NCBI GenBank assembly: GCA_902608975.1
Contig: CACLQI010000001.1
Location: 124,001-188,000 of the forward strand
Length of the DNA: 64,000 nucleotides
Direction of reading: 5' to 3'
Origin: an uncultured Pelagibacteraceae bacterium
GTDB taxonomy: Bacteria > Pseudomonadota > Alphaproteobacteria > Pelagibacterales > Pelagibacteraceae
In this document: positions 1-64,000 of the stretch, in pieces
Position numbering within the stretch: position 1 is the stretch's first letter
Layout of the letters: each line of letters starts with the position of its first letter
Notes under the pieces: model-generated
The model's database searches: none
Told to the model about the DNA's origin: nothing
What the model saw: only the letters and a program-made list of their open reading frames with translations
Translations under genes and position numbers: made by a program

Positions 1-104
1 TTCATTTTAATAGTTATAATTTTACCACATTTGAAGCCTTTTTTGGACAAGCTTTAGTGTCATATTTAAATAATGTTAATAAATTTGCTAAAAAAAATAA
101 TTAA
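1..104 (+). CDS. C-terminal end of an upstream CDS (product unknown)
   Basis: Open frame from base 3 (HFNSYNFTTFEAFFGQALVSYLNNVNKFAKKNN*), stop TAA 102-104; truncated by window edge. Confidence 0.5.
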   Translation, partial: HFNSYNFTTFEAFFGQALVSYLNNVNKFAKKNN

Positions 105-185
105 AGCTGAATACAACCAAGATCTAGATGCTAAAATTTGGATACAAAAAATATTATTAAAGAAAAATTTAAGTTCTTTAAAATA

Positions 186-1298
186 TTAATCCCTTTCAAC
201 GCACATTGATATTCCCATACCACCCCCAATACACAAAGTCGTTAAACCTTTTTTTAAATCTCGTCTTATCATTTCGTGAACTAATGTAACTAGTATTCTT
301 GCGCCCGATGCGCCAATAGGATGTCCTAAAGCAATAGCTCCTCCATTGACATTAACCTTTTCAATTGGAATTTTGAGTTCTTTGATTACTGCTATGCTTT
401 GAGCTGCAAATGCTTCGTTCGACTCAATTAAATCTAAATCATTTATAGACCATCCTGCTTTTTTTAGAGCTTTATTAGTTGCAGGAATTGGTCCTGTTCC
501 CATAAGAGCAGGTTCAACTCCACAAGTTGCCCAAGAAATAATTTTAGCTAAAGGTTTTATATTATTTTTTTCTGCCTCTGCTCTGTTCATTAAAAGAACT
601 GCTGCCGCTCCATCATTTACTCCTGATGAATTACCGGCTGTAACAGTTCCATTTTCTTTAAAAGCAGTATTAAGCTTAGAAAGACTTTCCTCTGTAACAT
701 TAGCTCTAGGATGCTCATCTAATAAATTATCTCCTTCAATTATTTCCTCTTTAAATTTTTTTTGCTTTATTGCTTCTTGCGCTTTTAATTGAGAAGCAAC
801 AGCAAACTTGTCTTGTTCTTTTCTTGAAATTCCAAATTTCTCAGCTACATTTTCTGCTGTAATTCCCATATGATAATTTTTGTAAGCGTCTATTAAACCA
901 TCTTTAAGCATAAATTTCTCATTTGAATTTGTCATACTTTCTTGTCCCCCAGCAATAACTATCTTTGCATCGTTAGAAATAATTGATTGATAGCCTGCTA
1001 CAACAGCTCTTAAACCTGAACCGCAAACTTGGTTAATAATGTAAGCAGTCTTATCAGTTGGTAAGCCAGCTTTTATCGCAGCCTGCCTTGCAGGGTTTTG
1101 ACCTGTATCACCAGTTAAAACTTGACCCATTATTACTTCATCAATGGCGTCAGTTTGAATTTTTGATTTCTTTAGAATACTTAATATGACATTAGCACCT
1201 AACTCATGAGCTTGGTAATTTGACCATATGCCTCTTAGTTTACCGATAGGTGTCCTTGCGGCAGATACAATTACTACATCTTTTAAATTTTTTACCAT
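186..1298 (-). CDS. Acetyl-CoA acetyltransferase (thiolase)
   Basis: 370 aa; VCGSGLRAV active-site Cys, NVNGGAIALGHPIGASGAR, C-terminal CIGGGMGISM thiolase motifs. Confidence 0.93.
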   Translation of the reverse strand: MVKNLKDVVIVSAARTPIGKLRGIWSNYQAHELGANVILSILKKSKIQTDAIDEVIMGQVLTGDTGQNPARQAAIKAGLPTDKTAYIINQVCGSGLRAVVAGYQSIISNDAKIVIAGGQESMTNSNEKFMLKDGLIDAYKNYHMGITAENVAEKFGISRKEQDKFAVASQLKAQEAIKQKKFKEEIIEGDNLLDEHPRANVTEESLSKLNTAFKENGTVTAGNSSGVNDGAAAVLLMNRAEAEKNNIKPLAKIISWATCGVEPALMGTGPIPATNKALKKAGWSINDLDLIESNEAFAAQSIAVIKELKIPIEKVNVNGGAIALGHPIGASGARILVTLVHEMIRRDLKKGLTTLCIGGGMGISMCVERD

Positions 1299-1366
1299 AT
1301 AAATACAATAATTCTTAAATAGTAAAATTTCATTAAAAATTATATATATAAGTAAAATTATTAATT

Positions 1367-1443
1367 GCGCCTGTAGCTCAACTGGATAGAGCGCTTGGCT
1401 ACGGACCAGGAGGTTCTGGGTTCGACTCCTAGCAGGCGCACCA
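1367..1443 (+). tRNA. tRNA-Arg (ACG)
   Basis: Cloverleaf GCGCCTG..CAGGCGC acceptor, anticodon loop CTACGGA, GGTTCGACTCC T-arm, encoded CCA. Confidence 0.95.
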
Positions 1444-1457
1444 AACGAGGTGATAAA

Positions 1458-1556
1458 ATGCTAAATTTATTTTCTAAAATTTCACTAGAAAAATCAGTAA
1501 TATACTTTTTTATAATAGTTTTTATAATTTTATTAATTTTAACATTTATACTTTAA
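1458..1556 (+). CDS. 32-aa single-TM microprotein (MLNLFSKISLEKSVIYFFIIVFIILLILTFIL)
   Basis: ATG preceded by GAGGTG SD with 5-nt spacer; predicted TM helix; in-frame TAA at 1554-1556. Confidence 0.55.
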   Translation: MLNLFSKISLEKSVIYFFIIVFIILLILTFIL

Positions 1557-1560
1557 AAAT

Positions 1561-1986
1561 ATGCCAAAAGAATTTGAACAGATCAGTATCAAACCAGGTT
1601 TTATGAAGCACAATGGTGGACTTTTCTTTAGAGAAATTTCTGAGACTGAGTATGAATTTAAATGTTTAATTTCAGAAAATCATCTTAATGCTGCCGGTAT
1701 TACTCATGGAGGGTATGTGGCTGCTTTAATTGATGCTGGCTCTGGCACCGCTGCACATAGAGCTGCAGGAAATTCGCCATGTGTAACGATATCTTTGGAC
1801 TTGAAATTTATTGGGGCAACAAAAGTTGGAGATGAAATTGTTGGCTTTACTAAAATTCAAAAAAAAACAAAGTCATTAGTTTTTTTAATTTGTCATCTAA
1901 AGTGCAAAGATAAAATTATTGCATCAGCCTCGGGAGTGTGGAAAATATTAAATATTAAACCTTCTAACTTGGGCCCTGGGGGTTAA
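1561..1986 (+). CDS. PaaI-family hotdog thioesterase
   Basis: 141 aa; THGGYVAALIDAGSGTAAH hotdog-fold motif. Confidence 0.85.
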   Translation: MPKEFEQISIKPGFMKHNGGLFFREISETEYEFKCLISENHLNAAGITHGGYVAALIDAGSGTAAHRAAGNSPCVTISLDLKFIGATKVGDEIVGFTKIQKKTKSLVFLICHLKCKDKIIASASGVWKILNIKPSNLGPGG

Positions 1987-4306
1987 TAATATTTTTTCTT
2001 CGATAATTTAAATACCCAAAGATAACTAAAAATAAAATAGATACTGGATATACAAGAACTTTATTCGGTCTATCTAAATTTTCAATTTTAAATTCAGTAA
2101 TATAGTCTCCAGTTTCCAAACCTGCTTTCTTAGCTTGCCCATTCCATTTTAGTGTATCTATAATTATTTTATCATTTTCTTTAATTAAATTAATTCCATA
2201 TTCTTCTAGATTGAAGCCATTCTCAAAACTATTTTTTTTAACTACAAATAATTTATATCTTTCTCCATATTCACTTGGCCTTGTAATCTTAATATGGATT
2301 TCTTTATTTGGATCGAAATTTAAATTCTGTACTTTATTTAAATCTTTATAATTAAATTTTGGATAAAATTTATTTAGAATAAATTCAGGAGATAAAAGTG
2401 ATATAGAAATTATTAAGAATATTATAATTTCAAACCATTTTAGTCTACTGAACATCCAAGCTTGAGTTGCAGATGTGAATACTAAAATTCCAATTAATGA
2501 TGTTGAAATAACTGTTAATGCATGCCAAATATTTTCAATTCCAATTAATAGCAACTCGTGATTAAATAAAAAAACAATTGGTAAAACGCCCGTCCTTAAA
2601 CTATACCAAAATGCTTGGACACCTGTTTTTAGCGGATCTCCACCTGATATTCCTGCTGCCGCATAAGATGCTAGACCTACGGGGGGTGTAACATCTGCCA
2701 TTAAGCCAAAATAAAATACAAAAAGATGAACTGCTATCAAAGGAAATATAAATCCAGATGCATTACCAACATCTACTAGAACCATAGACATTAAAGAAGC
2801 TACAACAACATAATTTGCAGTAGTTGGAAGCCCCATTCCTAATAACAAACACAAAACAATAGTCAAAAGAATTAAAATTATTACATTATCTCTAGCTACA
2901 GACTCTATTACTATAATTAAGTTTGTACTTAATCCAGTAGAACCAACTGCTCCAACAATTACACCAGCTGTTGCAATTGCTATTCCAACTGCAACCATGT
3001 TTATTGCTCCCTTTTGAAAACCAACTATCGTTTGATTGTACCAGATTTTAAAAGCATTATTATAATTTTGCTGCTTAACTAATATGTTTATTAAATTTAC
3101 AATAATCAAGGCAATTGTTGCATAAAATATTGAGTATGCAGCAGTGAATCTTAGATATACCAATAAATATATTAAAACAAAAATTGGAATTAAAAAATGT
3201 AAGCCTGATAAAAATGTGTTTTTTAAATTTGGTACATCTTTTTCATCCATTCCTTTGAGATTTAATTTTAATGCTTCAAGATGAGATATATAAAATAAAG
3301 CAATATAAGATATTATAGCTGGTAAAAATGCATGCTTTACTACTTCAAAATAAGTGACACCAATAAAGCTTGCCATAACAAAAGCTGCTGCTCCCATCAC
3401 TGGAGGCATGATTTGACCATTTACAGATGATGATACTTCTATCGCTCCAGCTTTTTCTTTTGAAAATCCAGTTTTCTTCATAATTGGAATTGTAAAGGTT
3501 CCAGTGGTAACTGTATTAGCGACAGAGGATCCAGATATCATTCCCGTCATACCAGAACCTAAGATAGCTGCCTTAGCAGGTCCTCCTCTCATTTTTCCAA
3601 CCATTGCAAAAGCTAAATTTAAAAAGTATTGACCGCCTCCTGCTGTTTCTAAAAGTGCACCAAATAAAACGAACAAAAATATAAAATCAACCGAAACTCC
3701 AATTGGAATTCCAAAAATTGCTTCTTGATCAAACCATTGAAAGCCAACAAGTCTCTTTAAAGAAAGTCCTCCATGAGAGATTATATCAGGTGCATATTTA
3801 CCAAAATATGAAAATAATAAAAAACATATTGCTATTATGACTAGTGGTATTCCAATTACTCTTCGTGTTGCTTCAAGTAAAATTAAAATTCCAACCGTTC
3901 CAATAATTAACTCTAGAGGTATAGTATATTCGCCTAAAGTAATTTTTAAAAGAATACCACCTCTATCTACTAACTGGTCATAAAAAAAATAAATATAAAG
4001 ACAACAAAAAGCTCCGATTAAACTTATAAAAATATCAATGATTGAAATTTTTTTTGATCTAGAAAAAGGAAATATTAAGAATGCCAACAGTAAAGCAAAG
4101 CCTAAATGTATTGCTCTTGCTGGCAAACCTTTAAACATCCCTATATTAAACCAGAATGGAAAAGGAGATGCGTACCAAAGTTGAAATAATGACCAAACAA
4201 TAGCAATAGAAGCAACAATTTTTAAATGTATACCTGAAAGATTTCTTGTGGGAGATAAATCTTCATGAATTTTACTTTCAACTGATGGTTCAAGTTTTTG
4301 ATTCAT
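1964..4306 (-). CDS. TRAP transporter fused permease (DctQM-type, TAXI system)
   Basis: 780 aa multi-TM; SGMTGMISGSSVANTVTTGTFTIPIMKK and LGMGLPTTANYV, typical of TAXI-TRAP fused permeases; paired with TAXI SBP. Confidence 0.92.
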   Translation of the reverse strand: MNQKLEPSVESKIHEDLSPTRNLSGIHLKIVASIAIVWSLFQLWYASPFPFWFNIGMFKGLPARAIHLGFALLLAFLIFPFSRSKKISIIDIFISLIGAFCCLYIYFFYDQLVDRGGILLKITLGEYTIPLELIIGTVGILILLEATRRVIGIPLVIIAICFLLFSYFGKYAPDIISHGGLSLKRLVGFQWFDQEAIFGIPIGVSVDFIFLFVLFGALLETAGGGQYFLNLAFAMVGKMRGGPAKAAILGSGMTGMISGSSVANTVTTGTFTIPIMKKTGFSKEKAGAIEVSSSVNGQIMPPVMGAAAFVMASFIGVTYFEVVKHAFLPAIISYIALFYISHLEALKLNLKGMDEKDVPNLKNTFLSGLHFLIPIFVLIYLLVYLRFTAAYSIFYATIALIIVNLINILVKQQNYNNAFKIWYNQTIVGFQKGAINMVAVGIAIATAGVIVGAVGSTGLSTNLIIVIESVARDNVIILILLTIVLCLLLGMGLPTTANYVVVASLMSMVLVDVGNASGFIFPLIAVHLFVFYFGLMADVTPPVGLASYAAAGISGGDPLKTGVQAFWYSLRTGVLPIVFLFNHELLLIGIENIWHALTVISTSLIGILVFTSATQAWMFSRLKWFEIIIFLIISISLLSPEFILNKFYPKFNYKDLNKVQNLNFDPNKEIHIKITRPSEYGERYKLFVVKKNSFENGFNLEEYGINLIKENDKIIIDTLKWNGQAKKAGLETGDYITEFKIENLDRPNKVLVYPVSILFLVIFGYLNYRRKNIINPQGPS

Positions 4307-4326
4307 TTATGAAAGATACTTTACTA

Positions 4327-4365
4327 TAAAAAAAAGGCCCAATAAATATATTGGGCCTTTTTAAA
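4327..4365 (-). terminator. Intrinsic terminator/attenuator between TAXI SBP and permease
   Basis: Perfect stem AAAAAGGCCCAATA-AATA-TATTGGGCCTTTTT followed by a T-run on the minus strand. Confidence 0.85.
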
Positions 4366-4385
4366 TTAAATTTAACCTATTTTAA

Positions 4386-5390
4386 TTACATTAATCCGGC
4401 TTCTTTATAGTATCTCTTGGCACCCTCGTGTAAAGGAGCTGATAAACCATCAGCAATCATATCTTTCTTTTTTAATGGTGCAAAAGCAGGATGTTGTTTT
4501 TTAAAATCATCAAAGTTCTCAAAAACAGCTTTAACTACTTGGTAAACTAGATCAGCTTCAACGGCGTTACTAGTTACAACAGTAGCTTTAACGCCAAAAG
4601 TTGTTACATCTTTCTTTTGTCCAGTATAAGTGCCCGCAGGTATTGTTGCTGCAGCATAATAATCTGCACCATCAATTAAACCTTGAACAGGTCCGCCTAC
4701 TAAGTTGATTGGTAAAGCTTTGGCTCCACAAGTAGCTGCTTGTTCCATAGCACCATTCGGAAATCCAACTGAATAACCAAATGCATCTATTTTACCATCA
4801 CAAAGAGCCTTAACTTGTTCTGAAGAAGTTAGTTCCGTTGTAGATTTAAAGTAACCGTTATCAACACCCATTGCTTTCATAAGTTCTTCCATAGTTCCTC
4901 TTTGACCAGAACCAGGATTACCTATATTAACAACTTTTCCCTTAAGTCCTTTAAAATCTTTAACTTTTGCTTTTTTTCTAGCCCAAATTTGAAAAGGTTC
5001 ATTGTGAACTGAAAAAACAGCTCTTAAACCTTTAAATTGTTTTCCTTCCCATTTGCTTGAACCATTTACAGCATGAAACTGCCAGTCAGACTGAGCTACA
5101 CCAAATTGAAACTCACCTTCTTTAATTTGACCAATATTGTAGTTAGATCCCCCTGTAGATGGAGCAGTACATCTATATGCTTTAGCTGTACCTTTTTTTC
5201 TACCATGCTCCGCACTAATAGCTGATTTGTGCAACATTTTACAAATTGCATTTCCAGTTTGGAAATAAACACCTGTTGGTCCACCTGTTCCTATCGTAAA
5301 AAACTCTGCTGATTTTGCAACTGTTGTAAATGACAAAGATGCCACAAAAATCAAAAGAGCACTCGATAAAGAAGTAAGTATTTTTCTCAT
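4386..5390 (-). CDS. TAXI-family TRAP transporter solute-binding protein
   Basis: 334 aa; signal peptide; FTIGTGGPTGVYFQTGNAICKML; SD GGAGGG upstream. Confidence 0.93.
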   Translation of the reverse strand: MRKILTSLSSALLIFVASLSFTTVAKSAEFFTIGTGGPTGVYFQTGNAICKMLHKSAISAEHGRKKGTAKAYRCTAPSTGGSNYNIGQIKEGEFQFGVAQSDWQFHAVNGSSKWEGKQFKGLRAVFSVHNEPFQIWARKKAKVKDFKGLKGKVVNIGNPGSGQRGTMEELMKAMGVDNGYFKSTTELTSSEQVKALCDGKIDAFGYSVGFPNGAMEQAATCGAKALPINLVGGPVQGLIDGADYYAAATIPAGTYTGQKKDVTTFGVKATVVTSNAVEADLVYQVVKAVFENFDDFKKQHPAFAPLKKKDMIADGLSAPLHEGAKRYYKEAGLM

Positions 5391-5408
5391 TTTACCCTCC
5401 TATTATAT

Positions 5409-5425
5409 TTTAGAATTATTCTAAT
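5409..5425. promoter_or_regulatory. Candidate Fur-family (Irr/PerR-like) operator in TAXI SBP promoter
   Basis: TTTAGAATTATTCTAAT, containing perfect 7-1-7 dyad TTAGAAT-T-ATTCTAA; directly upstream of minus-strand TATAAT (5402-5407). Confidence 0.5.
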
Positions 5426-5455
5426 CAAAACTTTGTGGGTGAGTCTATAAAAAAA

Positions 5456-6682
5456 TTAATTAGATTCAACCCAGCCTTTTAACCTTTTTGTGCCATTAAC
5501 TATTCTTGGAGCAAATTCATTTAATAAAGTTTCATCGATTTTTGAATTGACTTTAATATTTTGCATAAATTTTTCTCCACCAAAATCTGTAAAACTTAAT
5601 CTCGCAATCATTTTTTCTGGTAATAGTCCAAAATCTGATCCTGGTAATAAGGCAACACCTGTTTTATTTAAAATATCATCACACATTTCACTAGAATTAA
5701 AAAAATCTTTATTGATAAACTCTGGCATAAGATAAAAACCACCTTGAGATTTATTAATAATTGTATTGTTGGATTTCAAATTTTCATAAACGTAATCACC
5801 TACTCCTTTGAGAATTTTTCTGGCTTTTGTTAAATAAGTTTTGTGATCAGAATTATATGCTTTAATAGCAGCATATTGAATTGGAGAGCTTACCGAAGAA
5901 AAAGTTTCGCTTGCAAGCACTTTTATTTTATCTCTTAATAAATTTAGACTTTTGGGTATTACAAAATATCCTAGTCTCCAACCTCCAGCTGCACACCATT
6001 TGCTTAAACCATCACTTATAATTGTTTTTTCTGGGCAAAAATTTGAAATTGATTTGAAGTTATTTTCAAAAGTTAATTCTGAATATATTTCGTCAGATAA
6101 AATTAAGATATTATATTTATTAGCTACTGCGCTAATTTCTTCCAAATTACTACAAATTTGGCCAGATGGATTATTTGGAGAATTTAAAAATAAAAGATAA
6201 TTTTTTTCTTTATTTTTTAATATTATTTTTTCAATATCATTAGCTGTTGGAAACCAATTATTCTCTCTTTTCGTTTGAATCCAATGAACTTGGTTTCTGC
6301 CTAAGATTGCTTGAGGATTATAAGATACCCAACTTGGAGCAGGTAATAATATTTCTCCATCAAAAAGAATTTGTAATAAAAACATTAATTCTTTTGTTCC
6401 AGGCCCAATAATTATATTCTCGCCTTTATATTCATATTTTTTTTTTGTAGAAACAAATCTTGCAATAACTTCTCTTAAATTTTTCAGTCCTTGCATGGGT
6501 AGATATATATTATGACTAGCATTATCTTTAAGTGCATCGACTACATTAGTTGGTATAGCAAAAGGGGATTGGCCAAAGCCAAATTTAAAAATTTCTTTTC
6601 CACTCTTTTCTAATTCTTTTGAAAGTTCATTTATTTTTAATGTGGATGATGGCTCCAAATTATTTACTATTTTTTTAAACAT
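5456..6682 (-). CDS. Class I/II pyridoxal-phosphate aminotransferase
   Basis: 408 aa; SPNNPSGQI, SDEIYSELTF, SDGLSKWCAAGGWRLGY (PLP Lys). Confidence 0.9.
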   Translation of the reverse strand: MFKKIVNNLEPSSTLKINELSKELEKSGKEIFKFGFGQSPFAIPTNVVDALKDNASHNIYLPMQGLKNLREVIARFVSTKKKYEYKGENIIIGPGTKELMFLLQILFDGEILLPAPSWVSYNPQAILGRNQVHWIQTKRENNWFPTANDIEKIILKNKEKNYLLFLNSPNNPSGQICSNLEEISAVANKYNILILSDEIYSELTFENNFKSISNFCPEKTIISDGLSKWCAAGGWRLGYFVIPKSLNLLRDKIKVLASETFSSVSSPIQYAAIKAYNSDHKTYLTKARKILKGVGDYVYENLKSNNTIINKSQGGFYLMPEFINKDFFNSSEMCDDILNKTGVALLPGSDFGLLPEKMIARLSFTDFGGEKFMQNIKVNSKIDETLLNEFAPRIVNGTKRLKGWVESN

Positions 6683-8630
6683 TTAATTCTCTAATATTTT
6701 TATATTCATCTAAAACATCGGGATTTGCTAGTGCTTCTTTATTCTTAATTTCATTGCCCTCTATTATGCTTTTAACAGCTAACTCAACTATTTTGCCGTT
6801 TTTAGTTCTAGGTATATCGGTAACCTCAATAATCTTATTAGGGACATGTCTAGGTGAAGCTTCTATTCTTATTTTTTTTTTCATTTTAGTTTTTAACTCT
6901 TCATTCAGATCAAAGTTTTTATTAAGCACAACAAAAAGTATAATTCTAATATCATTGTCCCATTTTTGTCCAACAACTATAGACTCCTTTATTTCTTTAA
7001 ATTTTTCTATAACAGAGTATATCTCGGATGTTCCCAATCTTACTCCACCTGGATTTAACGTTGCATCAGATCTCCCATAAATTATAAAACCTCCGTTATT
7101 CTTAGTTTCTGCGTAATCTCCATGATGCCAAACATTTTTAAATTTATTAAAATAAGCATTTTTAAATTTTTCATCTTTTTTATCATTCCAAAATTTTAAA
7201 GGCATAGAGGGAAATGGGTTAACACAAACTAATTCTCCTTTTTTATTTTTAATAAAATTTCCATTTTCATCAAAAATCTTTACATTCATACCAAGACCTC
7301 TATTTTGAATTTCTCCAGAAATTACTGATTCATACAAGTTTCCTAATACAAAACACGAAACAATATCGGTTCCACCAGATATTGATGAGAGATGTACATT
7401 TTTTTTAATATTTTTATAAATATATTCAAAACCTTCTTTGGATAATGGTGAGCCAGTTGAGCAAATAGTCCTTAAGTTTTTAAATTTATATTTATTTTTA
7501 ATTCCCAATTTATTTAAAGTATCTATAAATTTCGCACTTACTCCCATTAATGTAATCTTTTCTTTATCTACAATTTTTAGTAATAAATCTTCCTTTTTGA
7601 ACATCGGGAATCCATCAAATAGAACAATTGAAGCTTTTGATGCAAGAGAGCTGACAAGCCAATTCCACATCATCCAACCTGAAGTCGTAAAATAAAAAAT
7701 ATTATCACCTTCTTTAATGTCACAATGTAATTGATGTTCTTTAAGGTGTTGTAATAAAACACCACCATTCTTATGACAAATACATTTTGGTTTACCTGTT
7801 GTTCCACTAGAATATAAGATTGCTAATTCATGTTCAAAATTAAATTTTTTAAAATATATTTTTTTTGTTTTATTTTTTTTAAGATTACTCCAATAAAAAA
7901 CTTTAATTTTATTAAATTGAAAATTTTTTTTTAAAAAATTTTTACCAGGATAATTTATAATTACTAAATATTTTATAGAATTTATTTTTTTTAATATTTC
8001 TGGAACTCTCTCTAAAATATTAATTTCTTTTCCATTATAATAATATCTATCTGTAACAAATAAAATTTTAGGATTGATCTGCCTAAATCTTTCTATTACA
8101 CCATTAACACCAAAATCTGGAGAACATGAGGACCATATTGCACCTATTGAGGTTGTGGCTAAAAAGGCCTCAACAGTCTCAATAGAATTTATCGTATAGG
8201 CGGCAATTCTATCTCTACTTATAACTTTAAGTTTCCTAAAAAAATCTTGTAATTTTCCTACGCTTTTATGTAAATTTTTCCAAGTTCTTTCCTCTCTAAA
8301 ACCATTCTCACTTAAAAAAGTAATAGCTTTAGTGTCTGTTTCTTTAGGAAGTAAATTTTGTGCAAAATTTAAAGATGAATTAGGTAAGAATATATTTTTA
8401 TAAAATATTTTTGATTTTTTTATTTTATGATTACTCTTAGCACCTCTAACTTGACAAAAATCCCAAACACTCGACCAAAATTCACCAGGGTTTTTAATAC
8501 TCCAATTTAAAATTTTTTCATATTTTTTATTAAATTTTTTATTAAATTTTTTTGATATAAATTTTTCAAACTTGTAAAGATTTGAATTTAATTTATTTTT
8601 TGATTTTGCCTTCCAAAGTATTCTTGACAT
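6675..8630 (-). CDS. Acetoacetyl-CoA synthetase (acetoacetate-CoA ligase)
   Basis: 651 aa; YSSGTTGKPKCICH AMP-binding motif, acetoacetyl-CoA synthetase-like N-terminus and length. Confidence 0.88.
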   Translation of the reverse strand: MSRILWKAKSKNKLNSNLYKFEKFISKKFNKKFNKKYEKILNWSIKNPGEFWSSVWDFCQVRGAKSNHKIKKSKIFYKNIFLPNSSLNFAQNLLPKETDTKAITFLSENGFREERTWKNLHKSVGKLQDFFRKLKVISRDRIAAYTINSIETVEAFLATTSIGAIWSSCSPDFGVNGVIERFRQINPKILFVTDRYYYNGKEINILERVPEILKKINSIKYLVIINYPGKNFLKKNFQFNKIKVFYWSNLKKNKTKKIYFKKFNFEHELAILYSSGTTGKPKCICHKNGGVLLQHLKEHQLHCDIKEGDNIFYFTTSGWMMWNWLVSSLASKASIVLFDGFPMFKKEDLLLKIVDKEKITLMGVSAKFIDTLNKLGIKNKYKFKNLRTICSTGSPLSKEGFEYIYKNIKKNVHLSSISGGTDIVSCFVLGNLYESVISGEIQNRGLGMNVKIFDENGNFIKNKKGELVCVNPFPSMPLKFWNDKKDEKFKNAYFNKFKNVWHHGDYAETKNNGGFIIYGRSDATLNPGGVRLGTSEIYSVIEKFKEIKESIVVGQKWDNDIRIILFVVLNKNFDLNEELKTKMKKKIRIEASPRHVPNKIIEVTDIPRTKNGKIVELAVKSIIEGNEIKNKEALANPDVLDEYKNIRELNV

Positions 8631-8803
8631 ATCTTATAAATAACTCTTGTAGTATTAATTTCATTTGTGCTACTGTTACATCTTAATAAAAACTTTAAAA
8701 TGAGAACTTTTTCCCATACGATTCGGTCCTGTTTTAGACTATTTTTGTTCTTTAAGACTAACAATATATGGTAGAAAAATAATTAAACATACTAAAGATA
8801 GAA

Positions 8804-11296
8804 ATGGCAAAAAATAAAATTACAGCTGTACTAGGGCCTACAAATACTGGAAAAACATTTTTAGCAATTGAAACAATGCTTTCATTTGACTCTGGAATGA
8901 TAGGTTTTCCCTTAAGGTTGTTAGCAAGAGAAGTTTACGACAAAATTATTAAAAAAATTGATTCAAAAAAAGTAGCCTTAATCACGGGTGAAGAAAAAAT
9001 AATTCCTGTAAATGCAAAATATTATCTGTGTACAGTAGAATCTATGCCAATTGACAAACAATTAGAATTTGTTGGCGTTGATGAAATCCAAATGTGCGCA
9101 GATCGCGAAAGAGGTCATATTTTTACAGATAGGCTTATTAACTTACGTGGTGAAAAATTAACAATGTTAATGGGTTCTAGCACGATAAAAAATATAATTT
9201 TAAAATTAAACGAAGATACAGAATTTATTAATAAAGAAAGATTTTCTAAACTTTCCTATGTTGGACATAAAAAAATTTCTCGAATAGATAGAAAAACTGC
9301 AATTATAGCTTTTTCTGCGGAAGAAGTTTACGCAATTGCCGAGCTTATCAGAAGACAAAAGGGAGGAGCAGCTATAGTTATGGGTTCACTTAGCCCAAAA
9401 ACTAGAAATGCTCAAGTAGATTTATATCAATCAGGAGATGTTGATTTTTTAGTTGCCACTGATGCTATTGGTATGGGAATAAACATGGATTTAAATAACG
9501 TATATTTTTCTAATTTAAAAAAATTTGATGGAAAAAAACTTAGACGACTAAATTTATCAGAGATGGGACAAATTGCTGGTAGGGCTGGTAGGTATTTAAA
9601 CGATGGAAGTTTTGGAATCACTGGAGAATGTGATAAAATTAGCTCTGATGAAGTAGAATTAATAGAAAGACATAAATTTGAAGAAATTAGAACGTTATTT
9701 TGGAGAAATTCTGATCTTGATTTTAGTAATGCATCCAATTTAATTAAATCTTTAGATCAAAAACCAAAACAGGATTGGTTAAGAAGAATTAACGAATGTG
9801 AAGACGAAAAAGTACTAAAATATTTTTTAAAAGATCTTACTAAAAACAACATATCTAATGAAAAAAATGTACTAAATTTATTATGGGAATGTTGTCAAAT
9901 CCCTGACTTTGTAAAAAAAACTTATGGTAATCATTTAGAGGTTGTTAGTAAAGTTTTTGGATTTTTGAGTGGTAAGGATAAAAAGATTACAAATAACTTC
10001 ATGAAAAAACAACTTTCAGTTCTAGATAAACTAGAAGGAAACGTAGACTCTCTATCAAATAGAATTGCCAATGTGAGAACTTGGTCTTATGTATCTAACA
10101 AATTAAACTGGGTTGAAAATCAAGATTTCTGGGTTGAGAGGACAAAACTATTAGAAGATAAATTGTCAGATAGACTGCATGAAGAATTAACTAAAAGTTT
10201 TATTGATAAAAGAGCCAGCGTTTTGTCTAGAGGATTAAAACAAGACATAAATTTTAATACTGAAATTATTGAAAATGAAAAAGTTATAATTGATAATCAA
10301 TTTATAGGTAAGCTAAAAGGCTTAAAATTAGAACTTGATTTAAAAGTTGGAACACTAGATACAGATATAAAATCACTAAAAAAAGCTGCTAGACAAAGCA
10401 TAGGTCCAGAATTCAATAAAAGAATTGAGCAAATAATTAATACTGGTTTGTTAGAAATCAAAAATGATTTTAAAATTTACTGGGGTAATTTTCCAATTGC
10501 TAGGCTGCTAGCGGGAAGAGATTATTTGGAACCAGAAATTACTTTAATTGTGGATGATATAATTGAAGTTAACGAAAAAAGAAAACTAAGAAGTTATCTT
10601 GAAAAATGGGTTAAAGATAAAATTAATTTTATTTTAAAAAACTTAATTGATCTTAAAAGTTTAGAAGAAACTAATCCATCAATAAGAGCTCTAGCTTATC
10701 AACTGTATGAAAATAATGGTGTAGTTAAAAGAGAGACGGTAATTGATTACTTAAATAAGCTAGGTCAAGAAGAAAGAAAAATTTTAAGAAACTTGGGTGT
10801 AAAATTTGGAAGATATCATATATTTCTTTTTAAACTCTTAAAACCCGAAGCTGTTATGCTAAGAGTCCTTCTTTGGAAAAATTTTCATCAAAAACATTTT
10901 GACTTAAATCCACCAAAATTTGGTTTAAATTTTATAGAGGATAAAAAGTTTAAAAATAAAAATTTTATGCTTTTATGCGGATTTGAAAATTTTGATAAAT
11001 ATTTTGTAAGAATTGATATATTAGAAAGATTATTTGTACAAATAATCAATACAAACAAAGAAATTAAAGATAATAATAGAGAGATAAAATTAATACCAGA
11101 AATGTTAAATTTACTGGGATGTAATAAAGAAAGTTTTATAAGTCTAATTCAAAAGATGAACTATAAAACTTTTGAAAAGAATAATGAATTATATTTTAAA
11201 TACCTTCCCAATAAAAATAGAATCAAGAAATTTAGTAAAAAGAATCAATTAAATGATAATCCTTTTAAAATATTAAAGAATATTAACTTTACCTAA
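8804..11296 (+). CDS. SUV3-like DEAD/DEAH-box RNA helicase
   Basis: 830 aa; AVLGPTNTGKT Walker A, VDEIQMCADRERGH, MGQIAGRAGRY. Confidence 0.9.
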   Translation: MAKNKITAVLGPTNTGKTFLAIETMLSFDSGMIGFPLRLLAREVYDKIIKKIDSKKVALITGEEKIIPVNAKYYLCTVESMPIDKQLEFVGVDEIQMCADRERGHIFTDRLINLRGEKLTMLMGSSTIKNIILKLNEDTEFINKERFSKLSYVGHKKISRIDRKTAIIAFSAEEVYAIAELIRRQKGGAAIVMGSLSPKTRNAQVDLYQSGDVDFLVATDAIGMGINMDLNNVYFSNLKKFDGKKLRRLNLSEMGQIAGRAGRYLNDGSFGITGECDKISSDEVELIERHKFEEIRTLFWRNSDLDFSNASNLIKSLDQKPKQDWLRRINECEDEKVLKYFLKDLTKNNISNEKNVLNLLWECCQIPDFVKKTYGNHLEVVSKVFGFLSGKDKKITNNFMKKQLSVLDKLEGNVDSLSNRIANVRTWSYVSNKLNWVENQDFWVERTKLLEDKLSDRLHEELTKSFIDKRASVLSRGLKQDINFNTEIIENEKVIIDNQFIGKLKGLKLELDLKVGTLDTDIKSLKKAARQSIGPEFNKRIEQIINTGLLEIKNDFKIYWGNFPIARLLAGRDYLEPEITLIVDDIIEVNEKRKLRSYLEKWVKDKINFILKNLIDLKSLEETNPSIRALAYQLYENNGVVKRETVIDYLNKLGQEERKILRNLGVKFGRYHIFLFKLLKPEAVMLRVLLWKNFHQKHFDLNPPKFGLNFIEDKKFKNKNFMLLCGFENFDKYFVRIDILERLFVQIINTNKEIKDNNREIKLIPEMLNLLGCNKESFISLIQKMNYKTFEKNNELYFKYLPNKNRIKKFSKKNQLNDNPFKILKNINFT

Positions 11297-11724
11297 TGTT
11301 TAAATTTCTTAAAAATAAAACAAATAAAAAAGATCAAAATAGTAATTTAATTTTAAAAACCGCATCATTATTGATACATGCGGCAAAAATTGATGAAAAT
11401 TATACTAATGCAGAAAAATCTATAATTAGAGAAACACTTTTAAGTCTAGACCCAGAAAACAATGATATTGAAAAACTGATGAGTGACGCTGAAAATGAAG
11501 AAAAAAATTCAAACCAAATACTAGATTTTACAAAAGAAATTAAAAATACCGATGAGACATTTAAAGTGAAAATTATTGAAACTTTGTGGAAAATTATATA
11601 TTCAAACAATCAGGTTGATATGTACGAATCTAACCTTATGAGCAGATTATCGGGCTTGTTGTACTTGGATAATAAGGTATCAGGAAAAATTAAAGAAAAA
11701 GCAAAAAAAGAGTTTTTGAAATGA
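11296..11724 (+). CDS. TerB-like (tellurite resistance TerB/DjlA-type) small protein
   Basis: 142 aa helical; [23 protein letters not shown] pattern of TerB domains. Confidence 0.65.
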
Positions 11725-12047
11725 CATACTTGGTAAATGAAAAATGTATAAAGTGTAAACTTATGGATTGTGTAGAAGTTTGCCCGGTTGATTGTTTTTA
11801 TGAAGGAAAAAATATGCTTGTAATTAAACCTGATGAGTGTATAGATTGTGGCGTTTGCGAGCCGGAGTGTCCAGTGGATGCGATAGTTCCAGACACTGTA
11901 GGGAATGTCGACAAATGGTTAGAATTAAACACAAAATACTCAGAAATTTGGCCCAACATAAATGCCAAAAAAGATCCACCTGAAGACCACGAAAAATATA
12001 AAAATGAAAAAAATAAATTTGAAAAATATTTTAAAGAAAACCTTTAA
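11721..12047 (+). CDS. fdxA: 7Fe/2[4Fe-4S]-type ferredoxin
   Basis: [18 protein letters not shown]...[16 protein letters not shown]. Confidence 0.93.
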
Positions 12048-12804
12048 AAAAAGTAAACCAAAAAAAAGCAAAAAAGCAAAAGGCAAAAAAAAGGTTGTTA
12101 CCAAATCTTTAAAAGTAAAAAAAATTAAAAAAACAAATTTAAATATCCAAAAAAAAACTAAACCAACGCTTAAAAGCGAAAACTTACGAATAACCAAAAC
12201 GAATGAAGTTAAACCAGAAATTAAAAAAATTAAAAAACAAGAAACAGCGAAAAAAGAATACAAACTTAAAGACTATGTTGTTTACCCAAAACATGGTGTT
12301 GGCCAAATATTATCAATAAGCTCAAAAACCATCGGTGGAATTGATGTCCAGTGTTATGATATAAAATTTGAAAAAGATAAAGCAATTGGCAATCTACCTA
12401 TAAACAAGCAAAATCATTTAAGGCCTCTTTCAACCATTAACCAAGTAAATAAATCTATATCCATTTTAAAAAGCAAACCAAAGATAAAAAGATCTATGTG
12501 GAGTAGGAGAGCACAAGAATACGAGCAAAAAATCACTTCTGGAAAAATTTATGAACTTGCTGAAGTTGTTAGAGATCTAAATAAAGGAGACGATTTGATG
12601 GTTGACCAATCCTATAGTGAAAGACAATTATTTGAGAAAGCATATGAAAGAATTTTGTCTGAATTTCAAATAGTAATAGGGGCATCTCACGAAGAAACAC
12701 AAAAAAAATTAGACAAGGCTTTAAAAAGAAATTTAGAAAAACAACAAATTGTTAAAACCGAGATAAAAAAAGAAGAACCCAAAGAAATTGGAACAACTGA
12801 ATAA
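12004..12804 (+). CDS. CarD-family transcriptional regulator with long Lys-rich N-terminal tail
   Basis: [18 protein letters not shown] CarD RID-like domain after about 80 Lys-rich residues. The listed ORF starts at 11962; internal Met at 12004 is a more likely start (overlaps fdxA by 44 nt). Confidence 0.85.
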
Positions 12805-12848
12805 AAAAAAACGCTTCCCTAAACTATGTTTATGAGAAGCGTTTTTTA
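12804..12848. terminator. Bidirectional intrinsic terminator between CarD gene and H1-like microgene
   Basis: AAAACGCTTC ... GAAGCGTTTT stem, A-run 5' and T-run 3'. Confidence 0.8.
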
Positions 12849-12862
12849 AAAAAGAAATTATA

Positions 12863-12934
12863 TTATCTTCTTCTTCTTCTTTTTTTTGCTTTTTTCTTAG
12901 CTTTTTTCTTAGCTTTTTTTCTTCTTTTAGCCAT
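12863..12934 (-). CDS. 23-aa histone-H1-like basic microprotein MAKRRKKAKKKAKKKAKKRRRRR
   Basis: ATG 12934-12932 preceded by CAGGGAGCTAAAG (GGGAG SD); TAA 12865-12863; own promoter and terminator. Confidence 0.65.
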   Translation of the reverse strand: MAKRRKKAKKKAKKKAKKRRRRR

Positions 12935-12982
12935 CTTTAGCTCCCTGTTAGTTTTACGAATCAAATGATTCGCTATTAACTA

Positions 12983-13011
12983 TTTTTATTTTTTTTAATA
13001 ACTTATGTCAA
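12983..13011 (-). promoter_or_regulatory. Sigma70-type promoter for the 23-aa microgene
   Basis: Minus strand TTGACA (13011-13006), 17-nt spacer, TAAAAA (12988-12983). Confidence 0.5.
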
Positions 13012-13122
13012 TTCTTTAATTAATAACAAAATTTTTAAAAAAATTATTTTTTTTTATTTTTTTTAAAATACTTAAAAAAGTTAGATAAATAGCGACTAAT
13101 AACAATTATTAATTTATTTAAC

Positions 13123-14841
13123 TTAGTAAAGTTTTTCAAAAAAATTTTTGTATTTTTGTATAATTTTAAATCTTTTTAACTTTAAAGTTGGTGTTAACAT
13201 ACCATTTTCAATTGAAAATTTTTCATTAATTATAAAATATTTTTTAATATTTTCTATTTTAGATAGTTTATTATTTATTTTTTTAATTACTTGTTTAATT
13301 TCTACATCTGTAGAAGATTTTTTTTCTTCATTTAGAACTAACAGTGCAACAAGATACGGTTTATTATCTCCATAAACAATTGCTTGATCAATTATATCAG
13401 AATTTACTAATTCGTTTTCAATTTTTAAAGGTGAAATATTATCTCCACCTGGTGTAATTAAAATATCTTTCTTTCTATCAGTTATTTTTAAATAATTATT
13501 TTCAAAAACTCCTATATCTCCTGTATAAAGCCAACCATCTTTTAAAACTTTGTCTGTTTCTTCTTTATTATTCCAATAACCAAGCATAACATTTTCACCC
13601 TTTACTAAGATTTCTCCATCCTCAGCAATTTTTACATCATTTCCTTTAAATGGAGGCCCAACTGTATCTACTCTAATGTCATTAATAGGATTGCAGCTTA
13701 CCACGGGAGATGTTTCTGTTAGACCATAACCCTGTAGAGTAGGCAGACCTATAGCATTTAGAAAAAAACCTACTTCTTTATCAAGGGCACCTCCTCCTGA
13801 AACGAAGGTTTTCAAAGAGCCACCAAATTGAGCCTTGATTTTCTTCCTTACAATTTTCTCTAAAATTCCATCTTGAATTTTTTCAATAAAATTAAGTGGC
13901 TTTTTTTTAATTTTTTTAAGTCCAAGATTTAACATTTTTTGAAGCAATATTTTTTTAACCCCTTTTGCTTTATTAAAACTTGCATTAATTTTTTGATAAA
14001 GATTCTGATAAAATCTTGGGACGGCAGTCATAATTTCTGGACTACAGTCATTCATATTTTTTATTAGCTTTTCAATACTCTCTGCATAAAATACTCTCGC
14101 GGCAACGGTAATTTGAACGAACTGAACTGTATGTTCATAAGAATGGGATAATGGTAACCAAGTTAAAAATCTTGTTTGATCTTTTTTTATTAATGGTTCT
14201 AAAATTTCTATTGCACCTTCACAATTATTTAAAATTCCTCCATGACTTAAAATAACTCCCTTTGGATTGCCCTGCGTTCCAGAGGTATAAATAATACAAG
14301 CAGGATTTTTTCTATTTATTTCAGTTTTAGAAATATTATTTACATTTTTTAAATTAGAAAATAAATTAGTTATATTTTGATATTCATTTTCATTTATATT
14401 TTCTAACTTATCAAAAGAAAATATTTTCTTTATAAAATCTTTACTCTTAATTATATTTTTTACTTTGTTAAATTGTTCTGTATTTGAAACAAAAATTACT
14501 GATGGCGCACAATCATTTATAATATATTCATAATCTCTTTCAGCATAAGTTGTATATGCAGGAACAGTAATTGATCCTGATAACATAACTGATAAATCAG
14601 AAATAAACCACTCAGGTCTATTTTCAGAAATTAATAAGCATCTATCGCCTTTGTTTACAAATTTCTTTAACTCTTCTGATAATTTATCAATTGAATTAAA
14701 TGTTTCTTGCCAACTATAATTTTTTCTTGGTTCTTTAAGAGAAGATAATAATATTTTATTCTTATCTGATTGATTTTCATATTGTTTATAAAATAATTCT
14801 ACTAAATTATTTATTTTATTGATTTCTAAAGTTTTTTTCAT
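13123..14841 (-). CDS. Long-chain acyl-CoA synthetase (AMP-dependent)
   Basis: 572 aa; IIYTSGTQGNPKGVILSHGG, GYGLTETSPVV, DGWLYTGDIG. Confidence 0.92.
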   Translation of the reverse strand: MKKTLEINKINNLVELFYKQYENQSDKNKILLSSLKEPRKNYSWQETFNSIDKLSEELKKFVNKGDRCLLISENRPEWFISDLSVMLSGSITVPAYTTYAERDYEYIINDCAPSVIFVSNTEQFNKVKNIIKSKDFIKKIFSFDKLENINENEYQNITNLFSNLKNVNNISKTEINRKNPACIIYTSGTQGNPKGVILSHGGILNNCEGAIEILEPLIKKDQTRFLTWLPLSHSYEHTVQFVQITVAARVFYAESIEKLIKNMNDCSPEIMTAVPRFYQNLYQKINASFNKAKGVKKILLQKMLNLGLKKIKKKPLNFIEKIQDGILEKIVRKKIKAQFGGSLKTFVSGGGALDKEVGFFLNAIGLPTLQGYGLTETSPVVSCNPINDIRVDTVGPPFKGNDVKIAEDGEILVKGENVMLGYWNNKEETDKVLKDGWLYTGDIGVFENNYLKITDRKKDILITPGGDNISPLKIENELVNSDIIDQAIVYGDNKPYLVALLVLNEEKKSSTDVEIKQVIKKINNKLSKIENIKKYFIINEKFSIENGMLTPTLKLKRFKIIQKYKNFFEKLY

Positions 14842-14855
14842 TTTAAATCATATTT

Positions 14856-14940
14856 TGGTGGGCGAAGAGAGAATCGAACTCTCACTTCTTGCGAAACACG
14901 ATTTTGAGTCGTGCGCGTCTACCAGTTCCGCCATTCGCCC
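14856..14940 (-). tRNA. tRNA-Leu (CAA)
   Basis: Revcomp GGGCGAATGGCGGAACTGGTAGACGCGCACGACTCAAAATCGTG...TTCGCCCACCA; long variable arm, anticodon loop CTCAAAA. Confidence 0.93.
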
Positions 14941-15008
14941 TTAATCATCATAGGTTATTATTATAAAATTAAATAGTATAAGAACTCAAATTGTATTAAA
15001 ACCAAAAA

Positions 15009-15617
15009 ATGTTTAAAGAATTATATTATAAATCTTTAAAATTAGCAGGTCATAAAAGCTCAAAAATTTTTTTAGGAATAATTTCATTCATTGAAAGTTT
15101 TATTTTTCCAATTCCACCAGATGTATTTATAATTCCTATGACAATTGCTAAACGTAATGAGTGGTTAAAAATTGCATTAATTGCAACCGTAGGGTCTGTA
15201 TTGGGTGCATGCTTAGGTTACTTTATAGGCTACGTTTTTTTTAACGAAATTGGAATTAAAATATTTGAACTTTATGGAGTGGATAATACATCTTTTTTAA
15301 AAGAAAAAGTATCTTCCGATGGTGGAGTGATTGCGTGGATAACTTTGCTGGCAATTGCCGGATTTACCCCAGTGCCTTTTAAGCTATTAACAATAACAAG
15401 TGGATTTGTTCACTTTAATTTTTTATATTTTATTATTATTTCTTTTTTAACTAGAGGTTCAAGATTTTTCATAATTGCTTTTTTAATAGGAAATTTTGGT
15501 CCTACAATGAAAAAAATTATAGAAAAAAAACTACTTACAATATCAATTTTTTTTGCAATAATTTTAATAATTGTTGCATTTTTTGTTTATAATTTTCTAA
15601 TAAATTTTATGCAATAA
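15009..15617 (+). CDS. YqaA/DedA-family (VTT domain) membrane protein
   Basis: 202 aa; FIESFIFPIPPDVFIIPM, multi-TM. Confidence 0.85.
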   Translation: MFKELYYKSLKLAGHKSSKIFLGIISFIESFIFPIPPDVFIIPMTIAKRNEWLKIALIATVGSVLGACLGYFIGYVFFNEIGIKIFELYGVDNTSFLKEKVSSDGGVIAWITLLAIAGFTPVPFKLLTITSGFVHFNFLYFIIISFLTRGSRFFIIAFLIGNFGPTMKKIIEKKLLTISIFFAIILIIVAFFVYNFLINFMQ

Positions 15618-15620
15618 AGT

Positions 15621-16106
15621 ATGAAAAAAAAATTTGATATAAAAAAATATTTTTTATTAATTTTTTTAATAAGTATAATTTCTTTGTTAAGTGCCGTGTA
15701 TATTGAATTTGTATTAAACGAAAAACCTTGTAAACTATGCATGTATCAGAGGGTTCCTTATATAATTTCAATTTTTATTTGTTTCTTAGGTTTTGCTTCT
15801 CAAAAAAAAATTATTTGGTTATCTTTTTTAACTTTAACATTTATTTTTAGTTCAATTTTAGCTGGATATCATGTTGGTATCGAAAATAATATTTTTAGTG
15901 AATTTTCTGGATGCACTAATTCAAATATGAATTTGATTAATAAAAGTGATATAATTCAATCCTTAAATAAAAAATTACCTAGCTGCAAAGAGGTAAATTT
16001 TGAGATATTAGGTTTATCACTTGCGACTATAAACTTATTTATTTCAATATTTATAAGTCTATATACTATAAAATTAGTAATAAATGAAAAAAACAGATCC
16101 AGTTAA
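15621..16106 (+). CDS. dsbB: Disulfide bond formation protein DsbB family
   Basis: CKLCMYQRVPY CxxC motif, 4 TM, second Cys pair. Confidence 0.88.
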   Translation: MKKKFDIKKYFLLIFLISIISLLSAVYIEFVLNEKPCKLCMYQRVPYIISIFICFLGFASQKKIIWLSFLTLTFIFSSILAGYHVGIENNIFSEFSGCTNSNMNLINKSDIIQSLNKKLPSCKEVNFEILGLSLATINLFISIFISLYTIKLVINEKNRSS

Positions 16107-16617
16107 AGTTGAAGAATTTATCAGAGTTGATCATGCAGGGGAGCGTGGAGCAATTAAAATATATGAAGGTCAATTGCTAGCTCTAAATACTTTAATTAAA
16201 GACGAAAATTTAAAAAAAATTATTGAAGAGATGAAAAGTCATGAAAAAGTACATTTTGAATATTTTGAAAATGAAATAAGAAAAAGAAATATAAAACCTA
16301 CAAAGCTATTGCCTTTATGGGACCTTATTGGAATAGGTCTTGGTTTTGGATCTACTGTTCTTGGAAAAAAAGCAGCAATGTTGTGTACAGCATCTGTAGA
16401 AGAAGTAATAGATAAACACTATTTAAATCAAATAAATCAATTGGATTCTGATGAAAAAGATTTAAAGGAAAAAATTAAAAAATTTAGAGAAGAGGAAATG
16501 CATCACAAAGATATAGCTTACGAAGAAGGGGCAAATAAAAAGGGAATTTATTTTTTTTTAGATAAAGCAATCAAAACTGGATCAAAAATAGCAATTAGTA
16601 TTTCAGAAAAAATATAA
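16084..16617 (+). CDS. coq7: Demethoxyubiquinone hydroxylase (COQ7)
   Basis: DHAGERGAIKIYEGQL, EEMHHKDIAYEEG diiron motifs. Confidence 0.93.
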   Translation: MKKTDPVKVEEFIRVDHAGERGAIKIYEGQLLALNTLIKDENLKKIIEEMKSHEKVHFEYFENEIRKRNIKPTKLLPLWDLIGIGLGFGSTVLGKKAAMLCTASVEEVIDKHYLNQINQLDSDEKDLKEKIKKFREEEMHHKDIAYEEGANKKGIYFFLDKAIKTGSKIAISISEKI

Positions 16618-17184
16618 TTAAGGTTCTAGTTCAACATCCCAATATAAATAATCCATCCAGCTTTCATGTAAAAAATTCGGAGGAAAATTTTTCCCATTTT
16701 TATGCAAATCTTCAGTTGTGGGCTGAAAAGGTTTATGACTTAGCTTCATTCCAGAATGATTTAATAAGCGTCCACCTTTTTTTACATTACAATCTGAACA
16801 AGCCGTAACAACATTGTCCCAATCAGTTTTTCCTCCTTTTGATCTTGGTAATAGATGGTCAAATGTTAACTCACTTTTACTACCACAATATAAACAAGAA
16901 AATTTATCTCTCAAAAAAACATTAAATCTAGTAAAATTTGGATTTGATTGTGGTCTTATATAACTTTTTAAAGCAATAACACTTGGTAGCTTCATGTACA
17001 AAGAAGGACTTCTAATTACACGGTCATAATTACTTACTATCGTAACTCTATCTAAAAAAACTGACTTTATAGAGTCTTGCCAGCTCCATAAAGATAATGG
17101 ATAGTAACTTAGAGGTCTATAGTCAGCATTTAAAACTAATGCTGGGCACTTTTCTAATGAAGTATTTTGATCAGTAAAAGTCAT
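16618..17184 (-). CDS. HNH endonuclease
   Basis: CLYCGSKSELTFDHLLPRSKGGKTDWDNVVTACSDCN. Confidence 0.9.
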   Translation of the reverse strand: MTFTDQNTSLEKCPALVLNADYRPLSYYPLSLWSWQDSIKSVFLDRVTIVSNYDRVIRSPSLYMKLPSVIALKSYIRPQSNPNFTRFNVFLRDKFSCLYCGSKSELTFDHLLPRSKGGKTDWDNVVTACSDCNVKKGGRLLNHSGMKLSHKPFQPTTEDLHKNGKNFPPNFLHESWMDYLYWDVELEP

Positions 17185-17237
17185 TTATAATCCAAGAGTA
17201 GCTTAATTTATTTTATTTTTCAATAGAACTTAGATTT

Positions 17238-17897
17238 TTATTTTTTTGTTATATTTTTTTTAATAAAGTTTAGTGCTAAACTGGAAGCTTCAACTGGAAT
17301 ATTATGGCCACATCCTTTAATCATATTTGTTTGTACGTCAATATTATTACGCAATAAAAAATCTTTTGCTTCTAATAAACTAGTAGGTGAAACAACTTCG
17401 TCTAGATCTCCATGTATTAAAAGAAATTTTGAATTTGATTTTTTTCTTTTTAACAAATCCTCTTTATTTATTATTTTTCCAGAAAATCCTACAATGCATG
17501 CATAATTTTCATCGCTCGTCAAACCCAAATTTATACTTAGCATGCTTCCCTGACTAAATCCTGAAAGACAAATTTTTGAAGAATCTAAATTAAATTTTTT
17601 TTTAACTTCTGCTATAAATTTTATTATTTTTTCTTCGGCTTTAGTTGATTGGTTTAATATATATGTAGGGTCTTCTTTTGTTAAATCAAACCATTGAAAT
17701 CCTGAGGGATTTATTGAACATTTTTCATGTCCATCTGGACATAAAAAAACTGTATTAGGTAAAAATCTCTTCCAGTTTAAAGTTAGCATACTTATATCTT
17801 TTCCATCTCCTCCATAGCCGTGAAGTAAGATTATAGCATTATTTATAGGTAGATTTTTTTCAGGTTTTATTACAACTGTATTAAGAGAAAACTGCAT
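17238..17897 (-). CDS. Phospholipase/carboxylesterase (alpha/beta hydrolase)
   Basis: ILLHGYGGDGKD, GFSQGSMLS nucleophile elbow, GCGHNIP. Confidence 0.87.
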   Translation of the reverse strand: MQFSLNTVVIKPEKNLPINNAIILLHGYGGDGKDISMLTLNWKRFLPNTVFLCPDGHEKCSINPSGFQWFDLTKEDPTYILNQSTKAEEKIIKFIAEVKKKFNLDSSKICLSGFSQGSMLSINLGLTSDENYACIVGFSGKIINKEDLLKRKKSNSKFLLIHGDLDEVVSPTSLLEAKDFLLRNNIDVQTNMIKGCGHNIPVEASSLALNFIKKNITKK

Positions 17898-17968
17898 AGG
17901 TGTATCTGTTCATTTTTTAAAAATTTTAATACTAAAAATTTCATACTAAATGAGTATAGTTAAATATC

Positions 17969-19360
17969 ATGGCAAAAAATAAAAACAACCAAACAATATG
18001 GAACACCAGAATTCAAAAAAAGGGCTCAGCTTTATTTCAAAAGGTTGGTAGTTCAATAGAAATAGATAAAAATCTTTACAAGCAGGACATTGAAGGATCT
18101 AGAGTACATGTCGAGATGCTTTTCAGACAAAAAATAATATCTTTTAAAATCAAAAATAAAATAATTTATGGCTTAAATAGAATTGAAAATGAAATTAAGA
18201 AAAAAAAATTCATTTATGATCAAAAGTATGAAGATATTCACATGAATATTGAAAAAAGATTGTTTGAAATTATTGGAGATGAGGCCGGTTACGTTCATAC
18301 AGCAAGATCAAGAAACGACCAAGTAATAACGGACTTTAAAATCTGGATAAGGCTAGCAACTAAAGATATTAATAAAAATTTAGACAAACTTATTAAAACT
18401 ATACTAAAAATTGCTCAAAAAAATATTCAAACGATTATGCCAGGTTTTACTCATTTAAAAAATGCTCAAGCAGTTTCTTTTGCTCATTATATGTTAGCTT
18501 ATGTTGAAATGTTTAAAAGAGATAAATCTAGATTTAAATATAATTTAGAAAATTTATCTGAAAACCCATTGGGTGTTGCCGCATTAACAGGAACATCATT
18601 TAATATAGACAGATATTTTACTTCAAAAAAGTTGGGATTCAAAAAACCTACAAATAATTCAATAGACACTGTAGCAGATAGAGATTTTGTTTTAGATTTT
18701 TTGTTTAGTGCCTCGGTATGTTCTTTACATATTTCAAGAATAGCTGAGGAACTCATAATATGGAACTCCGATGGTTTTGGTTTGATTAATCTTTCTGATA
18801 AAATTGTTACTGGATCATCTATAATGCCACAAAAAAAAAACCCAGATTTGTTAGAATATTTAAGAGGTAAATCTGGAAATTCTTTTGGAAATTTATTTTC
18901 AATGTTAACAATTTTAAAAGGACTACCGCTTTCTTATTTTAAAGATCTGCAAGACGATAAAGATTTAGTTTTTAAAACTAATCAATCACTAAAAAACTGC
19001 ATTTCTATTCTAAATGAAGTTTTAAATAACTTTAGTCCAAATAAAAAAAAAATGTTGGAACTTGCAGAAACAGGCTACATTACAGCAACTGATTTGGCTG
19101 ATTATCTTGTCAAAAATCATGATATGTCTTTTAGAAGAGCGTATCAGGTGACGTCTTCGATAGTTAATTTTGCAGAAAAAAATAAAAAAAAACTACATGA
19201 ATTAAATTTAAAAGAATTAAAAAAAATAGAACCTATGCTTACATCTGATGTAATAAAAGTTTTTGACCTAAAATACTCAGTAAATTCAAAAAAATCATTT
19301 GGTGGAACTTCTTTTGAAAATATTAAAAAAATGATAACTAAATATAAAAAAATAAAATGA
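17969..19360 (+). CDS. argH: Argininosuccinate lyase
   Basis: 463 aa; GSSIMPQKKNPD signature, HTARSRNDQV. Confidence 0.96.
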   Translation: MAKNKNNQTIWNTRIQKKGSALFQKVGSSIEIDKNLYKQDIEGSRVHVEMLFRQKIISFKIKNKIIYGLNRIENEIKKKKFIYDQKYEDIHMNIEKRLFEIIGDEAGYVHTARSRNDQVITDFKIWIRLATKDINKNLDKLIKTILKIAQKNIQTIMPGFTHLKNAQAVSFAHYMLAYVEMFKRDKSRFKYNLENLSENPLGVAALTGTSFNIDRYFTSKKLGFKKPTNNSIDTVADRDFVLDFLFSASVCSLHISRIAEELIIWNSDGFGLINLSDKIVTGSSIMPQKKNPDLLEYLRGKSGNSFGNLFSMLTILKGLPLSYFKDLQDDKDLVFKTNQSLKNCISILNEVLNNFSPNKKKMLELAETGYITATDLADYLVKNHDMSFRRAYQVTSSIVNFAEKNKKKLHELNLKELKKIEPMLTSDVIKVFDLKYSVNSKKSFGGTSFENIKKMITKYKKIK

Positions 19361-19473
19361 ATAAAAAAATAATATTAGCCCTATTATGTTTCCTTTTTTT
19401 GTTTTCTTGTGGAAAAAAAAGTGATCCTGAGTATAAAGCTGAAGTAATTAGTTTTATTGTACTAAATACATAA
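19357..19473 (+). CDS. 38-aa LptM/YifL-like small lipoprotein
   Basis: MNKKIILALLCFLFLFSCGKKSDPEYKAEVISFIVLNT*; lipobox LFSC; ATGA overlap with argH stop, TAATG overlap with lysA start. Confidence 0.78.
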   Translation: MNKKIILALLCFLFLFSCGKKSDPEYKAEVISFIVLNT

Positions 19474-20687
19474 TGAAATATATTAAAAAAAAATTTTTCA
19501 TCGAAGGTATTAAAGTTAGAAATTTAGCAAAAAAATTTCGAACACCGATTTATTGTTATTCATATAAAAGATTAAAAGAAAATATAAATAACTTTAAAAA
19601 AAACTTTAAAAATTTAAAACCAATAATTTGTTTCGCTGTAAAAGCAAATGCTAATTTAAAAATATTAAAAGAAATAAATAAATTTGGTCTAGGGGCTGAT
19701 GTAGTATCTTTAGGTGAGTTAGAAAAAGTCTTAAAGGCTGGAATTCAACCAAAAAAAATTGTTTTTTCTGGAGTTGGCAAAACGTCAGAAGAATTAAGTT
19801 TTGCGATTGATAAAAAAATACTTCTAATTAATACAGAATCTAGAAGCGAAATTTTAGAAATTGAAAGAATTGCAAAAAGAAAAAAAAGGATTGTAAATAT
19901 TGGAATTAGATTAAATCCAAATACTGATGCAAAAACAATTAGTCAGATATCGACTGGAAAAAAGCAGGATAAATTTGGTGTTACCGAAAAATATTTTTTA
20001 GAATTAGTTAAATATGTAAAAAATTCTCAATATATAAAGCTTAAATGCATAAGTGTTCATATTGGTAGCCAAATTTTGAATCACCAACCCTATCTAAAAA
20101 TGCTAAAAGTTGTTGATAGAGTTATAAAAAAAACAAATTATAAATTTGAATTTATTGATTTGGGTGGAGGCATGGGAATCCCATACGGTAAAAAAATTAA
20201 AAGTTTAAACTATAAAAGATATTCATCTACAATTAAAAAAACGTTAAAAAAGCATAAAGCAAAAATTATTTTTGAACCAGGTAGATCTATAATTGGCAAT
20301 ACAGCAATACTTGTTTCAAAAGTAATTTATATCAAAAAAGGTATTAATAAAAATTTTGTAATTATAGACTCGGCAATGAATGATTTAATGAGACCAGCTT
20401 TGTATGGTGTTGAACATCAAATTATTCCCGAAAGTAAAAATAATAACTTTACAAAGAAAACTTATGACTTTGTTGGTCCTATTTGTGAAAGTACAGACAC
20501 ATTTTTAACATCTAAAAAATTTCAAAAATTATATGAAAAAGATTTGATTATAATTTCTGATGTTGGTGCGTATGGAATGTCTTTAAGTTCAAATTACAAT
20601 GTGAGACCTAAACCAGCAGAAATCTTAATTAAAGGAAGAAAAATTAATATAATTAAAAAAAGACAAAAGTTAAAAGATTTAATTTAA
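19473..20687 (+). CDS. lysA: Diaminopimelate decarboxylase
   Basis: ICFAVKANANLKIL (PLP Lys), VHIGSQI, GPICESTDTF. Confidence 0.95.
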   Translation: MKYIKKKFFIEGIKVRNLAKKFRTPIYCYSYKRLKENINNFKKNFKNLKPIICFAVKANANLKILKEINKFGLGADVVSLGELEKVLKAGIQPKKIVFSGVGKTSEELSFAIDKKILLINTESRSEILEIERIAKRKKRIVNIGIRLNPNTDAKTISQISTGKKQDKFGVTEKYFLELVKYVKNSQYIKLKCISVHIGSQILNHQPYLKMLKVVDRVIKKTNYKFEFIDLGGGMGIPYGKKIKSLNYKRYSSTIKKTLKKHKAKIIFEPGRSIIGNTAILVSKVIYIKKGINKNFVIIDSAMNDLMRPALYGVEHQIIPESKNNNFTKKTYDFVGPICESTDTFLTSKKFQKLYEKDLIIISDVGAYGMSLSSNYNVRPKPAEILIKGRKINIIKKRQKLKDLI

Positions 20688-20699
20688 CTTTTGATTTAA

Positions 20700-21401
20700 A
20701 TGATAAGAAATTTTTTATTTTCAATTTTTTTTTATTTAGGAATTATTCTAATTTCTATAATATTTTTACCTACCTTTTTTTTACCTAAGAAAATTGTTTT
20801 ATTTGGTGGTAAATTAATGGGGCACTGGACAGCGATATGTTTAAAAAAAATTTTATCAACAAAGATAATAGTAAAAGGTATGGAAAATATAATCAGTAAT
20901 GAAAAATTTTTTATAGCATCCTCGCACCAGTCAATGTTTGAAACTTTTTTTTTACAAACAATTTTTAACTCACCAATTTTTATTTTAAAAAAGGAATTGC
21001 TAAAAATTCCTATATTTGGATGGTATTTAATGAAAATAGGTTCAATTTCTATCGACCGAGGAATAACAACAAAAGAAAATCTTAATTTTTTTGAAAAAAT
21101 TACAAAATCAATAAGCAAATCAAATAGACCTTTAATTATTTTCCCACAAGGTACAAGATTAGAGCCCGATGATAGATCGCAATTTAAAAAAGGAGCGAGT
21201 AGAATATATGACGAACTTAAAATAAAATGTCAGCCATTAGCAATTGATTCGGGACGCACGTGGCCCAAAAAAGGAAGTTTAAAACCAAATTTAACCTTAA
21301 CAATTTCAATTTTAAAACCAATAAAGGCTGGTATGAATAAAGAAGAATTTTTAGAAAAATTACAAAATGAAATTTATACTGAGTTGGATAACTTAAATTA
21401 A
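20700..21401 (+). CDS. plsC: 1-acyl-sn-glycerol-3-phosphate acyltransferase
   Basis: SSHQSMFETFFLQ (HX4-like), FPQGTRLEPDD. Confidence 0.88.
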   Translation: MIRNFLFSIFFYLGIILISIIFLPTFFLPKKIVLFGGKLMGHWTAICLKKILSTKIIVKGMENIISNEKFFIASSHQSMFETFFLQTIFNSPIFILKKELLKIPIFGWYLMKIGSISIDRGITTKENLNFFEKITKSISKSNRPLIIFPQGTRLEPDDRSQFKKGASRIYDELKIKCQPLAIDSGRTWPKKGSLKPNLTLTISILKPIKAGMNKEEFLEKLQNEIYTELDNLN

Positions 21402-22510
21402 CCTTTCATAGGCATAACTACATATATACTATCAAAATCAGACGGATCTTTAATTAGTGCAGGTGAACCAGTATCATTAAAAAAAATTTCTATTTTTTCT
21501 CCAGCTAACTGTGATGCAACATCAATTAAATATCTTGAATTAAAACTGATATCCAAATCATGATCAAATTTTACACTTAAACTTTCTTTACCATCGCCAC
21601 TATTAGTATTGTTAACAGCTAAATTTAAAACATCTTTGCTCAAATTGAACTTAACGCCATCTTTTTTATCTAACGAAACAGAAGCAACCCTGTCAACTGC
21701 GTCCAAAAACAACTTTAAATCTACTTCTAATTTTTTTTGATTATTTTTAGGTATAACTTGAACATAGTTAGGAAATTTACCATCAATCAACTTAGAAATT
21801 AAAATGCTTTTATTTAATTCAAATTTTATTTTAGATTTAATATTTGAAATTTTAACGTCTCCATCATAATCCTCTAGCAAAGAACATAATTGAAATATTG
21901 TTTTTTTGGGTAAAATGACTGGATCAAAATTTACTTTTTCTGAAAGTTTAAACTTTGATATTGACATTCTATGACTATCAGTTGCCGCTGCAGTCAAAAA
22001 AATTTGATCATCTAATAGACTTTGATGTAAATAAATACCGCTTAAATAATGTCTAGTTTCATCATTTGAAATGGAAAATTTACACTTATTTAATAATTTT
22101 AATAATTGTTTTGACTTAACAATAAATTCATTCTGGCTAAAATTTTCATCAGTAACTGGAAATTCTGATGGACTTATGCAATTAAGATTAAAAATAGATT
22201 TTTCAGACTCAACTAGAAGTTTATTTTCTCCACCCAAAGTCAAATTTATTTTTTTTCCAGAAGAAAACTTTCTTACGATATCATACATAATTGAGGAACT
22301 TGTTGTTGTTTTACCTTCTTCAATAATCTCAATATCGTTAATTTGGTGTATAAAAATTAAATCTAAATCTGTGGCTGTAATAGTAAGTTTTGAATTTCCT
22401 GCTTCTAATAAAATATTAGATAAAATTGGTAAAGTACTTCGTTTTTCTATTACTCCTTGGCAATAATTAAGAGATTTTTGTAAGTCTTGCTGATTAACAT
22501 TAAATTTCAT
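21398..22510 (-). CDS. dnaN: DNA polymerase III beta clamp
   Basis: 370 aa; MKFNVNQQDLQKSLNYCQGVIEKRSTLPILSNILLEA, C-terminal YVVMPMKG. Confidence 0.97.
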   Translation of the reverse strand: MKFNVNQQDLQKSLNYCQGVIEKRSTLPILSNILLEAGNSKLTITATDLDLIFIHQINDIEIIEEGKTTTSSSIMYDIVRKFSSGKKINLTLGGENKLLVESEKSIFNLNCISPSEFPVTDENFSQNEFIVKSKQLLKLLNKCKFSISNDETRHYLSGIYLHQSLLDDQIFLTAAATDSHRMSISKFKLSEKVNFDPVILPKKTIFQLCSLLEDYDGDVKISNIKSKIKFELNKSILISKLIDGKFPNYVQVIPKNNQKKLEVDLKLFLDAVDRVASVSLDKKDGVKFNLSKDVLNLAVNNTNSGDGKESLSVKFDHDLDISFNSRYLIDVASQLAGEKIEIFFNDTGSPALIKDPSDFDSIYVVMPMKG

Positions 22511-23915
22511 TATTTTTATTGTATAAAATTTTATTTTTTAAAATGTCAATATTATTACATAGTTCCGAATCATTTTTTTTGAGCCTTTCTATAGTCTTAA
22601 CTGAGTGTATAATGGTTGTGTGATCTCTATTTGAAAACTCTCTACCAATTTCTGGTAATGATTTTGAAGTAAGAATTTTAGTTAAATAAATTGCTGTTTG
22701 TCTAGGTCTTACCAAGTATCTAGATCTTCTTGAGGATAACATTTCATTTTTACTTATTTTAAAAAATTTGCATACTAATGACTGTATTAAGTCAATCGTA
22801 ACATTATTTTCTGATAAATTAAGCAAGTCTTTTAATATAGTTTTAACTTCAGGTAAATTTGGATTTTTATTATATATTCTAGAGAAAGATACAACTCTAT
22901 TAATTGCGCCTACAAGTTCCCTAATGCTTGCTTTAATCTCACTGCTTATAAAATTCTGAACCTCTTCTGATATATTAATTTTATTAGAATTTAAAATATT
23001 GAGCTCCTCTATCTTATTTTTAACTATTTTTAACCTTAAATCTAAATCTGGTTTCTGGATATCAATAACTAAACCTCCAGAAAATCTTGATTTTATTCTC
23101 TCTTGTATCCTTGATAATTTATTTGGTGCTCTATCTGCAGAAATAACTACCTGAGATCCTTTTTCGATTAATGCATTAAATGTGTGAAAAAATTCCTCTT
23201 GCATAGCTTCTTTACCATTCATAAACTGAATATCATCAATAATAAGTACATCGGTATTTCTAAAATAATCTTTAAATTTTACCATCTCATTAGATTTTAT
23301 AGATTTAACAAATTGATACATAAATCTTTCTGCCGAAATAAACATAATTTTATTTTTATTTTTATTTTTTAAACAAAAGCCTATTGCATTTAACAAGTGA
23401 GTTTTTCCCATACCTACACCACCATAAATATATAGAGGATTATAATGTGACAAATTTTCAGTTACTTTCTTTGATGCTTCAAATGCCAATCTATTACTTG
23501 ATCCAAGTATAAAATTATCAAATTTTTTATTTTGGTCTATTCGATTGTATTGAAGAAAGCTATCTTTGATGAATGAAACATTTTCTTTATTTTTTAAAGA
23601 AAATTTTTTTTCTTCTATAAAATCATCTTTAATCTCAATAATTTTTAATTCAATTCTATTAATATTTTTATTGTATTCTTTTATAATTTTTAAAATTTCA
23701 TCTAGATATCTTGAAGTAATCCAGTCTCTAATAAATCTCGTTGATACTGACAATAATATATAATTTTTAAATTCTTCAACAAAATTCAATTTACGTAACC
23801 AACTTTCAAAAATGTCATTTCCAAAATTACTTTTCATGCGGGATTGTATTTCTTTCCAATTTATTTTTTCTTGTAAAATATTTTCAGAATTTTTGGATAA
23901 ATTATTATTATTCAT
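22500..23915 (-). CDS. dnaA: Chromosomal replication initiator DnaA
   Basis: NPLYIYGGVGMGKTHLLNA, DVLIIDDIQFM, RPRQTAIYLTKILT, REFSNRDHTTIIHSV. Start trimmed to MNNNNLSK (listed ORF starts at 23963). Confidence 0.96.
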   Translation of the reverse strand: MNNNNLSKNSENILQEKINWKEIQSRMKSNFGNDIFESWLRKLNFVEEFKNYILLSVSTRFIRDWITSRYLDEILKIIKEYNKNINRIELKIIEIKDDFIEEKKFSLKNKENVSFIKDSFLQYNRIDQNKKFDNFILGSSNRLAFEASKKVTENLSHYNPLYIYGGVGMGKTHLLNAIGFCLKNKNKNKIMFISAERFMYQFVKSIKSNEMVKFKDYFRNTDVLIIDDIQFMNGKEAMQEEFFHTFNALIEKGSQVVISADRAPNKLSRIQERIKSRFSGGLVIDIQKPDLDLRLKIVKNKIEELNILNSNKINISEEVQNFISSEIKASIRELVGAINRVVSFSRIYNKNPNLPEVKTILKDLLNLSENNVTIDLIQSLVCKFFKISKNEMLSSRRSRYLVRPRQTAIYLTKILTSKSLPEIGREFSNRDHTTIIHSVKTIERLKKNDSELCNNIDILKNKILYNKNNEI

Positions 23916-23990
23916 TGTTTTTAGGATTGGTCTTGAGTTAATGGGAAAAATTAAATTATGCAATAAAATATTTTTAAAAATGAAAATAAA

Positions 23991-24019
23991 ATAAAATCTG
24001 GAAGTGCATCAGATTTTAT
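23991..24019. repeat. 10-bp inverted repeat (stem-loop) upstream of dnaA
   Basis: ATAAAATCTG-GAAGTGCAT-CAGATTTTAT. Confidence 0.75.
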
Positions 24020-24060
24020 ATCAACCTGGCGATGTAAAAAAAAATAAAATCAGAAGTAGT

Positions 24061-24095
24061 AAATTAAAAAAATTAAAAAAAATTAAAAAAATTTG
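24061..24095. other. Phased A-tract segment between dnaA and rpsT (possible bent/unwinding element)
   Basis: aaattaaaaaaattaaaaaaaattaaaaaaatttg; TT steps about 9-10 bp apart. Confidence 0.5.
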
Positions 24096-24197
24096 ACATC
24101 AAGATATGGTAAAAAATTTTAAAAAAAATTTATATTTAGTATAATTACTTAAAGTTGAATAATTAAAATTTTTATATCAACTGTGAGTAGTCAAGTT

Positions 24198-24458
24198 TTA
24201 TAAAGTGGATATTTTTTTTGTTATCCTAGATACATTTCTTGAAGCATTTTTTTTTTTGATAATTCCTGTTTTGGCAATCTTCATAAGCTCAGAATTCAAC
24301 TTGGGTAAGAATTTTAATGCCTCTTGTTTTTTTTTGGATTCAATTAAAAGGTTCATTTTTTTTATGGCTTTCTTGAATTTACTTTTACGCGACCTATTTA
24401 CCACTGTCTGTCTCGCAATTCTTCTTATCCTTTTAATAGCTGATTTAGTATTTGCCAT
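24198..24458 (-). CDS. rpsT: 30S ribosomal protein S20
   Basis: MANTKSAIKRIRRIARQTVVNRSRKSKFKKAIKK. Confidence 0.97.
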   Translation of the reverse strand: MANTKSAIKRIRRIARQTVVNRSRKSKFKKAIKKMNLLIESKKKQEALKFLPKLNSELMKIAKTGIIKKKNASRNVSRITKKISTL

Positions 24459-24508
24459 ACGCGCTGTGGTATATCCTGAGAATTAAATATGGTCAATAAA
24501 ATAATAAG

Positions 24509-25372
24509 TTATTTTTGACATACACTACAAAAAAAAGTTGATCTATTAGTTATAAATTTTTTTTTAATTATTCCTTCACATTGCTTACTAGGACATGTTA
24601 AGTTTTCTCTTTGATAAACTCTAAATTCGTTCTGAAATTTTCCAGTATATCCTAAAACATTTTTAAAATCTCTAATGGTTGATCCACCTTTTTGGATAGA
24701 TTTTTTAAGAATATACCGAGAAAAATAAATTATTTTTTTACACTCTTTTTTAGATAAATTTTTTCCTCTTTTTGTAGGTTTTATTTTACAAAGATATAAT
24801 ATTTCACTTGCATATATATTGCCAATTCCTGATACAAATTTTTGATCTATTAAAAAATTTTTAATATTTTTATTTTTTCCTCTTAAATATTTGCATACAT
24901 ACATTAAATTAAATAATTTACTGAAAGGTTCTGGTCCTAAGTTTTTAAATAACTCTAATAGTTCATTTTTATTTTTTACTAATTTAAAAAAACCGAATCT
25001 TCTTGGGTCATTATAAATCATTTTTAATTTATGAAAGTAAATTTTTATATGATTATGTTTTATTGGTAATTTTTGTGAACTATAAAAACTGGTATTTGTA
25101 TGTATTTTTTTTTTACTCTCTTCTACTAAATGAATTGTTCCTGACATACCCAAATGTATTATGCAAAAAGTATTATCAGTAAAATTAATTATTAAATACT
25201 TTGAAAATCTAGTTATTTTTTTTATTATTTTATTAATTAGATTTTTCTCAAATTTTAAAGGTATTTTGAATCTCAAATTTCTATTTTTTATTATAACTTT
25301 ATTAATTTTTTTTAGCTTAATCTTTTGATCTAGCGATTGTTTTACTATTTCTACTTCTGGTAATTCTGGCAT
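24509..25372 (-). CDS. mutM: Formamidopyrimidine-DNA glycosylase
   Basis: MPELPEVEIVKQSL N-terminus, QKGGSTIRDF, C-terminal CPSKQC...CSVCQK zinc finger. Confidence 0.96.
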   Translation of the reverse strand: MPELPEVEIVKQSLDQKIKLKKINKVIIKNRNLRFKIPLKFEKNLINKIIKKITRFSKYLIINFTDNTFCIIHLGMSGTIHLVEESKKKIHTNTSFYSSQKLPIKHNHIKIYFHKLKMIYNDPRRFGFFKLVKNKNELLELFKNLGPEPFSKLFNLMYVCKYLRGKNKNIKNFLIDQKFVSGIGNIYASEILYLCKIKPTKRGKNLSKKECKKIIYFSRYILKKSIQKGGSTIRDFKNVLGYTGKFQNEFRVYQRENLTCPSKQCEGIIKKKFITNRSTFFCSVCQK

Positions 25373-25408
25373 TTCATACTATATTAATATTCATAAAAAT
25401 TTATTTAT

Positions 25409-26116
25409 ATGCAACAATATCTTCAAAATAAAAAAGGGCTAGTTGATAAAGTCTTCAATAAAGTATTTGATAAATACGACTTAATGAATGATTTTATGTC
25501 TCTAGGAATTCATAGAATTTGGAAAAAGGATTTAATTTTATGGATGAATCCTTCAAAAAATAAAAAAATGATTGATGTGGCTTGTGGAACTGGTGATATT
25601 GCTAAACTATATCTTGAATCAACTAGTAAAAATGAAAAAATTTTTTGTATAGATCCCAACAAAAAAATGATTGAAAAAGCAAAAAAAAAATTAAATAATT
25701 ATAAAAATATTAATTGGCTAATAGGCTCGGCTGAAAATCTTCCAGTTAAAAGTAATTCATTTGATTATTATTCTATAAGTTTTGGATTACGTAATACTAA
25801 AAATTTGAATAGAGCACTATCAGAAGCATATCGTGTTTTAAAACCTGGAGGACATTTTTTATGTCTTGAGTTCTCAAAAATTGAAAACGAAAATTTAAAC
25901 ATTGTTTATAGGAATTATTCAAAGATAATTCCCGAAATTGGAAAAATGATAGTTGGAGATAAAAAACCCTACGAATATTTAATAAAAAGTATTGAAAAAT
26001 TTGTTAATCAAAATCAGTTAATAGAGTTAATGAAAAAGAATAAATTTACAAATTGTAGATTTAGAAATTTATCTGGTGGTATTGTTGCAATACACTCTGG
26101 TTGGAAAATTAAATGA
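25409..26116 (+). CDS. ubiE: Ubiquinone/menaquinone biosynthesis methyltransferase UbiE
   Basis: YDLMNDFMSLGIHRIWK, DVACGTGDIA, SFGLRNTKNL. Confidence 0.96.
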   Translation: MQQYLQNKKGLVDKVFNKVFDKYDLMNDFMSLGIHRIWKKDLILWMNPSKNKKMIDVACGTGDIAKLYLESTSKNEKIFCIDPNKKMIEKAKKKLNNYKNINWLIGSAENLPVKSNSFDYYSISFGLRNTKNLNRALSEAYRVLKPGGHFLCLEFSKIENENLNIVYRNYSKIIPEIGKMIVGDKKPYEYLIKSIEKFVNQNQLIELMKKNKFTNCRFRNLSGGIVAIHSGWKIK

Positions 26117-27681
26117 TAGGAAGATTAATAATATTATTCAAAATTGGAAGAAAATTAGCACAGTCTGAAATTTTAGATATTTTTTCAAAATTTCACGAGG
26201 TACCAACATCTATAAAAATTTTTTTTTATTTTTTATCATTTTCTTTTAAAAAAAAAGACAAGATTAATTATAATGTTGAAGAAAAAGAAAGATTATCAAA
26301 TTCATTACAGTTAATGGGTACAACTTTTATAAAGCTTGGCCAATTTTTAGCTACTCGGCCTGATATCATTGGAGAAGATTTGTCCAAACAACTTGAAACA
26401 CTTCAAGACAAGTTGCCTCCATTTCCTTTGTCTGAAACAAAAAATATAATTAAAAAAGACTTGGGAGAGCAAATGTCTAACTCAATAATTAATATAAGTG
26501 AGCCAGTTGCAGCTGCTTCTATAGCGCAAGTCCATAAAGCACAAATAGATGATAATGGAACAATAAAAGATGTAGCAATAAAAATTTTAAGACCTCAAAT
26601 TAAAAAAATCTTTAATGATGAGATAGATGCACTAATGTTTTTTGCTTTTGTTATAGAGTCATTAATTAAAAAAACAAAAAGACTAAAATTAGTTGAAGTT
26701 ACTTTTCTTTTAAAACAAATAACAAATCATGAAATGGATTTACGATTTGAGGCCGCAGCTGCCAATGAATACGCTGAAAATACAAAAAATGATTTAGGGT
26801 TTAAAGTTCCTAGCATCTACTGGAATTTTACTAGTGAAAACGTAATGATGCTAGATTGGATTGAAGGAAACTCAATACGTGAAACTGAAATTTTACAAAA
26901 TCAAAATATTGATACAAACAAAATCGCGACCGACATAATACAACACTTTTTAAGACATGCTGTAAGAGATGGTTTTTTTCATGCAGATATGCACCAAGGA
27001 AATATTTTTGTAGATAAAAATGGCCAAATAATACCAATAGATTTTGGAATAATGGGAAGGCTAGACAAACTAAACAAAAGATTTTTAGCAGAAATTTTAT
27101 ATGGATTTATTCAAAGAGACTACAAAAAAGTTGCCGAAGTTCATTTGTTGGCTGGATTAGTTCCAAAAAATGTCCCTGTAGATGAATTAGCACAAGCTTT
27201 AAGATCTATTGGCGAACCAATTTTTGGGCAAATAGTAAAGGACATATCGGGAGGAAAATTATTAAAACAGCTTTTTGATGTAACTGAAAAATTTAACATG
27301 CAAACACAACCACAACTTTTATTGCTTCAAAAAACAATGGTAGTGGTTGAGGGTGTTGCTAGAAAATTAAATCCTAATACAAATATATGGGAAACATCAA
27401 AACCAGTTTTAGAAAATTGGCTTAAGGAGACCAAAGATCCAATCAATTCTATAAATGACACAATAAAAAATACATCAGAAGTTATAAAAAGATTGCCAGA
27501 ATTTCCTGAGATTATGGATAAAGCAAATCAAGCACTAAGTTTTTTAGCAAGTGGACAAATACCTCAAAACTCTAATTCATATAACGCTTTAAATGAAGCA
27601 AAATCAGAAATGCTTACATTTAGAAACCAGACAGCTATTGGTTTATTATTGCTTGTAATTTTAGGTCTATTAGTATTTTAA
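26113..27681 (+). CDS. ubiB: ABC1/ADCK-type kinase UbiB
   Basis: LMGTTFIKLGQFLATRPDIIG, AAASIAQVH, FFHADMHQGNIFV. Confidence 0.96.
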   Translation: MIGRLIILFKIGRKLAQSEILDIFSKFHEVPTSIKIFFYFLSFSFKKKDKINYNVEEKERLSNSLQLMGTTFIKLGQFLATRPDIIGEDLSKQLETLQDKLPPFPLSETKNIIKKDLGEQMSNSIINISEPVAAASIAQVHKAQIDDNGTIKDVAIKILRPQIKKIFNDEIDALMFFAFVIESLIKKTKRLKLVEVTFLLKQITNHEMDLRFEAAAANEYAENTKNDLGFKVPSIYWNFTSENVMMLDWIEGNSIRETEILQNQNIDTNKIATDIIQHFLRHAVRDGFFHADMHQGNIFVDKNGQIIPIDFGIMGRLDKLNKRFLAEILYGFIQRDYKKVAEVHLLAGLVPKNVPVDELAQALRSIGEPIFGQIVKDISGGKLLKQLFDVTEKFNMQTQPQLLLLQKTMVVVEGVARKLNPNTNIWETSKPVLENWLKETKDPINSINDTIKNTSEVIKRLPEFPEIMDKANQALSFLASGQIPQNSNSYNALNEAKSEMLTFRNQTAIGLLLLVILGLLVF

Positions 27682-27689
27682 TTCGTTCG

Positions 27690-28889
27690 ATGAATATTTT
27701 TTTAAATAAAAAAATACTGTTAATTATATGTGGAGGTATTTCTGCATACAAAAGTTTAGAGTTAATTAGATCTCTTAAAAAAAGAGGAGCTCAAATTAAA
27801 ACTATATTAACAGAAAGTGCAAAGCAATTTGTTACACCATTATCAGTTACTTCTCTTTCAAAGGAGAAAGTTTATGATGATTTATTTAGTCTAGAAAACG
27901 AGACCGAGATGGATCATATTTCTCTATCAAGATGGTCTGATATTATACTTGTGGCTCCAGTAACTGCAAATACCATAGCTAAATTGAGCTCAGGTTCTTC
28001 AGACGATCTGGCCTCAACGGTTATACTTGCATCTAATAAGGATATTTTTTTAGCACCGGCAATGAATGTAAGAATGTGGGAACACCCTTCGACTAAAGAA
28101 AATGTAAATAAATTGAAAAAATATGGATTTAATTTTATTGGTCCTGAAATAGGTGATATGGCATGTGGAGAATTTGGCGAAGGCAAAATGACTGAGCCAA
28201 AACAAATCGAAAAAAAAATTGAAATCTATTTTAAAAATCTATTTAAAAAAAAGAGATATAAAGCTCTCGTTACAGCCGGTCCCACATATGAATACATAGA
28301 TCCAGTTAGGTTCATTGCGAACAAGTCAAGTGGGAAACAAGGATATGCATTAGCAAAATCATTGTCAAAAAAAGGTTTTGAAACTACTTTAATATCAGGA
28401 CCAACAAGCTTACATGTAGAAAAAGATATAAATTTAATTAAAGTTGAAACTGCAGAAGAAATGTTTCAAGCAACACAAAAAAGCTTACCTGTTGATGTAG
28501 CTATATTTTCAGCAGCTGTAGGCGATTATAAGGTAAAAAAGATTTCTAAGGAAAAAATAAAAAAGCAAGATAAGCTTAATCTTGAATTAGAAAAAAATGT
28601 AGATATTCTTAACTATGTTTCTAATCATAATTATTTAAGACCAAAGCTCATTATTGGTTTTGCTGCGGAAACAAATAATTTAGAAGACTATGCAAACAAA
28701 AAACTTTATGAAAAAAATTGTGATTGGATAATAGCAAATGATATATCTAATAAAAAAATTGGCTTTGATTCAGATTATAATGAAGTTTCGATTTTTTATA
28801 AAAATAATAAAAATGAAAAAATTTCATACAAATCTAAACCTGAGATATCAGATGAAGTGGTGGAAAAAATTATTAATCATTTAAACTAA
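27690..28889 (+). CDS. coaBC: Phosphopantothenoylcysteine decarboxylase/synthase
   Basis: GGISAYKSLELIR; APAMNVRMWEHPS; VTAGPTYEYIDPVRFIANKSSGKQG. Confidence 0.96.
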   Translation: MNIFLNKKILLIICGGISAYKSLELIRSLKKRGAQIKTILTESAKQFVTPLSVTSLSKEKVYDDLFSLENETEMDHISLSRWSDIILVAPVTANTIAKLSSGSSDDLASTVILASNKDIFLAPAMNVRMWEHPSTKENVNKLKKYGFNFIGPEIGDMACGEFGEGKMTEPKQIEKKIEIYFKNLFKKKRYKALVTAGPTYEYIDPVRFIANKSSGKQGYALAKSLSKKGFETTLISGPTSLHVEKDINLIKVETAEEMFQATQKSLPVDVAIFSAAVGDYKVKKISKEKIKKQDKLNLELEKNVDILNYVSNHNYLRPKLIIGFAAETNNLEDYANKKLYEKNCDWIIANDISNKKIGFDSDYNEVSIFYKNNKNEKISYKSKPEISDEVVEKIINHLN

Positions 28890-29326
28890 TGGTTAAAGTT
28901 TTAATCAAAAAGCTAAATCCTTCTGTACAATTACCTTCTTATAAAACTAGTGGCGCATCTGGAGTGGATTTAATGGCATTTATAGAAAAGCCGATTGAAC
29001 TAAAACCAGGTAAATCATGTCTTGTGCCAACTGGATTATCTGTAGCTTTTTCTAAAGAATATGAAATTCAAATTAGACCTAGATCGGGGTTAGCTGCAAA
29101 AAATAATATTAGTGTTCTGAATACACCTGGAACAATCGATAGTGATTACCGAGGAGAATTAAAAATTATTTTATTTAATCATGGTAGTGAAAATTTTATG
29201 ATTAATAATAATGATAGAGTTGCTCAAATGGTTTTAGCTCCGATTATTAAAATGGAACTAGAAGAGACAAATGAACTTCCAGAAACAATAAGAGGCGAGG
29301 GAGGATTTGGTTCAACTGGTAAATGA
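28889..29326 (+). CDS. dut: dUTP diphosphatase
   Basis: RPRSGLAAKNNISVLNTPGTIDSDYRGE; GEGGFGSTGK. Confidence 0.97.
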   Translation: MVKVLIKKLNPSVQLPSYKTSGASGVDLMAFIEKPIELKPGKSCLVPTGLSVAFSKEYEIQIRPRSGLAAKNNISVLNTPGTIDSDYRGELKIILFNHGSENFMINNNDRVAQMVLAPIIKMELEETNELPETIRGEGGFGSTGK

Positions 29327-30060
29327 GCAACAGTTTAAATAAATCACAAATTGAAAGATTCTCAAGACAGTTAATTCTAAAAAATGTAGCAGCTAAAGGT
29401 CAAAAAAAAATTATATCTTCCAAAATTTTGATTGTTGGCATTGGAGGCTTGGGTTGTCCTGCTGCAGAAAATTTAATTAGAGCGGGAGTTGGATCAATTG
29501 GGTTAGTAGATAACGATATTGTTAATCTTTCAAATATTCATAGACAGAGCTTATTTAATTCTAAAGATGTTAAAAAATCAAAAGTTAGCATAGCAGCTAA
29601 AAAACTTAAAGATATTAATCCTCATACAAGTATCAAAACATACAATATAAGGCTGAATGAAAAAAATATAAAAAATATAATTAAAAATTATGATCTTGTT
29701 ATTGATGGATCTGATAATTTCAAGACAAAATTCCTTATAAATGATTATTGTTCAAAGTTCAAAAAAAAATTAGTTACAGGCGCAATAAGTAAATTTGACG
29801 GTCATGTATTTACATTTAATTTCAAAGATAAAAAAACAGCATCTTTAAAAAGTTTTTATCAAGAAAATGAAATTTCGGATGATATTTTAAATTGTGAATT
29901 TGAAGGTGTTCTAGGAACAACTGCATCAATTGTGGGTGCTATCCAGGCAAATGAAGCTTTAAAAATGATAATAGAAATTGGCCAAAACTTAAAAAATAAA
30001 ATATTAATAATAGACTTGTTAAATCTAAACTTTAGAAAAGTTAACTTTAAAAAAAAATAA
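29323..30060 (+). CDS. ThiF/MoeB/HesA-family adenylyltransferase
   Basis: RFSRQLILKNV; ILIVGIGGLGCPAAENLIRAGVG; DNDIVNLSNIHRQ. Confidence 0.9.
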   Translation: MSNSLNKSQIERFSRQLILKNVAAKGQKKIISSKILIVGIGGLGCPAAENLIRAGVGSIGLVDNDIVNLSNIHRQSLFNSKDVKKSKVSIAAKKLKDINPHTSIKTYNIRLNEKNIKNIIKNYDLVIDGSDNFKTKFLINDYCSKFKKKLVTGAISKFDGHVFTFNFKDKKTASLKSFYQENEISDDILNCEFEGVLGTTASIVGAIQANEALKMIIEIGQNLKNKILIIDLLNLNFRKVNFKKK

Positions 30061-30077
30061 AGACCAAATTTAAATTA

Positions 30078-30521
30078 ATGAAAAAATTTTTCTTTTTATT
30101 TTTTGTATTAATTTTTTTTCCTTCTTTAGCTATTTCAAATGATACTTTTCTTTCATTAAAAAAAAATAAGGTTAATGTGAGATATGGGCCTGGTTTCAAC
30201 TATGAAGTTAAATACATTTATAGAAAGAAAAATTTACCAGTAAAAGTTATTGATAAAAAAGAAAATTTTAGAAAGATAATTGATATAAAAAAAAATAGTG
30301 GATGGATTCATATATCACAACTTAAAAAATCTAAATCATTTATCACTACAAAAGATAAAATATTATTTAAAAAACCATCGACATTTTCAAAACCAATAGT
30401 AAAAGTTGAAAAAGGGAGATTGATAATTTATAAAAAATGCCAGAATGATTGGTGTAAAGTAGAAACTGGCAATTATACAGGCTGGTTGGAAATTAACAAT
30501 ATTTGGGGTAAGGCGTTTTAA
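30078..30521 (+). CDS. Secreted SH3-domain protein
   Basis: Signal peptide; KVNVRYGPGFNYEVKYIYRKKNLPVKVIDKKENFRKI; GWLEINNIWG. Confidence 0.82.
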   Translation: MKKFFFLFFVLIFFPSLAISNDTFLSLKKNKVNVRYGPGFNYEVKYIYRKKNLPVKVIDKKENFRKIIDIKKNSGWIHISQLKKSKSFITTKDKILFKKPSTFSKPIVKVEKGRLIIYKKCQNDWCKVETGNYTGWLEINNIWGKAF

Positions 30522-30537
30522 AATTTAAATATAAAAT

Positions 30538-32798
<2,261 letters not shown>

Positions 32799-32859
32799 TA
32801 ATGCAAAAGTGTCTCGGTAAAAATTGATTTTGTAATATTTTTGGAATTTTTTTTAACTT

Positions 32860-33270
32860 TTAGTTACTTATTCTGACTAGGACTTCTACAGACTTAATTT
32901 TTTTTCCAGGTATTTTTTTCTTTATTTTTACCTTTCCAACATCATCATTTTTTAGATCAATTAGTTGATCAGTACTTTCATTAAAAAAATGGTGATGATT
33001 TGAAACATTAGTATCAAAATAGCTTTTGTTCGTATTAATAGAAATTTCCTTTAAGTAATTTTTCTTTTTAAAAGCAAAAACTGTATTATAAATAGTCGCT
33101 AATGAAACTTTTTGATTTGATTTTTTTTTAAGAATTCCAGCTAAATCATTAATTGTAAAATGAAACGTATTTTTTCTATCATACAAAACTCTACAAATCT
33201 CAATTCTTTGCCTTGTTGGTCTAAGGCCTGAAGATCTTAATTTTTTAATAAAAGTCTCTTTATTTTCCAT
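32860..33270 (-). CDS. irr: Fur-family regulator, Irr-like
   Basis: GLRPTRQRIEICRVLYD, VSLATIYNTVFAF, NHHHFFNESTDQLIDL; located upstream of fabA as irr commonly is in alphaproteobacteria. Confidence 0.82.
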   Translation of the reverse strand: MENKETFIKKLRSSGLRPTRQRIEICRVLYDRKNTFHFTINDLAGILKKKSNQKVSLATIYNTVFAFKKKNYLKEISINTNKSYFDTNVSNHHHFFNESTDQLIDLKNDDVGKVKIKKKIPGKKIKSVEVLVRISN

Positions 33271-33309
33271 ATTTTGCCAAATTTATAACACTTATAATTA
33301 ATTTATATA

Positions 33310-33324
33310 TTATAATTATTACAA
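33310..33324. promoter_or_regulatory. Candidate Fur-family operator in irr/fabA intergenic region
   Basis: TTATAATTATTACAA, one mismatch to PerR-type TTATAATNATTATAA. Confidence 0.35.
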
Positions 33325-33348
33325 ATAAAGTATTAAGGTCTAAAAAGT

Positions 33349-33852
33349 ATGGAAAAAAAAACATCATATAGTTACGATGATTTAATTAATTGTGGAAATG
33401 GCAAGCTTTTTGGCCCTGGAAATGCAAAATTGCCTCTTCCTCCAATGCTTATGTTTGATAGAATAACAGAAATTAAAGATAATTTAGGTACTTTTAAAAA
33501 GGGTCTAATTAAAGCAGAGCTGGATGTAAAAGATGATCTTTGGTTTTTTGATTGTCACTTTAAAGAAGATCCAGTAATGCCAGGATGTTTGGGTTTAGAT
33601 GCTATGTGGCAACTAGTAGGATTTTATCTTGGTTGGCTTGGCAACCCAGGTAAGGGAAGGGCTTTGGGTGTAGGAACAGTAAAGTTTACCGGCGAGGTAT
33701 TAAAAAATGTTAAAATAGCCCAATATATAATTGATATGAAAAGAATTTTAATAAAAGAAGGTACTACGGTGGGTTTGGCTAATGGTGTTTTGTTAGCTGA
33801 TGGAAAAAAAATTTACACTACCGAAAATTTGAAAGTTGGTTTGTTTAAATAA
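33349..33852 (+). CDS. fabA: 3-hydroxydecanoyl-ACP dehydratase/isomerase
   Basis: [33 protein letters not shown]. Confidence 0.96.
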
Positions 33853-35063
33853 TGAAACGGGTAGTCGTTACAGGTTTAGGAGTTGTCTCTTGTTTAGGAA
33901 ATAATCAAAATGAAGTATATGAGTCATTAATAAACTCGAAATCTGGAATTTCATTTAGTGAAGAATACAAAGAATACAATTTAAAAAGTAATATACATGG
34001 TAAGCCCAATATAAAACTTGAAGACTACGTAGATAGAAAGTTTATTAGATTTATGGGGCCGGGATCTGCATATAATTTCGTTTCTATGGCTGAAGCCGTT
34101 AAAGATGCGGGTTTGGAGGAAAAAGATGTGAGTAATATTTCTACTGGTATGATTATGGGATCTGGTGGCCCTTCTATTCAAAATGTAATTTTAGCAGCAG
34201 ACAAAACACGAGAAAAAAAACCAAAAAAAATGGGGCCGTTTGTTGTTCCAAGAACAATGTCAAGTACCGCATCAGCAACATTAGCAGTGCCGTTTAAAAT
34301 TAAAGGTGTAAATTATACAATTAGTTCAGCATGCGCTACTAGTGGGCATTGTATTGGAAATGCGATGGAATTAATACAACTTGGAAAACAAAATATTATA
34401 TTTGCAGGAGGTAGTGACGAAGTACATTTTGCAATGACAGCTATGTTTGACGCAATGACTGCCTTATCATCAAAATATAATGATACTCCGGAAAAAGCAT
34501 CAAGACCATATGACAAAACCAGAGATGGTTTTGTTATATCAGGTGGTGGTGGTGTTTTAGTTTTAGAAGAATATGACCATGCAAAAGCAAGAGGTGCAAA
34601 AATTTATGCCGAATTAACTGGTTATGGAGCAACTTCAGATGGTTACGACATGGTAGCTCCATCGGGAGAAGGTGCTGTGAGGTGTATGAAAATGGCTTTG
34701 AGTACTAGTAAAAATAAAATTGACTATATAAATACTCACGGAACATCAACACCAGTTGGAGATATTACAGAATTAAAAGCTGTGGGAGAAGTATTCAAAG
34801 ATAATTTGCCAAAAATAAGTTCTACAAAATCTTTATCTGGCCACTCTTTAGGTGCAACTTCTGTACATGAAGCGATTTACAGTTTAATTATGATGAAAAA
34901 TAATTTTATCTCTGCCTCCATAAATATAACTGACATGGACGATGAAGCAAAAAAATATCCTATAGTTACAAAAGTTGAAAAAGATGTAAATCTAAAATCT
35001 ATCATGTCGAACAGTTTTGGTTTTGGGGGAACTAATGCAACTTTGGTTTTTGAAAAAGTTTAA
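33852..35063 (+). CDS. fabB: Beta-ketoacyl-ACP synthase I
   Basis: VVTGLGVVSCLG; SSACATSGHC; NTHGTSTPVGD; SLSGHSLGA. Confidence 0.96.
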   Translation: MKRVVVTGLGVVSCLGNNQNEVYESLINSKSGISFSEEYKEYNLKSNIHGKPNIKLEDYVDRKFIRFMGPGSAYNFVSMAEAVKDAGLEEKDVSNISTGMIMGSGGPSIQNVILAADKTREKKPKKMGPFVVPRTMSSTASATLAVPFKIKGVNYTISSACATSGHCIGNAMELIQLGKQNIIFAGGSDEVHFAMTAMFDAMTALSSKYNDTPEKASRPYDKTRDGFVISGGGGVLVLEEYDHAKARGAKIYAELTGYGATSDGYDMVAPSGEGAVRCMKMALSTSKNKIDYINTHGTSTPVGDITELKAVGEVFKDNLPKISSTKSLSGHSLGATSVHEAIYSLIMMKNNFISASINITDMDDEAKKYPIVTKVEKDVNLKSIMSNSFGFGGTNATLVFEKV

Positions 35064-35066
35064 TTT

Positions 35067-35852
35067 ATGAGCTTAATGAAAGGTAAAAAAGGATTAATTA
35101 TGGGAGTAGCAAACGAGAGATCTATTGCCTGGGGTATTTCTCAAAAATTAGCTGGAGCTGGAGCTGAGCTGGCATTTACTTATTTAGGTGACGCCCTTAA
35201 AAAAAGAGTAATTCCTCTTGCAGAAAAATTAAATTCAAAAGTTACATTTAGCTGCGACGTAGAAAAAAAAGAGGAGGTGGTAAAACTTTTTGAAAATATA
35301 AAGTCAAAATGGGGCCAAATTGATTTTGTTGTCCATGCAGTTGCTTTTTCAGATAAAACAGAATTATCAGGAGAATATTTAAATACTACTAGAGAAAATT
35401 TTTTAAGAAGCATGTTAATTTCATGCTTTTCATTTACTGAAGTTGCAAAAGAAGCTTCTAAAATAATGAATAAAAGTGGAAGTATGCTTACATTAACATA
35501 TGAGTCTAATAAAGCTATTCCAAATTACAATGTAATGGGTGTTTGTAAATCTGCTCTTGAAGCAAGTGTAAAATATTTAGCTAGAGATCTTGGAATAAAA
35601 GGAATTAGAGTTAACGCAATAAGCGCTGGACCAATTAAAACTTTAGCAGCTTCTGCAATTGGAGATGCCAAGTTTCTTTATAAATGGAATGAAGATCATT
35701 CTTTTTTAAAGAGAAATGTCGATATCCATGACGTTGGAAATTCAGCTTTATATCTATTAAGTGACCTAGGAGGAGGAGTTACCGGTGAAATTCACTATGT
35801 AGATGCTGGATATAATAAAGTGGGAATGCCGGATCCTAAAAATATTACTTAA
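35067..35852 (+). CDS. fabI: Enoyl-ACP reductase (NADH)
   Basis: GKKGLIMGVANERSIAWGI; NVMGVCKSALEASVKYLA. Confidence 0.96.
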   Translation: MSLMKGKKGLIMGVANERSIAWGISQKLAGAGAELAFTYLGDALKKRVIPLAEKLNSKVTFSCDVEKKEEVVKLFENIKSKWGQIDFVVHAVAFSDKTELSGEYLNTTRENFLRSMLISCFSFTEVAKEASKIMNKSGSMLTLTYESNKAIPNYNVMGVCKSALEASVKYLARDLGIKGIRVNAISAGPIKTLAASAIGDAKFLYKWNEDHSFLKRNVDIHDVGNSALYLLSDLGGGVTGEIHYVDAGYNKVGMPDPKNIT

Positions 35853-35858
35853 TATATT

Positions 35859-35972
35859 GTGTCAAAAAGATATAACGGTAAATCATTCAAAGACGCAAGT
35901 GTAATGAAAAAACCTAAACTTTCTTTTAAAGAAAAAAGGAAACTCAAAAGAGAAAAAAAGAAGAGTAAATAA
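35859..35972 (+). CDS. Putative 37-aa basic microprotein (SKRYNGKSFKDASVMKKPKLSFKEKRKLKREKKKSK)
   Basis: GTG start immediately after fabI, in-frame TAA; no clear SD. Confidence 0.35.
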   Translation: MSKRYNGKSFKDASVMKKPKLSFKEKRKLKREKKKSK

Positions 35973-35974
35973 AG

Positions 35975-36595
35975 CTATTTTTTTGGCATTCTTTTATAAA
36001 TTTTTCTTATAAAATTTTTTATTCCATTTTCTCTGGAAATTATTTTTTTAGATGGATTTAAAATATTATTTTTTTTCTTTGTAATAATTGCGTATCCTGA
36101 ATCTTTGAAAAAAAATTCTAAAAGAAAATTTTCTTTATTCATATTATAAATTTCAAGCATAGTTTTAAAAGTTGATCTATTTATATTTTCTGAAAATTCA
36201 TTATCTCTGTATTCGTTTTTAGTGTAAGGAATCCAGCTTATATCATCAATTATACATAATCCATCGACTTTCAATAAATCATAGTAATGATAAAATATTT
36301 TTTTAACGTGATTAGGTTCGTGTAAAGAATCTATAAATATAAAGTCAAAGTTTTTTGATATAATTTTGTCAATTTTTTCAAAATCATCATCACTAGAGTG
36401 TATAAATTTCCAGTTTTTGCTTTTAGATACATCAGAACAATCGTCTATATCAATAGACGTTAAAAAACCATTATTTCTCTCACAAATATCTAAGAACTTT
36501 TTTGTTGATAGACCTCTTTGTACACCTAATTCTAATATATTTATATTTTGTATATGCTTAATTTTTTCAATTATATAATCTAATTTACTTTCCAT
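35975..36595 (-). CDS. Class I SAM-dependent methyltransferase (Methyltransf_24-like)
   Basis: INILELGVQRGLSTKKFLDI; FDFIFIDSLHEPNHVKKIFYHYYDLLKVDGLCIIDDI. Confidence 0.8.
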   Translation of the reverse strand: MESKLDYIIEKIKHIQNINILELGVQRGLSTKKFLDICERNNGFLTSIDIDDCSDVSKSKNWKFIHSSDDDFEKIDKIISKNFDFIFIDSLHEPNHVKKIFYHYYDLLKVDGLCIIDDISWIPYTKNEYRDNEFSENINRSTFKTMLEIYNMNKENFLLEFFFKDSGYAIITKKKNNILNPSKKIISRENGIKNFIRKIYKRMPKK

Positions 36596-36623
36596 AGATA
36601 ATTTTAAGCAAAAATTAAAGATT

Positions 36624-38696
36624 TTATGCTACAGCTTGTTTTATTGATAATTTAACTTTTCCTCTATCAAAACCAATAACTTTAACTTTAACTTCGTCGC
36701 CTTCTTTCAATACATCGGTGACTTTAGCAACTCTTTTGTTTGCCAATTCTGATATATGAACAAGGCCGTCTTGTTTTCCTAAAAAGTTAACAAAAGCTCC
36801 AAATTCCATAATCTTTATAACCTTTCCATTATAAATTTTATTCATTTCAGCTTTAGCTGTTAAATCTTTAATAATTTGTAAGGCAATATTTCTAGAATTA
36901 TCATCTGGCGCAGCAACTGTTACAACCCCTTCGTCATTTACATCTACTTTTGCTCCAGATTTTTCAACTATCTCTCTTATAGTTGCTCCACCTTTTCCAA
37001 TTACAGTAGCAATATCTTTTTTATCAACCGTTATTTTTTCCATTTTTGGAGTATGTTTGCCAACATCTGCTCTGGATTTATCTAGTGCTTTATTCATTTC
37101 ATTTAAAATATGAATTCGCCCGTCTTTAGCTTGTTTTAAAGCTTTCTCCATTATTTCAAAAGTAATACCTGTTATTTTAATATCCATTTGAAGAGATGTA
37201 ATGCCATCCTTGGTACCAGCAACTTTGAAATCCATATCACCTAAGTGATCCTCATCTCCTAGAATATCAGATAGTACACTAAAATCACTACCTTCCTTAA
37301 TTAATCCCATAGCAATACCTGCAACCGGTTCCTTTATTGGAACACCTGCATCCATTAATGCTAGTGAAGTTCCACAAACTGTTGCCATTGATGATGAACC
37401 GTTTGATTCAGTAATATCTGATACTATTCTAAATGTATAAGGAAAACTTTCTTTAGATGGTAAAGATGATTTTATTGCTCTCCATGCTAATTTTCCATGT
37501 CCAATCTCTCTTCTTCCTGTACCAATTCTTCCTGTCTCTCCAACTGAGAATGGAGGAAAATTATAGTGAAGCATAAATCTTTCTCTTTGCAAACCTTCTA
37601 AACTTTCAATTCTCTGTTCGTCATCTGATGTTCCAAGTGTAGTTGTTACGATTGCTTGTGTTTCACCTCTTGTAAATAATGCTGAGCCATGTGTTCTTGG
37701 CAATATTCCTACTTCACACATAATTTGTCTAACATCTGCAAGTCCTCTTCCATCAATACGTTTTTTATTTTTTAAAATATCTGTTCTAACTATTCTTTTT
37801 TCTAAATTTTTAAGTTCATAATTAACATCTAGATCTGTATAATTTTCATTTTCTTCAAATATTTTTTTTGCTTTATCTGTTATTTCAGAAATAAGATTTG
37901 ATCTTTCTTGTTTGTTTATAGTAGAAAAAGCTTTGGTTAAATCAGCTTTAAATTCTTTTTCAATTTTTTTCTTAACTTCGGAAAGATCTTTTTTCTCTAC
38001 AAACCAGTCCGGTTTTCTGCATTCATTTGCAAGACCTTCAATCATATTAATTATTGGAACAAAATTTTCATGCCCAAATTTAACAGCTTTAAGCATTTCT
38101 TCTTCTGTTAAACCATTTGCTTCTGACTCAACCATTAAAACTGCATCTTTTGTCCCTGCAACTACAAGATCTAATTTTGAATTTTCTAATTCTTTTTTTG
38201 TTGGATTTAGGACATATTTATCATCAATAAAACCAACTCTAGATGCACCTACGGGCCCCATAAAAGGCATACCTGATATTGCTAAAGCTGCTGATGAAGC
38301 AATGATTGAAAGTACATCAGGTTCATTTTCTTTATCGTATGAAATTACAGTTGGCAATAGTTGAACTTCATTTCTAAATTCATCCGGAAACAAAGGTCTT
38401 ATTGGCCGGTCTATCAATCTTGAAATTAAAGTTTCACTTTCAGTTGGTCTAGCTTCTCTTTTAAAATAACCTCCAGGAATTTTTCCTGCAGCATAATACT
38501 TCTCCTGATAGTTTACTGATAAAGGAAAATAATCTATATCGGGATTAACTTTTTTCGCCCCAACAACTGTTGCCATTACAACTGTCTCACCACATTGCGC
38601 AATTATTGCACCATCAGCTTGTCTTGCTATTTTGCCAGTCTCTAATGTAATTTTTTTTCCACCTACGTCGATTTCTTTTTTAAACACTTTAAACAT
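36624..38696 (-). CDS. pnp: Polynucleotide phosphorylase
   Basis: 690 aa; two RNase PH domains, KH ([11 protein letters not shown]) and S1 domains. Confidence 0.98.
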
Positions 38697-38945
38697 TTAT
38701 TTCCTTAATTTTAATTTAGTTAATACATTTTTATATGAATCTATTTTGTATCTTTTTAAATAATCCAATAATTTTTTTCTTCTATTTACTGCCTTTAACA
38801 ATCCTACTGAAGAATGCTTATCTTTTTTAAATTGCTTTGTATGTTTTGAAAGAATATCAATTTTTTCAGTAAGTAGTGCGATTTGCACTTCTGAAGAACC
38901 TGTGTCCTTTTCATGTATTGTTAAATCTTTTGCTTTTTTAATCAT
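38697..38945 (-). CDS. rpsO: 30S ribosomal protein S15
   Basis: DTGSSEVQIALLTEKI; HKKDKHSSVGLL-like; RRKKLLDYLKR. Confidence 0.97.
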   Translation of the reverse strand: MIKKAKDLTIHEKDTGSSEVQIALLTEKIDILSKHTKQFKKDKHSSVGLLKAVNRRKKLLDYLKRYKIDSYKNVLTKLKLRK

Positions 38946-38956
38946 TTTATTTTTTC

Positions 38957-39328
38957 CTATTTATTTGTTTGTTTAATTAAATTTTCAATCTTTTCTGCAT
39001 AGTCAAATGAATCATCTTTTGCAAAAAGAATTTTTGGTAAAAATTTCATTATAATTTTTTTTGATAGAGTTTTTCTAATCAAAAAAGAATATTTTTTTAG
39101 CTTTTCAACCGTTTCTTCTGCGTTTTTTCCCCCTAAGGGCATAACATAAGCTTTAGCAACTTTGAGATCTTGACTCATTTTTACCTCTGTAACAGTTATA
39201 TTATTTGTTTCTAGCTCGGGAACCTTAGCTTCATTTCTAACAAAAATCATTCCTAAAGACTGTTTAATCATTTCCCCAACACGTAACTGTCTTTGAGAAA
39301 TTGGTTTTCCGAATTTTTTATTACTCAT
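38957..39328 (-). CDS. rbfA: Ribosome-binding factor A
   Basis: SQRQLRVGEMIKQSL; VTEVKMSQDLKVAKAYVMPLG. Confidence 0.93.
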   Translation of the reverse strand: MSNKKFGKPISQRQLRVGEMIKQSLGMIFVRNEAKVPELETNNITVTEVKMSQDLKVAKAYVMPLGGKNAEETVEKLKKYSFLIRKTLSKKIIMKFLPKILFAKDDSFDYAEKIENLIKQTNK

Positions 39329-41520
39329 TATACCGCTCTTTCTGTTGAAGTAGAATTAAATACTTCAATTATATCTTTCTTTTGATAGTCATTGAAATCC
39401 TTTAAAGTAATACCACATTCTTGTCCAGTGCTTACCTGTTTTGCTTGATTTTTTTCTCTAAAAATTGAATTAATTTTACCAGTATAAACAATTGTCCCAT
39501 CTCTTATCAATCTTGCGTTAGAAGTACTTAAAATTTCTCCTTCCACAACTTTTGAACCAGCTACTTTGCCGACGCTTGACACTTTAAATATTTCTAAAAC
39601 TTCCGCTGACCCTATTATACTTTCTTTTATATCTGGAGATAATAAACCTGACATCTTTTTCTTAACAAAATCTAAAACTTCATAAATGATATTGTAAGAT
39701 GTAATTATTATCTTTTCCTTTTCAGCTAGTTTCTTTGCTTCTTTACTTGGTTTAACATTGAAAGCAATTAAAACCGCATTTGATGCTTTCGCTAGCGTTA
39801 CATCAGTCTCTGTAACCATTCCTATATCAGATAAAATAATTTTTGGTTTTACTTCATCATGTTTAATTTGGTTAATAGCACCCTTTATTGCTTCTGAGGA
39901 ACCATGAACATCAGATTTTATTATTATATTTAGTTCCTCAGAAACCTTATCTTTAAATGCTGACTCTTGTGTCGCAAAAGTTAAAGGATTTTTAGTATCT
40001 TTTGACTCTTGAACTCTTGTTTCACATAAATTTTTTGCATCTTTTTCACTACTTAAAACAATAAAATCATCTCCAGATTTAGCGGCACCATTTATACCTA
40101 ATATTTCAACCGGCATAGAAGGAAATGCTTTTTCTAAGTTTTTACCTTTGTCATCTATTAGAGCTCTTGCCTTCCCCCATTTTAAACCACTTACAAAAAA
40201 ATCACCTTTTTTTAGAGTTCCAGAAGTAATTATAACGGTAGCAACAGGTCCTCTTCCAACATCAATTTTTGATTCCAAAACAACACCAGTTGCTTTTGAT
40301 TCAAAATTGATTTTTAAATCTAAAATTTCAGCTTGTAAAATAATTGCCTCTATTAATTTGTTTAGGTTTTTTTTAGTTTTTGCTGAAATTTCAACCATCA
40401 AAGTATCACCTGAAAGTTCTTCAGCTATAAGTTCGTGTTCTAACAGCTGATTTTTAATTTTTTGTGCATCAGCTTCTGGTAAATCACACTTATTAATTGC
40501 TACCACAATAGGCACATTTGCAGCTTTAGCATGTTTAATTGACTCAACTGTTTGTGGTTTAACACCATCATCTGCAGCTACAACTAAAACAACAATATCA
40601 GTTAATTTTGATCCTCTTGCTCTCATTTCTGTAAATGCTGCATGACCAGGAGTATCTATAAAAGTTAATTTATTTGATTTATGTTCTATTTGATAGGCAC
40701 CTATGTGTTGAGTAATGCCTCCAAATTCCCCCGAAACTACGTTGGCACTTCTCAAAACATCTAAAACTGAGGTTTTTCCATGATCAACATGTCCCATAAC
40801 TGTAACTATAGGTGATCTATTTTTTAAATTATCTGATTTATTATCTTTTATTTTTTGAATAATTTCTTCTGATTTTGTCTCTCTTATTGGATTATGACCA
40901 AACTCTTTAACTAAATATTCTGCTGTATCAGCTGCTAAGGTTTGATTAATTGTTACTGTGACACCCATTCCCAACAAATGTTTTATAACACTACTTGATT
41001 GTTCTGCCATTCTATTTGCTAATTCCCGAACTGTTATTGCTTCTGGAATATTTATATCTCTTTTAATTGGTTTATAATTTTCTTGAGATTCATCTTTTTT
41101 AAGATCTCTGTTTTCTTTCTGTTTTGCTCTCTTTAAAGAAGCTAAACTTCTTGCTCTTGTCTCAATTTTATCACTTAGTGCTCTAGATATAGTTAGTTTT
41201 TGTTCTCTTTTTTGAGAAATATTTTTTTTCTTAGAGTCTTTATAGTTTGTTTCGCCTCTTATCCTTCTAGTTGCTCTTTGTTCAGCAAGTTTACGTTTTT
41301 CATAATCATTAGATTTGGGTGTAGATTGTAAGTCTTTTGAAAAAGCAGAAGTTTTTTTTTGTCTTTGACTAAAAGATTTAGAAAATGAACCTTTGTTTAA
41401 AATTTTATTTGTCTTTTTTTTAATAACTACTGAGTTTTTGCTTTGAGTCTTTGCTAACTCAATACTTTCTATTGATTTTTTGGCAATACCAGAAAGTGTT
41501 AATTTTGTTTTTTTTTCCAT
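39328..41520 (-). CDS. infB: Translation initiation factor IF-2
   Basis: [43 protein letters not shown]. Confidence 0.98.
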
Positions 41521-41530
41521 ATCTCATCGC

Positions 41531-43084
41531 TCAATCTTTATAAATTTTATCTCTTGCCGACATAATAAGTTCATCAGCTTCATTTTTTGACAATGCAAAA
41601 TCTTCTAAATAGCCTTTGATTCTTATTCTTTCTCCTTTTACAACGTCATAACCACCAGTTAATTCATCTGATGCAAGATCTGCAAAATCTGATAGTTTGA
41701 GTATTTTTTGCTCGCCCAAGGTCACCAACATTCCTGGTGTTAACCCTTTATGATTTATTAGTTCATTTTCTAAACCTAATTCTTTAATTTTATTTGAAAT
41801 TTCTTCTTGGTCTTTTTGATAAAATTCTTTTGCTCTATCAATTAAAGCTTTTGCAGTTTCTTCTTCAATCCCCTCAATTTTAACTAGATCTTCAACAGAA
41901 CTTTCTTTTATATCATCAATAGTAGAAAATCCTTCTGCCACAAGTAACTGCCCTAAAGTTTCGTCCAGCTCTAAATTTTTTACAAAATTTTCTGTTTTTT
42001 CTTTAAACTCAACTTGTCGTCTTTCTGAATCTTCTTGGTCGGTCATTATATTAATTTCATAGTTAAGCAGCTTTGTTGCTAACCTTACGTTCTGACCTCT
42101 TCTTCCAATTGCTTTGCTTAAGTTATCTTCACTCAAAATAACGTCTAACTTTTTTAAATCACTATCTACATTTACTCTTTGTATTTCAGCGGGAGACAAA
42201 GCGTTAGAAACTACAATAGCAGGATCCTCCGACCAATTTACTATGTCAATTTTTTCTCCCTGCAACTCATTTACTACAGCTTGGACTCTTGAACCTCTCA
42301 TTCCAACACAAGCTCCAACAGGATCCAAAGATGTATCAATTGCTTTCACACAAATCTTTGCTCTGCTACCAGGATCTCTTGCTGAAGATTTAATTTCAAT
42401 AAGGTTATCATAAATTTCGGGTACTTCTTGAATAAATAGTTTTTCCATAAATTTTGGATGTGCTCTTGATAAAAATATTTGTTGGCCTCTCGTTTCTCTT
42501 CTGACATCATAACAATAAGATTTTATTCGATCACCAGCCTTTATGTTTTCTCTTGGGATTAATTCATTTTTTTGAATTATTGCCTCAGCCTTGCCTAGAT
42601 CAACAATTACATTTCCAAATTCTAAACGTTTTACAATACCGCTTAAAATTGTATCTTTTTTTTCTATAAAGTCGTTAAATTGTCTTTCTCTTTCTGCTTC
42701 TCTTACATTAAAATTTATGACTTGTTTTGCAGTTTGAGCTGCTATTCTTCCAAAGTCAAAGGAAGGCAAAACTTGAAGAATTTCATCACCTATTTTTTTA
42801 TCTTTATTTTCCTGATTTAAATTTATTGCGTCCTTTAAGCTTATCTCTGTATTAATATTTTCTGGTTTTTCAACAATTGTGAGTTTTCTAAATATTCCAA
42901 TGTCGCCATTATCTCTATTTATTAAAACTTTGATTTCATTATCTTGTCCGAATTTTGATTTTGCAGCTTTTGCAATTCCAGTTTCCATAGAGTCTATAAT
43001 TAACTCCTTATCTATAGATTTTTCTAAAGCAACCGCTTCGGCAATTCTTAATAATTCTAATTTATCTGCTCTTTTATTTAACAT
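41531..43084 (-). CDS. nusA: Transcription termination/antitermination factor NusA
   Basis: MLNKRADKLELLRIAEAVALEKSIDKELI; KH and S1 domains. Listed ORF start at 43123 lies inside a terminator hairpin; Met at 43084 preferred. Confidence 0.95.
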   Translation of the reverse strand: MLNKRADKLELLRIAEAVALEKSIDKELIIDSMETGIAKAAKSKFGQDNEIKVLINRDNGDIGIFRKLTIVEKPENINTEISLKDAINLNQENKDKKIGDEILQVLPSFDFGRIAAQTAKQVINFNVREAERERQFNDFIEKKDTILSGIVKRLEFGNVIVDLGKAEAIIQKNELIPRENIKAGDRIKSYCYDVRRETRGQQIFLSRAHPKFMEKLFIQEVPEIYDNLIEIKSSARDPGSRAKICVKAIDTSLDPVGACVGMRGSRVQAVVNELQGEKIDIVNWSEDPAIVVSNALSPAEIQRVNVDSDLKKLDVILSEDNLSKAIGRRGQNVRLATKLLNYEINIMTDQEDSERRQVEFKEKTENFVKNLELDETLGQLLVAEGFSTIDDIKESSVEDLVKIEGIEEETAKALIDRAKEFYQKDQEEISNKIKELGLENELINHKGLTPGMLVTLGEQKILKLSDFADLASDELTGGYDVVKGERIRIKGYLEDFALSKNEADELIMSARDKIYKD

Positions 43085-43099
43085 AATTTTATCTACTCC

Positions 43100-43128
43100 A
43101 AAAAAAAATGGGCCGAGGCCCATTTTTG
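43100..43128 (-). terminator. Intrinsic terminator after metK
   Basis: AAAAATGGGCC-GA-GGCCCATTTTT hairpin between metK stop and nusA. Confidence 0.75.
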
Positions 43129-43183
43129 AAATTTCAACAATGTGAAATAAATATATGTATTTTTTTTATATTTTCAACTTTAA

Positions 43184-44347
43184 TTACTTGCTAAAAATAT
43201 CTGCTTTATCAGTTTTTTCCCAGGAAAATGCACCACTGGACTCTGTATCTCTTCCAAAGTGACCGTAAGCTGCTGTTTTTTCATATATCGGTTTATTTAA
43301 ACCAAGCATTTCTCTAATCCCTCTTGGGCTTAAGTCAAAATTCTCATTGATTAATTTTTCTACATGTCTATTTTTTTCTTCATCATTGTCAAAGAGATCA
43401 ACATAAATTGATAGAGGTTTTGATACTCCAATTGCATAGGCAAGTTGAATTAAGCATTTGTCTGCAATCTTTGATGCAACAACATTTTTTGCAAGGTATC
43501 TTGATGCGTATGCTGCTGATCTATCAACTTTTGTAGGATCTTTTCCTGAAAAAGCTCCTCCACCATGGGGAGCTGCTCCACCATACGTATCCACAATAAT
43601 TTTTCTTCCTGTCAAGCCACTGTCTCCATCTGGTCCACCGATTACAAAGTTACCTGTAGGATTTACATAAATTTCATTTTCATCTAATCCATTTAAAAGA
43701 TTTTTTGGAATAGATTTCTCTATATATGGTTTAACTAATTCTCGTACTTGAGATTGGTTTACATCTGCTGAATGCTGAGTTGAAATTACAACTGATTTTA
43801 CATGAGCCGGTTTTCCATCTTTATACTCTATGGTAATTTGACTTTTTGAATCTGGTTCAATATTTTTTAACTTGCCAGATTTTCTATCTTCAGCCATTAA
43901 CCTTAAAATTTTATGGGAATAGTGAATCGGCGCTGGCATTAAAACATCTGTTTCATTACATGCATAACCAAACATTATCCCTTGGTCTCCAGCTCCTTCA
44001 TCTTTATTTCCTGAGGAATCTACACCCATTGCAATGTCCGAGGATTGAGAATGAAGATAACTCTCTATCTTAGTTGCATCTTTCCAAGTAAAGCCTTCTT
44101 GATCATATCCAATATCTTTTATACAGTTTCTGACTTTTTGAATTAAATCATCTTTTTTAATTTCTGGACCTCTTACCTCTCCAGCTAATACAACTTTATT
44201 TGTTGTTGTTAAAGTTTCACATGCTACTCTTGATTGAGGTTCCGCACCTAAGTATGTATCTACAACCATATCTGATATTCTGTCACATACTTTATCTGGA
44301 TGACCTTCTGAAACTGACTCACTAGTAAACAAAAAATTTTTTTTCAT
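43184..44347 (-). CDS. metK: S-adenosylmethionine synthetase
   Basis: [51 protein letters not shown]. Confidence 0.98.
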
Positions 44348-45873
44348 CTTATCTCCCTGTTTTTTTTTATAAAAAAAAACAACGTAATATAAAAAATTAA
44401 AAAATAAAAGAAAATCTTATTACCATGACTACCAAAAAAAGTTTTTGAAGTTTTTTTATAGGATTTTACTTCAATAACTCCCTTATCAGTTGATTTAACT
44501 TTATTAATCACATTTCCAACAGCATCTACATATGCTGAAATACCGCCGTTGGTAGATCGAATTAAATTTTTACCTTCCTCAATAGATCTAAATATTGAGT
44601 GTGAAAAATGTTGATGAGGACCTATTGAATTTCCAAACCATCCATCCTCAGAAATATTAATTATAAAATCAAATTCCTTATTATTTTTATTAATTTTTCC
44701 TGAATAAATTATTTCATAACAAATAAGTGGTAGAAATTTTATCTTTTCTATTACTAAAATTTTTCTATCATTAGCTGAACTAAATGAAACATATCCTTGA
44801 GTAATTTTTTTAAAACCAATTTTAGTAAAAATATTTTCAAAAGGTAAAAATTCACCAAACGGTACTAGCTTATTTTTATTATATTTTGCTAAAACTTTTA
44901 AATTGTTATCTAAAACTACCATAGAATTATAAATTTTTGAATTCTCATTACTATTTATTCCTAATAAAATTTTGTGATTCTTTGAAAAATTTTCATTAAA
45001 AATTTTTTTATAAATTTTAATATCCTCTAAAAAAATACCTGCAAGAATGCCTTCGGGAAAAATGAAAATAGTATTTTCATCATCAGGTTTACTCAACTTT
45101 ATTAATTCATTTATAATTATATAGGGATCTTCATTTTGAAAAAATCTATCAATTTTTATTTTTGGAGAAATAATTTTAATAGTCGTATTTAAGTTAATAC
45201 TATCTAATTTATTATATTTATTTTTTACTATTTGACCGTAATAAAAATTTGTTCCAACTAAAAATGTTGAAAAAAAAATTAAAATTAATTTTGATCTCAA
45301 ACTATTTTTGAAAAGTATTATTACAGGCAATAGAAAAAGAGTAATTGATAGAAGGTTAAATGCGTAAGTTCCAATAAATGCTAAAATTTGTAAAAACTCA
45401 TTATATTTAACCCAACTATAGGCGATTAAATTCCATGGAAATCCACTTAAAATAGTTCCTCTTATAAATTCGACAATTGATAACATTGATGCAAAAATCA
45501 ATATTGAACTGTAACTTCTATCTAGATTAAAAAATGAACATATGTAAGTCGCCAAACCATAAAATAATCCGAGAAATAGTGGAATCAACACAAGAGCAAT
45601 TGGAATTAACGGTTTAAAAATTTCTTCAAATGTTAAAGAATTTGTAATCCAATATATATTTGAGATAAAATAACCAAATCCAAATAGCCATCCAATTAAA
45701 AAAGATTCAAAACTTTTTTTTTTAAAATTATTAAGAAAAAAAATCAAAAACATAGGAAATGTTAAGAAATTTAAAATAAATAAATTGTATGGAGGTAAAC
45801 TAAATGAAGAAAAAATACCTAGCAAAAAAGGTATTGAACAAAACAAGAATTTATTATTTATTTTTTTTAACAA
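44344..45873 (-). CDS. lnt: Apolipoprotein N-acyltransferase
   Basis: Multi-TM N-terminus plus nitrilase domain: [29 protein letters not shown]. Confidence 0.93.
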
Positions 45874-46307
45874 TTTAAAAAATTTATTATTAATTTTTCT
45901 TTCCTTTGCATCTTTTTATATTCTTTATTTTTTTTATGATCATAACCAATTAAATGTAGGTATCCATGAATCCACATTTTATCAAATTCATAATTAAAAT
46001 CTGAAACTTTAGATCTTTTATTAATAATTTCAAATCCTATTGCAATATCTCCAATATAAGCATTTTTTTTTATAGTATGATTAAATGGAAATGAAAGTAC
46101 ATCTGTAATTTTATTTTTCTTTCTAAATTTAAAATTTAACTTTTTCATTTTTTTGTTATTTGTAAGTAAAATAGAAAACTCTTGATTTTTATTTTTAAAG
46201 GTTGAAATTTTTTGTAATTTTCTTATTTTTTTAAGTATATATTTTTCTGGATTTTTAATTTTTTTTTTCCATTTGGAAAAATCGACTAGTACCTTGACCT
46301 TTATCAT
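45867..46307 (-). CDS. ybeY: Endoribonuclease YbeY
   Basis: NKITDVLSFPF; WIHGYLHLIGYDH. Confidence 0.94.
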   Translation of the reverse strand: MIKVKVLVDFSKWKKKIKNPEKYILKKIRKLQKISTFKNKNQEFSILLTNNKKMKKLNFKFRKKNKITDVLSFPFNHTIKKNAYIGDIAIGFEIINKRSKVSDFNYEFDKMWIHGYLHLIGYDHKKNKEYKKMQRKEKLIINFLNC

Positions 46308-47314
46308 TCATCTCTATTATTGTCTGAATAGGCTTTTACAATCTTTGAAACGAGTGGATGTCTAACAACATCTCTGTGGTCGAAATCAATAATTGAAATT
46401 TCATTTAGATGTCCTAATAATTTTTTTGATCTATTTAATCCTGATAGAGTTTTATTTGGTAAATCAATTTGAGAAGGGTCACCATTAATTACAATTTTAG
46501 AATTTTCACCAATTCTAGTTAAAAACATTTTTATTTGTGTATCGGTTGCATTTTGTGCTTCATCTAAAATAGCAAACGAGTTTTTTAACGTTCTGCCCCT
46601 CATAAAAGCTAATGGAGCAATTTCTATATCCCCAACTTCAATTTTTTTTTGAATTTTTTCATAATCTAACAAATCATAGAGTGAGTCGTAAAGTGGTCTC
46701 AAATATGGATCTACTTTTTCTCTCATATCTCCAGGTAAAAAACCTAACCTTTCTCCTGCTTCAACAGCCGGTCTCGAAAGAATTATTCTTTCAATCTTTT
46801 TTTCAAGTAACATTGTCAAAGCTACTGCAACTGCTAAGAATGTTTTTCCGGTACCAGCAGGCCCCGCTGAAATAATAATTTCATTTTCCTTTAATGCTCT
46901 AACATAATTTTTTTGTTTTTCAGACCTTGGGATTACTGATTTTTTAGGTGTTTTAATTACATACTCTATATTTTTTTCTGTATTATTTATTTTCTCATTA
47001 ATCATAAATTTATTTATAGATGAGATTATATCCTTTTTTTCTATACTACCATTTATTTTAAACTGTTCAGATAAAAATTTAACTGCATTTTTTATTAATT
47101 CATTCTTTTCTGAATTACTTTTTACTAATATTGAATTACCTCTTGAATAAATTTTAGTATCTGTAATTTTTTCTAGTTCTTTAATATTATTATTAAATTC
47201 TCCAACAACACCCAGTAACATTTCATTGCTTTGAAAAACTATACTAAGCGTATTGTTGTCAGAATATACGAACCTAAGATCAGAATTTAATTTTTTATAA
47301 GCGGTATTACTCAA
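46304..47314 (-). CDS. phoH: PhoH-like ATPase
   Basis: ISAGPAGTGKTFLAVAVAL; RPAVEAGERLGFLPGDMREKVDPYLRPLYD; ILDEAQNAT. Confidence 0.95.
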   Translation of the reverse strand: MSNTAYKKLNSDLRFVYSDNNTLSIVFQSNEMLLGVVGEFNNNIKELEKITDTKIYSRGNSILVKSNSEKNELIKNAVKFLSEQFKINGSIEKKDIISSINKFMINEKINNTEKNIEYVIKTPKKSVIPRSEKQKNYVRALKENEIIISAGPAGTGKTFLAVAVALTMLLEKKIERIILSRPAVEAGERLGFLPGDMREKVDPYLRPLYDSLYDLLDYEKIQKKIEVGDIEIAPLAFMRGRTLKNSFAILDEAQNATDTQIKMFLTRIGENSKIVINGDPSQIDLPNKTLSGLNRSKKLLGHLNEISIIDFDHRDVVRHPLVSKIVKAYSDNNRDE

Positions 47315-47315
47315 G

Positions 47316-48650
47316 TTATGCAGCTTTCATATTTTTATGTGCAATTTTACCAAACAAACTATTTTGATTACAACTTTCTATTTCAACTTTAACAACTTTT
47401 CCAATATTATTTTTATCACCTTTAAAGATAGTAGAATTTAAATAGTTATTTCTACCAAATAGTTTGTTCTGTCCATCCATTTTATTTTCAACCAATACAT
47501 TAATTAACTTATTTTTAAACGATTTGTTCATTTCTAATTGTTGAGAAAATAAAATTTTTTGAGTTTTGAGAAGTCTTTCTTTTGATATTTTTTCATCAAT
47601 TAACTCCAATTCTGAAGCTTTTGTTCCTGGTCTAGGACTAAATATAAATGAATAAGAATTTATAAATTTTATTTTTTTTATTAATTGAATTGTGTCATTA
47701 AAGTCCTGCTCTGTTTCGCCTGGATATGAAATAATAAAATCACTCGAAAACTCTATTGAGGAATTAATTTTTTTTAACTTATTATAAATATCCAAGTATT
47801 CTTCAACAGTGTGCCTTCTATTCATTAATTTTAATATTTTATTTGAACCACTTTGAATAGGTAAATGAATAAATGGCATCAATTTTTTACTTGTTGAATA
47901 ACACTCAATAAGATCTTCAGTCATGTCTCGAGGATGTGAAGTTGTGTATCTTATTCTTTTCAATTCTGAAAATTTTTCTAATTCATTAATCAAATTTGAA
48001 ATTTTATAAATTTTGGAGTTTTCTTTGTAAGAATATGCATTTACATTTTGACCTATCAGCGTAATTTCCTTAACACCATTATTTATTAATTCTTCAGCTT
48101 CACTAATAATTTTTTTAAATGGTCTTGAATATTCTGGTCCTCTTGTAAAAGGAACTACACAAAAGTGACAAAATTTATCACATCCCTCTTGTATAGTTAG
48201 AAATGATGAAATTTTATTACTTGTATTTTTTATTTTGTCAAAATAATCAAACTTTTGAATTGTATCAAAATCAGTTTCCTCTTTTTTTTCTTTTTCACTA
48301 AAATTTTTTAATACTTGGTTAATTTTATGATAAGATTGAGGACCTATTACAATGTCAATATAAGGTTCTCTTTTGAGCATTTCTTGATTTTCAGCTTGGG
48401 CAACGCAACCAGCAACGATTATAATTGGTTTTTTTTTTTTGTTATATATTTTCTTCACTCTTCCAATTTCGTGATAAACTTTTTCTTTTGCTTTATCTCT
48501 TATGTGGCAAGTATTTAATATGTAACAATTTGCGTCGTCATACTTTTCAGTTTTTATAAAGCCAATTTTTTTTACTGAGTCATAAATACGATTCGAATCA
48601 TATTCATTCATTTGACAACCAAATGTTTTAATAAATACTTTTTTATTCAT
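47316..48650 (-). CDS. miaB: tRNA-2-methylthio-N6-dimethylallyladenosine synthase
   Basis: FIKTFGCQMNEYDS; QEGCDKFCHFCVVPFTRG radical SAM; TRAM domain. Confidence 0.96.
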   Translation of the reverse strand: MNKKVFIKTFGCQMNEYDSNRIYDSVKKIGFIKTEKYDDANCYILNTCHIRDKAKEKVYHEIGRVKKIYNKKKKPIIIVAGCVAQAENQEMLKREPYIDIVIGPQSYHKINQVLKNFSEKEKKEETDFDTIQKFDYFDKIKNTSNKISSFLTIQEGCDKFCHFCVVPFTRGPEYSRPFKKIISEAEELINNGVKEITLIGQNVNAYSYKENSKIYKISNLINELEKFSELKRIRYTTSHPRDMTEDLIECYSTSKKLMPFIHLPIQSGSNKILKLMNRRHTVEEYLDIYNKLKKINSSIEFSSDFIISYPGETEQDFNDTIQLIKKIKFINSYSFIFSPRPGTKASELELIDEKISKERLLKTQKILFSQQLEMNKSFKNKLINVLVENKMDGQNKLFGRNNYLNSTIFKGDKNNIGKVVKVEIESCNQNSLFGKIAHKNMKAA

Positions 48651-48655
48651 TTATC

Positions 48656-49066
48656 TTAGGATTTTTTTTTGACACCGTACAATTCTAATTTATGGTCAAC
48701 TAATTCATATCCATATTTTTCTGCAACCTTTTTTTGTAATTCTTCAATTTCATTGTCTACAAATTCTATAATTTCTCCTGTTTTTACGTCTATTAAGTGA
48801 TCATGATGACCTTCATTTAATTCTTCATATCTTGCTTTGCCACCCTTAAAATCATGTTTAGCTAAAATGCCACTTTCCTCAAAAAGTTTTACAGTACGAT
48901 AGACAGTTGCAATACTAATTTTTGAATCAATCTTAGAAACTCTATTATAAAGTTCATCAACATTTGGATGATCGTTTGACTCAGACATTACTTTTGCAAT
49001 AATCTTCCTCTGATCCGTAAGCTTAACTCCTTTTTCTATGCATTTTTTTTCAATCGTTAATGGCAT
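48656..49066 (-). CDS. fur: Fur-family transcriptional regulator (Fur/Mur)
   Basis: KLTDQRKIIAKVMSESNDHPNVDELY; ATVYRTVKLFEESGIL; EGHHDHLI. Confidence 0.9.
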   Translation of the reverse strand: MPLTIEKKCIEKGVKLTDQRKIIAKVMSESNDHPNVDELYNRVSKIDSKISIATVYRTVKLFEESGILAKHDFKGGKARYEELNEGHHDHLIDVKTGEIIEFVDNEIEELQKKVAEKYGYELVDHKLELYGVKKKS

Positions 49067-49075
49067 ATTTTTATT

Positions 49076-49519
49076 TTAACTCAAATAAAGTGGTTTAATC
49101 AAATTTTTTTTAATTTTATATTTATCACACAATTGAGGAATTTCTCCATATTCTATCTTATGATATTGCGACAATAGGGATAAATCTTTAAAGATTTGTT
49201 TTTTAATAGAATTTTCTATATTTATAAAATCCAAATAGCTGAAACAAAAATAGTCAATATTTTTAGCTATATGTATACCTTTTGCTATAGATAGTGAATT
49301 TCTAATACCAGCAAAGCTTCCAGGGCCTCTATTTACATAAATTCTATTTAAATCCTTTATTAATATTTTATTTTTATCTAATAATTGCTCAATTAAGATT
49401 AACAATTTATCAAAATTATTTTTACTATTTTGCTGCTTACTAGTATAAATATTTTTGTTATTTTTTATGAGAGTTAAAAAGACTTTGTCTGTTGTAGCAT
49501 CTATAATTAAATCGTTCAT
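49076..49519 (-). CDS. tsaB: tRNA threonylcarbamoyladenosine protein TsaB (short form)
   Basis: MNDLIIDATTDKVFLTLI; RIYVNRGPGSFAGIRNSLSIAKGI. Start trimmed from 49570. Confidence 0.85.
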   Translation of the reverse strand: MNDLIIDATTDKVFLTLIKNNKNIYTSKQQNSKNNFDKLLILIEQLLDKNKILIKDLNRIYVNRGPGSFAGIRNSLSIAKGIHIAKNIDYFCFSYLDFINIENSIKKQIFKDLSLLSQYHKIEYGEIPQLCDKYKIKKNLIKPLYLS

Positions 49520-50525
49520 ATTTTTATTTTTATTTTTTATCAATTCTAAGGCAGAAGACAATAATATCAAACATTATTATGAAGATTTGGGAACTCTAGC
49601 TTTAATGTATCATAGATTTAACGAAAACAAATATCCATCAACAAATATTCAAATAGATATTTTTAAGAAGCAAATTGAAATTATAAATAATAAAAATTAT
49701 GAATTTGAAAATCCAAAAAATTTTGATTTAAAATTTAAAGAACCAAAATCTAAAAAAAAAATTTTAATTACAATTGATGATGCATTTACCTCTTTTTATG
49801 ATAATGCCTGGCCTTTTTTAAAAAAAAATAAAATTCCATTTATATTGTTTGTATCAACAGAGCCTGTTGGAAAAAAAGGATATATGACATGGCAACAAAT
49901 AAAGGAAATAGAAAAAGAAAATTTTGCTTTTATAGGGAATCATTCCCACTCTCATGAATATTTGATAGACTATAAATTTGAAGATTTCAAAAAAGATATC
50001 AATAATTCAATTAAAATATTTAATAAAAAACTAGGATATAATCCAATTTTTTTTTCATACCCTTTTGGAGAATATAGCTTGGAACATATAAATTTTATAA
50101 AAAAAAAATTTAAATATGCTTTTGGTCAACATTCTGGAGTAATAGATATTAATAAAGATGTTTATGAGTTACCTAGGTTTCCTATTAACGAAAAATATGG
50201 AGATCTTAAAAGATTTAATTTTTTAATAGATCTTCTGCCTTTGCAATTTAAAAATATTGAACCAAAAGATAAATATGTTAAAGAAAATAATCCTCCAAAA
50301 TTAACTATAGAATTTTTTAAAAAACAAAAAAATTTAAATAATATTAATTGTTTTTCAGATGAGGGAAATAAGTGGGATAAATCAGATATTGTTTTCAAAA
50401 AACATAAACTATATGTTAATTTTAAAGAAAAGTTTTTGTTTCGTAGAGGAAGAATAAACTGTTCTTTAAATGATGCTGAAGGATGGAGATGGTTTGGCTT
50501 ACAATTTTCAGTAAAGTTAAATTAA
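49467..50525 (+). CDS. Polysaccharide deacetylase family protein, secreted
   Basis: Signal peptide; LALMYHRF; ILITIDDAFTSFYDNAWPFL; GNHSHSHEYL; FSYPFGEYS. ORF list gives TTG 49455; ATG at 49467 likely. Confidence 0.87.
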   Translation: MRVKKTLSVVASIIKSFIFLFLFFINSKAEDNNIKHYYEDLGTLALMYHRFNENKYPSTNIQIDIFKKQIEIINNKNYEFENPKNFDLKFKEPKSKKKILITIDDAFTSFYDNAWPFLKKNKIPFILFVSTEPVGKKGYMTWQQIKEIEKENFAFIGNHSHSHEYLIDYKFEDFKKDINNSIKIFNKKLGYNPIFFSYPFGEYSLEHINFIKKKFKYAFGQHSGVIDINKDVYELPRFPINEKYGDLKRFNFLIDLLPLQFKNIEPKDKYVKENNPPKLTIEFFKKQKNLNNINCFSDEGNKWDKSDIVFKKHKLYVNFKEKFLFRRGRINCSLNDAEGWRWFGLQFSVKLN

Positions 50526-51647
50526 ACTTTTAAGCTTTGTGCTTGAAGGAAGTAATTTAACATCATCAAGCTCTGTTAAGTTATTTTGTTTTATTATTTG
50601 TTTTAAAATTTTAACGTATTCTTCTCCAGTTTCTGCGTATTTATCTAAATAATTTGAAAGAATTAAACTATCAAGCTTCATTTTATTATCTCTTAGCTCC
50701 GCTCTTGCTAATCTAAATTGTTTATAGCTTGAGTGTGTATTTAAATTTCTCTGGTAGGCTCTAACAGAAGATTTTAAAATTTTAAATTTCATAACTTTAT
50801 GAGTTGTATCGTTATCTGCTCCAGCTGGCTTTATACCTTCTCCTGACCATGTCCATTGACCAAATAAAGCATTTCCTTCTAAAGCAAATCTTGAAGTTCC
50901 CCATCCCGTTTCTTTGGCCGCCTGAGCAATTGCTAAAGATACCGGTATTATGTCCATTCTAATTTTTAAAGTTGATAAATCTTTATTTACCACACCATAA
51001 TGTTTAAATTTTAGATCTAACCATCTTTTTTCTTTTTTACTATTTTTATTTTTATTTAAAATACTAAAAAGCTTTCTTCTATCTAACTTAATTCTATTAT
51101 TTTCTTCAATAATTAAAGGTAAAATTATTTTTATAAATAAATTTTTTTTCTTTGATGAGCTTTCTATCATTTTCATTTCCTCAGGTAATAATGAAAGTGC
51201 GATAGGTTTTACTATTTTACTTTTTCTCACTTCTTTAAGAGAATAACCAGTATCTTTGAATAATTGCTCAATTGTTGATGCATTTAAGCGGACTGTATCT
51301 GTAGGTAGTTCATCAAACTTAAAAACATCTTCAAATAAATTTTTTAAATTTAAAACTTCATCTTTTTCTTTATCGATATTTAGTGGTTGACCTTTTAAAA
51401 CTTTTTCTAAGTTACTTTTTGATCTATTTTCAATCTCTGTAGAGGATAAAAGTGTATTTTTTTGAAAGTTGACGTAAGCTGGAAGTGAAAAAAAAAACAA
51501 AATTATTCCTAAACTTGCTAAAGTTGTTAAATAAAAACTTTTAATATCTTTATGAAAAATCTTTGAGTTATTTTTTTTTAAAACAACAAAGCCTTTTTTT
51601 TTTAAAAACTTTTTTACTTCTTCTAATTTAAACTTTTTATTAATCAT
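50517..51647 (-). CDS. Bax-like glucosaminidase (peptidoglycan hydrolase family)
   Basis: N-terminal TM; PVSLAIAQAAKETGWGTSRFALEGNALFGQWTW; YAETGEEYVKIL. Confidence 0.87.
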   Translation of the reverse strand: MINKKFKLEEVKKFLKKKGFVVLKKNNSKIFHKDIKSFYLTTLASLGIILFFFSLPAYVNFQKNTLLSSTEIENRSKSNLEKVLKGQPLNIDKEKDEVLNLKNLFEDVFKFDELPTDTVRLNASTIEQLFKDTGYSLKEVRKSKIVKPIALSLLPEEMKMIESSSKKKNLFIKIILPLIIEENNRIKLDRRKLFSILNKNKNSKKEKRWLDLKFKHYGVVNKDLSTLKIRMDIIPVSLAIAQAAKETGWGTSRFALEGNALFGQWTWSGEGIKPAGADNDTTHKVMKFKILKSSVRAYQRNLNTHSSYKQFRLARAELRDNKMKLDSLILSNYLDKYAETGEEYVKILKQIIKQNNLTELDDVKLLPSSTKLKSLI

Positions 51648-51649
51648 AG

Positions 51650-52201
51650 CTATATTGCCTCTACCTCTTTAACTTCGGGTATATAATGTTTTAATAAGTT
51701 TTGAACTCCTTGCTTTAAAGTCATAGTCGAGCTGGGACATCCAGAACAACTGCCTTGGAGTTGTACCCTAACTTTACCATCTTTATATTCTTTAAATTGA
51801 ATATCTCCCCCATCTCTAGCTACGGCGGGTCTAATTTTAGTATCTAATATCTTTATTATTTTTTTTTCTATTTCTTTGAATTCTTTTATATCCTCTATTT
51901 CTTTTTTTGCATCATAAACAAAGTCTTTACCTTCCAGATAAAATTCACCAATTAAAGATTTAGCTATATGCTTAATATCTTCCCAATCAATATTATTATC
52001 CTTATTTATTGATAAAAAATCCTTACCTAAAAAAATCCCAGTTACACCATTAATTGAAAGTAGGTTTTTTACTAAATCATTATTAATTTGGTTTTTTTTT
52101 GTAATTTCAACTTGACCACCGATAGAAACTTTTTTTCCAGGAATAAATTTTAATGAATTCGGATTTGGAGTTTTTTCCGTTTGTATAAACATATTTATCA
52201 A
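51650..52201 (-). CDS. NifU-family Fe-S scaffold (Nfu)
   Basis: N-terminal Nfu_N TPNPNSLKFIPG; GSCSGCPSSTMTLKQGVQNLL CxxC. Confidence 0.93.
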   Translation of the reverse strand: MINMFIQTEKTPNPNSLKFIPGKKVSIGGQVEITKKNQINNDLVKNLLSINGVTGIFLGKDFLSINKDNNIDWEDIKHIAKSLIGEFYLEGKDFVYDAKKEIEDIKEFKEIEKKIIKILDTKIRPAVARDGGDIQFKEYKDGKVRVQLQGSCSGCPSSTMTLKQGVQNLLKHYIPEVKEVEAI

Positions 52202-52216
52202 TATAGTAATTTATTT

Positions 52217-53218
52217 TTAAAAACCTATAATTTTTTTCATTTCTTTTACTTTTTTTGAAGCAAATTCATTAGCTTTTTGAGCACCTTCAAATAAAATTTT
52301 GTCTAAATGTTTTTCCTCATTTAATAATCTTTTAATTTCTATAGAAATAGGTTCAATTTTTTCAACTAATAAGTTAGAAAGTTTTTCTTTAAAATCAGAA
52401 AAATTTTTCCCACTAAATTCATTTTTAGATTTCTCAACACTTTGAGTTGATAAGCTTGAATATATTTCTAATAAATTTAGCACTTCAGATCTATTTTTTA
52501 AATTTTCTTCTTCTTTTGGCATTGGCATCGTATCAGTTTTTGCTTTTTTAATTTTACTTATTATTTTATCTTTATCATCTGTAAGATTTATTCTACTTAA
52601 ATCAGATGGATCAGATTTGCTCATTTTTTTTGTACCATCTTTTAGACTCATAATTCTTGAGAAATGTTTTTGAATTAATGGTTCTGGAACTTTTAAAAAA
52701 TTTGGAGCTTCAAAATCATTATTAAATCTGTGTGCAATATCCCTACATAGTTCTAGATGTTGTTTTTGATCATCGCCAACTGGAACATGCGTAGTATCAT
52801 AAAGCAATATATCAGCTGCCATTAAAATAGGATAAGCATAAAGTCCAACGCTTGCTTTTTCTTTATCCTTTCCTGCCTTTTCTTTGAACTGTGTCATTCT
52901 ATTTAGCCAACCCATTCTTGCTACACAGCTTAAAATCCACGCACCCTCGGAGTGAGCGTGTACTGAAGATTGATTAAAAATTATACTTTTATTTTCATTT
53001 AATCCACTTGCAATAAATGTCGCCAAAGTTTCCCTAATATTTTTTCTTAATTCTTTTGGATCCTGCTTTACCGTGATTGCATGTAAATCAACAATACAAT
53101 AAACACATTCATTATCTTTTTCATTTTGAAGTTCAACAAAGTTTTTAATAGCACCCAAATAATTACCAAGATGCAAATTACCAGAAGGTTGGACGCCGGA
53201 AAAAATTTTTTTAGACAT
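52217..53218 (-). CDS. trpS: Tryptophanyl-tRNA synthetase
   Basis: FSGVQPSGNLHLGNYLGAIKNF; KMSKSDPSD. Confidence 0.97.
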   Translation of the reverse strand: MSKKIFSGVQPSGNLHLGNYLGAIKNFVELQNEKDNECVYCIVDLHAITVKQDPKELRKNIRETLATFIASGLNENKSIIFNQSSVHAHSEGAWILSCVARMGWLNRMTQFKEKAGKDKEKASVGLYAYPILMAADILLYDTTHVPVGDDQKQHLELCRDIAHRFNNDFEAPNFLKVPEPLIQKHFSRIMSLKDGTKKMSKSDPSDLSRINLTDDKDKIISKIKKAKTDTMPMPKEEENLKNRSEVLNLLEIYSSLSTQSVEKSKNEFSGKNFSDFKEKLSNLLVEKIEPISIEIKRLLNEEKHLDKILFEGAQKANEFASKKVKEMKKIIGF

Positions 53219-53222
53219 TAAT

Positions 53223-54752
53223 TTAATACTTTAAATTAATATCACTAATTTTGAAAGCTTTGATCAAAAAGGCAGTTAATAAATAAGAAATAAGTCCAAC
53301 TATTACAATCCCAATAAGAAAAACTGCTTTCAAACTTTGATCGTAAGCGAGATTCGTTTTAAAAAAAGTTAATAAATAATAAATAAAAATTCCCATAATT
53401 ATTGAAGAAAACAATATTCTTAAAAACCTGGAAACAAAAACCAAATTAAAATTAAAAAAATTATCTTTTTTTAAAAATATAAATAATAAGGCAGAATTAA
53501 ACCACGAGGAAATAGTTGTAGCTATAGGAATAATTATAAACCCAAACTTTTTAAAAAAAATGACGCTTACTAAAATATTTAACAAAACAGAACATAAGGA
53601 AATATAAAAAGGCAATTTGGTATTGTGTCTTGCAAAATAAAAACTAGAAAAAATTTTTATTAAAGAAAAAGCTGGGAGTCCAAGAGCAAAATAAAATAGT
53701 GCTTTAGATGAATTTTCAACAGATATTTGATTAAATGATCCATAACCAAATAAAGCGGATACAATTTGTTCAGATGCAAGTAATAAAGCTATAGTAGCTG
53801 GTACACTTAAAAATAAACTAAGTTCTAAAGCTTTATTTTGTATTAATGATATTTTCTCTTTTTCATTACTATCAACATATTTAGAAAGTTGAGGCAAAAT
53901 AACAGTTCCTATTGCAATTCCTGCAATTGCAAGGTTTATTTGATAAATCCTATCAGCATAATACAAGTAAGAAACTGCACTAGCTTGAAATGAGGCAATT
54001 ATTGTTCCTACTAAAATATTTATTTGAGTTACACCTGATGAAAAAATACTTGGTAATAATTTTCTAAAAAAAATTTTAACTTTTTCATCAATCGAAAAAC
54101 TAAAAATGAACTTTGGAGTATAAAACTTTTTTACATAAAAAAATAAGTAAATGAATTGAGCTATACCTGCTAAAGTTACAGCATATGATAAAAAATAAAC
54201 AAGCTTATCTCCCAAAAAACTCCCATAAAATAAAACTGATATTAAAAAAAAATTTAAAATTACTGGTGCTGCCGCAGCTGCTGCAAACCTATTATGAGAA
54301 TTCAATATTGCAGAAAAAAAAGATGATAAGCTTACAAAAAATAAAAATGGGAAAGTAATTCTAGTTAGATTTATTGCTATGCTCATTTTTTCTTCACTTC
54401 CACTAAAACCAGGGGCAATAAGAAAAACAAAGTACGGCATAAAAATTTCAATAATTAAAACCAAAAAAAATAAACTTATAATTAGTAAGCTAAATACGTT
54501 TGTTGCAAATTTTGCGGACTGTTCTTTTCCATTTGAAAGTTCAGAAGCATAACTAGGAACAAAAGCTGCATTAAATGTCCCTTCTGAAAATAATCTTCTA
54601 AAAGTATTTGGAATTCTAAAAGCAACAAAGAATGCATCCGCTAAAGGCCCTGCTCCTAGAAATATTGCAATTAATATATCTCTTAAATAACCTAGTATTC
54701 TACTGATTATCGTAAAAAAACTGAATGTACCTGTTGACTTAATAAGGTTCAT
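53223..54752 (-). CDS. murJ: Lipid II flippase MurJ
   Basis: SRILGYLRDILIAIFLGAGPLADAFFVAFRIPNTFRRLFSEGTFNAAFVP. Confidence 0.96.
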   Translation of the reverse strand: MNLIKSTGTFSFFTIISRILGYLRDILIAIFLGAGPLADAFFVAFRIPNTFRRLFSEGTFNAAFVPSYASELSNGKEQSAKFATNVFSLLIISLFFLVLIIEIFMPYFVFLIAPGFSGSEEKMSIAINLTRITFPFLFFVSLSSFFSAILNSHNRFAAAAAAPVILNFFLISVLFYGSFLGDKLVYFLSYAVTLAGIAQFIYLFFYVKKFYTPKFIFSFSIDEKVKIFFRKLLPSIFSSGVTQINILVGTIIASFQASAVSYLYYADRIYQINLAIAGIAIGTVILPQLSKYVDSNEKEKISLIQNKALELSLFLSVPATIALLLASEQIVSALFGYGSFNQISVENSSKALFYFALGLPAFSLIKIFSSFYFARHNTKLPFYISLCSVLLNILVSVIFFKKFGFIIIPIATTISSWFNSALLFIFLKKDNFFNFNLVFVSRFLRILFSSIIMGIFIYYLLTFFKTNLAYDQSLKAVFLIGIVIVGLISYLLTAFLIKAFKISDINLKY

Positions 54753-54802
54753 AAATCATATTAGTCTTAAAATTGCTCCATTTGTATATCTAATTATCGT
54801 AA

Positions 54803-57091
54803 ATGAAAAAAACAAAAATTGATCATTACACTGATAAAGAGGCCTTAGATTTTCATATTACCAATAAATCAGGCAAGATTGAGATTATATCTTCTAAACC
54901 TATGACAACTAAAAGAGATTTAGCTTTAGCTTATTCACCAGGTGTTGCGGCTCCAGTTAGAGAGATATCAAAAAACCCTAATGCGGCTTATGATTATACA
55001 ACTAAAGGAAACTTGGTAGCTGTAATAAGCAACGGTTCTGCAGTTCTAGGAATGGGAAACTTGGGTTCGCTAGCATCAAAACCAGTCATGGAAGGAAAAG
55101 CTGTTTTGTTTAAAAGATTTGCCGATATAAACTCAATAGATATTGAAATTGACTCATCTGATCCAGATGAAATAGTTAAAAGTATAAAAAGTATAGCTGG
55201 AAGTTTTGGTGGAATAAATTTAGAAGACATAGCTGCTCCAGATTGTTTTGTCATCGAAGATAGGCTTAAAAAAATATTAGATATACCTGTCTTTCATGAT
55301 GATCAACATGGAACAGCAATAATAACTACTGCTGCATTAATCAACGCACTAGATATATCAAAAAAATCATTAAAAAAAATCAAAGTTGTTGTAAACGGTG
55401 CTGGAGCATCTGCAATAGCATGTACCAACTTACTAAAAAAAACTGGTGTGCCTCATAAGAATATAATAATGCTTGATAGTAAAGGCGTCTTATATAAAGG
55501 TAGAGATAATTTAAATCAATGGAAGTCTTCACACGCAATCGAAACAAAAAATAGAACATTAGATGACGCAATAAATGATGCTGATGTTTTTTTAGGATTA
55601 TCTTCAAAAAGTATTTTGTCAAAAAAAATGGTAAAAAAAATGGCAAAAAATCCAATTATTTTTGCTTGTGCAAATCCTGATCCTGAAATTACACCAGAAG
55701 AAGTTGAGGAAGTGCGTGAAGATGCAATTGTAGCAACTGGAAGGTCTGACTATCCAAATCAAGTCAATAATCTTATTGGATTTCCATATATTTTTAGAGG
55801 AGCTTTGGATGTAAGAGCTAAAACAATAAATGAAGAAATGAAAATAGCAGCAGCGAATACAATAGCAGCACTAGCAAGACAAGATGTGCCTGACGAAGTA
55901 GTAGCTGCTATGGGTGGAGAAAGACCCAAATACGGAAAAGAATATATTATTCCATCAACTTTTGACCCAAGATTAATTGTTGAAATACCATTAGCGGTAG
56001 CAAAAGCCGCTATTAAAACTGGTGTTGCAAGAAAAAATATAAAAGATTTTGAAGTCTATAAAGAACAACTTAAACAAAGACTTGATCCTTCGGTGACTAT
56101 TATGCAAGGTATAAACAACCAAATTAAAAAAAATCCTAAAAAAATCATTTTTGCAGATGGTGAAGATGAAAATACTTTAAAAGCTGCAATTGCATTTAAA
56201 AATAGCAAACTAGGAATTCCAATATTGATAGGTAAAAAAGATAAAATTAAAGAACAACTTAAAAATATTGGATACAGTGAAAACCTCAACATTGAAATAG
56301 TTAATTCAACTAACAAAGAAAAAAGAGAAAAATATGCAAACTACTTATTTAAAAGATTACAAAGGAAAGAAGGCTTGTTAGAAAGAGATTGTGATCGAAT
56401 GATAAGAAATGACAGGGTTATTTGGACATGCTGCATGGTATCATGTGGAGATGCAGATGGTGCAGTAACTGGAAATACTAGAAAATATGCTGCTTCATTA
56501 GAAAAAGTGAACAAAGTAATTTCTGCAAGATCAGGAGAAATAATGTTTGGTTTAAATATGATAGTTAATAAAGGTAAAACTGTATTTATAGGTGATACAA
56601 GTGTACACGAATACCCAAATGCCCAACAACTTGCTGAAATAGCAATTTCATCAGCAAGAGTTGTAAGACTATTTGGATTTGATCCAAAAGTTGCTTTTGT
56701 TTCTCATTCAACATTTGGCCAACCTGCAACAAACAGAACAAAGCATATTAGAGATGCAGTAGAAATTTTGCAGGATAAAAAAGTAGATTTTCAATTTGAT
56801 GGTGATATGCAGCCCGACGTAGCTTTAAATGAAGAGTATAAAGAGCTTTATTCTTTTTCAGGGATTGTAGGAAAAGCAAATATTTTAATTATGCCTGGAC
56901 AACATAGTGCAGCAATATCATACAAAATGATGAAAGAGCTAGGTGGAGCGAAAGTCATAGGACCTCTGTTAATTGGTTTGGGTCAAGCAATCGAAATTGC
57001 TCCTTTAAGATCATCTACTTCAGATATATTAAACCTCGCTTCCGTGGCAGCATACTCCGCAGGAGTTATAAACTATGGTAAAAAAAATTAA
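54803..57091 (+). CDS. maeB: NADP-dependent malic enzyme with C-terminal phosphotransacetylase-like domain
   Basis: 762 aa; LAYSPGVAAPVREI; PVFHDDQHGTAIITTAA; PTA-like domain. Confidence 0.95.
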   Translation: MKKTKIDHYTDKEALDFHITNKSGKIEIISSKPMTTKRDLALAYSPGVAAPVREISKNPNAAYDYTTKGNLVAVISNGSAVLGMGNLGSLASKPVMEGKAVLFKRFADINSIDIEIDSSDPDEIVKSIKSIAGSFGGINLEDIAAPDCFVIEDRLKKILDIPVFHDDQHGTAIITTAALINALDISKKSLKKIKVVVNGAGASAIACTNLLKKTGVPHKNIIMLDSKGVLYKGRDNLNQWKSSHAIETKNRTLDDAINDADVFLGLSSKSILSKKMVKKMAKNPIIFACANPDPEITPEEVEEVREDAIVATGRSDYPNQVNNLIGFPYIFRGALDVRAKTINEEMKIAAANTIAALARQDVPDEVVAAMGGERPKYGKEYIIPSTFDPRLIVEIPLAVAKAAIKTGVARKNIKDFEVYKEQLKQRLDPSVTIMQGINNQIKKNPKKIIFADGEDENTLKAAIAFKNSKLGIPILIGKKDKIKEQLKNIGYSENLNIEIVNSTNKEKREKYANYLFKRLQRKEGLLERDCDRMIRNDRVIWTCCMVSCGDADGAVTGNTRKYAASLEKVNKVISARSGEIMFGLNMIVNKGKTVFIGDTSVHEYPNAQQLAEIAISSARVVRLFGFDPKVAFVSHSTFGQPATNRTKHIRDAVEILQDKKVDFQFDGDMQPDVALNEEYKELYSFSGIVGKANILIMPGQHSAAISYKMMKELGGAKVIGPLLIGLGQAIEIAPLRSSTSDILNLASVAAYSAGVINYGKKN

Positions 57092-57681
57092 TTTTTTTGA
57101 ATTCTTAAATCTTCAACTAGAAAAATACTAGCTATAACTTTTTTTACATCTAGTATACTTTTTGCTTCATCTATAACCTCTTTTCTTTCTTCTTTAGTCA
57201 TAGCAATCCCATAAATGAAGATTTTTTTTTTATATGTATCAATATTATAATTTGTGGCTTTTATATTTTTATTCAAAATTATTGCTGTTCGTAATTGTGA
57301 AGTTATTAATAAATCCTTTGCCGACTGCTTAAAATTAAACTCTTCTTTAATTTTAATGTCATTTCTAACCGATCTTACACCTTCTGTTTCCCATGCAGTT
57401 TTAGTAATTTGAAGCTTTTCCTCAGGATTATCAACTTTTCCGGTTAAAAATATTCGTCCATCTAAAACTTTAGTTTTTATAGATAAAATATAGTTACCAT
57501 TCATAATAACTAATCGTGCAGCAAGATTTTTTTGCATTATTGAATCATCAATTTGTGTGCCCAAAGATCTGGGGTCTAAAGCTACACTTACGCCAGTTCC
57601 AAAAACTCCTCTTGAACCAGTGCCAGCGCAGGAACTTAAAATAAAGATTAAAAAGAATATTAATATTAAATTATTTTTCAT
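57088..57681 (-). CDS. BON-domain lipoprotein (YraP-like)
   Basis: Lipobox LSSC; two BON-like repeats (GRIFLTGKVDNPEEKLQITKTAWETEGVRSVRNDI). Confidence 0.87.
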   Translation of the reverse strand: MKNNLILIFFLIFILSSCAGTGSRGVFGTGVSVALDPRSLGTQIDDSIMQKNLAARLVIMNGNYILSIKTKVLDGRIFLTGKVDNPEEKLQITKTAWETEGVRSVRNDIKIKEEFNFKQSAKDLLITSQLRTAIILNKNIKATNYNIDTYKKKIFIYGIAMTKEERKEVIDEAKSILDVKKVIASIFLVEDLRIQKN

Positions 57682-58534
57682 TTTTTAATTTTAAGCAATA
57701 ATTGTAAATTTCTTTTTTTGAAAGATTTCTATTCGAGCTTATCAAATTTGTAATATCTTTTATGCTTAAAGTATCTATCATTTGTTGTATGTATTTTTTA
57801 TCTGATTCGTTTAATTTATTCGAAATGTTTTTATTGGTATTTTTTTCTGACAAAACTATAGTTAGCTCACCTTTTAAATTTTTTTTAAACAAATTTAATT
57901 TATCAACTTTAGTTCTTATAAATTCTTCATAAATCTTTGATATTTCTCTACAAATTACTATATCTCTATTATTAAAAAAAAATTTTAATGGCTTAATTAT
58001 TTTGTTAATTTTTTTTGCTGATATAAAAAATACAATTGAACAGTTTAAATTAGATAAAAAACTTAGTTGTTTTTTTATTTCTTTTTCTTTTTCTGGAAAA
58101 AAACCAAAAAAATAATACTCGTCAGAAAAACCACTTATCGATATCGCTGATGTGATCGAAGAGGCTCCTGGAATTGGACATATGTTAATCTTATTTTTTA
58201 TACACTCGATAACCAAGATTCTACCAGGATCAGAAATGGTTGGAGTCCCAGCGTCTGAAATTAATGAAACTATTTTGTTTGATTTTAAAATATCAATAAT
58301 TTTTTTTAAATTTTTTACTTCATTAAATTTATGATATGGAATTAATTTAGATCTAATTTTATATCTTTCTAATAATTTTTTTGATATTCTTGTGTCCTCA
58401 CAAAGAATATAGTCAGAATTATTAAGCACATCTATTGCCCTAAAAGTAATATCTGCTAAGTTTCCTATAGGTGTTGATACAACATATAAACCATGTTTTA
58501 ACTTACTAGATTTTATGTCGTTTTGTGGAATCAT
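57671..58534 (-). CDS. rsmI: 16S rRNA 2'-O-ribose C1402 methyltransferase
   Basis: GLYVVSTPIGNLADITFRAIDVL; LCEDTR; SDAGTPTISDPGRILV. Confidence 0.95.
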   Translation of the reverse strand: MIPQNDIKSSKLKHGLYVVSTPIGNLADITFRAIDVLNNSDYILCEDTRISKKLLERYKIRSKLIPYHKFNEVKNLKKIIDILKSNKIVSLISDAGTPTISDPGRILVIECIKNKINICPIPGASSITSAISISGFSDEYYFFGFFPEKEKEIKKQLSFLSNLNCSIVFFISAKKINKIIKPLKFFFNNRDIVICREISKIYEEFIRTKVDKLNLFKKNLKGELTIVLSEKNTNKNISNKLNESDKKYIQQMIDTLSIKDITNLISSNRNLSKKEIYNYCLKLKNEK

Positions 58535-58566
58535 TAAAATATAACTAATATAATAATAACATTAAA

Positions 58567-59718
58567 ATGAAAATATTACTTAAAATTATAATTTTGGTAA
58601 TTTTATTTAATTCTCAAAATTTAGGAAAAGTTTACGCTCAGGATAAAATAAAATTAGGTTTGTTAGTTCCAATTAGTGGTGAATATAGCGAAATAGGAAA
58701 ATCAATAATAAAATCTACCTTGCTTGCTATAAATAAAATTGATAATTCTTTATTAGAAATAATTCCTAAAGATACTTCATCAGATCCAGATATAACATAT
58801 AAAAAAGCAAAAGAATTAAAAGAAGCCGGTGTTAAAATAGTCATAGGACCAATATTTAATAAAAATCTAATTAAATTAGAAGAACTAAGCGATATGACTT
58901 TTTTATCTTTAACAAATAAAATTATTGATAATCCAAAAAATATTATAAGTGCTGGTATCAACGCGAGTTCTCAACTTAATACTATAGCAAAATTTCAAAA
59001 AGATAATGAGCTTAAAAAAACTATTTTTTTAATTCCAAATAAAAACTATAAAAATGAAATAAAAAAGGCGATTAAAAAATCAAAAATTAAAACTTTTAAG
59101 GTACACTATTATGACTCCGATCCAACTAAACTTACAAAGCAAATAGAAAAAATTACTAAATATCCCCAGCGAAAGCAAAATGTAGAAGATGAAATTAAAA
59201 GACTTGAAAAGTCTGAAGATCCAAATAAAGAAAAAAAAATAAAAAAATTAGAAAAAAGAGATACAATTGGAAAAATTGGTTTTGACTCTTTAGTGATTGC
59301 AGATTTTGATGAAAGTTTAAAGAGTATTGCTACATCGCTACTATATACTGATGTGTCTCCAAAAAAAACTTATTTTATAACTTTAAATCAATGGTTCGAT
59401 CAATCTTTGTTAAAAGAAACCAGCTATCATCCAATTTACTACCCTTCTATTAATAAAGAAAATTATGAGGAATTTATAAAATTATATTTTGAAAAATTTA
59501 GTGAATATCCAAATCAATTATCATTCTTAAGTTATGATTTAGTTGGGTTAGTTTACTATTTGATTGCCCAAAATAATTGGAATTTAGATCAAAAAATATT
59601 TTTAAAAAAAAACAAATTTAAGGGCAAAGTTGGAATTTTTGAAATAAAAGATAAAAAAATTAACCATGTTCTTAATTTTTATAAAATAGAAAATAGTAAT
59701 ATTAAAAAAATTTTTTGA
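58567..59718 (+). CDS. Penicillin-binding protein activator / LpoA-like periplasmic-binding-fold protein
   Basis: Signal peptide; IKLGLLVPISGEYSEIGKSI; divergent from rsmI as lpoA is. Confidence 0.78.
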   Translation: MKILLKIIILVILFNSQNLGKVYAQDKIKLGLLVPISGEYSEIGKSIIKSTLLAINKIDNSLLEIIPKDTSSDPDITYKKAKELKEAGVKIVIGPIFNKNLIKLEELSDMTFLSLTNKIIDNPKNIISAGINASSQLNTIAKFQKDNELKKTIFLIPNKNYKNEIKKAIKKSKIKTFKVHYYDSDPTKLTKQIEKITKYPQRKQNVEDEIKRLEKSEDPNKEKKIKKLEKRDTIGKIGFDSLVIADFDESLKSIATSLLYTDVSPKKTYFITLNQWFDQSLLKETSYHPIYYPSINKENYEEFIKLYFEKFSEYPNQLSFLSYDLVGLVYYLIAQNNWNLDQKIFLKKNKFKGKVGIFEIKDKKINHVLNFYKIENSNIKKIF

Positions 59719-60304
59719 TTTTTTTAAAAGCTTTGAATCTATGATCAATTTTGTATTTTAAATTTGGCCTCATTTCACCAAATGTAAGTCTATTTTTTAA
59801 AGGTATAAAAATTGGATCATATCCAAATCCATTTTTTCCCTTTTTTTTTTTGGATATGAAGCCCTCAACTTTTCCTACAGAATTAATTTTCTTACCGTTT
59901 GGCCAATAAATTGTTAAAGCACAAATAAACCTAGCTTTAACTTTTTTTGATTTCCAATTTTTATCTTTTTTGTAAAGTTCTCTAAAAACTTTATAAATAG
60001 CTTTATTAAAATTATTTTTAACACCTCCCCATCTAGCTGAAAATATTCCTGGTTTGCCATTTAAAATATCAATCTCAAGACCAGAGTCATCAGCTAAACA
60101 TATCAAATTAGTCTTTTCGGAAAAAAATTTTGCTTTAATGAATGAATTTTTTAAGAAAGATTTTCCAGTTTCTTTAGGGCTCTTTAATTTGAAATCTTTA
60201 GTTGAAAAAATTTTAGTTGATTTTGGTAATAAATCCTTAATTTCTCTAAGTTTTCCAATATTATTAGTCCCAATCAAGATTTTTTTAATTTTTTTATTTA
60301 ACAT
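59702..60304 (-). CDS. rdgB: RdgB/HAM1-family XTP/dITP pyrophosphatase
   Basis: ILIGTNNIGKLREI; ADDSGLEIDILNGKPGIFSARWGG; GFGYDPIF. Confidence 0.95.
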   Translation of the reverse strand: MLNKKIKKILIGTNNIGKLREIKDLLPKSTKIFSTKDFKLKSPKETGKSFLKNSFIKAKFFSEKTNLICLADDSGLEIDILNGKPGIFSARWGGVKNNFNKAIYKVFRELYKKDKNWKSKKVKARFICALTIYWPNGKKINSVGKVEGFISKKKKGKNGFGYDPIFIPLKNRLTFGEMRPNLKYKIDHRFKAFKKIKKFF

Positions 60305-60337
60305 CTAGCAATTATTAGATTTCTTACCATATAAGTC

Positions 60338-60976
60338 ATGATGGAAAAAGATCAAAACATAAAAGTAGAAGAAAATAATATTAATCAAGAAAATCTTGAA
60401 AATGAAAAATTAAAAGATAACGAAAAGATAGAGGAAGAAAAAAATTTAACTCCTGAAGAAAAAGTTTCAGAACTAGAAGACAAACTAACTAGAACCTTTG
60501 CAGAAATGGAAAATCAAAGAAGAAGGTATGAAAAAGAAAAAGATGAAGCTTTTGAATATGGAGGTTTTTCATTTGCTAGAGAGACTTTAAATCTAATAGA
60601 TAACCTTGAAAGAGCTAAAGAATCTTTAAAAAATGATGAAAGTTTAAAAAATTCTGAAAGTTTGAAAAAAACTCTAGAACATTTAGAAATTATCCATAAA
60701 GATATTTTGTCTATTTTTAAAAAAAATAATATTGAACCTATAATTTCAATAAACAAAAAACTTGATCCAAATTTTCATCAAGCAATGATGGAGATAGAAG
60801 ATGATCAAAAAGAACCTGGAACAATAATACAGGAAATTCAAAAAGGTTTTACAATGAAAGATAGATTATTAAGACCGGCACTAGTTGGTGTTTCAAAAAA
60901 AATAGAAAAAAAAGAAACTAATAAAGTAGAAGATAAAAAAGATAAGGAAAATAAGGAAAAAAAAGAGTTAAAATAA
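60338..60976 (+). CDS. grpE: Nucleotide exchange factor GrpE
   Basis: TFAEMENQRRRYEKEKDEAFEYGG; LRPALVGVSKK; upstream of dnaK. Confidence 0.93.
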   Translation: MMEKDQNIKVEENNINQENLENEKLKDNEKIEEEKNLTPEEKVSELEDKLTRTFAEMENQRRRYEKEKDEAFEYGGFSFARETLNLIDNLERAKESLKNDESLKNSESLKKTLEHLEIIHKDILSIFKKNNIEPIISINKKLDPNFHQAMMEIEDDQKEPGTIIQEIQKGFTMKDRLLRPALVGVSKKIEKKETNKVEDKKDKENKEKKELK

Positions 60977-60988
60977 ATGTTAAATAAA

Positions 60989-61016
60989 CTTGTACATTGA
61001 AAATTAGCACTTATAT
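60989..61016 (+). promoter_or_regulatory. RpoH (sigma32)-type promoter for dnaK
   Basis: CTTG (60989-60992), exactly 17 nt, CTTATAT (61010-61016); dnaK ATG at 61037. Confidence 0.6.
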
Positions 61017-61036
61017 GAAAGCAAGGAATTAAAAAT

Positions 61037-62962
61037 ATGAGCAAAGTAATCGGTATAGATTTAGGAACGACAAATTCATGTGTTGCTATAATGGAAGGGA
61101 CGCAAGCTAAGGTATTGGAAAATGCTGAAGGCGCAAGAACTACCCCTTCAGTTGTTGCTTTTACAGAAGAAAATGAAAAATTAATTGGTCAACCAGCAAA
61201 AAGACAAGCCGTAACTAATCCAGAAAATACAATTTTTGCTGTTAAAAGATTAATTGGAAGAAATTTTGAAGATCCAACTGTAAAAAAAGATATTCAGTCA
61301 GCACCGTTTAAAATAGTAAATTCAGAAAAAGGAGATGCTTGGATAGAAGCAAAAGGACAAAAATATTCACCATCTCAAATATCAGCTTTTATTTTGCAAA
61401 AAATGAAAGAGACTGCTGAAAAATATTTAGGTCAAGAAGTAACAAAAGCAGTAATTACTGTTCCTGCTTATTTTAATGATGCTCAAAGGCAAGCTACGAA
61501 AGATGCAGGTAAAATTGCAGGCCTAGAAGTATTAAGAATTATAAACGAACCAACTGCAGCTTCATTAGCATATGGTTTAGATAAAAAAATAAATAAAAAA
61601 ATAGCAGTTTACGATTTAGGTGGAGGAACTTTTGATGTTTCTATTCTTGAGCTAGGAGATGGCGTCTTTGAAGTTAAATCTACAAATGGTGATACTTTTT
61701 TAGGTGGTGAAGACTTTGACAATACCATTGTCGATTATCTAGTTGCAGAATTTAAAAAAGATAATGGAATTGATTTAAAATCAGATAAACTTGCTCTTCA
61801 AAGATTAAAAGAAGCAGCAGAAAAAGCTAAAATAGAATTATCCTCTGCGGAACAAACTGATGTGAATTTGCCTTTTATAACTGCAGATAAGACAGGGCCT
61901 AAACATATTAATTTAAAAATGACTAGAGCAAAATTAGAAGCACTTGTAGAAGATTTAATTACCAAAACACTTCCGCCTTGCAAAACAGCTCTGAAAGATG
62001 CTGGGCTTACTGCAAATGACATTAACGAAATAGTAATGGTTGGTGGTATGACTAGAATGCCTAAAGTTATCGAAACAGTTAAAAATTTCTTTGGAAAAGA
62101 TCCTAATAAAAGTGTTAACCCAGATGAAGTAGTTGCTATGGGTGCAGCTATTCAAGCAGGTGTCCTTCAAGGAGATGTTAAAGATGTTCTTTTACTTGAT
62201 GTTACTCCGCTTTCTTTAGGAATTGAAACACTAGGTGGAGTATCGACAAAATTAATTGATAAAAATACTACAATACCTACAAAAAAAAGTCAGGTATTTT
62301 CAACAGCTGAAGATAATCAGCCAGCTGTATCAATCAGAGTTTTACAGGGTGAAAGAGAAATGGCAGCGGATAATAAAATTTTGGGTAATTTTGAACTAGT
62401 CGGTATAGCGCCAGCTCCAAGAGGAGTTCCACAAATTGAAGTAACTTTTGATATTGATGCAAATGGTATTGTAAACGTTTCTGCAAAAGACAAAGGAACT
62501 GGTAAAGAACAAAAAATTCAAATTCAAGCTTCGGGTGGTTTAAGTGAAGAGGAAATAAATAAAATGGTGAAAGAAGCAGAATCTAATAAAGAAGCAGACA
62601 AGAAAAAAAGAGAAGCTGTGGATTCAAGAAATCAAGCTGATACTTTATTACATTCTACAGAAAAAAATTTAAAGGAACATGGATCTAAAGTTTCAGATGC
62701 AGATAAGAAAGCTATAGAAACAGCCTCTGCTAACTTAAGAAACTCTTTGAAAGGAACTGACATTGAGGACATAAAGAAGAAAACTCAAGAATTAGTTCAA
62801 GCATCAATGAAATTGGGTGAGGCAATTTATAAATCTCAACAAAGTGCTAAACCTGGTGATGCTCCAAAAGATGCAAAAAAAGAAGAGGGAAAAAAAGACG
62901 ATAATGTTGTTGATGCAGACTTTGAAGAAGTAAAAGACGAAAATAAAGAAAAAAGCGCCTAA
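61037..62962 (+). CDS. dnaK: Chaperone DnaK
   Basis: [38 protein letters not shown]. Confidence 0.98.
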
Positions 62963-62990
62963 GCTAACAACTGCTTGTCTATAATTAGTT

Positions 62991-64000
62991 ATGGCAAAAA
63001 GAGATTATTACGACGTCTTAGGTGTAAATAAAAGTTCCACGGCAGATCAAATTAAATCAGCTTATAGAAAATTAGCAGTTAAATATCATCCAGATAAAAA
63101 TGAGGGTGATAAAGCTGCGGAAGAAAAATTTAAAGAAGCTTCTGAAGCTTATCATGTTTTATCCAACACCGAACGTAAACAAAACTATGATAATTTTGGA
63201 CATGCGGCATTTGAAAATGGTGGAGGTGCTAGAGGAGGTTTTGGTAACTTTGACTTTTCTAGTCATTTCTCAGATATCTTTGAAGATTTTTTTGGAGAAG
63301 GATTTGGAGGAGGCGGTAGAAGAAGCAGAAGAACAAATAATAGAGGATCAGATTTAAGGTACGATTTATCAATAACTTTAGAAGAAGCATATACTGGAAA
63401 AAAACAAGACATTAAATTTTCAACATCGGAAAAATGTGACACATGCAAAGGAAGTGGTTCTAAACCTGGGCATGATGCAGGGTCATGTTCAATGTGTGGA
63501 GGTCATGGGCAAGTTAGATCAAGCCAAGGTTTTTTTACTGTTCAACAGACATGTCCTCAATGTTCGGGTTCAGGTGAGGAAATTACAAATCCATGTTCTA
63601 GTTGTAATGGACAAGGGAAAAAACAAGCTTCTAAAAGATTATCGGTAACAATACCAAAAGGAGTTGATGATGGAACTAGAATAAGACTTGCTGGAAAAGG
63701 TGAAGCAGGTTCCAGAGGCTCAGGAAATGGTGATCTTTATTTATTTATAAATGTCTACTCACATGAATTGTTTAAAAGATCAGATGAAAATTTATTTTTT
63801 GAATTTCCAATTTCAATTGCTGATGCAGCATTAGGCACTTCTATAGAAATACCCACAATAGATGGTGGAAAAGCAAAAATTAAAATTCCTGCCGGAACTC
63901 AAAATGGAAAACAATTTAGATTAAAATCTAAAGGCATGCCTTATATACGTGGAAGTGGTAATGGTGATCTATATGTGCAAGTTAATACCGAAGTGCCAGT
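62991..64000 (+). CDS. dnaJ: Chaperone DnaJ (runs off window)
   Basis: MAKRDYYDVLGVNKSSTADQIKSAYRKLAVKYHPDKN; CDTCKGSGS / CSMCGGHG zinc repeats. Not in ORF list because it is open at the window end. Confidence 0.97.
   Translation, partial: MAKRDYYDVLGVNKSSTADQIKSAYRKLAVKYHPDKNEGDKAAEEKFKEASEAYHVLSNTERKQNYDNFGHAAFENGGGARGGFGNFDFSSHFSDIFEDFFGEGFGGGGRRSRRTNNRGSDLRYDLSITLEEAYTGKKQDIKFSTSEKCDTCKGSGSKPGHDAGSCSMCGGHGQVRSSQGFFTVQQTCPQCSGSGEEITNPCSSCNGQGKKQASKRLSVTIPKGVDDGTRIRLAGKGEAGSRGSGNGDLYLFINVYSHELFKRSDENLFFEFPISIADAALGTSIEIPTIDGGKAKIKIPAGTQNGKQFRLKSKGMPYIRGSGNGDLYVQVNTEVP

Follow-up and report, generated by a model that had tools for sequence, protein, structure and literature searches.

A polycationic microprotein gene beside carD

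The minus strand of the 64-kb window (the whole stretch of DNA that was analysed) carries a short open reading frame (ORF) that converges on carD and is accompanied by promoter, leader and terminator elements, as follows.

11962-12804, plus strand: carD, the convergent neighbour, with RNAP-binding RID and C-terminal domains by Pfam and a K-rich N-terminal tail of ~105 aa
12804-12847, both strands: bidirectional intrinsic terminator AAAAAACGCTTCTC...GGGAAGCGTTTTTTTT, common to the peptide gene and convergent carD, recognised by its fold
12863-12934, minus strand: 23-aa ORF MAKRRKKAKKKAKKKAKKRRRRR and its TAA stop, supported by order-wide conservation and a codon-position test
12941-12945, minus strand: Shine-Dalgarno sequence GGGAG, 6 nt before the ATG
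12957-12972, minus strand: inverted GANTC pair CGAATCA / TGATTCG, within CGAATC-ATTT-GATTCG, which is also a stem-loop; supported by fold and invariance
12983-12988, minus strand: -10 element TAAAAA after a 17-nt spacer; AAATAAAAAT is conserved in most Pelagibacter loci
13006-13011, minus strand: -35 element TTGACA; TTGAC[AT] occurs in 109 of 110 loci, 38-42 bp from CGAATC

The G+C content of the window is 28%, and the relatives of its CarD belong to the Pelagibacteraceae, i.e. SAR11 (Pelagibacter). The peptide consists of 11 K, 7 R, 4 A and 1 M, which agrees with the initial annotation, where its 23 residues were described as Lys or Arg save for Met and four Ala. Within the 64-kb window it is the sole ATG ORF of 18-60 aa with at least 60% K/R, and no ORF with at least 70% K/R arose in 60 dinucleotide shuffles of the window. 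The initial annotation had also proposed that promoter, Shine-Dalgarno sequence, ATG, ORF, stop and terminator follow one another on the minus strand in an arrangement beyond chance. Every one of these elements is found in the sequence: the TTGACA-N17-TAAAAA promoter and the GGGAG and ATG lie where they had been placed, and the shared intrinsic terminator is present at 12804-12847, just beyond the annotated interval of 12863-13011. The shuffles and the order-wide conservation described below bear out the claim that the unit exceeds chance. These observations support the view that the locus is a complete, selected transcription unit encoding a polycationic microprotein.

A promoter scan prefers an overlapping -10 element, AAAAAT, which stands 18 nt from the -35 element (10/12 matches). 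The TAAAAA hexamer lacks the -7 T, and absence of this base has been proposed to render alphaproteobacterial promoters CarD-dependent (PMC8407463). GGGAG precedes 1 of the 57 long ORFs of the window, and GGGAGCTAAA[A/G]ATG is found in 81/81 carD-anchored Pelagibacter loci (80 contigs and the window), a count whose extraction required the string GGGAGCTAAA but which is matched by an unrestricted listing of the loci showing the same string. The leader folds with an energy of -12.0 kcal/mol (z -3.0) and the terminator with -19.7 kcal/mol (z -8.0). A strict terminator scan listed none in spite of the strong fold at 12804-12847, and relatives carry equivalent ACGCTTCTC...GAAGCGTTTTTT terminator hairpins. 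No Rfam family covers the transcript, and the 23-aa peptide has no match in Pfam, including none to the Bac_DNA_binding domain of HU and IHF (PF00216).

A long Lys/Ala-rich, H1-like N-terminal CarD tail (11962-12276 in the window) is found in SAR11 and in several other Alphaproteobacteria (L120, L126, L131). The peptide resembles such Lys/Ala/Pro-rich alphaproteobacterial tails, in that the KKAAPKKVV repeats of CarD at L120 (g9) are similar to the KAAPKKK repeats of the adjoining peptide; unlike the tails, the peptide has a gene of its own, transcribed convergently, and no RNAP-binding domain. Together, the K-rich tail and the polycationic peptide suggest a common DNA-contacting theme. Farther along the window, 8804-11296 encodes an 830-aa protein whose DEXQ helicase domain is of Suv3 type (PF22527), a helicase family best known from mitochondria.

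Conservation and coding selection in SAR11

The initial annotation would have been contradicted by relatives lacking the frame, start codon or Shine-Dalgarno sequence. When the region after carD was scanned, the convergent ORF was present in 80/80 Pelagibacteraceae contigs. Among 22 further carD loci, from genomes picked to span 11 genera and two families, it was present in 21, and the remaining contig ends too early. Thus, the gene passed in 102/102 informative carD-anchored loci, covering 11 genera and both sampled families of the order. Nine more ORF loci were obtained by motif search; because they were found via the motif, they are not independent evidence of presence and stand outside the 102.

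Of the 238 nucleotide differences between close orthologue pairs, third codon positions account for 187, and 187 are synonymous; since the pairs are not mutually independent, these figures should be read as a direction, without a P value. Length differences of the coding sequence among the orthologue loci compared are whole codons only. Unlike the coding sequence, its two flanks vary freely: the leader measures 39-45 nt in most loci, and 52-70 nt separate the gene from carD. These sequence comparisons confirm the peptide ORF as a genuine gene that is kept SAR11-wide. Outside the order, those carD loci among L123-L152 that come from non-SAR11 Alphaproteobacteria lack a comparable convergent ORF. 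Other Alphaproteobacteria also have the TTGAC-N-CGAATCA architecture, with no K/R-rich ORF after it in the loci examined.

Two other origins for related sequences were considered and rejected. Many Pelagibacter genomes contain a second GGGAGCTAAAGATGGCTAA match. The one examined (L083, 1466-1548) overlaps, in antisense, a match to the Rfam family rhtB (RF01814), and it is not a paralogue because its context is different and it lies opposite rhtB; going by L083, the only case examined, the second match in many of these genomes is probably the same rhtB-opposite sequence. As for a phage origin, nine viral-contig pattern matches encode unrelated proteins, and a search with the 85-aa form of the peptide found no match among phage records.

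At 60-105 nt, the Pelagibacter coding sequence is around or under the usual gene-calling limits; the longer forms of the sister family (f2) are presumably carried in databases as hypothetical proteins. None of the open-licence papers that we found links the peptide to a function. In the main text of a study of SAR11 structured RNAs (PMC2704228) there is no mention of carD or of a histone-like peptide, and the ORF may possibly have been listed among the unannotated SAR11 coding regions of its supplement. What is new beyond the initial annotation is the GANTC identity of the leader hairpin and an order-wide gradient in peptide length.

Orthologue length and likeness to histone H1 tails

Product length is 20-35 aa in Pelagibacter, 21-24 aa in g5-g7, 31 aa in g3, 36-38 aa in g2, 37-50 aa in g4 and 76-91 aa in family f2. 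The Pelagibacter forms are built of K, R and A only, with occasional P, T or S. The f2 orthologues open with MEELK or MEDLK, followed by KAAPKKK-type repeats, and K+R content is 53-62% in these longer repeat forms. Net charge ranges from +12 to +49 over the twelve forms tabulated, and the orthologues share no fixed residues except their basic ends. A single-sequence AlphaFold model of the 85-aa form consists of helices only, without a globular fold (pTM 0.27). In the f2 leaders (L115-L122), a second small hairpin, CCC-aaac-GGG (CGC-aaat-GCG in g10, an apparent compensatory change), lies over the Shine-Dalgarno sequence, and translational control through it is possible.

The initial annotation had likened the AKKK periodicity of the peptide to H1 tails, a likeness that the 76-91 aa KAAPKKK-repeat orthologues of f2 reinforce. 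The family shows Lys/Ala-rich low-complexity repeats and length polymorphism (20-91 aa, AKKK and KAAPKKK units). It shares these features with chlamydial Hc2 and Bordetella BpH1 (PMC2848022), whose short repeats are likewise rich in Lys and Ala and whose lengths vary by whole repeats or codons, and as with those proteins the chain is predicted to be disordered or helical and to coat DNA. Unlike Hc2 and BpH1 (~165-237 aa), the Pelagibacter peptide has 20-35 aa, and the 23-residue chain is far shorter than known bacterial H1-like proteins. Because five orthologues of 23-89 aa have no significant match in Pfam or NCBIfam, we name the peptide H1-tail-like and do not file it as an H1-like member.

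An invariant GANTC element in the leader

The initial annotation had recognised a 5'UTR hairpin, and the leader does fold as such; it had missed that the arms form an inverted GANTC pair, whose CGAATCA member is unchanged in 110/110 leaders and keeps a fixed spacing to TTGACA. This invariance includes g2-g4, where the stem has moved inward, leaving a hairpin but most of CGAATCA unpaired. Its reverse complement, TGATTCG, fits YGAKTCG, which a passage of PMC7987155 citing Haakonsen et al. (2015) gives as the extended motif assigned to GcrA-activated Caulobacter promoters. The right hairpin arm supplies a second YGAKTCG on the sense strand in 75/92 Pelagibacter leaders; outside Pelagibacter this second site is gone or departs from YGAKTCG. 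Across 80 loci, 250 GANTC sites lie no farther than 1 kb from the ATG; a single 20-bp bin, -40 to -21, contains 156 of them, and the next bin 10.

A GANTC site of YGAKTCG form lies within -40 to +40 of the predicted start site in 110/110 loci, much as GANTC sites lie near the transcription starts of the GcrA/CcrM promoters of Caulobacter mipZ and ctrA P1 (PMC3667746, PMC7987155), and CcrM and GcrA are likewise encoded. N6_N4_Mtase (PF01555) and GcrA (PF07750) were each found in 6/6 genomes. The one methyltransferase checked has a RAMA domain, and its best PDB match is CcrM (6pbd, E 3.6e-141). The peptide promoter also resembles that of mipZ in having two close GANTC sites. It is unlike the Caulobacter promoters in that its putative target is an H1-tail-like peptide and in that ctrA is absent from Pelagibacter (PMC2877005). 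CcrM has been reported in SAR11 (PMC3973325), and a Pelagibacter culture showed 99.86% GANTC methylation with an ori-ter methylation gradient (PMC9516812). Few GcrA targets have been predicted in Ca. P. ubique (PMC7987155), and the literature that we found contains no study of GcrA in SAR11. An inverted GANTC pair that matches the GcrA motif at a fixed promoter position points to methylation or cell-cycle control, and we infer that the peptide promoter is controlled by methylation.

In the complete Pelagibacter genome G003, GAATC and GATTC are depleted about threefold (415 observed against 1264 expected, and 426 against 1262, under a second-order Markov model). This agrees with the GANTC depletion published for CcrM-bearing Alphaproteobacteria (PMC3973325). 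CGAATCA/TGATTCG occurs 14 times in the 1.2 Mb of G003, and eight or nine of these sites are intergenic compared with ~6% of the genome, on a simple, crude ORF mask under which one 'intergenic' site, at 119169, looks coding. Two of the 14 are the peptide-gene promoter. Others stand directly upstream of genes that we take, by sequence recognition, to be recA, clpX, clpP and an acyl-CoA synthetase-like gene, and upstream of a divergent gene pair. The recA promoter has a GAKTCG core in 10/10 loci, the clpX promoter TGATTCG in 14/14, and the clpP promoter GAKTCG in 3/5, with a further GATTC in one; the variation includes T-to-G changes allowed by the K of the motif. These YGAKTCG-type sites lie just 3' of the -10 element and are conserved across SAR11 genera (L217-L245). 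With the peptide-gene sites, they suggest that a core CcrM/GcrA regulon exists despite the absence of ctrA. In the recA leaders (L217-L226), a near-invariant GAACAAAATGTGTAC adjoins the GANTC site and resembles the alphaproteobacterial LexA (SOS) box.

Function of the peptide

The explanation that we favour, and to which we give an even chance of being correct, is that an H1-tail-like, nucleic-acid-coating peptide is expressed from a CcrM/GcrA-type promoter. The peptide would be a minimal histone-H1-tail-like polycation, 20-35 aa long in Pelagibacter and reaching 91 aa in the sister family, most likely coating nucleic acid, chromosomal DNA foremost, neutralising phosphate charge and so aiding nucleoid compaction. 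Complete SAR11 genomes have three HU/IHF genes each, and the incomplete genome of the window has two; since HU/IHF are retained, the peptide would act alongside them as an addition. Its gene would be driven by its own strong promoter with CcrM sites matching the GcrA motif just 3' of the -10 element, so that peptide production probably depends on methylation state and, through it, on replication. The stem-loop, expected near the 5' end of the mRNA, and the terminator hairpin would stabilise the ~165-nt transcript. Translation of the ORF, DNA binding, action of GcrA and cell-cycle timing are all predicted features of this explanation. A replication-coupled, methylation-gated supply, in which CcrM and GcrA would switch the promoter at fork passage or remethylation and the peptide would coat newly replicated DNA, is a doubtful proposition at present.

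By itself, the composition of the peptide cannot tell DNA binding from RNA or polyphosphate binding. The smallest ribosomal proteins (eL41, bTHX, bL37 and bS22/AURKAIP1-type) are ~24-33 aa long and highly basic, and the peptide is like them in its shortness, K/R content and Arg-rich C-terminus. Order-wide conservation of a strong single-gene unit whose leader forms a hairpin would also suit a ribosome- or RNA-binding polycation, whether a lineage-specific small ribosomal protein or an rRNA or mRNA chaperone. We nevertheless consider such a role somewhat unlikely in place of a nucleoid one: unlike those proteins, the peptide has no fixed length or family match. Its size follows the number of repeats, between 20 and 91 aa, and only its basic ends are fixed, which would be unusual for a protein seated in a defined rRNA pocket. 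No ribosomal family is matched in Pfam or NCBIfam, and the sole PDB match of the 85-aa form, to an L29 protein, is non-significant (E 0.52). Polycations bind any polyanion, and a cytoplasmic polyphosphate role is compatible with the sequence; however, the peptide has no signal peptide, no hydrophobic face and no immunity or export gene as a neighbour, so that an antimicrobial-like or stress-related cationic peptide directed at polyphosphate or at membranes appears improbable.

Other explanations place the function in the transcript. The leader element might be solely an RNA hairpin governing mRNA stability or translation, its GANTC content being incidental, and the flanking pair is indeed A-U, G-U or G-C, and always paired, in the 96 canonical-hairpin leaders, with arm changes mostly to G-U and a hairpin that survives the stem shift of g2-g4. 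Against this, CGAATCA stays invariant in g2-g4 though largely unpaired, GAATC is fixed in this leader despite its threefold genome-wide depletion, and the motif also follows the -10 element of recA, clpX and clpP with no evident paired arm. The hairpin-only account is accordingly unlikely in our judgement, and RNA-hairpin and GANTC constraints can coexist on the leader. That the transcript is mainly a small RNA with an incidental ORF would fit its shortness, its structure at both ends and its lack of a large ORF, and an undescribed RNA is compatible with the absence of an Rfam family. This possibility is very remote, however, given the retained start codon and Shine-Dalgarno sequence, the 187/238 synonymous third-position changes, the in-frame length changes and the longer protein orthologues.

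Significance

SAR11 are the most abundant bacteria in the ocean, and their genomes are among the most streamlined of free-living cells; since the gene is nonetheless found in every genus examined, it is probably important. If it encodes a nucleoid peptide, few known chromatin-like proteins would be smaller, and the peptide would serve as a defined model for the least amount of protein with which a bacterial chromosome can be organised. The YGAKTCG-type sites at the peptide gene, recA, clpX and clpP are proposed as a testable core CcrM/GcrA regulon that operates without CtrA. Judged from sequence, minimal SAR11 cells may couple the production of a tiny histone-tail-like protein to DNA replication. 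If replication-coupled supply proves true, it would be a bacterial analogue of replication-dependent histone synthesis, cut to ~20 residues.
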